In this document: positions 1 through 33,264 of the stretch, one piece after another
Layout: the number at the start of each line of letters is the position of its first letter
Position numbering within the stretch: position 1 is the first letter of the stretch
DNA from: Actinomycetota bacterium
Lineage (GTDB): Bacteria > Actinomycetota > Acidimicrobiia > Acidimicrobiales > Ilumatobacteraceae
NCBI GenBank assembly: GCA_015767405.1
Contig: JADWMG010000004.1
Span: forward strand, 1 to 33,264
DNA: 33,264 nucleotides
Direction: 5' to 3'
Notes under the pieces: generated by a model
Told to the model about the DNA's origin: nothing
The model's input: only the letters and a program-made list of their open reading frames with translations
The model's database searches: none
Made by a program: the position numbers and the translations under genes

Positions 1-32
1 CAGCGCGACGGCTGACGAGTCGCATCGCCCGT

Positions 33-665
33 TCAACGGGGTCTGTTGACGCTGACGAAGTCGTCGAGAATGCGGCCCGCTGTTGCCGCATCGAATTCTT
101 GTGGCGACATGAAGCGAATGAAAAGGAAGCTGCCGATGATCGAGGCCACTGCGAGGTCGAGGTCGATGTCGTGACGGATGTCTCCGGTCTCGATCGCCGA
201 TCTGATGATGGTTTGAAAGATTGGCTCGAATTCAGAGATGAGCTCATCGCGGACGGCCGTGACGGTGGGGTCGTGGAGCGCCCTTTCCATCATGATCGCC
301 ATCAGTGGTGCTCGCTGATCGTCTGCCAAGTCGTCGATGGCATGCTGGAAGAGAATCCCGAGGTCGGCTCTGACCTCTCCCGTGAGGGACGTGACCAGGG
401 GAGCGGTCTTCCCGAGTGCTTCGATTGTCGAGCGCAGCAGGTCGGCTCGGGTCGGCCAGTGTTTGTAGACCGTGGTGCGGCTGACGTTGGCAGAGCTGGC
501 GACGTTCGCGTGTGTGACGGCACTCGGGCCGTCAACCATCAGCAGTTCGACGGCAGCCTCGATAACGGCGGCGCGAGTCCTCTCGACTCGAGGGTCGTCT
601 GGGCGCGCGCCGGTACACGAGGCAGTCGCGTCGGTGGACGTCGTGGCTGGTGATGTCGGGGTCAT
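33..665 (-). CDS. TetR/AcrR-family transcriptional regulator
   Basis: A 210-residue DNA-binding repressor of the TetR type. The helix-turn-helix lies at about residues 47-66 (VTHANVASSANVSRTTVYKH), followed by the usual WPTRADLL helix; the rest is an all-helical ligand domain. It is divergent from an MMPL exporter gene, the classic arrangement in which the regulator controls both itself and the pump. The frame stays open to an ATG at 761, but I chose the ATG at 665. The longer starts would lie inside or upstream of the predicted promoter (-10 TAGAAT at 739-744), and residues added there show no TetR-like sequence. No strong Shine-Dalgarno is seen for either start. A short palindrome (28-40, CCCGTT-C-AACGGG) spans the stop codon. 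The inducer cannot be read from the sequence. The family call is firm and the target is inferred from position. Confidence 0.9.
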   Translation of the reverse strand: MTPTSPATTSTDATASCTGARPDDPRVERTRAAVIEAAVELLMVDGPSAVTHANVASSANVSRTTVYKHWPTRADLLRSTIEALGKTAPLVTSLTGEVRADLGILFQHAIDDLADDQRAPLMAIMMERALHDPTVTAVRDELISEFEPIFQTIIRSAIETGDIRHDIDLDLAVASIIGSFLFIRFMSPQEFDAATAGRILDDFVSVNRPR

Positions 666-696
666 GGAGCTGTGAGGGGAGTGGCGAGCGATCAGT

Positions 697-733
697 GTGT
701 CGTTTGACACGAATTCGTCTAGATGTTTGCAAT
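697..733 (+). promoter_or_regulatory. Promoter of the MMPL gene with an overlapping inverted repeat
   Basis: A perfect -35 hexamer TTGACA (704-709) is followed after 18 bp by TGCAAT (728-733, four of six matches to a -10). It would start RNA near 740, about 24 nt before the MMPL ATG. The -35 is embedded in the inverted repeat GTGTC-GTTT-GACAC (697-710), a plausible second binding site for the divergent TetR regulator. The hexamers are read directly; their function is inferred. Confidence 0.5.
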
Positions 734-738
734 TGAGC

Positions 739-768
739 ATTCTACTGGACACACTGTCCAATAATGAA
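739..768 (-). promoter_or_regulatory. tetR promoter with perfect 15-bp operator-like palindrome
   Basis: TGGACA-CAC-TGTCCA (746-760) is a perfect inverted repeat directly before the MMPL ATG at 764. On the minus strand it fills the spacer between TTCATT (763-768) and TAGAAT (739-744), an 18-bp spacing. A TetR dimer bound here would block its own promoter and also the start of the exporter transcript. This fits autoregulation in the family. The palindrome is seen; binding is inferred. Confidence 0.6.
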
Positions 769-3069
769 CACGACGTCCACTTCCCTCATTGATCCAGCTG
801 ACGAAGCGTCGTCCAGCACGCCCGACTCCCTGTCCGCTTGGGCTCGACTGGGACGTTTCGGATTTCGGAATCGTTGGCCGGTGCTCGGGGCCTGGATTGT
901 GGTTCTTGTCGCAGTATTCGCCATGGTCGGAACGGTCGGTACCTCGAGCGACAGTTCGTTCTCAATTCCCGACTCCGAGTCCAAGAACGGGTTCATCACA
1001 CTCGACGAGTACTTCGGCGGCGTTGGCAGCGGGCGCTCGGGATCGATTGTTTTCTATGCCGAACAGGGCGTCGACGAGCCCGATGTGCAAGCTGCAATGA
1101 CCGAGATGTTCGCGGCGGCCGATGACATCGAAGGTGTCATGCTGGTGAGCCCATATTCACCCGAAGGCCAACAGCTCGGGCTCGTTGCGACCGAAGGTGA
1201 TCAGGCCGGCCTGATCGCGTATGCCCAGGTTGACCTCTCCGAAGACATTTCCGAGGGAAGATCAGCCGAGATCGGCACGGAAATCGCAGGCCTGGCACCT
1301 GTCGGTATCGATGGGCTTCAGGTCGAGATCGGAGGCCAAGCACTGGCTGGGTTCGAACCACCGCAGTCCGAGATGATCGGCCTGGCCTTTGCCATTGTCG
1401 TGTTGATCCTGGCGTTCGGCTCGGTACTCGCCATGGGGCTGCCCATCGGTGTTGCGTTGTTCGGGGTCAGTATCGGTGCCGGAATCACGCTGCTGCTCTC
1501 GAGTGTGTTGTCAGTTCCCGACTTTGCGCTCACGCTTGGAGCGATGATCGGCCTCGGTGTCGGCATCGACTACGCCCTCTTCATAGTCACTCGATACCGC
1601 GAAGGTCTGAAGGCCGGTCACTCTCCGGAAGATGCCACCGTCGCTGCAATCGATACAGCGGGCCGTGCCGTGGTGTTCGCCGGTTTCACTGTCGTGATCT
1701 CGCTCCTCGGCATGTTCATCATGGGTCTCCCTTTCATCAATGGTCTTGCCACCGGTGCCGCTGTCACCGTGCTGGTGACCATGGTTGCTTCGATCACGCT
1801 GCTTCCCGCCTTTCTGGGCTTTGCCGGGAGTCGAGTCGATGTCACGCGCCGTCGGGGTCTCATCGCCGCCGGACTCGTAGCCGTCGCCCTGCTCGGTCTC
1901 GGTCTCGGAATCCAGCCTCTGCTAATCGGCGCCCCGCTCGCGGTGGTCGTTCTGCTTGCGTCGCTTGCCTACGCTCCGCTGCGCAAGGAACTACCGCCGC
2001 GGAAAGAGAAGCCGCTTCGCCAAACGACCGCGTATCGGTGGAGTCGTTTTGTGCAGAAGAATCCGTGGAAGGTCGCGCTCAGCACGAGCATCTTTCTGCT
2101 TCTGCTCTCGATACCGGTGCTCAACATGCGATTGGGTTTCAGCGACGAGAGCAACAGCGCCGAGGGCACAACGACGCGCGAGGCCTACGAGCTGATCAGC
2201 GACGGTTTTGGTCCAGGGGCCAACGGTCCGTTGCTTCTCACCGCCGAGCTGACCGGCCCGCAGGACGCGCAGGTTCTCACGGGCCTTGTTGAAACGCTCG
2301 AGTCGACCGAGGGTGTCGCAGAGGCCAACGGTCCGATCCCGAACAGTTTCGATGCGCCGGAGGCGGTCATCATCCAGGTGATACCGACAACTGGTCCGCA
2401 AGACGAAGCCACAACTGACCTCGTCGGGACGCTTCGTGACGACGTCGTGCCGGAAGCCACGGCGGGCAGTGATCTCGTAGTCAACGTGACAGGTTCAGTG
2501 GCTGCCAACATAGATTTCAGTTCGTACCTCGCTGCTCGCCTCCCGATCTTCTTCGGGGCGGTTTTGACGCTCTCGTTCCTCCTACTGATGATGGTGTTCC
2601 GATCGTTGCTCGTGCCGCTCAAGGCCGTGATCATGAACATGTTGTCGATCGGCGCTTCCTGCTGTCGCGGGTCAAGGAGGAGTTCGATCGCACAGGCGAT
2701 CCGGTCGAGTCGGTTGCCGACGGGCTAGCCGCGTCAGCGCGGGTGATCACGGCGGCCGCGGCGATCATGATCGTCGTGTTCGGCAGCTTCGTGCTCGAAG
2801 AGGATCGGATCATCAAGATGTTCGGGCTCGGGCTCGCGACGGCGGTATTCCTCGATGCGACGCTTGTTCGAATGCTTCTTGTTCCCGCGACGATGGAGTT
2901 GCTGGGAGCGCGGAACTGGTGGCTACCAAAGTGGCTCGACCGGATATTGCCGACCCTCAACGTCGAGGGTGGGGTGCACTCCTCAGCAATTTCTCTGGCG
3001 CACGACGCCGAGCAACGTGACGCAGCCGGCGACGACGAACAGTCAGGCAAAGAACTAATCGATGCCTGA
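764..3069 (+). pseudogene. MMPL/RND-family transporter, disrupted by an internal deletion and frameshift
   Basis: This gene encoded an MMPL-type RND membrane exporter of lipids or hydrophobic compounds. The first frame runs from 764 to a stop at 2728. It holds TM1 (about residues 40-57), the first extracellular domain, a TM2-6 block with the conserved GIDYALF (D269-Y270, proton-relay position), and the second half up to MNMLSIGA (about residue 631). It then turns into 23 unrelated residues. The true C-terminus continues in another frame from about 2656 (FLLSRVKEEFDRTGDP...) to the stop at 3069. Intact relatives have roughly 50 residues between LSIGA and FLLSRV, including the TM10 GLSMDYE motif; these are missing here, so about 150 bp (not a multiple of three) has been lost around 2654-2660. 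The gene should not make a working pump. An assembly error is the main alternative. It is divergent from a TetR regulator. Confidence 0.85.
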
Positions 3070-3098
3070 TGGGTCAGGCCCGCCCCACCTGTGCCATT

Positions 3099-3150
3099 AG
3101 ATTTGTGTCGGCACTTACGTCGACATCACAGGTTTTTGCTGACACAAACT
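3099..3150. repeat. 52-bp inverted-repeat element, copy 1
   Basis: The arms TTTGTGTCGGCA (3102-3113) and TGCTGACACAAA (3137-3148) are inverted repeats with one G:T-type mismatch around a 23-bp centre. It sits between the ends of two convergent genes, immediately followed by a second copy with a 61-bp period. A third copy lies 16 kb away. It may act as a two-way terminator or be a small mobile palindromic element (REP or MITE-like); no transposase is present in the window. Confidence 0.8.
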
Positions 3151-3159
3151 CCCGGGCTG

Positions 3160-3211
3160 AGATTTGTGTCGGCACTTACGGTGACGCCACGGGTTTCTGC
3201 TGACACAAACT
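3160..3211. repeat. 52-bp inverted-repeat element, copy 2
   Basis: This differs from copy 1 at six of 52 positions, all in the central part and loop-side edge, while the outer arms are identical. It is separated from copy 1 by nine bases. Conservation of the arms with drift in the centre suggests the ends are what is recognised or folded. The convergent gap 3070-3249 holds nothing else that I can identify. Confidence 0.8.
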
Positions 3212-3249
3212 GAGTGGGCGCGACTAGGGGTTGTGGGATCGGAATCAGG

Positions 3250-4092
3250 TCAGAGCTTTGGAGCGGCGCTGTCTCCGAAGCTGGCCGCGCCGCTGGACCC
3301 GCGGAGCACATCGAGTGGATCGCGGAGATCGTCGACGTAGCCGAGTGCGTAAGCACCGGTCCGGTACCCCATCAGCCGTAGGAGGTCATCGGGGAGCTCT
3401 TCGGCAATTTCGCGGGGTACGGACAGGTACTGATTTTCCTCCTGCCGCAGCCAACCGACGTTGTAGGTGATGTTCATCCCGATGCGTGTGTTGTCAGACC
3501 TATTCTCGCCGCCGCCGTGATACACCTTGCCGGTATAGAGCAGGCACGAACCCTTTGACATTTCCGCTGGGACGGTTTCGTCAATGGTGTGTTCGAAGCT
3601 GTTCGGAAGGTGCTGGCTCCCTGGCATCAACCTTGTTGCACCGTTCTCCTCCGTGAAGTCGGTCATCGCCCAGATCGTGTTGCACTGAACGTCGTAGTCG
3701 TCGGGAAACTCGAAGAAATCGAACGCCCATTGATCACGGTGGATTGTCTGGCCCGGCGAGTCCGGTCCTATCGAAATGAGCTGTGTCAGGTGCAGCTGGT
3801 AGTTCTTCGCGCGGTGGAGCAGTTTGCCTACAACATCGAGGACCATCGGATGTTGAACGATTTGATGGGTGGCGGGCGAGCGGCCGATGAGCCCACCCGT
3901 TCGTTTGGTAGCGCGTCCCGAAAAATCGTCCGTGCCCGAAGGTGTCGCTTCGATGTACGGCCTCATTTCGGACGCGATTCGATCGATGAGCTCGACGTCG
4001 GCTAAGCCGTCGATGATCAGGGCAGCATCTCGTTGCAGAACGTCGTGGACCTCGTTGGCGGATGCGGTGGCCGGAAGGTGAGTGACGCTCAT
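3250..4092 (-). CDS. Phytanoyl-CoA dioxygenase (PhyH)-family protein
   Basis: A 280-residue protein with the fold of the PhyH group of Fe(II)/2-oxoglutarate-dependent oxygenases, which hydroxylate or halogenate small molecules and acyl-thioesters. The metal triad is visible: H118-x-D120 in TIHRDQW and the distal H192 in KVYHGGGENR, with R203 (NTRIG) placed to hold 2-oxoglutarate. The length is normal for the family. The frame is open to 4152, but the ATG at 4092 matches the usual N-terminus; the added 20 residues are unlike the family. It points away from the ABC operon and converges on the broken MMPL gene. The substrate cannot be inferred. A cytoplasmic location is likely, since there is no signal peptide. 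Confidence 0.85.
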   Translation of the reverse strand: MSVTHLPATASANEVHDVLQRDAALIIDGLADVELIDRIASEMRPYIEATPSGTDDFSGRATKRTGGLIGRSPATHQIVQHPMVLDVVGKLLHRAKNYQLHLTQLISIGPDSPGQTIHRDQWAFDFFEFPDDYDVQCNTIWAMTDFTEENGATRLMPGSQHLPNSFEHTIDETVPAEMSKGSCLLYTGKVYHGGGENRSDNTRIGMNITYNVGWLRQEENQYLSVPREIAEELPDDLLRLMGYRTGAYALGYVDDLRDPLDVLRGSSGAASFGDSAAPKL

Positions 4093-4163
4093 GGGCCAAC
4101 GGTACTGAGCGAGATGGGATCGTCCGGTAGCGAGCCGCGAGATGAGCTGCAAGAATCGGAGCG

Positions 4164-5123
4164 GTGACCGCCATTATCGAGACTCAGGGCCTGGTCATGC
4201 AGTTTCCTTCCACACTTGCTCTGGACCAACTCGATCTCTCGGTTCCCCCCGGGGTAACAGGCTTGGTCGGCGCCAATGGCGCTGGCAAGACCACCTTGAT
4301 CTCCCTCGCTCTTGGGTTGCTGAAGCCGACCAGCGGCTCGATCACCGTGCTTGGTCTCGATCCAACAACGGACGGACCCGTTCTGCGAGCGCAGATCGGC
4401 TACGGGCCCGAACGCAATGTCTTTCCGGACGACCTTCGTGCGTACGACTACGTCCGACACCTCACTGAGGTGAAGGGCCTTCCCCGCGATGAGGCGCGGA
4501 GTCGTGCCAGCGATTCGTTGTTTCTCGTAGGTCTGGGCGAAGAGCGGTTCCGGGCACTCGGCACGATGTCGACCGGACAGCGCCAGCGGGTGAAACTTGC
4601 CCAGGCGATCGCTGCCGATCCACACCTGATCGTTCTCGATGAGCCAACCGACGGGCTCGATCCGGTGCAGCGCGACTACATGCTCGGGATCATCGTGCAG
4701 ATCAACCGGGAATTCGGAATTGACGTGCTTCTCTCGTCGCACGTTCTCGAAGAGGTCGAGCGAGTCTGTGACCACGTGGTTGCGTTGTCCGAAGGCGCTC
4801 TGGTTGCTCAAGGGTCGATGGCTGAACTGGCTGGCGCGTCCGGCGGAATTGATTTGGAGTTGGTCCAGATTGACGATCGACTCGGAGCCATTGACGAGGT
4901 CGTCTGTTCGCTGATTGCTGGCGGAGCCACCGTCAGGCGCTCGGGGATGGTCTTGTCAATCGGGGGTAAGCCCGACGATGATCTTTTTGATCTGGCGAAC
5001 GTTTCGGTGGCGAGTGCCGGCGCACGAATTCGCCGTTTGGGCCAGCATCGTCGGACCCTTGATGACATCTTCGCACCGCACAACTCGACCGGAAGCAGTC
5101 CAGAACTAGGAGCTACTTCGTGA
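4164..5123 (+). CDS. ABC transporter ATP-binding protein (first pair)
   Basis: A 319-residue ABC-2-type ATPase. Walker A GANGAGKTT (36-44), signature STGQRQR (136-142), Walker B LIVLDE (155-160, with E160 as the catalytic base) and the switch H193 (SSHVLEE) are all present. About 90 residues follow the nucleotide-binding domain, as in DrrA/NatA-like exporters. Translation starts at GTG 4164 behind a GGAG motif. The stop overlaps the next start by 4 bp (GTGA), so it is translationally coupled to the permease at 5120. It powers export or lipid handling with that membrane partner. The substrate is unknown. This is the first gene of a five-gene operon. Confidence 0.92.
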   Translation: MTAIIETQGLVMQFPSTLALDQLDLSVPPGVTGLVGANGAGKTTLISLALGLLKPTSGSITVLGLDPTTDGPVLRAQIGYGPERNVFPDDLRAYDYVRHLTEVKGLPRDEARSRASDSLFLVGLGEERFRALGTMSTGQRQRVKLAQAIAADPHLIVLDEPTDGLDPVQRDYMLGIIVQINREFGIDVLLSSHVLEEVERVCDHVVALSEGALVAQGSMAELAGASGGIDLELVQIDDRLGAIDEVVCSLIAGGATVRRSGMVLSIGGKPDDDLFDLANVSVASAGARIRRLGQHRRTLDDIFAPHNSTGSSPELGATS

Positions 5124-5995
5124 GTGGTCGCGGCGATGCACACATCGTTGAGCGCGGCTTCCAACCATATGAGGGAGAGCGCTCCGGAGTTGCTGGGGCC
5201 ATTCGAAGTGTTAGCTGGGAGAGCATCCGGGCGACGCTCGGCCTTGGGCGACCCGCTCGATACAAGATCTTCCCGGTCATCGCCGTGGTGATCGCCTACT
5301 TGCCCGCAGTTGTGTTCATCGGAGTAGCCGTCCTCATCCCGGGCAACATCCTCGAACCGGAAGAGGTGGCTGACTATCCGGGATACTACGGATTCATCAC
5401 ATTGGCCATTCTGCTCTTCGCAGCGATGGTGGCGCCTGAGGTACTTGTTTCGGACCGTCGCAACGGCATGCTCGCTATGTATCTGTCGACTCCGCTGGAT
5501 CGTGGGACCTATCTCACGGCAAAGGCGATTGCTGTGGCCTCGACGCTCGCTCTCGTAACGCTCGGACCGCCCGTCTTGATGTTGCTCGGGTACACCGTGG
5601 AGGGGTCCGGACCCGATGGTCTCGGCGGCTGGCTACTCGTACTGTTTCGTATCGCGATTTCTGGCCTCGCTGTGTCTGGCGCCCTCACGGCAGTTTCGAT
5701 GGCGGCTTCGAGCCTCACCGATCGACGAGCCTTTGCGGCGATCGCGATTGTTCTCGTTGTACTTGTCTCGCCGGCTCTTGCGGCCGCGCTCGTGGAAGGC
5801 GCCGGACTGTCGCCCTATTGGCGGCTACTCGATCTCTACTCAATGCCGTTTGAATTGGTGTTCCGAATATTTGGCCAGCCGGGCAACTTCCCTGAAGTCT
5901 CAACGCTGAGTGTCGTTGCGGTGAACCTGGCGTGGACGGTCGGTGGTCTGGCGATCGTCTGGTGGCGGTACTCGAGGCTGGTGATTGCGCGATGA
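5120..5995 (+). CDS. ABC-2-type transporter permease (first pair)
   Basis: A 291-residue integral membrane protein with about six hydrophobic segments (the first at about residues 48-73, the last at about 265-285). A cytoplasmic N-terminus carries a GFQPYEGERSG stretch, which I associate with actinobacterial permeases of this type. A large loop between the first two helices contains EPEEVADYPGYYG. It starts at a GTG that overlaps the upstream ATPase stop (GTGA), and its own stop overlaps the ATG of the second ATPase (ATGA). It most likely forms the membrane channel for the ATPase at 4164. The sequence gives no substrate. Confidence 0.85.
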   Translation: MSGRGDAHIVERGFQPYEGERSGVAGAIRSVSWESIRATLGLGRPARYKIFPVIAVVIAYLPAVVFIGVAVLIPGNILEPEEVADYPGYYGFITLAILLFAAMVAPEVLVSDRRNGMLAMYLSTPLDRGTYLTAKAIAVASTLALVTLGPPVLMLLGYTVEGSGPDGLGGWLLVLFRIAISGLAVSGALTAVSMAASSLTDRRAFAAIAIVLVVLVSPALAAALVEGAGLSPYWRLLDLYSMPFELVFRIFGQPGNFPEVSTLSVVAVNLAWTVGGLAIVWWRYSRLVIAR

Positions 5996-6966
5996 CCGAA
6001 CTCCCACCCCCGGTAGTCCAGGCTCCGGCGCCACCCGCGCCGACCAACTACCCCGGAATGATCGCGGTGGACAACGTGTCGAAGTTCTTCGGTTCCGTTG
6101 TGGCAGTCAGCGAAGTCAGCTTCTCGATCGACGAGGGAGTAACTGCGTTGCTTGGCCCGAACGGGGCCGGAAAGTCGACGTTGTTCCGAATGATGTGCGG
6201 GCTCACGCCACCGTCGCGTGGCACTGTTCAGGTACTAGGCACCGACCCGCGTCACGACCGAGCGGTGCGCGGACGGATTTCACTTGTTGCCCAACAGGAC
6301 GCGCTCTTCGATCATCTCAGCGCCTCCGAGTTCGTTGTATTCGCGGCTCGAACTCAGGCGGTGAGGGATGCGGATGACGCGGCGGCGGGTGCGCTCGAGG
6401 CCGTCGAATTGTCCGATGTTGGATCGAAACCATTGGGACAATTCTCCAAGGGGATGCGCCAGCGCGTGAAGATCGCCTCGGCGCTTGTCAATGATCCCGA
6501 GGTATTGATCCTCGACGAGCCGCTGGCCGGGCTTGATCCTGTTCAGCGCAGGAACATGATCGCCCTGTTTCACCGGTTGGGAGATGAGGGTCGCTGTGTT
6601 CTGGTGTCGAGCCACGTGCTCGACGAGGTTGCACGATTGGGTTCGCGAGTCTTGGTGATTGCCCAGGGCCGACTCATTGCGAGTGGCGACTACCGCGATC
6701 TTCGCGACTTGATGGATGATCGCCCTCATCGGATCCGTGTCGGCGCTTCCGACCCGCGGAAGTTGGGGTCGGCACTCGTTGATCACGGGCTGGTCAGTGG
6801 GCTTTCGCTGGACGATGGCTACGTGCTGGTCGACACACTCGATGTGGATGCGTTCGGTCGGCAGTTGGCTGTCCTCGCTGTTGACCTGGGTGTTCGCCTC
6901 ACCGAGGTCAGTCCGCTCGACGATGACCTCGAGTCGGTCTTTCGATATCTCGTGGAGGGCCGATGA
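5992..6966 (+). CDS. ABC transporter ATP-binding protein (second pair)
   Basis: A 324-residue ATPase with a proline-rich N-terminus (PPPVVQAPAPPAP). It has Walker A GPNGAGKST (55-63), signature FSKGMRQ (151-157), Walker B VLILDE (171-176) and H208 in SSHVL. The ATG at 5992 overlaps the preceding stop as ATGA; an in-frame start further up (5932) would lie inside the permease gene and add non-family residues. It is a distinct paralogue of the ATPase at 4164, so the operon encodes two non-identical ATPases and two permeases. They could form one mixed complex or two separate transporters. The ATPase call is firm and the pairing is inferred from gene order. Confidence 0.92.
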   Translation: MTELPPPVVQAPAPPAPTNYPGMIAVDNVSKFFGSVVAVSEVSFSIDEGVTALLGPNGAGKSTLFRMMCGLTPPSRGTVQVLGTDPRHDRAVRGRISLVAQQDALFDHLSASEFVVFAARTQAVRDADDAAAGALEAVELSDVGSKPLGQFSKGMRQRVKIASALVNDPEVLILDEPLAGLDPVQRRNMIALFHRLGDEGRCVLVSSHVLDEVARLGSRVLVIAQGRLIASGDYRDLRDLMDDRPHRIRVGASDPRKLGSALVDHGLVSGLSLDDGYVLVDTLDVDAFGRQLAVLAVDLGVRLTEVSPLDDDLESVFRYLVEGR

Positions 6967-7730
6967 CCACCGTCGATACGCAACGCTCAGACGCCGACCG
7001 TCCTGTTCGCGAGGTGCCATCGCTCACTGCGATCGCGTTGACGTACCGGATTGTGTTGCGCCAGTTGACGAGTCGCGGACGAATCATTGCTCTGACCATG
7101 TTGGCATTGGTGGCCCCTGTGGCCGGATGGGCGCTCGGAAGTTCCGATGCGTCACTCAATGATGCGGTCCGGTTGATTGCAAGTATCGGACTAGGTCTAG
7201 TCATACCTGTTGTCGCATTGGTGTTCGGTGGCGCGGCGATTGGCGACCTCCGAGATGACAAGACACTCGTCTATTTGTGGCTTCGCCCGATGGCTCGATG
7301 GCCGATCGTAGTTGGCGCAGCAGGAGCGGCCTGGACGCTGACCGCGCCCATCACCCTCATCCCTGTTGTGGCAGCGGCGATCTTGACCGGTACCGGTAGC
7401 GGCATTGTGACCGGCACCCTCATCGCTGGCTGTATCGGTGTGACCGTTTATGTTGCGGTCTTCACCTTTCTCGGGACGTGGCTCAAACGCTTCATCGTGT
7501 GGGGCCTGGCATACATTTTGATCTGGGAGGGATTTGTTGCGCGGGCGGGCCCCGGTGTTGCGCGGGTTGCGCTTCGCAAGTACACACGCTCGATCCTCGT
7601 GGAGCAGACCGGCGTCGACCTTGATCTCGCCGACTTCTCGCTCGCTGTCGGCATCATCGTGCCTCTGTTAGCGGCTGTTGTCGCGTTGGCCCTCGCAGCG
7701 TGGCGTCTCGGTGCCCAGGACATCGACTGA
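6963..7730 (+). CDS. ABC-2-type transporter permease (second pair)
   Basis: A 255-residue membrane protein with about six predicted helices and a short, charged cytoplasmic N-terminus. GDLRDDKTLVYLWLRP between helices 2 and 3 resembles the coupling region that follows GxxxxE/D-R in ABC-2 permeases. The start codon overlaps the stop of the ATPase at 5992-6966 (ATGA), the third such overlap in a row. It is the likely membrane partner of that ATPase. It is shorter than the permease at 5120 and shows no obvious sequence repeat of it. Confidence 0.82.
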   Translation: MTTVDTQRSDADRPVREVPSLTAIALTYRIVLRQLTSRGRIIALTMLALVAPVAGWALGSSDASLNDAVRLIASIGLGLVIPVVALVFGGAAIGDLRDDKTLVYLWLRPMARWPIVVGAAGAAWTLTAPITLIPVVAAAILTGTGSGIVTGTLIAGCIGVTVYVAVFTFLGTWLKRFIVWGLAYILIWEGFVARAGPGVARVALRKYTRSILVEQTGVDLDLADFSLAVGIIVPLLAAVVALALAAWRLGAQDID

Positions 7731-7736
7731 GCGGCG

Positions 7737-8648
7737 ATGAACTCGGTACGCGTCGGATTCCAGCTGACAGGAGAACATGAACGCGACCCCCTAGCCGCGG
7801 CGCGGCGGGCCGAGGAACTCGGCTTCGACATTTTGCTTGCCAGCGATCACGTTGGCCCGGGCCCTGCGCCGCTGCCAATGCTTGCGGCAATGGCCGCGGT
7901 AACTACAACGATCCGGCTCGGCACGTTCGTGCTCAACAACGACATGCGTAACCCGGTGCAACTTGCGTGGGAGGCGGCGACCATCGATCGTCTCTCCAAC
8001 GGCCGATTCGAGCTAGGCCTAGGCGCTGGACACACCCCTCAGGAATACGCCGCCACTGGGCTCGATATGTCTTCGGGACTCGAACGGAAAGCGCGTTTGG
8101 CCGAGTCCGTTGAGATCATCAGGCAACTGCTCGACGGGTCGCCGGTTGACTTCGATGGAGTCCACTATCACGTACGCGATGCTCAGATTGACGCGGCGGC
8201 TCAGGAGAGGGTTCCGATCCTTGTCGGCGGTAACGGCACTCGCCTGCTCGCGCATGCGGGCAGGCACGCGGACATCATCGGTTTTCAGGGGCTCGGCCGA
8301 ACTGCAGGCGACGGACACAGTCACGGTGTGCGGTGGGATACAGATTGGCTCGACGCCCAGGTCGGACAGGTGCGCGATGGTGCAGGTGACCGTTTCGACC
8401 AGGTCGAAATGAACGCTCTCGTGCAGGTTGTCGAGGTCACCGATGACCGCGGCGCGGCGCTGTCGAGAGTCTGTGATCGTGTTCGTGGGTTGTCGATCGA
8501 TGATGCAGCTGTGATTCCGTACATCCTTGTTGGATCGATCGACGAGATCGTCCAGCAGATGCGAGCCGGCAAGGAGCGTTGGGGAATCAGCTACTACGTC
8601 GTTCGAGAACTGGATGCATTCCGGCCCATCCTGGAGGCCCTCGGATAG
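7737..8648 (+). CDS. LLM-class F420-dependent oxidoreductase
   Basis: A 303-residue TIM-barrel oxidoreductase of the luciferase-like monooxygenase superfamily. Family marks are EELGFDILLASDH near residue 35, TTTIRLGTFVLNN near 60-72, LSNGRFELGLGAGH near 95-108, and a C-terminal part that varies around substrate binding. Overall it resembles the actinobacterial MSMEG_2516-type group (TIGR03621) that uses the deazaflavin F420, as far as I can judge by eye. It follows the ABC operon by 6 bp and is probably cotranscribed. The link to the transporter is unclear. FMN use instead of F420 cannot be excluded by sequence alone. Confidence 0.85.
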   Translation: MNSVRVGFQLTGEHERDPLAAARRAEELGFDILLASDHVGPGPAPLPMLAAMAAVTTTIRLGTFVLNNDMRNPVQLAWEAATIDRLSNGRFELGLGAGHTPQEYAATGLDMSSGLERKARLAESVEIIRQLLDGSPVDFDGVHYHVRDAQIDAAAQERVPILVGGNGTRLLAHAGRHADIIGFQGLGRTAGDGHSHGVRWDTDWLDAQVGQVRDGAGDRFDQVEMNALVQVVEVTDDRGAALSRVCDRVRGLSIDDAAVIPYILVGSIDEIVQQMRAGKERWGISYYVVRELDAFRPILEALG

Positions 8649-8661
8649 AGAGGGTTGAGTC

Positions 8662-9891
8662 TCAGGTCTTGGCGCGCGTCTTGCGCAATACGGGGTCTGC
8701 GACGCCGAGACCTTTGTCGGCAAGCCACATGACTCGTCCGGCTGCTCCGGGTGTGGTGTTGTCGACCAGGTTGCCCATGACAGCGAGAGTGATGTTGGCG
8801 ATCGCGTTCGTACTCACCGAGAGTTGGAGGCCCGGGCGCAGAATCCATGGGTGCCCAATGAGGAAGGAGAATCGTCGGCCCGTTCGAAGGAAGGCATCAA
8901 ATCGTTCACCGATGATCGCGTCGTACCGAGCCGGCGCCGTCGACGGATCATCGAGGAACAGATCTGCAGCAAGCATCCCGGACTCGAGGCCGTAGTCGAT
9001 GCCCTCGCCGTTCATTGGGTTGATCAACCCAGCGGCATCGCCGATAGCCACCCATCCGGGTCCGTGCCGCCGCTGGCTCGACATCGGGAGCCGCCACGCT
9101 CGTGGGCGTTCTTCGTTGGGTCCGAGGTCCCAGTCATCCTGGACGAGGCCGCGGTACGACTCCAGGAGCGTGTTCAAGTTGAGTTTCTTGAACCCCTTCA
9201 TCGTTGAGAGCGCACCGACACCGATGTTGACGGTGCCGTCACCGGCCGGAAACATCCAGCCGTAGCCAGGGACGGCGGTGCCGTGTTTGTCTTTCAACGA
9301 CAGGCAAGCCTCGAGATGTGCATCGGCATGACGCGGGGTGGCGGCATATGTCCGGATCGCTAGTCCGAATGGTTCGTCAGCGACCCTGTCAGCGCCGAGC
9401 ATGCGGGCGACTGCGCCCTGGGCTCCAGCAGCGACAATTGTGAGATCGGCGAGGACCCTTCTACTGCCGGCCTCGACACCGATCACGCGGCCATTGTCAA
9501 TGATTGGCAGCGCTTCGGTCTCGTAAACCATCTCGGCACCGGCCTCTGCTGCAGCGTCCATCAGCGCGGCATCGAGTCGGCGGCGCGGCCACACTGCACC
9601 ATGGTCGGGAAAGCGGCCGGTCTTCGGCCAGTCGAGCTCGCGGACCTTGGTGCCTGCAATCATCCGCAGACCTTTGATCCGATGCGCATCCGCGAGGTTG
9701 ATTTCGAGATCGTTGAGCGCCCCGACAGCCCGCGGAGTGAGTCCGTCACCACAGACTTTGTCGCGTCCATGGGCTGCCTTCTCGAACACCATCACCTTGG
9801 CCCCGCCACGCGCCGCGCGGATCGCCGCTGCTGTGCCGGCGGGGCCTGCGCCGATGATCGCTACGTCGACTCTGGTGCTCGGGACATTCAC
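8662..9891 (-). CDS. Geranylgeranyl reductase-family flavoprotein, MenJ-like
   Basis: A 409-residue FAD-dependent enzyme that saturates isoprenoid double bonds. In mycobacteria the related MenJ (Rv0561c) reduces one isoprene unit of menaquinone. FAD-binding GAGPAGTAA (14-22), the family motif KVCGDGLTPRAV (46-57), PGYGWMFPAGDGTVNIGVGA (208-227) and AIGDAAGLINPMNGEGIDYG (282-301) are in order and closely match that group. It starts at GTG 9891 directly behind GGAGGGG. It converges on the LLM gene with only 13 bp between stops, and diverges from the RidA gene. Partner quinone genes are not in the window, so menaquinone as substrate is an inference; archaeal-type lipid or chlorophyll roles look less likely here. 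Confidence 0.87.
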   Translation of the reverse strand: MNVPSTRVDVAIIGAGPAGTAAAIRAARGGAKVMVFEKAAHGRDKVCGDGLTPRAVGALNDLEINLADAHRIKGLRMIAGTKVRELDWPKTGRFPDHGAVWPRRRLDAALMDAAAEAGAEMVYETEALPIIDNGRVIGVEAGSRRVLADLTIVAAGAQGAVARMLGADRVADEPFGLAIRTYAATPRHADAHLEACLSLKDKHGTAVPGYGWMFPAGDGTVNIGVGALSTMKGFKKLNLNTLLESYRGLVQDDWDLGPNEERPRAWRLPMSSQRRHGPGWVAIGDAAGLINPMNGEGIDYGLESGMLAADLFLDDPSTAPARYDAIIGERFDAFLRTGRRFSFLIGHPWILRPGLQLSVSTNAIANITLAVMGNLVDNTTPGAAGRVMWLADKGLGVADPVLRKTRAKT

Positions 9892-9982
9892 CCCTCCACG
9901 CTGCCAGATTTGAGTCGGAAAACCACCCGTTGAGCCACTTCGATCGATCCGACGTCGACTATGCCACTGGTACTGTCACCCC

Positions 9983-10399
9983 ATGCCCACTGATGAATCT
10001 CCCATCGAGCGTGTTGTCGTAGAAGGTCTCGGGAGACTTCCACAGTTCTGTCACGCGACGATTGCCGGCGGCTGGATTCACATCTCGGGAACGTTGGGTA
10101 CGCAGCCCGGATCGATGGATCTGGTGCCTGGTGGAACGGGTCCGCAGACCACACAAACCCTGCGAAATATGCAGGTGATTCTCGAGGCGTGTGGGGCGGG
10201 TATCACTGACGTTGTGAAGATGTCGGTTTTCTTGGCCGACATGGACACGTTCCCTGAGATGAATGAGGCTTACTCAACGGTGATGGGTTCGGATCCACCG
10301 GCGCGAATCACGGTCGGAAGGGCGGGGTTGGCTCTGGGCGCAGCTGTGGAAATCGAGGGCGTTGCGTACCGACCAGATGCCACAAATGGCTCTGAATAG
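9983..10399 (+). CDS. RidA/YjgF/YER057c/UK114-family protein
   Basis: A 138-residue small protein of the Rid superfamily, whose RidA members hydrolyse reactive enamine/imine intermediates made by PLP enzymes. The conserved substrate arginine (R108 in PPARITV) and the GAAVEIEGVAY strand (119-129, with E124) are present, as is the N-terminal ISGTLGTQP segment. The ATG at 9983 gives the family's usual length. It stands alone, divergent from the flavoprotein gene with a 91-bp gap. It may be a Rid subgroup other than archetypal RidA, so I give no gene symbol. It is likely a cytoplasmic trimer, as known for the family. Confidence 0.9.
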   Translation: MPTDESPIERVVVEGLGRLPQFCHATIAGGWIHISGTLGTQPGSMDLVPGGTGPQTTQTLRNMQVILEACGAGITDVVKMSVFLADMDTFPEMNEAYSTVMGSDPPARITVGRAGLALGAAVEIEGVAYRPDATNGSE

Positions 10400-10606
10400 T
10401 GCTGATCTACGGACATGGAACCGATGATCCGAACAATCTGATCAACAGTCGGCGGCTCTTGGGGGCGAAGGCGTAATCACGGCGTATCCGGAACGCGCTG
10501 TTCAGTCACGCGATCGATAACGCCGAGCGAACAGAGACCGGCTGCTCTTCTTTGCCAAATCTTGTGGTTAACAACTGTCGGCTCTGACCTTCGCCCTCTT
10601 CCATGT

Positions 10607-10627
10607 GTGTTGTCAGAAACACAACAC
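10607..10627. promoter_or_regulatory. Inverted repeat upstream of the secreted-protein gene
   Basis: GTGTTGT-N7-ACAACAC is a perfect 7-bp inverted repeat about 25 bp before the start codon at 10652, in a 252-bp non-coding stretch (10400-10651) that otherwise shows no gene. It could be an operator or a leader hairpin. I see no clear -35/-10 pair. Confidence 0.4.
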
Positions 10628-10651
10628 CCCACAAACACACAGGAGAGCATC

Positions 10652-11203
10652 ATGAACAAGCGCATTCGAAGTGGACTTCTCGCAGCTGCGATGGTCGGCG
10701 GAGGTCTTGTCGGAGCAACGCAGCTCGTCGGCAACGCCAGCGCCCAGAGCTATGACGAACCACCCCTGGCGGAGCCAACCGTCGAACCCACGACCGCTCC
10801 CGTGCAGCCATTGGTTGCTCAGGTCGACGACGCCGAAACCCCATCCCCGGATGGTGCTGAGGAAGGCGAACGCTGTGGTCGTGGTGGCCGCGGCGGGCGC
10901 GGCCTCGATACCGCTGCTGAGACGATCGGAATTGAAATCGACGAGCTGCGCGAAGGCGTTGAGAGCGATCTGACGATTGCACAGATCGCTGAACTGAACG
11001 CCGTCTCGGCACAGTCGGTAATCGACGCCATGGTCGAGGATCTGGCGCAACATCTTGAAGATGAAGTTGCTGAAGGGGAGTTGACAGAAGCCGAAGCCGC
11101 GGAGCGGCTCGAGGACTCTGTCGAGCGCATCACGACCCGAGTCAACGAGGGCCGACCGGATCGTCCCGAACGTCCCGTAGAGACTGGTGAGAACGAAGGC
11201 TGA
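10652..11203 (+). CDS. Small secreted acidic protein next to a two-component system
   Basis: A 183-residue protein with a clear signal peptide (MNKR, a hydrophobic core at about 8-27, and an A-S-A cleavage site before Q32). The mature part starts with a Pro/Thr/Glu-rich linker. A short Gly-Arg patch (GRGGRGGRG, near 73-82) follows, and then a helical acidic domain (about residues 83-165). That domain begins LDTAAETIGIEIDELREG and ends near ERITTRVNEG, a pattern I associate with small actinobacterial proteins of unknown function. AGGAG lies at the right distance before the ATG at 10652. A strong hairpin follows, and then the response-regulator gene starts 154 bp on. A role as a target or extracellular partner of that system is a guess from position. 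Confidence 0.75.
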   Translation: MNKRIRSGLLAAAMVGGGLVGATQLVGNASAQSYDEPPLAEPTVEPTTAPVQPLVAQVDDAETPSPDGAEEGERCGRGGRGGRGLDTAAETIGIEIDELREGVESDLTIAQIAELNAVSAQSVIDAMVEDLAQHLEDEVAEGELTEAEAAERLEDSVERITTRVNEGRPDRPERPVETGENEG

Positions 11204-11217
11204 CCGTCGCATTGAAC

Positions 11218-11249
11218 GGTGGGTGGGTGGCTATGGCCACTCACCCACC
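11218..11249 (+). terminator. Strong hairpin after the secreted-protein gene
   Basis: Two 14-base arms (11218-11231 and 11236-11249), GGTGGGTGGGTGGC pairing with GCCACTCACCCACC, enclose a 4-nt loop with one G:U pair. There is no T-run after it, so it may be an actinobacterial U-less terminator or an attenuator between the secreted-protein gene and the response regulator. Confidence 0.6.
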
Positions 11250-11357
11250 TCCGCGTCAGGCACGATGGTACGACGCACACATCTGAAATGTCCCCGCCGG
11301 CATCTGCTGGCCGCTCCCACTACTGCCATTCCACTTCCGACACGGAGACTCGCCGAT

Positions 11358-12041
11358 ATGGCCACTGTTCTGATTGCTGAAGACGACCGACAAATCCGGG
11401 AAGCACTTGATCGCATTCTGCGCTTCGAGGGCTATGACACCCTGCTCAGAAACGATGGGGCGGCTGCCTTGGAGGCCGTTGCGGAACACCAACCCGACGT
11501 CGTCATACTCGATGTCATGATGCCGTTTGTTGACGGGCTGTCAGTTGCCCGAAAGCTACGCAGTAGAGGTGACCGCACACCGATTCTGATGCTCACCGCT
11601 CGGCAGGAGACGTCGGATCGCGTTGCAGGCCTCGATGCCGGAGCCGACGACTATCTGTCGAAACCATTTGAACTGGATGAGCTCTTGGCCCGCATCCGGG
11701 CGCTTCTTCGGCGGTCTGACAACAGCGTTTCGACAGCGGTTCGCTGCGGAGACCTACTGCTCGATCCTGCCAGGCACACAGTCGTACGTGACGAACGCGA
11801 GATCGACCTCACACGCACTGAGTTCGAGATCCTGCACACGTTGATGGTCAATTGCGAGATCGTCCTGTCGCGGAGTCAGCTCTATGAGGAGATATGGGGA
11901 TACGACTTCGAGACATCCTCGAAGTCTCTCGATGTTCACATCGGCTATCTCCGTCGCAAGCTCGAGGAAGGCGGTGCCGATCGAGTGGTTCACACAGTGC
12001 GCGGAATCGGGTACGTGGTCCGAACATCTGGCGGGGCATGA
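11358..12041 (+). CDS. OmpR/PhoB-family response regulator, MprA-like
   Basis: A 227-residue response regulator. The receiver domain shows the acidic pair D9-D10, phosphoacceptor D52 (VVILDVMMP), T80 and K102 (LSKPF). A winged-helix DNA-binding domain follows (about residues 130-225; RTEFEILHTL, then DVHIGYLRRKLEE and HTVRGIGYVV). The ATG at 11358 sits behind GGAG at a reasonable distance; a longer upstream frame lacks receiver-like sequence. Its stop overlaps the kinase start (ATGA), so the two are coupled. It closely resembles mycobacterial MprA, which answers envelope stress, but several OmpR-type paralogues are alike, so I do not assign the name. Confidence 0.93.
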   Translation: MATVLIAEDDRQIREALDRILRFEGYDTLLRNDGAAALEAVAEHQPDVVILDVMMPFVDGLSVARKLRSRGDRTPILMLTARQETSDRVAGLDAGADDYLSKPFELDELLARIRALLRRSDNSVSTAVRCGDLLLDPARHTVVRDEREIDLTRTEFEILHTLMVNCEIVLSRSQLYEEIWGYDFETSSKSLDVHIGYLRRKLEEGGADRVVHTVRGIGYVVRTSGGA

Positions 12042-13459
12042 GTCTCCGGTCGCGGCTAGCGCTGATATTCGGGTTACTGGCGCTTGTCGTCAGTGTGCTC
12101 GTCAGCCTCGCTGCCTATCGCTCAACGAGCGCTGAACTTGCGAGTGCCACTGATGACTTCCTCGAGACTCGAGCGAGCGATGTCTCTGACGGTCGAAGGG
12201 AACAGCCGAACAACAGTCGCGGGGATCGGCGCCAGGATCAGCAGCGCCCGACAGCGCTGTCTTTCGACCCTGACGCGATCGTGCAGACGTTGGACCGTTC
12301 TGGTGACATCACTGCATCGACCGGGGGCACACTTCCCGTTACCGATGGCGCTCTGGACATAGCCACAGCGCGGCCGGATCGGTCGGCACCACCGAGCGAA
12401 GACTTCGAAGACATCACTCTTGACGGTGAGTCCTACCGAATGATCACGCAGAGCGTCGAGGGCGGGGGAGCCGTGCAGGTCGCTCGTTCGACTGAAGAGA
12501 CTGAACAAGTTCTCAGTGATCTCGTACAGCGATTTGCCATCGTCACGATTGTGGTGGCGCTCCTGGCTTCTGCTGTCGGATGGTGGGTTGCCAGGCGAAC
12601 CACGAAACCGTTGAGAACACTGGGTGAGGTTGCCGCAGATGTTGCTGACACCCAGGACTTTTCGACGCGAATCGACATCGACCGAGGCGACGAGATCGGC
12701 CAGCTGGCGAGCAGTTTTGCCAAGATGCTGGCAGCGCTCGAGACGAGCCGCGAGCAACAGCATCGGCTGATACATGATGCGAGCCACGAGCTTCGAACGC
12801 CGCTGACGAGTCTGAGTGCCAATGTCGCCTTGCTCGAACGAGCCGGCACACTCCCGGCTGACGATCGAGCGGAGTTGATCGCTGCAGTCAAGGCCGAGCT
12901 CGGCGAACTGAACGAGCTATTCGACGAGTTGATCGAACTGGCAACCGATCGCTACGACGACGTCGCTGTCCCGGCGACTCCGGTTGACCTCGACGACGTT
13001 GTGCGTGTGACTGTCGAGAGGTGGGAGCGGCGCATTGATAGGCCGATTCTGATCGACTCGTCGAGCGCCGTCGTTCTTGGGGACGAAGCGATGCTGGAGC
13101 GTGCGCTGACGAACCTCCTGTCGAATGCCAACAAGTTCAGTCCGACGGATGAACCGATCACGATCGTGGCTCACGGTGGATCGGTCTGCGTTCGGGATAG
13201 AGGGCCCGGAATCGCGCTCGATGATCGCTCGCGGGTGTTCGACCGTTTCTACCGGTCGGATGAGACTCGCTCGATGCCTGGTTCGGGCTTGGGTCTGGCA
13301 ATTGTTGCGCAGATCGTCGAGCGTCATGGAGGCGAATGCTGGATCGACGAGGTACCTGGCGGGGGTGCCGAGGTTGGCTTCCGACTTCAGTTGGTGACAG
13401 CGAGTGATTCGTCGAGCAGCCAGTCGAGCACTTCCGGAGCAAATTCGGGATCCACGTGA
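12038..13459 (+). CDS. Sensor histidine kinase, MprB-like
   Basis: A 473-residue membrane kinase. TM1 (about 7-27) and TM2 (about 166-187) bracket an extracellular sensor of about 135 residues. A HAMP domain (about 188-240), the H-box DASHELRTPLTSL with H250, an N-box (LTNLLSNANKFS, 357-368), G1 (DRGPGI) and G2 (GSGLGLAIV) follow in order. The ATG at 12038 overlaps the regulator stop; starts upstream of it would lie inside the regulator gene. It signals to the OmpR-type protein encoded just before it. The last 20 or so residues are Ser-rich and look accidental: the gene's end overlaps the convergent acyltransferase by 73 bp. The sensor domain's ligand is unknown. Confidence 0.92.
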   Translation: MSLRSRLALIFGLLALVVSVLVSLAAYRSTSAELASATDDFLETRASDVSDGRREQPNNSRGDRRQDQQRPTALSFDPDAIVQTLDRSGDITASTGGTLPVTDGALDIATARPDRSAPPSEDFEDITLDGESYRMITQSVEGGGAVQVARSTEETEQVLSDLVQRFAIVTIVVALLASAVGWWVARRTTKPLRTLGEVAADVADTQDFSTRIDIDRGDEIGQLASSFAKMLAALETSREQQHRLIHDASHELRTPLTSLSANVALLERAGTLPADDRAELIAAVKAELGELNELFDELIELATDRYDDVAVPATPVDLDDVVRVTVERWERRIDRPILIDSSSAVVLGDEAMLERALTNLLSNANKFSPTDEPITIVAHGGSVCVRDRGPGIALDDRSRVFDRFYRSDETRSMPGSGLGLAIVAQIVERHGGECWIDEVPGGGAEVGFRLQLVTASDSSSSQSSTSGANSGST

Positions 13460-15315
13460 ACTCCGTCGATGGTGCGGATTCGGTCGCAATCGTCGTCGGG
13501 ACACAAGATGGTGTCGAGATCAACGACTGCCACATCGAGGGATTCGAGGAATGGTGTGAGCCCGTCTCGCACGCATGCGAAGCGCGCGTCCACATCATCT
13601 GGAAGAACGTAGGTGGTACCGGTACCCGGCCGGGCAGGGAGCGCGAAGACGACCGTGAGACCTTCATCGCGCAGATAGTCGATGCGATCGGCGAGATCGG
13701 CGAGATACCAATCAATTGAGTCGCAAGGGTGGAGCCACTCTCCGTCGACGAACCTGTCGGCTGTGGGGGCCTGGCCGAGTACAAGGACGCCGATCGTCGG
13801 CGTGTTGGGGGTGGCCGCGAGCGTTGCGGGATAACTGACTGGCCACTCATCACAGTCATCCGGGAGAATCCACTCGTTGAAGTGACGGTCCCGTCCGGTT
13901 GGTAGGTCGATCATGCCGTCACAGGCCTCGGCTGACCCGTTGGCAATCTCGACATCCGTCCGCTCGTAGGACGGGGCTGCATCGCGTAGCAACCAGGCGG
14001 GAACGCTGTCGCCAAAGACGGCGATCGATGTCGGCATCGTCACAGGCTCGGGCGACGTTGTCAGTGGCGTGCTCGCCGGTGTCTGCGGCGGACTCGTGCT
14101 CGGTGCGCTGATGACGAGAGGTGCATCGGGCAGCGTGGGCGCGGCGCGCGGGGCAAAGATCCACGCCGCCGCCAGGACGGCAATTGTTGCGGTGCCAAGC
14201 GTGCCGGCGAGCACCGATGAAGGTTGAATTCGTCCAGCTCTGATGGGACGTTCGACGAGGTAGAACGACAGCGCCGTCAAACCGAGTGTCACAGCAAGCT
14301 GCAGTGCCACGGTGGGCCAGCGCCCAAGCCCGGTGCGGTCCTCGCTGAGCCACAAGATCACCGGCCAATGGAAGAGATAGATGCCGTAGCTCATGCTGCC
14401 GATCCACACCAGTGGAGCGATTCCGAGTACGGCCCTCGTCCGAGACTTGACAAGCAAACTGATGATCAGAGTCGCACTGACGAGAGCGAAGACCGGGAGC
14501 CAACCCTCAAAGGCCCAACCACGGCCAGCTGGAGTTGCGGCGGTGATGGCGAAGATGACCAGAAGGCTCGGTGCTGCGAGTCGTGAACACCATGCCGGGA
14601 CTTTGGACCTCATCGTCCACCCCCCCAGTGCAGCACCGATCAGAATCTCCCCGGATCGTGCCCATGTTGCTAGGTATGCCGCGGATGATGACCACAGCGC
14701 CGCCGTGAGGGGTGCAGTCAGACTGGCGGCACCGGCGAGCACGACAAGCATTGACGTGCGCCGCCGCACGGGCACGCGCGGGAGCAGCGCAACCATCGTC
14801 AGTGGCCAGAGCCAATAGAACTGCTCCTCGATGGCCAGCGACCAGAAGTGAGCGAGCGGGCTCGGTTCGGCGAAGAGATCTGCATACTCCCTGCCGCCCA
14901 ACAACTCGTACCAGTTGAAGGTGCTCGTCAGCGCGGCGAGCGTGCCACCAAAAATGCGGCTGGAAGCGCCGAAAATACCCGCAGCGGCGAGAGCAATCAC
15001 CAGCGCGATCGCCAGGAGTGAAGCTGGGAGCAGACGGCGGATTCGTCGGCCGTAGAAGCGGCCCATACTGATCTTGCCGGCTCGGTCGTATTCGGTGATG
15101 AGAAGCCTGGTGATGAGAAACCCCGACAGGGTGAAGAAGATCGACACACCGAGGTAGCCGCCCTGCGCGCCCGGCAACTCGAGATGGAACGCAAGCACCA
15201 TCAGAACTGCAATGGCGCGCACCCCGTCGAGCGCGGGCTGGTATCCCAGGCTCGGTTGCGTCATCCGATCGTTCGCGCCCATCTGCGCAATCGTCGTGTC
15301 AACCGTGTCCGGCAT
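13387..15315 (-). CDS. Acyltransferase 3 with C-terminal SGNH hydrolase domain (OatA/OafB-type)
   Basis: A 642-residue membrane enzyme that moves acetyl or acyl groups onto cell-surface sugars such as peptidoglycan or polysaccharide. The N-terminal AT3 domain has about ten helices. It carries LDGVRAIAVLMVLAFH (the R-x10-H mark), a FFTLSGFLITRLL helix and HFWSLAIEEQFYWLWP. A Thr/Pro-rich linker leads to an SGNH domain beginning with VFGDS (G435-D436-S437) and ending with D617-G-V-H620, the DxxH pair. The ATG at 15313-15315 is preceded by GGGAG. The gene lies 24 bp downstream of the nitronate monooxygenase-like gene and may share its transcript. Its end overlaps the kinase gene. The acceptor sugar cannot be told. 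Confidence 0.9.
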   Translation of the reverse strand: MPDTVDTTIAQMGANDRMTQPSLGYQPALDGVRAIAVLMVLAFHLELPGAQGGYLGVSIFFTLSGFLITRLLITEYDRAGKISMGRFYGRRIRRLLPASLLAIALVIALAAAGIFGASSRIFGGTLAALTSTFNWYELLGGREYADLFAEPSPLAHFWSLAIEEQFYWLWPLTMVALLPRVPVRRRTSMLVVLAGAASLTAPLTAALWSSSAAYLATWARSGEILIGAALGGWTMRSKVPAWCSRLAAPSLLVIFAITAATPAGRGWAFEGWLPVFALVSATLIISLLVKSRTRAVLGIAPLVWIGSMSYGIYLFHWPVILWLSEDRTGLGRWPTVALQLAVTLGLTALSFYLVERPIRAGRIQPSSVLAGTLGTATIAVLAAAWIFAPRAAPTLPDAPLVISAPSTSPPQTPASTPLTTSPEPVTMPTSIAVFGDSVPAWLLRDAAPSYERTDVEIANGSAEACDGMIDLPTGRDRHFNEWILPDDCDEWPVSYPATLAATPNTPTIGVLVLGQAPTADRFVDGEWLHPCDSIDWYLADLADRIDYLRDEGLTVVFALPARPGTGTTYVLPDDVDARFACVRDGLTPFLESLDVAVVDLDTILCPDDDCDRIRTIDGVHVDPEFAPEVLDWLLDESLAVTN

Positions 15316-15339
15316 TGACGATCTCTCCCGAGTTGACGG

Positions 15340-16485
15340 TTAGAACTCGAGTTGTTTGGCGAGCGATTCGACGGCCTCGATGAACTCCTCGATCATTTCC
15401 ATGACGACCTGGCCCGATGCCTTCGGCTGGTTCATCGTGCCGACGATCTGCCCGACGAAGTAGTTGGCCAACTTCTCGGCTCCTGAGCCGTGAGTGTGTG
15501 CAGCGCGATTGATCCGGCGTTGCGCGTCAGCCACCATCAACGGCTGAAGTGGCATACCGAGGGGAGCGGGTGTTTCGTCACTGTCCCACTCTTCGGTCCA
15601 CGAGGACTTGAGCATGCGTGCCGGTTTGCCAGTGAGCGACCGCGATCGAACGGTGTCGGCGGACGTGGCAGCCAGGAACTTCTGCTTGACCACTTCGTGG
15701 GTCTCGGCCTCGTCGGTGGTCAGCCATACCGAGCCGCACCAGACGCCCTGCGCGCCAAGCGCCATGGCGGCCGCCATCTGTCGGCCGCGTCCGATGCCAC
15801 CTGCCCCGAGCACCGGGATGTCGACCGAGTCCACGATTTCTGGAATGAGCACCATCGATCCGATCTCGCCGGTATGGCCGCCAGCCTCCGAACCCTGCGC
15901 AATGATCAGGTCGACTCCTGCGGCTTGATGGCGTTCGGCGTGCTGAGGACGGCCCGCGAGTGCTCCCACGAGTCGGCCCTCTTCCTTCACTCGGTCGATC
16001 AAGAACTTGGGCGGCGGGCCGAGCGCGTTGGCCACGAATGCTGTGCGGTGAGCGAGAGTGATCTCCAACTGGGGGAGGGCGGAATTCGCGCTGAAGGGGG
16101 CTATTCCGTCGTGCCCGGCAATGGAGGTACCGCCGCGCGTGGTGGCATCATCAGGTAGATCGGGAACTTCGTACCGACGCAGGATGTCGTCGATGAACTC
16201 CAGGTGGGTTGATGGGATGAGTGCCCGGAGATCTTTGACGGTGTATCCACCATCTTCGTCGCCGGCGTATTTGGCTGGAACGATCAGGTCGACACCGTAC
16301 GGTCGATCACCAAGTTCCTCTTCGATCCAGTCGAGGTCGATCTCTAGCTGCGCGGGCGAATGTGCGACGGCACCCAGCACTCCGAGTCCGCCCGCTTTGG
16401 ATACGGCGGCGACGACGTCGCGGCAGTGGCTGAACGCGAATATCGGGAATTCGATGTCGAGCATCTCGGTAGCGGCGGTTTTCAT
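15340..16485 (-). CDS. Nitronate monooxygenase-family (2-nitropropane dioxygenase-like) FMN enzyme
   Basis: A 381-residue TIM-barrel flavoprotein of the NMO/NPD group, which oxidises nitronates or, in related enzymes, reduces enoyl-type substrates. The family mark AQGSEAGGHTGEIGS carries the catalytic H204, and VLGAGGIGRGRQMAAAMALG (225-244) forms the FMN phosphate site. The protein is longer than the 310-350 residues usual for NMO, with an insertion at about residues 70-130. The ATG at 16485 sits behind AGGAG. It diverges from the aminotransferase gene at 16629 and is the promoter-proximal gene of a likely pair with the acyltransferase. The physiological substrate is open. Confidence 0.87.
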   Translation of the reverse strand: MKTAATEMLDIEFPIFAFSHCRDVVAAVSKAGGLGVLGAVAHSPAQLEIDLDWIEEELGDRPYGVDLIVPAKYAGDEDGGYTVKDLRALIPSTHLEFIDDILRRYEVPDLPDDATTRGGTSIAGHDGIAPFSANSALPQLEITLAHRTAFVANALGPPPKFLIDRVKEEGRLVGALAGRPQHAERHQAAGVDLIIAQGSEAGGHTGEIGSMVLIPEIVDSVDIPVLGAGGIGRGRQMAAAMALGAQGVWCGSVWLTTDEAETHEVVKQKFLAATSADTVRSRSLTGKPARMLKSSWTEEWDSDETPAPLGMPLQPLMVADAQRRINRAAHTHGSGAEKLANYFVGQIVGTMNQPKASGQVVMEMIEEFIEAVESLAKQLEF

Positions 16486-16585
16486 GAATCTCCTGAGGGG
16501 AAAGGGACTGGAACCATTGTTACTTGCTGTGCACGCTGGAACGAAGTCGCGGTGTATCTGATTATCTCGCCCTACGATGGCGGGG

Positions 16586-16603
16586 CGCCGACAGCGGTCG
16601 GCG
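16586..16603 (+). promoter_or_regulatory. Leader hairpin before the aminotransferase gene
   Basis: CGCCGAC-AGCG-GTCGGCG is a perfect 7-bp stem with a 4-nt loop, ending 25 bases before the ATG at 16629 and just before the AGGAG ribosome site. It could influence translation or transcript stability. Divergent promoters for 16485 (minus) and 16629 must lie in this 143-bp gap; I see no clear hexamer pair. Confidence 0.35.
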
Positions 16604-16628
16604 TTACGACAAACAGGAGAGATAGCTC

Positions 16629-18002
16629 ATGTCCGTGACCGACTCGACAGACACGTCCGAGCTCGCGGCAAGGGCGAAGGAGATCACCGAGCGCGAGCTC
16701 GTGGTCTACTCAGAGCGAACGAAGAATTCCCAGGCCGCCAGTGAGCGCGCCCGCAAAGTTCTCCCGGCAGGAGTGCCCTCCAGCTTCCAGGCGTACGACC
16801 CACACCCCGTTGTCGTCAAGTACGCGTCGGGGTCGCGAATGATCGATGTTGATGACAACGAGTACATCGACTACGACATGGGATTCGGTGCGCTATTTGC
16901 GGGCCACATGCATCCAGCGGTTCGACGTGCGGTTGAAGCGCAGCTAGATGATGGAACGCTCTATGTCACGCCGTGCGAGCTCGATGCGGAGTTTGCCGAG
17001 CTGCTCGCAGAGCGCTACGGCTTGCCCATGTGGCGCCCAACCAACTCGGGCACCGAGGCGACGATGGACGCAATTCGTCTCGCCCGTGGTGCTACCAAGA
17101 GAGAGAAGATTGTCAAGGTCGAAGGCGGCTACCACGGTCATCACGACGAAGTGATGATTTCGAACAAGCCGTCACTCGACGTGGCCGGGCCGGCCGATTC
17201 GCCGAACTCGATTCCTGAGTCCGGTGGGATTACGCAGGGGACGATCGATGATGTCATCGTCATCGAGTTCAACGATGCCGCCGCACTCGAGCGTGTCCTG
17301 AAGAGTCGCGAAGTTGCGTGTTTCATTGTCGAGCCCGTCATGGAGAACATTGGCATCTGTATGCCGCAGCCCGGATACCTGGAAGCGGTTCGGGAGATCA
17401 CATCCAAGTACGGAACGTTGCTGATATTCGATGAGGTCAAAACCGGCATAACGGCTGGTGTCGGTGGGGCAACAAAGCGGTTCGGAGTCACGCCCGACCT
17501 GATCACTCTCGCCAAGTCGATCGGTGGGGGCGTTCCTGTCGGGGCATTCGGCGGCAAAGCTGAATACATGGACCTCATAGCGACCGGTGAAGTCCTGCAC
17601 CTCGGTACCTACAACGGCAACCCCCTCGTGATGGCGGCGGCCAGGGCCACGCTGACTGAAGCGTGTACCCCGGAGGCTGTCGAGGGGGCGATGGCCCGTA
17701 ATCATGAGCTGGTCGTTGCCTGCCAGGCGATCATCGACAAGGCCGGACTCCCCGCCCACACGGTCGAGTTCGGGGCGAAAGGTTGCATCACGTGGGCAAC
17801 AGAGCCGATCAAGAACTATCGCGACTACAAAGCGACCGATTTCGACCTTGCCTTCGCCCAGTGGATCCACGGGATCAATCGCGGAGTTCTTCTTCCGCCC
17901 GGCCTCGATGAGCAATGGCTGATCTCGGTGATGCACAGTGAGGCCGATGCAATGAGATACGCGGATGTTTTTGCTGAGTTCGTCGACGAGCTCACCGCCT
18001 GA
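16629..18002 (+). CDS. Class III PLP aminotransferase (glutamate-1-semialdehyde aminomutase-like)
   Basis: A 457-residue aminotransferase of the class III fold. PLP-binding NSGTEATMDA (139-148), EGGYHGHHDE (165-174), acidic D268 (IFDEV) and catalytic K296 (LAKSIGGGVPVGAFGG) are present. The last motif and HMHPAVRRAVEAQL place it near the GSAM (HemL) branch. It is longer and differs at the N-terminus from HemL, and it stands beside a hydroxyacid dehydrogenase, not heme genes. I therefore do not call it hemL. A strong AGGAG precedes the ATG. It probably forms an operon with the dehydrogenase 15 bp downstream; together they could turn an amino compound into a 2-hydroxyacid via a keto acid, which is inference. 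Confidence 0.88.
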   Translation: MSVTDSTDTSELAARAKEITERELVVYSERTKNSQAASERARKVLPAGVPSSFQAYDPHPVVVKYASGSRMIDVDDNEYIDYDMGFGALFAGHMHPAVRRAVEAQLDDGTLYVTPCELDAEFAELLAERYGLPMWRPTNSGTEATMDAIRLARGATKREKIVKVEGGYHGHHDEVMISNKPSLDVAGPADSPNSIPESGGITQGTIDDVIVIEFNDAAALERVLKSREVACFIVEPVMENIGICMPQPGYLEAVREITSKYGTLLIFDEVKTGITAGVGGATKRFGVTPDLITLAKSIGGGVPVGAFGGKAEYMDLIATGEVLHLGTYNGNPLVMAAARATLTEACTPEAVEGAMARNHELVVACQAIIDKAGLPAHTVEFGAKGCITWATEPIKNYRDYKATDFDLAFAQWIHGINRGVLLPPGLDEQWLISVMHSEADAMRYADVFAEFVDELTA

Positions 18003-18017
18003 GCCAAACTGCATTCT

Positions 18018-19001
18018 GTGATGACTGCCGAGGTGTCTCCGTCGACCGGTCACTTACTGTTCTGTACCGACACGTTTGTCGCCGCGTACGGCCATCGCGT
18101 TAAAGCAATCGCACCGGATCTCGAAATTGTTGCGCTCGGTGAGTCCGAATCGGTGTCGGATGACGACATAGGACGAATCACGATCGCCTTCTTCTCGAAC
18201 GACAGTTGGCCGGAACGCGCACCCTCGTTCTTCAAGGTTGCTCTCGCCGCATCTGGCTTGCAGTGGCTGCATTCCATGTCGGCCGGGGTGGACAGCCCGA
18301 TCTTCAAGATGTTCGTTGATCGCGGCGCCCGTGTGACGACGTCATCGGGGGCGAGTTCATCCCCGATTGCGGGCACGGTAATGCTTTACTTGCTCGCGCT
18401 GAGCCGAGGTTTGCCCGGATGGATGCGAGCCCAAGCGGCTCACGAGTGGTCACCGATCCCATATCGAGAGCTGAGCGGGCAGCAGGTCGCCGTTGTCGGG
18501 TTCGGTCCGATCGGTCAAGAGGTTGTTCGGCTGGCGTCGGCGTTCGGGATGAATCCGGTCATTGTTCGTCGGGCGGCCCGCGGCGACGAGCCGTGTCCGG
18601 TCAGGCCGTTGAGTGAGCTGCTCGATGTAGTCGCCGAGGCCGATGCCGTTGTCTGTGCGCTGCCCCTTCATGACGACACGCGTGGGATATTTTCGGTGGA
18701 CGTGATCGAGGCAATGCGCTCGGACGCGTCGTTCGTGAATGTTGGCCGTGGTGAGCTGGTCGATCAGAAGGCGCTGACTGAAGCACTCGCCGCAGGCCGC
18801 CTCGGCGGTGCGGGTCTTGACGTATTCGACCCTGAGCCGATGCCTGCCGACGATCCGCTGTGGGATCTCCCCAACGTCATCATCAGCCCACACAATTCAG
18901 GTGCCAGTGACGGCACCGAAGAGCGTGTCGTTGAGATCTTTCTCGACAACCTCGGACGCTTCCTCGAAGGTGACCCACTCCGAAACGAGCTGAGCCCGTG
19001 A
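18018..19001 (+). CDS. D-isomer-specific 2-hydroxyacid dehydrogenase
   Basis: A 327-residue NAD(P)-dependent dehydrogenase interconverting 2-keto and D-2-hydroxy acids. The Rossmann motif GFGPIG (161-166) and the catalytic trio R244 (NVGRGELVD), E273 (DPEPMP) and H292 (SPHNSG) are all in place. The N-terminal substrate domain is diverged, with the usual HSMSAGVD stretch at about 85-92. It begins at GTG 18018 or the adjacent ATG 18021, 15 bp after the aminotransferase stop, so cotranscription is likely. Substrate choice cannot be read. The 52-bp repeat copy 3 lies 34 bp after its stop. Confidence 0.9.
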   Translation: MMTAEVSPSTGHLLFCTDTFVAAYGHRVKAIAPDLEIVALGESESVSDDDIGRITIAFFSNDSWPERAPSFFKVALAASGLQWLHSMSAGVDSPIFKMFVDRGARVTTSSGASSSPIAGTVMLYLLALSRGLPGWMRAQAAHEWSPIPYRELSGQQVAVVGFGPIGQEVVRLASAFGMNPVIVRRAARGDEPCPVRPLSELLDVVAEADAVVCALPLHDDTRGIFSVDVIEAMRSDASFVNVGRGELVDQKALTEALAAGRLGGAGLDVFDPEPMPADDPLWDLPNVIISPHNSGASDGTEERVVEIFLDNLGRFLEGDPLRNELSP

Positions 19002-19035
19002 CTTCGCCAGTACCCCCAAGAATGGGCGATCCCAG

Positions 19036-19087
19036 CGGTTTGTGTCAGCACATACCGGTGTGTCACAGGTTTCTGCTGACACAAACT
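19036..19087. repeat. 52-bp inverted-repeat element, copy 3
   Basis: It has the same length and arms as the two copies at 3099-3211. The left arm TTTGTGTCAGCA (19039-19050) pairs perfectly over 12 bp with TGCTGACACAAA (19074-19085). It differs from copy 1 at 12 of 52 positions. It lies between the dehydrogenase end (19001) and the carbonic anhydrase start (19107), which leaves only 19 bp for that gene's leader; a transcript through it would fold into a strong hairpin near the ribosome site. Confidence 0.82.
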
Positions 19088-19106
19088 CAGGCGGGCGGAT
19101 TTGGCG

Positions 19107-19676
19107 ATGACTGACAACGTGCCCAGGGCATCAGATTTCTCGGCGAATACGGAGGAGTTGCTCGGATACAACGGTGAGTATGCGGACGCATTCGACGCGG
19201 GTCACCTCGATACTGCTCCTTTGCGACATTTGGCGGTCGTGGCGTGCATGGACTCGCGGATGGATATCTTCAAAATCCTCGGGCTCGACAATGGTGAGGC
19301 GCACATCATCCGCAACGCCGGCGGGGTTATCACCGACGACGTGATCAGGTCGCTGTGTTTGTCGCAACGAGCACTCGGTACTCGAGAGATCGTCTTGCTG
19401 CACCACACCAAATGTGGGCTCCACAATTTGAGCGAAGACGATTTCAAGGCTGATCTAGAGCGCGAACTCGGAATCAAGCCGTGGTGGGCTCTCGAGTCTT
19501 TCGTCGACCCTTACGCCGACGTGCGTCAGTCGATCCAACGGCTGTATGCGACGCCGTTCGTTGCCCACAAGGAGCACATTCGTGGATTCGTGTATGACGT
19601 CACGACGGGCGCGCTGCACGAGGTGACCTTGAGCGAAGGAGTTCACCCAACGTCGGGTGGGGGCGAGAACAGCTGA
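19107..19676 (+). CDS. canA: Beta-class carbonic anhydrase, CanA-like
   Basis: A 189-residue zinc enzyme catalysing reversible CO2 hydration. Zinc ligands and the dyad are visible: C47-x-D49-S-R51 (ACMDSRMD), then H100 and C103 (LLHHTKCG). The segment EAHIIRNAGGVITDDVIRSL (64-83) is almost as in the short mycobacterial enzyme CanA (Rv1284), as is the total length. I chose ATG 19107 over a TTG two codons upstream. It lies just after repeat copy 3. The next gene (19734) is in the same direction with a 57-bp gap and is probably separate. The symbol is given by resemblance to CanA. Confidence 0.9.
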   Translation: MTDNVPRASDFSANTEELLGYNGEYADAFDAGHLDTAPLRHLAVVACMDSRMDIFKILGLDNGEAHIIRNAGGVITDDVIRSLCLSQRALGTREIVLLHHTKCGLHNLSEDDFKADLERELGIKPWWALESFVDPYADVRQSIQRLYATPFVAHKEHIRGFVYDVTTGALHEVTLSEGVHPTSGGGENS

Positions 19677-19733
19677 GCGAATTTGGGACGAACGTCACTT
19701 GCGATTGTCGGCAGAATTCACAAGTCTTTGACT

Positions 19734-20138
19734 ATGCGACTTGAAATTACTCAACGCGCAGATCTGGCGGTACGAGCGCTCGTTGTTCTCTCCGAGAGCG
19801 CCACAAGGCTGAAGAGCAAGGACCTGGCAAGTGAACTTTGCACAACACCGGGCATCGTTCCGCAGGCGGTTGGTCCGTTGGTACGGGCAGGTTGGGTCCG
19901 TTCTGTTCCCGGGCCGGGCGGGGGCTACGAGTCCGTAACGCCGTTGGAGGAACTCAATGTCTGCCAAGTAGTCGAAGAGATCGATGGCCCGACCGACAGC
20001 GGCCGCTGTGTAGTAGCCGATCGAATGTGCGACGCCGGAGCCCCGTGCGCGCTTCACGCTTCATGGATCAGGGCGCGTGACGAACTGCTCAGCTCGCTAG
20101 CGGCAACGTCGATGGCAAGCATCACTGTGTCGTGCTGA
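19734..20138 (+). CDS. Rrf2-family regulator with a three-cysteine (Fe-S type) motif
   Basis: A 134-residue winged-helix repressor of the Rrf2 family. The DNA-binding part covers about residues 1-70 (MRLEITQRADLAVRALVVL, and PGPGGGYES of the wing). Three cysteines, C92-x6-C99-x5-C105 (GRCVVADRMCDAGAPC), occupy the positions where NsrR, IscR and RirA hold an iron-sulfur cluster. NsrR and IscR have C-x5-C-x5-C, so the spacing here differs by one residue. It likely senses NO, iron or redox state. The ATG at 19734 gives the normal family N-terminus. Its stop is overlapped by the start of the YwiC-like gene, suggesting coupling and a common theme. No obvious operator was found upstream. Confidence 0.87.
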   Translation: MRLEITQRADLAVRALVVLSESATRLKSKDLASELCTTPGIVPQAVGPLVRAGWVRSVPGPGGGYESVTPLEELNVCQVVEEIDGPTDSGRCVVADRMCDAGAPCALHASWIRARDELLSSLAATSMASITVSC

Positions 20139-20980
20139 ACGATCGGATCCCCACCACTTTGAAGCCGTCTGAAGTTGAATCTGACTCGACGAATGTCGCC
20201 AGCCGCGCCGCATGGCGAGCGGTCGCAGTTCCGAACGAGCATGGTGGTTGGGGGCTCACTATCGAGCCGGTTCTGCTCGGTCTCCTACTTGCTTTCTCTT
20301 GGTCTGGAGTTGCGGTGGGAGCGGCGGCCTTTCTCGCGTTCCTGGTTCGGACCCCCTTGAAGCTGGCCCTGGGCGACCGACGCCGCAAGCGATCATTAGG
20401 TCGAACCGCGCTGGCAGGACGGATCGCGTTTGTCGAGTTGGTGCTGATCGTGTCGTTCGCCTCGGCGGCAATTCTTGCCGCTGGTTGGGCTTGGCTCCTG
20501 CCAGTAGTTGTGGCCGTGCCGCTTGTAGCAGTCGAACTCTGGTACGACGTCCGGAGTCGCAGTCGTCGCCTTCTTCCAGAAATCTGCGGGACCGTTGGTA
20601 TCACGTCTGTGGCCGCAGCGATCGTGCTGGCCGGACATGGAGCAACTGAACTTGCCGTGGCGGCATGGCTGATTCTTGCTGGTCGTGGGCTGGCGTCGGT
20701 CCCATTCGTGCGGACACAGATCTTCCGGTTGCGCCGCGGACAGACCGCGCTGGGAGCGACAGACGCTTTCCAAGTTGTTGGTGCGGTGGTGGCTCTTGGC
20801 GCCGTGGCGATCGAACCGAGCGTGGTTGCCGGAGCCATTTCGGTTGTGGTCTTGGCTCTGGCGCAGATGGTCTGGCTTCGCCGGCCGGTGGCACCTCCCA
20901 AAGTGACTGGGATACGTCAGATGATCTTCGGGTTCGCAGTAGTCGGAATCACGGCGCTCAGCGCAGCGATACTCGCGTAG
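20132..20980 (+). CDS. YwiC-like family membrane protein
   Basis: A 282-residue membrane protein with about eight hydrophobic helices. The VPNEHGGWGLTIEPVLLGLL segment (about 34-53) is the mark of the YwiC-like family, whose founder lies next to nitrate respiration genes in Bacillus subtilis; its biochemical function is not established. A charged loop (RRRKRSLGR) follows helix 2. It starts at GTG 20132, overlapping the Rrf2 regulator stop by 7 bp. The overlap with a probable Fe-S regulator supports a role in NO, nitrate or redox physiology, but this is inference. It converges on the M23 peptidase with a 59-bp gap and no strong terminator. Confidence 0.8.
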   Translation: MLNDRIPTTLKPSEVESDSTNVASRAAWRAVAVPNEHGGWGLTIEPVLLGLLLAFSWSGVAVGAAAFLAFLVRTPLKLALGDRRRKRSLGRTALAGRIAFVELVLIVSFASAAILAAGWAWLLPVVVAVPLVAVELWYDVRSRSRRLLPEICGTVGITSVAAAIVLAGHGATELAVAAWLILAGRGLASVPFVRTQIFRLRRGQTALGATDAFQVVGAVVALGAVAIEPSVVAGAISVVVLALAQMVWLRRPVAPPKVTGIRQMIFGFAVVGITALSAAILA

Positions 20981-21039
20981 TCATTACGTCCACGCAGTCG
21001 AACGGCTCACCCGAGATCAACCGCGTTCGGCGAATCCGG

Positions 21040-22287
21040 TCAGCAGACGGCAGCGACGTACGGATAGGGGTTTACGGCGCGGCCTCCACCGGGGTGCACT
21101 TCGAAGTGGAGATGGTTCGTCGTCGTGTTGCCAGTGGCGCCGACGTATCCGATCACCTCACCGCGGGAGACCCCGCGGCTCGAACCGGCGAATGAACTGA
21201 GGTGGGCGTAGAAGTAGCGAGTGCCGCTGGCGCCGGCGAGCCAAACCGAATTTCCCCCGAGTCGGGTTTGCTTGAACTGGACAGAACCGGACTCGACCGC
21301 GACCAGTGGGGTTCCGCCCGGCGAGATCATGTCGACGCCCTCGTGGCTTCTACCGCCGGAACGCGATGCGCCCCAAGTGTTGCTGAATGCGCGCGACCCG
21401 GCAACCGGACAAGCCATCCCACTACCGGCATTTGAAGGCGCAGGTGATGATGGGGCGGGAGTAGATGCTGGGGAAGCAGATGATCCAGATGATCCAGATG
21501 ATCCAGACGAGCCAGACGAACTCGATGAACTCGATGAACCGGACGAGCTACTCGATGAACCGGACGAGCTCGAGGAACTGCTGGCTGTTGTTCCAGAACC
21601 AGACCGAGCTGCGGCAGCCGAAGCGGCTGCTGCCGCAGCAGCTTCTTGCTGTTGACGCGCCTGGCGCTGGCGTTCTAGTTCGTGCTCTACCTGCTCGTCG
21701 ATCAAGCGCTCTTTTTCGACCTGAGCGAGCCGGACTACTTCGGATTCGGCAGCTGCTTGTAGGTCTTCGAAGTTCTGTCGGGCGCGGTCAGTAGCTGATT
21801 GTTGCTTTTCGAGATCGGATTTGGCGGCGCTCACTTCGTCCATGACGGCGTCGAAGTCATCGAGTTCGACCGCGGCATTGCCCCGCGCAACCGACGCGAG
21901 TCGTTCGGCGGTGATTTCGTCGTTGGCGTCTTCGAGATCGATCAGGAGTGGCAGTGCCGAGCCGGAGTTGGCGAAGCTGCGCAACGCGTCCTGCTGCAAG
22001 CCTGCTCGCATCTGGCTTGCTTCGGCCTCGACCGCTGTGAGGCGTGTCTGTGCATCGCCGATGTCGAGTGACAGTTGGTCGAGTTCTGACTCGGCGTCGG
22101 ACATCGCTTGGGCAGCAGCGTTGGCACGGTCGCGTGCGGCCTGGATTTCTTGGGCCGCTTGTGCGGCGGCGTCCCCCGAGTGGTCGGCGCCGACGACACC
22201 AGGCATGGTGATCGTTACGAGGGCTAGAACAATGAGCGCGGCAATGGGGCGGCCAGGTGAACGCGAACCTCCCACCGATCTCGACAT
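21040..22287 (-). CDS. Secreted coiled-coil M23 (LytM-type) metallopeptidase
   Basis: A 415-residue exported cell-wall enzyme. A signal or anchor helix (about residues 14-34, ending [10 protein letters not shown]) is followed by a long coiled coil (about 40-225). A Ser/Gly/Pro linker (about 225-285) leads to a LytM domain with H315-x3-D319 (SHEGVDM), H362 (YAHLSSF) and H392-x-H394 (HLHFE), the full zinc and catalytic set. It should cut peptidoglycan cross-links, perhaps at division as EnvC/NlpD-like proteins do. I chose ATG 22287 because the upstream extension lies inside the next gene and the signal peptide starts here. A direct repeat resembling an MtrA box sits upstream. Confidence 0.88.
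21479..21577. repeat. Degenerate 9-bp tandem repeats encoding the Ser/Gly linker
   Basis: Three exact GATGATCCA units (21479-21505) are followed by drifted 9-mers such as GACGAGCCA, GACGAACTC and GATGAACCG. A 17-bp block at 21533-21549 recurs at 21553-21569. On the minus strand they encode the SSG/SSS linker of the M23 peptidase. The region is prone to length change by slippage. The opposite strand reads as an acidic peptide, which I regard as non-coding. Confidence 0.75.
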
Positions 22288-22305
22288 GAGGATCCAGGCT
22301 AGTCG

Positions 22306-22335
22306 AATATGACGGTTTCGTGACGAACGGGTGAC
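22306..22335 (-). promoter_or_regulatory. Promoter of the M23 gene with a GTCAC direct repeat (MtrA-like box)
   Basis: On the minus strand GTCAC-CCGTTC-GTCAC (22335-22320) is a direct repeat with an 11-bp period. It overlaps the -35 position of a CATATT -10 element (22311-22306), and the start codon is at 22287. Direct GTnAC repeats are the known pattern of the response regulator MtrA, which controls actinobacterial cell-wall hydrolases. The repeat is seen; the regulator is inferred, and mtrA is not in this window. Confidence 0.45.
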
Positions 22336-22375
22336 ATCGCCGGGTCGTTTGGGGGCGATGGAGGGTTTGGCCTCA

Positions 22376-24058
22376 TTAACCAGCCGTGATGTCATCTGGA
22401 TACGGGAACCATCGAAGTTGCTCGAAGTCTGCGTTCGTCTGTGGGCGGGCAAACGGGTTGTCCGGATTGGTGCGAGCGTCAGCGAACAGTTCTCTGGCGT
22501 CTTCGAGGTGTCGAGCCAAGTCGATCTCTTGGGTTTGCCTTCGGTTCTCGAACTCCATCTTTCCACTCTCATAGGAGATTTCGCGGAGGCTCATCGCAGG
22601 TCCGGTATTGCCCTGCTTGTGATGCCACAGACCCAAGTCGGGTTCGAAGCGGTATGAGGGGAGCAGGTGGACTCCATCGGTTGCTATCAAATGAACAGCA
22701 TCGACGATGTACTGGAAGGTTGACTCATCGATGAAGTAGTTGAAGTTCACACGAACCCAACCTGGCTTGATCCCCTCGCAGCCGCGATTGATCTCGCGCT
22801 GGAACTCATGGGACTGATCGAGGTCGATCCCGAGAAGGCGGTGCCCGTAGGGTCCAGCGCAGGAACAACCGCCGCGCGATTGGATCCCGAAGACGTCGTT
22901 CAACAGAGCAACCACAAAATTGTGGTGGAGGTACTGCTCGGCGTGGCGGATCACGAAGGAGATGATCGATAGTCGATCAGCCTGGTGACTTCCGAGCACG
23001 TTGATGTTCGGATTCTGTTCCCATGAGCTGATTGCGCGTGTCACGAGTCCGTGCTCACGCTCACTGATGATGGCCGGCCCGACTGCCTCCTTGAGCTGAA
23101 ACACTAGACCAGCTCGGATCGACTCGACGATCGCCGGAGTTCCAGCTTCCTCTCGGTGCTCGATTTCGACCAGGTAGTCGTGTTCTGTCGTGCTGACATA
23201 CCTAACGGTCCCTCCGCCGGGGATGTCGGGAACGCGGTTCGTGAACAACCCCCTTCGTGCGACGAGGACCCCTGGAGTTCCTGGGCCGCCGATCAACTTG
23301 TGAGGAGAAATGAATACTGCGTCCTTGTAAGCCAAGTTGCCGTCTTCGCTGGAGCCCATCTCGATTGGTACATAAGGCGCGGCAGCCGCGAAGTCCCACA
23401 ACGAGAGCGCCCCATGCTCATGAAGCAGTTTCGAAACGGCGACGGTGTCGGTGATGATTCCCGTGACGTTCGATGCCGCAGAGAACGAGCCGATGAGCGT
23501 TGATCGGTCGGCGTGCTCTACGAGTTCTCGCTCGAGGTGCTCGAGGCTGACGTGTCCGTCCGCGTCTTCCTCGATGATCACGACCTCGGCGATCGACTCG
23601 CGCCATGGAAGTTCGTTGGAGTGGTGTTCGTATGGGCCGATGAACACCACCGGCCTTTCGTCGAGCGGGATCGAGCTGCCGACCCCGTACTTGTCTTCGA
23701 TCGGCGATGGGACACGCAGCCCCATGACGCCAATCAACTTGGCGATGGCATGGGTGGCGCCGCTCCCGCAGAAGAGCACAGCGTGTTCATCGTTGGCACC
23801 GACGCATTGACCGATGATCTCCCTGGCCTCCTCGCGCATCCGTGTGGTTTGTAGGCCCGTTCCCGACGACTCCGTGTGGGTGTTGGCGTAGAGCGGCAGC
23901 ACCACGTTTCGGATGTAGTCCTCGATGAATGACAGGGAGCGGCCCGATGCGGTGTAGTCCGCGTAGATGATGGGGCGGGGCCCATATGGCCCGTTGATTA
24001 CCTCGTTGCGTCCAATTACGGATTCGCGGACATAGCTGATCAACCCGTCGGACTCCAT
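22376..24058 (-). CDS. Class V PLP aminotransferase, cysteine desulfurase-like
   Basis: A 560-residue PLP enzyme of the NifS/Csd-like class V fold. Visible marks are [16 protein letters not shown] at the N-terminus, [15 protein letters not shown] (about 141-155), D222 ([10 protein letters not shown]) and catalytic K254 ([15 protein letters not shown]). [16 protein letters not shown], with C398 and C400, lies where desulfurases carry their persulfide cysteine. It is about 150 residues longer than SufS or IscS, with the extra part at the C-terminus, so the exact reaction is uncertain. The frame opens upstream to a TTG at 24079 inside a palindrome; I chose ATG 24058, with ATG 24067 as an alternative. 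It diverges from the P-ATPase gene. Confidence 0.82.
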
Positions 24059-24075
24059 GCTCAGCATTCTCGCAC

Positions 24076-24118
24076 CCAAATCGCACGAAAGGGGTCAGAC
24101 CCCTTTCGTGCGATTTGG
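24076..24118. repeat. 43-bp perfect palindrome with GGGGTCAGACCCC core
   Basis: Two 21-bp arms (24076-24096 and 24098-24118) are perfectly inverted around one base. The arms begin CCAAATCGCACGAAAG and meet at GGGGTC-A-GACCCC. It occupies most of the 79-bp gap between two divergent genes. Similar GGGGTCAGACCCC palindromes are, to my recollection, scattered through many environmental genomes as REP-like elements. It may affect both promoters by cruciform or RNA hairpin formation. Confidence 0.85.
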
Positions 24119-24137
24119 TCGTAGTGTCCGGCGGGAC

Positions 24138-26483
24138 ATGGGTGGATCAGACATCGACTCGGAGACGGGTCTTTCCGACGGCGAGGTCGCGGAACGAATC
24201 GCGGACGGCCGATCCAACATCGTTCCGGAGCCGCCAGGGCGCACGCTCGCCCAGATCATTCGGGCCAACACCTTCACGACCGTGAACGCGATCATGATCG
24301 TGCTCTTCGTGTTGGTTGTCATTTCCGGAAACCCACGTGACGGATTGTTCGTCGGCGTCGTCGTATCGAACTCCGTCATTGGAGTTGTTCAGGAAGTTAG
24401 GGCGCGTCGCGAACTCGGTCGCCTGCAAGTCGTCACAGAACCTCGCGCTGTGGTTGTGCGCGATGGCACGCCGCGGACGATCGGCACGGAGCAGATTGTG
24501 CTCGACGATCTCATTGAGCTGAGTCTCGGCGGCCAGGTGCCGGTTGACGGTGTGATCGTCTCTTCGACTGGTCTTCGAATGGACGAGTCGATGCTCACGG
24601 GGGAGTCGCTCGAAGTTCACAAGGAAGATGGTGAAGAAGTTCTTTCCGGCAGTTTTGTGGTGGCCGGCAATGCGAGGGTCCGAGCCACGGCGGTTGGTGC
24701 CGATAGCTATGCGAGCAACTTGGCGACGGAGGCGAAGACCTTCACAGCAGCGCGCTCGCAGCTACGCCGAGGTATCGACCGCATACTTCGGTGGCTGACG
24801 ATCATCATTCCGATCGCATCGATCTTCTTGTTCGTCTCCCTGCTCGGGGAACAGAGTTGGCAAGATGCTCTCCAGGGGACAGTCGCCGCGGCGGTTGCGA
24901 TGGTGCCCGATGGGCTCGTCCTGTTGACGAGCGTGGCTTTCATGGCCGGCGTGATAGCGCTCGCTCGGCACAATGCTCTGGCGAGCCAACTTTCAACCGT
25001 CGAGGTGCTCGCCCGCGTCGACGTTCTGTGTCTCGATAAGACGGGCACGATCACGACTGGTGACATCAGCTTTGCGGCGATCCATTCGTGTGGCGATCAA
25101 TCGGAGACCGAGATTCGAGAAATCCTGGCCGCCCTTTCGTCAGCTGATCGCGCCCCCAATGCCACGATGGCCGCGATCGTCGATGAAGTCGGATCGGACA
25201 CCGAGTGGATTGTTGATGAGGTCGAGCCCTTCAACAGCACCCGGAAATGGGCGGCAGCATCGTTCGTCGATCGATGCTGGTTCTTCATCGGCGCGCCCGA
25301 ATTCCTCATTGCGGAAGGTGATTCAGCACGGGCCCTCGCTGAGGGTCTCAGTGCGTCGGGCAAACGAATACTCGCCGTCGGGTCCTCTGAATCGGGGCCC
25401 GAGGAAGATTCTCCCGCTCCCGCGATCTCGCCTCTAGCGATCGTGGAGCTGGAAGACGAGATCCGACCCGACGCTCCTGAGATCTTGGCGTACTTCGCCG
25501 ATCAAGACGTGACGCTGAAAGTGATTTCGGGCGACAATCCTGAAACGGTCGCGGCGATAGCGGAACGTGCTGGCCTCGAACTGTCCGCTCCACCAGTCGA
25601 CGCCCGAAGCCTGTCGGACGATCTCGACCAAATGGCCGATCAGCTCGAAAGCGGAGTGGTGTTCGGCAGAGTTGCACCGAGGCAGAAGCAGGCGATGGTT
25701 CGTGCTCTCCAGCACCGGAACCATGTTGTTGCAATGACCGGTGACGGCGTCAACGACGTACTCGCATTGAAGGAGGCCGATCTCGGGATCTCCATGGGCT
25801 CAGGAAGCGAAGCGACCAGGTCGGTCGCAGACCTCGTGCTGACCGACGACTCATTCTCGAGTCTCCCGGTTGTTGTCGGCGAAGGCCGCAAAGTGATCAA
25901 CAATGTCGAGCGAGTGTCCAACCTGTTCGTCACCAAGGCGGCCTATGCGGTGCTGTTGACGTTTGCGGTCGGACTCATCGGTAGTCCGTTTCCGTTCCTG
26001 CCCCGCCAACTCACTCTGATCGGAACGTTCAGTATTGGTATTCCAGGAGTGTTCCTTGCGTTGGCGCCCGAAACGGATCTGGTTCGGCCTGGATTTCTGC
26101 GACGCGTGCTGTGGTTCTCCGTCCCCGCAGGTATTGCGGCCGGATCGGCAACGCTTGCCGCATTCGAGGCGTCGCAGCGGATCACCGACCTCGATCTCGA
26201 CGAAGCGAGAACGCTCGCCACGGTGACGCTGATGAGTATCGGTTTGGTAGTTCTTGCTGTGTCGAGCCGTCCGCTTCGGCTCTGGAAGATCGGTTTGGTT
26301 GCCAGCATGGCCGCCGCGTTTGCAGTGACCTTCATGGTGCCGTGGCTCCGGGACTACTTCGAGCTCGACCTGTTCGTCAGCAGTGCATGGGGTTTTGCGA
26401 TCGCCGCAGTCGTGATCGCCGGGACGTTCATCATCTTGATCCCATCCCTCTTCCACTCAAAGTTCGCCCGCCAGCCCGAGTAA
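24138..26483 (+). CDS. ctpE: P-type ATPase, CtpE-like (probable Ca2+/cation transporter)
   Basis: A 781-residue cation pump. The actuator motif TGES (154-157), phosphorylation motif D300-KTGTIT, nucleotide-domain SGDNPETV and hinge TGDGVND (534-540) are all present, with about ten membrane helices. Along its length it resembles mycobacterial CtpE, reported as a calcium importer (GLSDGEVAERIADGRSN at the start, VMQ/VVQE loop, IGIPGVFLALAPE in the C-terminal half). The TM4 ion-site motif reads VPDGLVLLTS where CtpE has VPEGL, so a key Glu is Asp. I chose ATG 24138 behind a GGCGGGAC stretch; an upstream start would lie beyond the palindrome. The symbol is by resemblance. Confidence 0.88.
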   Translation: MGGSDIDSETGLSDGEVAERIADGRSNIVPEPPGRTLAQIIRANTFTTVNAIMIVLFVLVVISGNPRDGLFVGVVVSNSVIGVVQEVRARRELGRLQVVTEPRAVVVRDGTPRTIGTEQIVLDDLIELSLGGQVPVDGVIVSSTGLRMDESMLTGESLEVHKEDGEEVLSGSFVVAGNARVRATAVGADSYASNLATEAKTFTAARSQLRRGIDRILRWLTIIIPIASIFLFVSLLGEQSWQDALQGTVAAAVAMVPDGLVLLTSVAFMAGVIALARHNALASQLSTVEVLARVDVLCLDKTGTITTGDISFAAIHSCGDQSETEIREILAALSSADRAPNATMAAIVDEVGSDTEWIVDEVEPFNSTRKWAAASFVDRCWFFIGAPEFLIAEGDSARALAEGLSASGKRILAVGSSESGPEEDSPAPAISPLAIVELEDEIRPDAPEILAYFADQDVTLKVISGDNPETVAAIAERAGLELSAPPVDARSLSDDLDQMADQLESGVVFGRVAPRQKQAMVRALQHRNHVVAMTGDGVNDVLALKEADLGISMGSGSEATRSVADLVLTDDSFSSLPVVVGEGRKVINNVERVSNLFVTKAAYAVLLTFAVGLIGSPFPFLPRQLTLIGTFSIGIPGVFLALAPETDLVRPGFLRRVLWFSVPAGIAAGSATLAAFEASQRITDLDLDEARTLATVTLMSIGLVVLAVSSRPLRLWKIGLVASMAAAFAVTFMVPWLRDYFELDLFVSSAWGFAIAAVVIAGTFIILIPSLFHSKFARQPE

Positions 26484-26490
26484 CCAGACT

Positions 26491-26535
26491 TGTGGTGAGC
26501 TTGTCCGCGGACAGGTCGCGCTCAAGCTCACCGCA
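26491..26535. terminator. Two-way hairpin between convergent genes
   Basis: TGTGGTGAGCTTG (26491-26503) pairs with CAAGCTCACCGCA (26523-26535), a 13-bp stem with one G:U pair. An inner CGCG/CGCG pairing continues it. It lies 8 bp after the P-ATPase stop and 5 bp before the stop of the minus-strand gene, so it can serve both. Confidence 0.7.
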
Positions 26536-26539
26536 AGGG

Positions 26540-27205
26540 TCAGGCCGGGGTACCGTCGGCGTCGTCGCGCCAGCTGTCTTCGGGTGGTGGAACATCGGTG
26601 ACGCCGACCTCGTTACCGAGACTCGCTCCGACCAGCTCCAGTCGATCACCGCTCCAGAATCGTCCCGGGTCGTACCAGTTGGCTGGACGATCAGTTCCGA
26701 GGAGACCCATGCGTTCGTATGTGATGGCCACCAGCTCGGCGCAATAGATATCGGTGAGCGGCACACCGCGCCTCATCCGGCCCTTGATCCAGTGACCGGC
26801 AAGCGTTTTGGTACGCGGGAAGCCGCGCCCGCTGTACTCGGCGACGACCTGCAGCGCACGATCTTCCATATCATCAGAAGCAGCGATGTCGATCTGACGG
26901 AACCATGGTTGCTGGTTGTACCTGTGAGTCCAGACACTGACAGCGCGATTGAGGTGATGGAGCTGCGTCCCTCGCTGGCGCAGCCCCGTCCATACGTTCG
27001 GCATGCTCGCCCCGAGTTCGGCATGCCAGAGCAGAGGTGGCAGATCGTCGAGCGCGAGGACGACCCCGACGTGGTTGACAGGGCTGTTGGTGAACAATCG
27101 GATCGTGCGATCTGCCACCGCCTTACCGCGAAACAGCCACACGTCGCCGGTGGCCGCGTCGGCGACCGCATCGTGTAATGACAGAGAGTTCGGCATCGAG
27201 GACAT
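26540..27205 (-). CDS. Permuted papain-like (YiiX/NlpC-P60-type) cysteine hydrolase-like protein
   Basis: A 221-residue protein that looks like a circularly permuted NlpC/P60 enzyme of the YiiX/YaeF sort. GDVWLFRGK (20-28) opens the domain, H45 stands in NHVGVV, and C155 follows late in IYCAELVAITY, the reversed His-then-Cys order of the group. Such proteins hydrolyse amide or thioester bonds in lipids or peptides. There is no signal peptide, so it is probably cytoplasmic. The ATG at 27205 has GAGG about 10 bases upstream; an internal ATG three codons on is possible. A small membrane-protein gene diverges 13 bp away. The family assignment is by pattern and moderately sure. Confidence 0.65.
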   Translation of the reverse strand: MSSMPNSLSLHDAVADAATGDVWLFRGKAVADRTIRLFTNSPVNHVGVVLALDDLPPLLWHAELGASMPNVWTGLRQRGTQLHHLNRAVSVWTHRYNQQPWFRQIDIAASDDMEDRALQVVAEYSGRGFPRTKTLAGHWIKGRMRRGVPLTDIYCAELVAITYERMGLLGTDRPANWYDPGRFWSGDRLELVGASLGNEVGVTDVPPPEDSWRDDADGTPA

Positions 27206-27218
27206 AATCTAGATCCTC

Positions 27219-27389
27219 ATGCGGTGGGCAAAGTTCCTTGGTATTGCCGGAGTGGTCGGGGTGTTGAGCGTTGCGGGTGTGCAGGTTTACCGTCGGCGCC
27301 AACAACGTCAGTGGAACGAGGTTGAGCCTTCCGAGCTCCGAGAACGTCTACATGTTCGCCTCGAGGCTTCGCCGTACGCGGTGGACTGA
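27219..27389 (+). CDS. Small single-pass membrane protein (56 residues)
   Basis: ATG 27219 opens a 56-codon frame ending with TGA at 27387. It begins MRWAKFLGIAG and has one hydrophobic helix (about residues 6-24). A basic patch (RRRQQRQ, 25-31) and an acidic or mixed cytoplasmic tail (PSELRERLHVRLE) follow. Positive-inside charge and clean codon use support a real gene; no family is recognised. A CATAAT at 27203-27208 with ATGACA 19 bp upstream could be its promoter, giving a near-leaderless message, which is speculative. It diverges from the permuted papain-like gene and ends 17 bp before the end of the convergent DAC gene. Confidence 0.55.
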   Translation: MRWAKFLGIAGVVGVLSVAGVQVYRRRQQRQWNEVEPSELRERLHVRLEASPYAVD

Positions 27390-27406
27390 CTGCCTATAGC
27401 TATCGG

Positions 27407-28378
27407 TCAGGACCGTGTTGGGTCGTCTGGCGAACGCCCGACAACGCGCCCGTCGCGAAACACCGTCACGGGACCGCTCTCGCTGACTGCCACCACGATC
27501 GCCGAAGGGTCGTCGAAGCTGTACCGACGCGCCGATGTGTGACGGGTTCCGCCCATTGCTTCGATCGACTGCTCGGCCGCGACGCTCGGGATGAGCCGCA
27601 CGCCGAGCTGACGGAGCACGCCCTTGTTGTCGATGATCGTCGCTCCATCGACTTGGGTCAGTACGTGACGCAGCGGCCCAAGGTCAGTTGGGCGAGCGAG
27701 GCGTAACGGCGGGGGTGGGGCCATTCGCTGCTCGAACCTGCCGCCGTGGCTCCCACCGAGGATCATCAATGCACCAATGCCAGCGGCACCGAGATCGTGA
27801 ACGGCGAACCGCAGTACACGATCGAGGATGCTGCTATCGGTGTCGTCCAGGCCACAGCTGGCCTGTTCGAGCCATGATTCGAACGGTGGTTCGACGTGCC
27901 ATGTGGAACCGTCCCAACGGGCCACGCCGAACGAGCCGACAACGCGTACATCGCTGTCAGGGCGGCGTTGCACGATGATGGCCCCGGTTGCTTCGGCCAG
28001 CACCACAACGTCTCGTTCGGACCCCGCTGCCCGGTCGAACACTGCGAGCGCGGTGACGCCATCGGCCTCGCGGATTGTCCAGCTGACGAGGCCGTCGGCG
28101 TACCTTCGTGTGTCGTGGTCATCGCGCTCAGCCGTGCGGCTCAAGGTTGTCGTCAGCCCGGTGATCCGCGACCAGTCGTCGGGAGCATTGGACGGCAGCA
28201 CGATTGAGCCGTATGTGGGAAGCCGCCGTTCATGACGAGGCGGGCGAAGCGCGTAGTCGAGTTCGTCGACGAGAACGCTTGGCGCCGATGTCGCCTCGAT
28301 GATTCCCGTCCCCTCGTCGAGGAGTTCTTCCTCCAGTCGGCGTAGGCGGCCTGAAGCCATTCGGCGAGCGCTGTCCAC
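27407..28378 (-). CDS. Diadenylate-cyclase (DisA/DAC-domain) protein, atypical
   Basis: A 323-residue protein whose C-terminal third matches the DAC domain that makes c-di-AMP from two ATP. ALMILGGSHG (203-212), the DGA metal motif at 244-246 (QVDGATIIDNKG) and GTRHT at 277-281 are followed by AIVVAVSESGPVTVFRDG. Classical enzymes have GTRHR; here the last Arg is Thr281, so activity is uncertain. The N-terminal 190 residues are unlike DisA, and the DNA-binding helix-hairpin-helix end of DisA is missing. Starts at GTG 28378 or ATG 28360 are both possible, and neither has a good ribosome site. It follows an enoyl-CoA hydratase gene by 63 bp. Confidence 0.72.
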   Translation of the reverse strand: MDSARRMASGRLRRLEEELLDEGTGIIEATSAPSVLVDELDYALRPPRHERRLPTYGSIVLPSNAPDDWSRITGLTTTLSRTAERDDHDTRRYADGLVSWTIREADGVTALAVFDRAAGSERDVVVLAEATGAIIVQRRPDSDVRVVGSFGVARWDGSTWHVEPPFESWLEQASCGLDDTDSSILDRVLRFAVHDLGAAGIGALMILGGSHGGRFEQRMAPPPPLRLARPTDLGPLRHVLTQVDGATIIDNKGVLRQLGVRLIPSVAAEQSIEAMGGTRHTSARRYSFDDPSAIVVAVSESGPVTVFRDGRVVGRSPDDPTRS

Positions 28379-28400
28379 TCGCTCAGGTTAGGAGCCCCTT

Positions 28401-28428
28401 ACGAGATCGAGGTACCCCGGCATCTCGT
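28401..28428 (-). terminator. Hairpin between enoyl-CoA hydratase and DAC genes
   Basis: ACGAGAT (28401-28407) and ATCTCGT (28422-28428) form a 7-bp stem around a 14-nt loop with an inner GGTACC, just after the hydratase stop. It may end that transcript or separate it from the DAC gene. There is no T-run. Confidence 0.35.
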
Positions 28429-28441
28429 GAGGTCCGAGGGG

Positions 28442-29194
28442 TCAGCTTCTGGCCATGCGTTCCCGGGTGTCCTCTGGCATGCCATATGGGAGTGACCGTT
28501 CGTGGAGAATCGCATCTGTTCGGTTCATGTTGTCGTGATCGGCCAGGAGTCTCTTGACACGACGGTTCGTCCCGTATGAGTTGGCGAGGATTTCGGCGAC
28601 CAAGTCGGCGACAGCACCATCGAGTTCGTCGTCGGGAACTGCCCGATCGACGAGCCCTATTGCATCGGCTTCCTTGCCGTCGATACGTCGACTCGTGAAC
28701 ATGAGTTGTTTGGCCGTCGAGCGCCCGACACGTTCGGGTAGACGTACCGACATACCCCAGATCGGAACCAGCCCCCATTGACCGTGTGTGTCGCCGAGCT
28801 TGGTGGACTCCGCGGCGATGAGGATGTCGCAGGCGAGAGCCAGCTCGAGGCCGCCGGTGAAACAGTGACCGTGGATGCGTGCGATGGTCGGCTGCGGCAA
28901 CTGCTCCAACGCGTCAACGGTCTCGGGTTCGAAGTGCGGGCTAGGTGCTTCTTCCCCGGAGGCGATGGCGGCGAGGTCGTGACCAGCGCAGAAGGAACGG
29001 CCGGCGCCTTGCAGGACGACACATCGAATCGAGTCGTCGGTTGCGATTGCGTCGAGGTGCGCACGAAGAGCCACGAAGGATCCGGGGGTCAAGGCGTTCA
29101 GTTTGTCTGGCCTATTGAGGGTCAGGGTTGCGAGGCCATCGGAATCCGATCGCAGAACGAGTGATTCAGCGGATGGGTCAGAGGAGGCGGCCAT
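28442..29194 (-). CDS. Enoyl-CoA hydratase/isomerase-family protein
   Basis: A 250-residue crotonase-fold enzyme acting on acyl-CoA thioesters. The oxyanion-hole segment GAGRSFCAGHDLAAI (63-77) and TGGLELALACDILIAAES (113-130) are clear. Glu117 matches the first catalytic Glu of hydratase, but the second (Glu164 in rat enzyme) aligns with His137 in GDTHGQWGLVP. The reaction may therefore be isomerisation or another crotonase chemistry. The frame is open to 29413, but ATG 29194 gives the normal start. It diverges from the serine-hydrolase gene. No other beta-oxidation genes are close. Confidence 0.87.
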   Translation of the reverse strand: MAASSDPSAESLVLRSDSDGLATLTLNRPDKLNALTPGSFVALRAHLDAIATDDSIRCVVLQGAGRSFCAGHDLAAIASGEEAPSPHFEPETVDALEQLPQPTIARIHGHCFTGGLELALACDILIAAESTKLGDTHGQWGLVPIWGMSVRLPERVGRSTAKQLMFTSRRIDGKEADAIGLVDRAVPDDELDGAVADLVAEILANSYGTNRRVKRLLADHDNMNRTDAILHERSLPYGMPEDTRERMARS

Positions 29195-29206
29195 CTTGAC
29201 AGTTTG

Positions 29207-29226
29207 CCTCAAGTCACGAATTGAGG
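29207..29226. promoter_or_regulatory. Inverted repeat in a divergent promoter region
   Basis: CCTCAA-N8-TTGAGG is a perfect 6-bp inverted repeat between the divergent hydratase (start 29194) and serine hydrolase (start 29260). A TTGACA (29196-29201) stands next to it, but no good -10 follows. It could be an operator; evidence is thin. Confidence 0.3.
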
Positions 29227-29259
29227 GTGAAGTCGTGCCGCTGGAACTATCTTGCCCGC

Positions 29260-30525
29260 ATGAACCCCGTTGGACGCATCCCAGTGATAGGCGCGGCGGT
29301 AGTCCTACTGGCAATCTCCGCGTGTACCGGCGATAGCGAATCCGACTCCGACTCGGTATCTGCGACAACGACATCGTCAACCGAGACAACGATGGCTGCG
29401 ACGAGGGCACCAACGTCGAGCACGTCGCCGGAGTCCACTACGACTTCGGAACCGGTTCCCGAATCCACCGAAGCTCCAGTACCCGAACCGGTCGACTACG
29501 ACTTCTCGGCTGTCTCGCCCATCGTGCAGGACTTCGTCGACGAACGATGGCTGAACGGAGCCGGGCTGATCATCGTGCACCGCGACGATGGCGTGATCTA
29601 CGAAGACCATTGGGGCGAGTTCAGCAAGGACCGCGTTTCGTTGATCGCATCGTCCAGCAAGATGATCACCGCCGGAGTGCTCCTGCGTCTGCAGGATGAG
29701 GGCCTGCTCGACATCGATGCGCCAGTTGCTGATGCAGTCGAGTGGGGGGTGGGCAACCCTGAAGTCACACCGGCCCAACTCATGTCCAACAGTTCCGGAC
29801 TTGTTGGACTGGTCCCCAATCCAGCGTACGGGCCCTACATCTGCCAGTACCTACCCTTCGGGACGATTCAGGACTGCGCGGCATCGATTTTCAACAACCT
29901 GGACGACGAGAACGACGTTGTTGCCCCCGATACCGAGTTCCGCTACGGCGGCGCGCAGTGGCAGGTCGCCGGTGCGGTGGCCGAGGCGGTCTCGGGCAAG
30001 TCGTGGGCCGAGCTGATCGATGAGATCTATGTCCAGCCATGCGCGCTCGAGTCGTTGGCGTACAACAACAATCTTGCGCTGATCGCGTCTGAAGGATTTC
30101 GCTATCCGGCATCGTTCAACGGTGACCCCACAACTCTCGCTTCAACAGAGAATCCGAACATGGAAGCCGGCGCCTACATCACGACCGGTGACTACGGCAA
30201 GCTGTTGCTGATGCATCTTCGGGGAGGTGCCTGCGACGACAATCAGGTGCTCACACAGGAGTCCCTCGACCTGATGCATGCGGATCGCATCGGTGATGTT
30301 TATGGGGGTGACGCATACTCTGCCGGCAGGGGGTACGGCATGGGGTGGTGGGTTGATCGCGAGAGCGGAAGAATAAGCGACGAGGGCGCCTACGGGGCCG
30401 TCCCGTGGCTCGACCTAGCGGATGGTTATGGCGCCTATCTCGTGATCGAAGCCGACAGCGCGACAGGTAACGAACTCGCCGGTCTGCTCTACGACGTCAT
30501 CGACGAAGCGGTCACCCAGTCCTGA
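29260..30525 (+). CDS. Serine hydrolase lipoprotein, class C beta-lactamase/esterase-like
   Basis: A 421-residue exported protein. Its signal ends in a lipobox (LLAISAC, C22), so it should be lipid-anchored outside the membrane. A Ser/Thr/Pro-rich spacer (about 25-78) precedes the catalytic domain. The nucleophile motif S131-S-S-K134 is present. The second motif, normally YxN, reads FRYGGAQWQVAG, a YGG form I associate with esterase-type members rather than beta-lactamases. NSSGLVG stands for the usual HTSGL. Two cysteine pairs (YICQYLPFGTIQDCA, GGACDD) may form disulfides. The ATG at 29260 gives the shortest complete signal peptide. A peptidase or esterase role on cell-wall or exported substrates is likelier than drug resistance. 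Confidence 0.85.
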   Translation: MNPVGRIPVIGAAVVLLAISACTGDSESDSDSVSATTTSSTETTMAATRAPTSSTSPESTTTSEPVPESTEAPVPEPVDYDFSAVSPIVQDFVDERWLNGAGLIIVHRDDGVIYEDHWGEFSKDRVSLIASSSKMITAGVLLRLQDEGLLDIDAPVADAVEWGVGNPEVTPAQLMSNSSGLVGLVPNPAYGPYICQYLPFGTIQDCAASIFNNLDDENDVVAPDTEFRYGGAQWQVAGAVAEAVSGKSWAELIDEIYVQPCALESLAYNNNLALIASEGFRYPASFNGDPTTLASTENPNMEAGAYITTGDYGKLLLMHLRGGACDDNQVLTQESLDLMHADRIGDVYGGDAYSAGRGYGMGWWVDRESGRISDEGAYGAVPWLDLADGYGAYLVIEADSATGNELAGLLYDVIDEAVTQS

Positions 30526-30530
30526 CAGGC

Positions 30531-30581
30531 CGTTCTCGTGAACTATTACCGACGTGTCGTCGGCCGAAGATCACGAGAACG
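30531..30581. terminator. Nested two-way hairpin between convergent genes
   Basis: CGTTCTCGTGA (30531-30541) and TCACGAGAACG (30571-30581) are perfect 11-bp inverted arms enclosing a second hairpin, CCGAC-GTGTC-GTCGG (30549-30563). The right arm includes the stop codon and last codons of the minus-strand gene. It can end transcription from both sides. Confidence 0.65.
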
Positions 30582-32661
30582 CGACGTCCCAGTGGATTGT
30601 TGCGAGCGGATCGGGTGAATAGACGCAGTACGTCCCGGTATGAACGCTTTGTTCGAGGTGGTTCGCGAGCGCCGGGTGGTGTTCGGCTAGCCGCCCGAGG
30701 GAGTAGCGAATCGACCGGGTCACGCTTGTTCGGGCGCGCTCGGCAGTGCCACCGACCGTTCGGCTCCGTCCGGCGAGCCCGACTGCCGCAGTCAACTCGG
30801 CGATCAGGTACTCCCGGTCGCGTTGGGCAAGTTCGACTCGACCGACGTCGTTCATCAAGGTCGCTTCCTCGATGTCTGCGTCGACATCGGCGAGGCGCCG
30901 ACGGTAGGCGTCGCGTGCCTCGTCATCGATGATGGCGAGCCCGCCGCCGAAGCCGAGGGTTACCGCATCTGAGCCTTGTTCGCCGCCAGGAGTAGTAGGT
31001 AGTGGCGAGCCACCTTCGATGGCGACCAGGTCGAGTACGTGAAACTCTCGGCCGGGATCCGCCAGTAGCCGCTCGATGTAGCGGAAGCCTTTGAGGTCGC
31101 GCATCAGAACTGTCTGGTTTCCGAAGCTGATGGCTCTCGTGTCGCCATCACATCGAAACGTCGCCGACGTCGGCGCTCCGGTTTCCTCCGAGCTGGCCAG
31201 CGGTGCCGGCGTTGTGGACGGGTCCGCGAGAAGCTGCGTGGCCTTAGCCGCCCACAACACGGCTCCGTAGTCGTCGAAAACGGTGTGCGCGGCGCGCCAC
31301 TCCATCCGCGCTCCTTCGATATCGCCGGACTGGTGGCGCGACTCAGCCAGCACCATCCTCGCGACTGCCGTTTCGAACGGCGCACCGATCTCGGCCCACG
31401 CAGCGGTCGCGGAAGCGGCATCGTGGATTGCTTGTTCGTGGTCGCCGTAGGCCAGCGCAGCGCGGGCTGCGGCGAGAGCGGCGCTCGCCTCGAGAGAACT
31501 GCTCGGGTATGAGTCGGCGATCGAACGAAGGGCCTGCGCGGCCACGACGACAGCGTCGACGTCACCTGTCGCAGCAGCAATCTCCGACTGCGCGTCAAAG
31601 AGGGGCGCCAGGCGCAGATCACCGAACGGGGGTCGCTCCTTCGACGGGATGTCGAACGGATTTGCGATCGCATCATTGATCATGGCGGAGGCCGAAGCCG
31701 GGTCACCCTGGGCCAACCGGAGCAGCGCCAGCCCAGGGTGCGGCGACCACGCTCGTTCGTGGGCTGCGATGAACGCTTCTTCGGCCCCAGCGAGATCGCC
31801 CTTGCGTAGGCGGATGTTGCCGAGCTCGACGAGGGGCCACCCGAACTCACGGCGCATCCACGGCCTCAGTTCGTCACACGCTCCGAGAGCTTCTTCTTCG
31901 GCGAGGTCGCAGGGCCCCGAGATCTTGAGGAGTTCTGCGCGATGCACGCGACACCGCCCGCTGATAGCGCCGATCGCCTCGCCAGGCCGCCACTTGTCCA
32001 TGATCTCCGTCCACTCGATTGCCCGGTCCTGGAGCGCCAGGCCCTGCGCCGCACAGATCAGTTCGCAGTACATCATTCCGGTCGTCAGCGGGTCGGCCTG
32101 ACCCGCCATCAGATCGACGGCAATGTCGTCGAGCAGGTCGAGACCCTCACCAATGTTTCCGTCGAATATGCGGACACGCGCCGCGCACACGCGCCCGATC
32201 ATGACGACAGATTCGACGCCGAGCCGTTCACCGAGTTCAATCGCTCGGGCCGATTGTTCGCGGGCGGCATCCATATCGCCACACATGAAACGCTCGTAGC
32301 CCCGTACGACGGCTACTACGGCATGTGCCGGAACATCCTCGCTTCCTACCAACAGCCGCTCGGCGCGGCGAAGCCACCCCCGAACCGGTGCCATCATCCC
32401 CGTATCCATCATGAGGAACATCGCCACCATCGCCGCGGCGCGTGCTGCTTCGATGTTGTTGCCTTCCGCTACTTGAAGTGTGTGGAGGTCTTCCCAGGCC
32501 GCCACGGATGGTTCGAAATCGCCGTTTCCGTAGGTGGCCTGAGCCCGAAGCTCGAGGCCCTCTGCAGACTCTGCGGCTGGGCCGATCTCGTCAAGGAGGT
32601 CCAGCGCGAGGCGCCAATCGCCCTGGTCTGCAGCGGCATGTACGGCTGAAAGTTCGCCCAT
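30571..32661 (-). CDS. Large helical-repeat (TPR-like) protein with a distinctive C-terminal domain
   Basis: A 696-residue protein with no signal peptide. Residues 1 to about 470 are helical repeats of TPR/MalT-like type (for example ADQGDWRLALDLLDE, GDLAGAEEAFIAAHERA, GDHEQAIHDAASATAAWAEI, GDIEGARMEWRAAHTVFDD). From about 505 a compact C-terminal domain follows, with a strand-rich start (FRCDGDTRAISFGNQ), then RDLKGFRYIERLLADPGREF, DAYRRRLADVDADIEEA, and near the end AERARTSVTRSIRYSLGRLA and TGTYCVYSPDP. I have seen this end in actinobacterial ATPase/LuxR-like regulators, but its function is unnamed. Here no ATPase or HTH part is present. The start ATG at 32661 lacks a ribosome site and may be leaderless. 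A scaffold or regulatory role is a guess. Confidence 0.7.
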   Translation of the reverse strand: MGELSAVHAAADQGDWRLALDLLDEIGPAAESAEGLELRAQATYGNGDFEPSVAAWEDLHTLQVAEGNNIEAARAAAMVAMFLMMDTGMMAPVRGWLRRAERLLVGSEDVPAHAVVAVVRGYERFMCGDMDAAREQSARAIELGERLGVESVVMIGRVCAARVRIFDGNIGEGLDLLDDIAVDLMAGQADPLTTGMMYCELICAAQGLALQDRAIEWTEIMDKWRPGEAIGAISGRCRVHRAELLKISGPCDLAEEEALGACDELRPWMRREFGWPLVELGNIRLRKGDLAGAEEAFIAAHERAWSPHPGLALLRLAQGDPASASAMINDAIANPFDIPSKERPPFGDLRLAPLFDAQSEIAAATGDVDAVVVAAQALRSIADSYPSSSLEASAALAAARAALAYGDHEQAIHDAASATAAWAEIGAPFETAVARMVLAESRHQSGDIEGARMEWRAAHTVFDDYGAVLWAAKATQLLADPSTTPAPLASSEETGAPTSATFRCDGDTRAISFGNQTVLMRDLKGFRYIERLLADPGREFHVLDLVAIEGGSPLPTTPGGEQGSDAVTLGFGGGLAIIDDEARDAYRRRLADVDADIEEATLMNDVGRVELAQRDREYLIAELTAAVGLAGRSRTVGGTAERARTSVTRSIRYSLGRLAEHHPALANHLEQSVHTGTYCVYSPDPLATIHWDVAFS

Positions 32662-32670
32662 TGTCGCATT

Positions 32671-32687
32671 GTGACATCAATTGTCAC
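32671..32687. promoter_or_regulatory. Palindromic operator-like site
   Basis: GTGACA-TCAAT-TGTCAC is a perfect 6-bp inverted repeat, 10 bp upstream of the minus-strand start at 32661 and in the 93-bp gap to the divergent gene at 32755. It is placed to control one or both genes. The binding protein is unknown. Confidence 0.45.
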
Positions 32688-32700
32688 GCCTCTTCGGTAT

Positions 32701-32720
32701 CGCCTCGCAACGTCGAGGCG
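32701..32720 (+). other. Leader hairpin before the TIGR03086-family gene
   Basis: CGCCTCG-CAACGT-CGAGGCG forms a 7-bp stem with a 6-nt loop, ending 34 bases before the ATG at 32755. It may be in the 5' leader. No T-run follows, so it is not an evident terminator. Confidence 0.35.
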
Positions 32721-32754
32721 CCACCGAAATACTCACCCACCGAAAGGCAGCCCC

Positions 32755-33264
32755 ATGGAACCCACAGAGCAACTCGGCTACATCCTCCCGACACTCAGCG
32801 CGACCGTCGATCGCATTGCGGCCGCACAACTGGACGACCCGACGCCGTGTAGCGACTTCAACGTGCACGATGTGCTCGATCACATGATCGTGCTCGGCGC
32901 TTCGTTCACGTATTGGTTCCGCGGGGAGGACGCTCCGGAGTTGGACGCTCCCGAGGTCTCTGACCGCGTGCCGGCAGCCGAGTTCCGCGGGGTCATGGAG
33001 GACCTGCTCGACGCAGTGAAGTCACCTGGAGCGATGGAGCGCACGATCTCCGCACCGATGGGTGAGATGCCCGGTTCTGTGTTCGCACGCCTCGTTGCCT
33101 TCGATGGACTGGTTCATGGTTGGGACTTGGCGTCATCAACCGGCCTGAACTTCGAACTTCCGCCCGCCGTCATCGAATCGGTCGACGGATTCGCCCGGGA
33201 TGCGTTGACCTCGGAAATGCGCGACGGTGACACGTTCAAAGAAGAGACCAGGCCGCCTGCCGAT
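32755..33264 (+). CDS. TIGR03086-family (mycothiol-related DinB-like) protein, partial
   Basis: The first 170 codons are present, and the window ends before the stop. The protein belongs to the actinobacterial group related to mycothiol-dependent maleylpyruvate isomerase and DinB proteins, which have a four-helix bundle that often binds a metal. TPCSDFNVHDVLDHMIVLG (about 29-47) supplies one His site and LVHGWDLASSTG (about 121-132) the other; both match the TIGR03086 pattern. AAAGG precedes the ATG. A hairpin and a palindrome lie upstream. The family usually has about 190-200 residues, so only the last stretch is missing. Its reaction is not established. Confidence 0.85.
   Translation, partial: MEPTEQLGYILPTLSATVDRIAAAQLDDPTPCSDFNVHDVLDHMIVLGASFTYWFRGEDAPELDAPEVSDRVPAAEFRGVMEDLLDAVKSPGAMERTISAPMGEMPGSVFARLVAFDGLVHGWDLASSTGLNFELPPAVIESVDGFARDALTSEMRDGDTFKEETRPPAD

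Follow-up and report, generated by a model that had tools for sequence, protein, structure and literature searches.

Introduction

MMPL proteins are exporters of the RND superfamily, and the gene described here is an ordinary, broken member of this known family. Among solved structures, the best match of an intact orthologue from the same genus (G001) is MmpL3 chain 7nvh_A (E 1.2e-59), which we take to be the MmpL3 of M. tuberculosis. The intact orthologue and this mycobacterial protein share the second-half Asp-Tyr motif, since Asp674-Tyr675 of the former aligns to D640-Y641 of 7nvh_A, presumably the equivalent of D645-Y646 in M. smegmatis. Unlike MmpL3, the G001 orthologue scores 233 bits on the MmpL3 equivalog NCBIfam NF052608, against a cut-off of 1400, and is therefore not classed as MmpL3; the first part of the gene under study, at 98.8 bits, is likewise under this cut-off. 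Bacterial pseudogenes that arise by an internal, frame-shifting deletion are the other close parallel. They resemble the present locus in that one deletion lies between two otherwise intact flanks, whereas the present case is known from one draft assembly. Among the papers searched, none linked Ilumatobacter with MMPL.

The DNA analysed here (hereafter the window) is a stretch of 33,264 nucleotides, which makes up one entire contig (C18) of the draft genome of an environmental actinobacterium (3.35 Mb, 438 contigs, 89.5% complete) and contains no ambiguous bases (N). Its closest named relatives are Ilumatobacteraceae bins. Two genomes of the same genus, G001 and G002, served as the main orthologue references; the G002 contig matches JAHENF010000004.1 of Ilumatobacteraceae isolate Ww99. 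More broadly, 89 MMPL loci among the matches listed were compared, 9 from a genome search and 80 of at least 81 from a contig listing, with two loci counted twice (L004 = L013, L008 = L010). The spacer between the two gene parts was measured by anchoring the first and last parts separately on each relative. Nine of the 89 loci were left out of this measurement because one of the two anchors is missing, several of them stopping at a contig edge, and a strictly anchored subset comprises 74 of the listed matches, representing 72 distinct segments. MMPL relatives also occur in 205 plasmid records, every one of them below 60% identity. In this article, we argue that a TetR-controlled MMPL exporter gene has probably been inactivated by a single, recent deletion of 139 bp.

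The Interrupted MMPL Gene

The features of the locus are as follows.

33–665, minus strand: divergent TetR-family regulator (PF00440 and PF16859; aligned with the TetR genes of G001 and G002)
746–760, no strand: palindrome TGGACA-N3-TGTCCA adjoining the MMPL start (exact in G002, one arm mismatch in G001)
764–2654, plus strand: MMPL first part, in frame, from TM1 to the start of TM9 (PF03176, orthologue identity, motif)
2654–2655, plus strand: deletion junction, where 139 bp of the same-genus orthologues are absent (orthologue spacers)
2655–2728, plus strand: out-of-frame tail of 24 unrelated residues and a stop (open reading frame list, translation)
2655–3069, plus strand: MMPL last part, in another frame, running from the end of TM10 through the C-terminus as far as its stop (PF03176, orthologues)

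The first frame (764–2728) encodes 654 residues; family sequence takes up residues 1–630, and the final 24 are unrelated to it. Its first part belongs to the family by Pfam PF03176 (161.7 bits, curated cut-off 20.5), is about 73% identical to the same-genus orthologues and keeps the first-half Asp-Tyr motif of a working MMPL transporter (GIDY, residue 267). The family C-terminus picks up in another frame and runs to 3069; this last part covers positions 221–309 of the MMPL profile from 2656 onwards (50.8 bits, same cut-off) and is 81–84% identical to the orthologues. A preliminary description of the locus had placed the departure from the family after about 2654 and the return of the correct C-terminus at about 2656, and both positions are confirmed, the junction lying between 2654 and 2655. 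Working transporters are expected to have a single continuous frame to the C-terminus and a second-half Asp-Tyr motif; in the window the frame stops at 2728, and the second motif is absent, falling in the missing segment.

The orthologues in G001 and G002 resemble the window gene in having an adjoining TetR gene and the same ABC genes nearby; unlike it, they are single open frames of 814 and 819 aa with the stretch retained. Between the anchors lie 144 bases in both of these genomes, versus 5 in the window (2651–2655), so that 139 bp are missing and the frame shifts. The preliminary description was thus right about a frame-breaking internal deletion, and its estimate of about 150 bp is replaced by 139 bp measured against G001 and G002. 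Its suggested alignment to intact relatives gave a uniform picture: among the matches listed, the spacer was measurable in 80 of the 89 loci and all 80 retain the stretch, none having the short form. Spacer lengths in these 80 listed matches are 144 bases in 41, 147 in 37, 135 in one and 150 in one, every one divisible by three, and in all 74 strictly anchored loci among them the segment is stop-free with MDY kept.

In G001, the lost segment corresponds to residues 631–677 and overlaps two hydrophobic segments, 619–641 and 655–681, which we take to be TM9 and TM10 by known MmpL topology. Read from the sequence, the lost stretch comprises what is predicted to be the end of TM9, most of TM10 and the loop that joins them, and with these goes the proton path's second Asp-Tyr pair; this bears out the earlier proposal that a transmembrane stretch and the GLSMDYE motif had gone. 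A single 139-bp event would remove all of these elements and shift the frame at once. The remaining product would have at most 654 residues, the final 24 of them unrelated, would be devoid of TM10–12 and should no longer be able to drive export by proton flow, and we infer that it is inactive.

Age of the Loss

Substitution patterns were compared separately for the two gene parts. By the Nei-Gojobori method, dN/dS of the first part is 0.11 between the window and G001 and 0.18 between the window and G002, versus 0.16 between G001 and G002; the last part gives 0.10, 0.10 and 0.15, respectively. The ratio of changes at codon positions 1 and 2 to those at position 3 is lower in the window than in its sister in 7 of 8 comparisons, with small counts, and is higher in one (last part versus G001, outgroups L014 and L017). 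As dS to the genus is about 0.9–1.9, near saturation, the position-share and dN/dS tests are weak and argue only against long decay. Old decay of the gene was set aside on these patterns, which in both halves resemble those of intact genes, within the limits of a test near saturation.

Since both halves look like intact genes in this respect, the loss is either recent or not real. We infer that it is recent, as the preliminary description had suggested, and the finding of no long decay agrees with that suggestion; it discriminates poorly, however, because absence of decay is expected equally of a recent deletion and of a misassembly.

Deletion or Assembly Error

An assembly of 438 contigs cannot, by itself, prove a deletion in the DNA. 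The chief alternative, to which we assign a minor though appreciable probability, is that the gene is intact in the organism and 139 bases were dropped during contig building. The draft state of the genome, the intact form of all 80 measurable relatives among the matches listed and the finding of no further decay in either gene half are all in keeping with such an error, and one study (PMC11017572) attributes many seeming bacterial pseudogenes to assembly errors. Against it stand the properties of the junction and its surroundings. Judged on relatives, the breakpoints have no repeat long enough to collapse (at most 2 bases in register), and the window has no N. The segment has not been left on any other contig, its only match elsewhere in the assembly being a paralogue on contig C123 that is 50% identical. 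Furthermore, all 12 other window genes paired with G002 are unbroken, each aligning as one tblastn piece; they encode TetR, PhyH, two ABC ATPases, two putative ABC permeases, an FAD-dependent oxidoreductase and five proteins further to the right, and an M23-like gene was excluded from this count because it aligned over its C-terminal third only. Gene labels follow Pfam where scanned; the second permease, which has no Pfam hit, and the genes further right, except a P-type ATPase, were named by eye. Since the junction has no collapsible repeat, all 12 of the other paired genes are whole and the window is free of N, we favor a real deletion, which would then exist in the organism itself.

How such a deletion might have formed was examined at its breakpoints, with the relatives' sequences standing in for the lost bases of the window's species. 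The sequence CTTCCT, previously proposed to mark a microhomology deletion, is rejected as such: among the matches listed, it lies near the left breakpoint in only 2 of 74 relatives (L066 and L067, Streptomyces, 35% identity) and in neither of the two from the same genus. It spans the right boundary in 24 of the 74 listed relatives, as ordinary coding sequence. Compared in register, the two breakpoints have no base in common in 34 of these loci, one base in 31 and two in 9 (n = 74, among the matches listed). They likewise have none in common in G001 and G002, whose 6–7-base repeats near the breakpoints do not fall in the register that a loss of 139 bp would need.

It is very improbable that the two frames yield a shortened protein, or one in two pieces, whose role has changed: the conserved TetR regulator and palindrome, the finding of no decay signs and a 108-aa open reading frame that starts with GTG at 2743, 15 bases past the first stop (the longest with a start codon in the last part), would suit it, against which none of the 80 measurable relatives among the matches listed shares the short form and, with the Asp-Tyr pair and most of TM10 gone, even ribosomal frameshifting would yield no whole exporter. 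Still more speculative is a two-frame short form fixed in the species and expressed under TetR control as a truncated MMPL with a new role; if this were true, a non-transporting MMPL could serve, e.g., as a binding partner or sensor.

On the preferred reading, that of a real deletion, the locus would be another recent exporter loss with the regulator left in place. For annotation, the genome should not be credited with a working exporter at this locus until reads have either confirmed or rejected the deletion. A second MMPL gene is present on contig C123 (703-aa open frame, 30–32% identical over aligned pieces), and with this gene kept the loss need not be costly.

Regulator and Surrounding Sequences

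The repressor and promoter had been described as looking intact, and in comparison with G001 and G002 the TetR gene and the palindrome by the MMPL start codon are indeed conserved. The TetR protein aligns through its conserved part with the products of the TetR genes beside both orthologues, and the N-terminal ~50 residues differ; its start at 665 was picked by comparison with G002, the open frame extending to 761. From its sequence and position, the palindrome at 746–760 is likely an operator. A second inverted repeat, GTGTC-N4-GACAC, was seen by eye at 697–710, upstream of MMPL; its counterpart, also by eye, is a perfect repeat of 7 + 7 bases in G001 and an imperfect one in G002, and it may possibly be a second TetR operator. 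An Rfam scan of the window gave no family at gathering score.

The MMPL and PhyH genes converge, and two tandem palindromic repeats (3102–3148 and 3163–3209) lie in the gap that separates them; the arms, TTTGTGTCGGCA and TGCTGACACAAA, depart from a perfect palindrome at one base. Allowing at most one mismatch, the arm pattern has 128 matches in its own genome (60 forward, 68 reverse; 0 for a reversed-pattern control), 19 in G001 (control 1) and none in G002. In 58 further genomes of the family it never exceeds 3 matches per genome, a number that the control also reaches there. The repeat has the look of a REP family that has multiplied in its own genome. The same genome carries one Y1_Tnp gene (L119, C4:11990-12319; PF01797, 50.2 bits, 304-aa open frame), a candidate RAYT for the REP-like repeat; no repeat arm (at most 2 mismatches) was found in the 3330 bases examined around it. 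Elsewhere in the window, 27407–28378 on the minus strand encodes a diadenylate-cyclase-like protein with a DACNK sensor domain and a DisA-type DAC domain.
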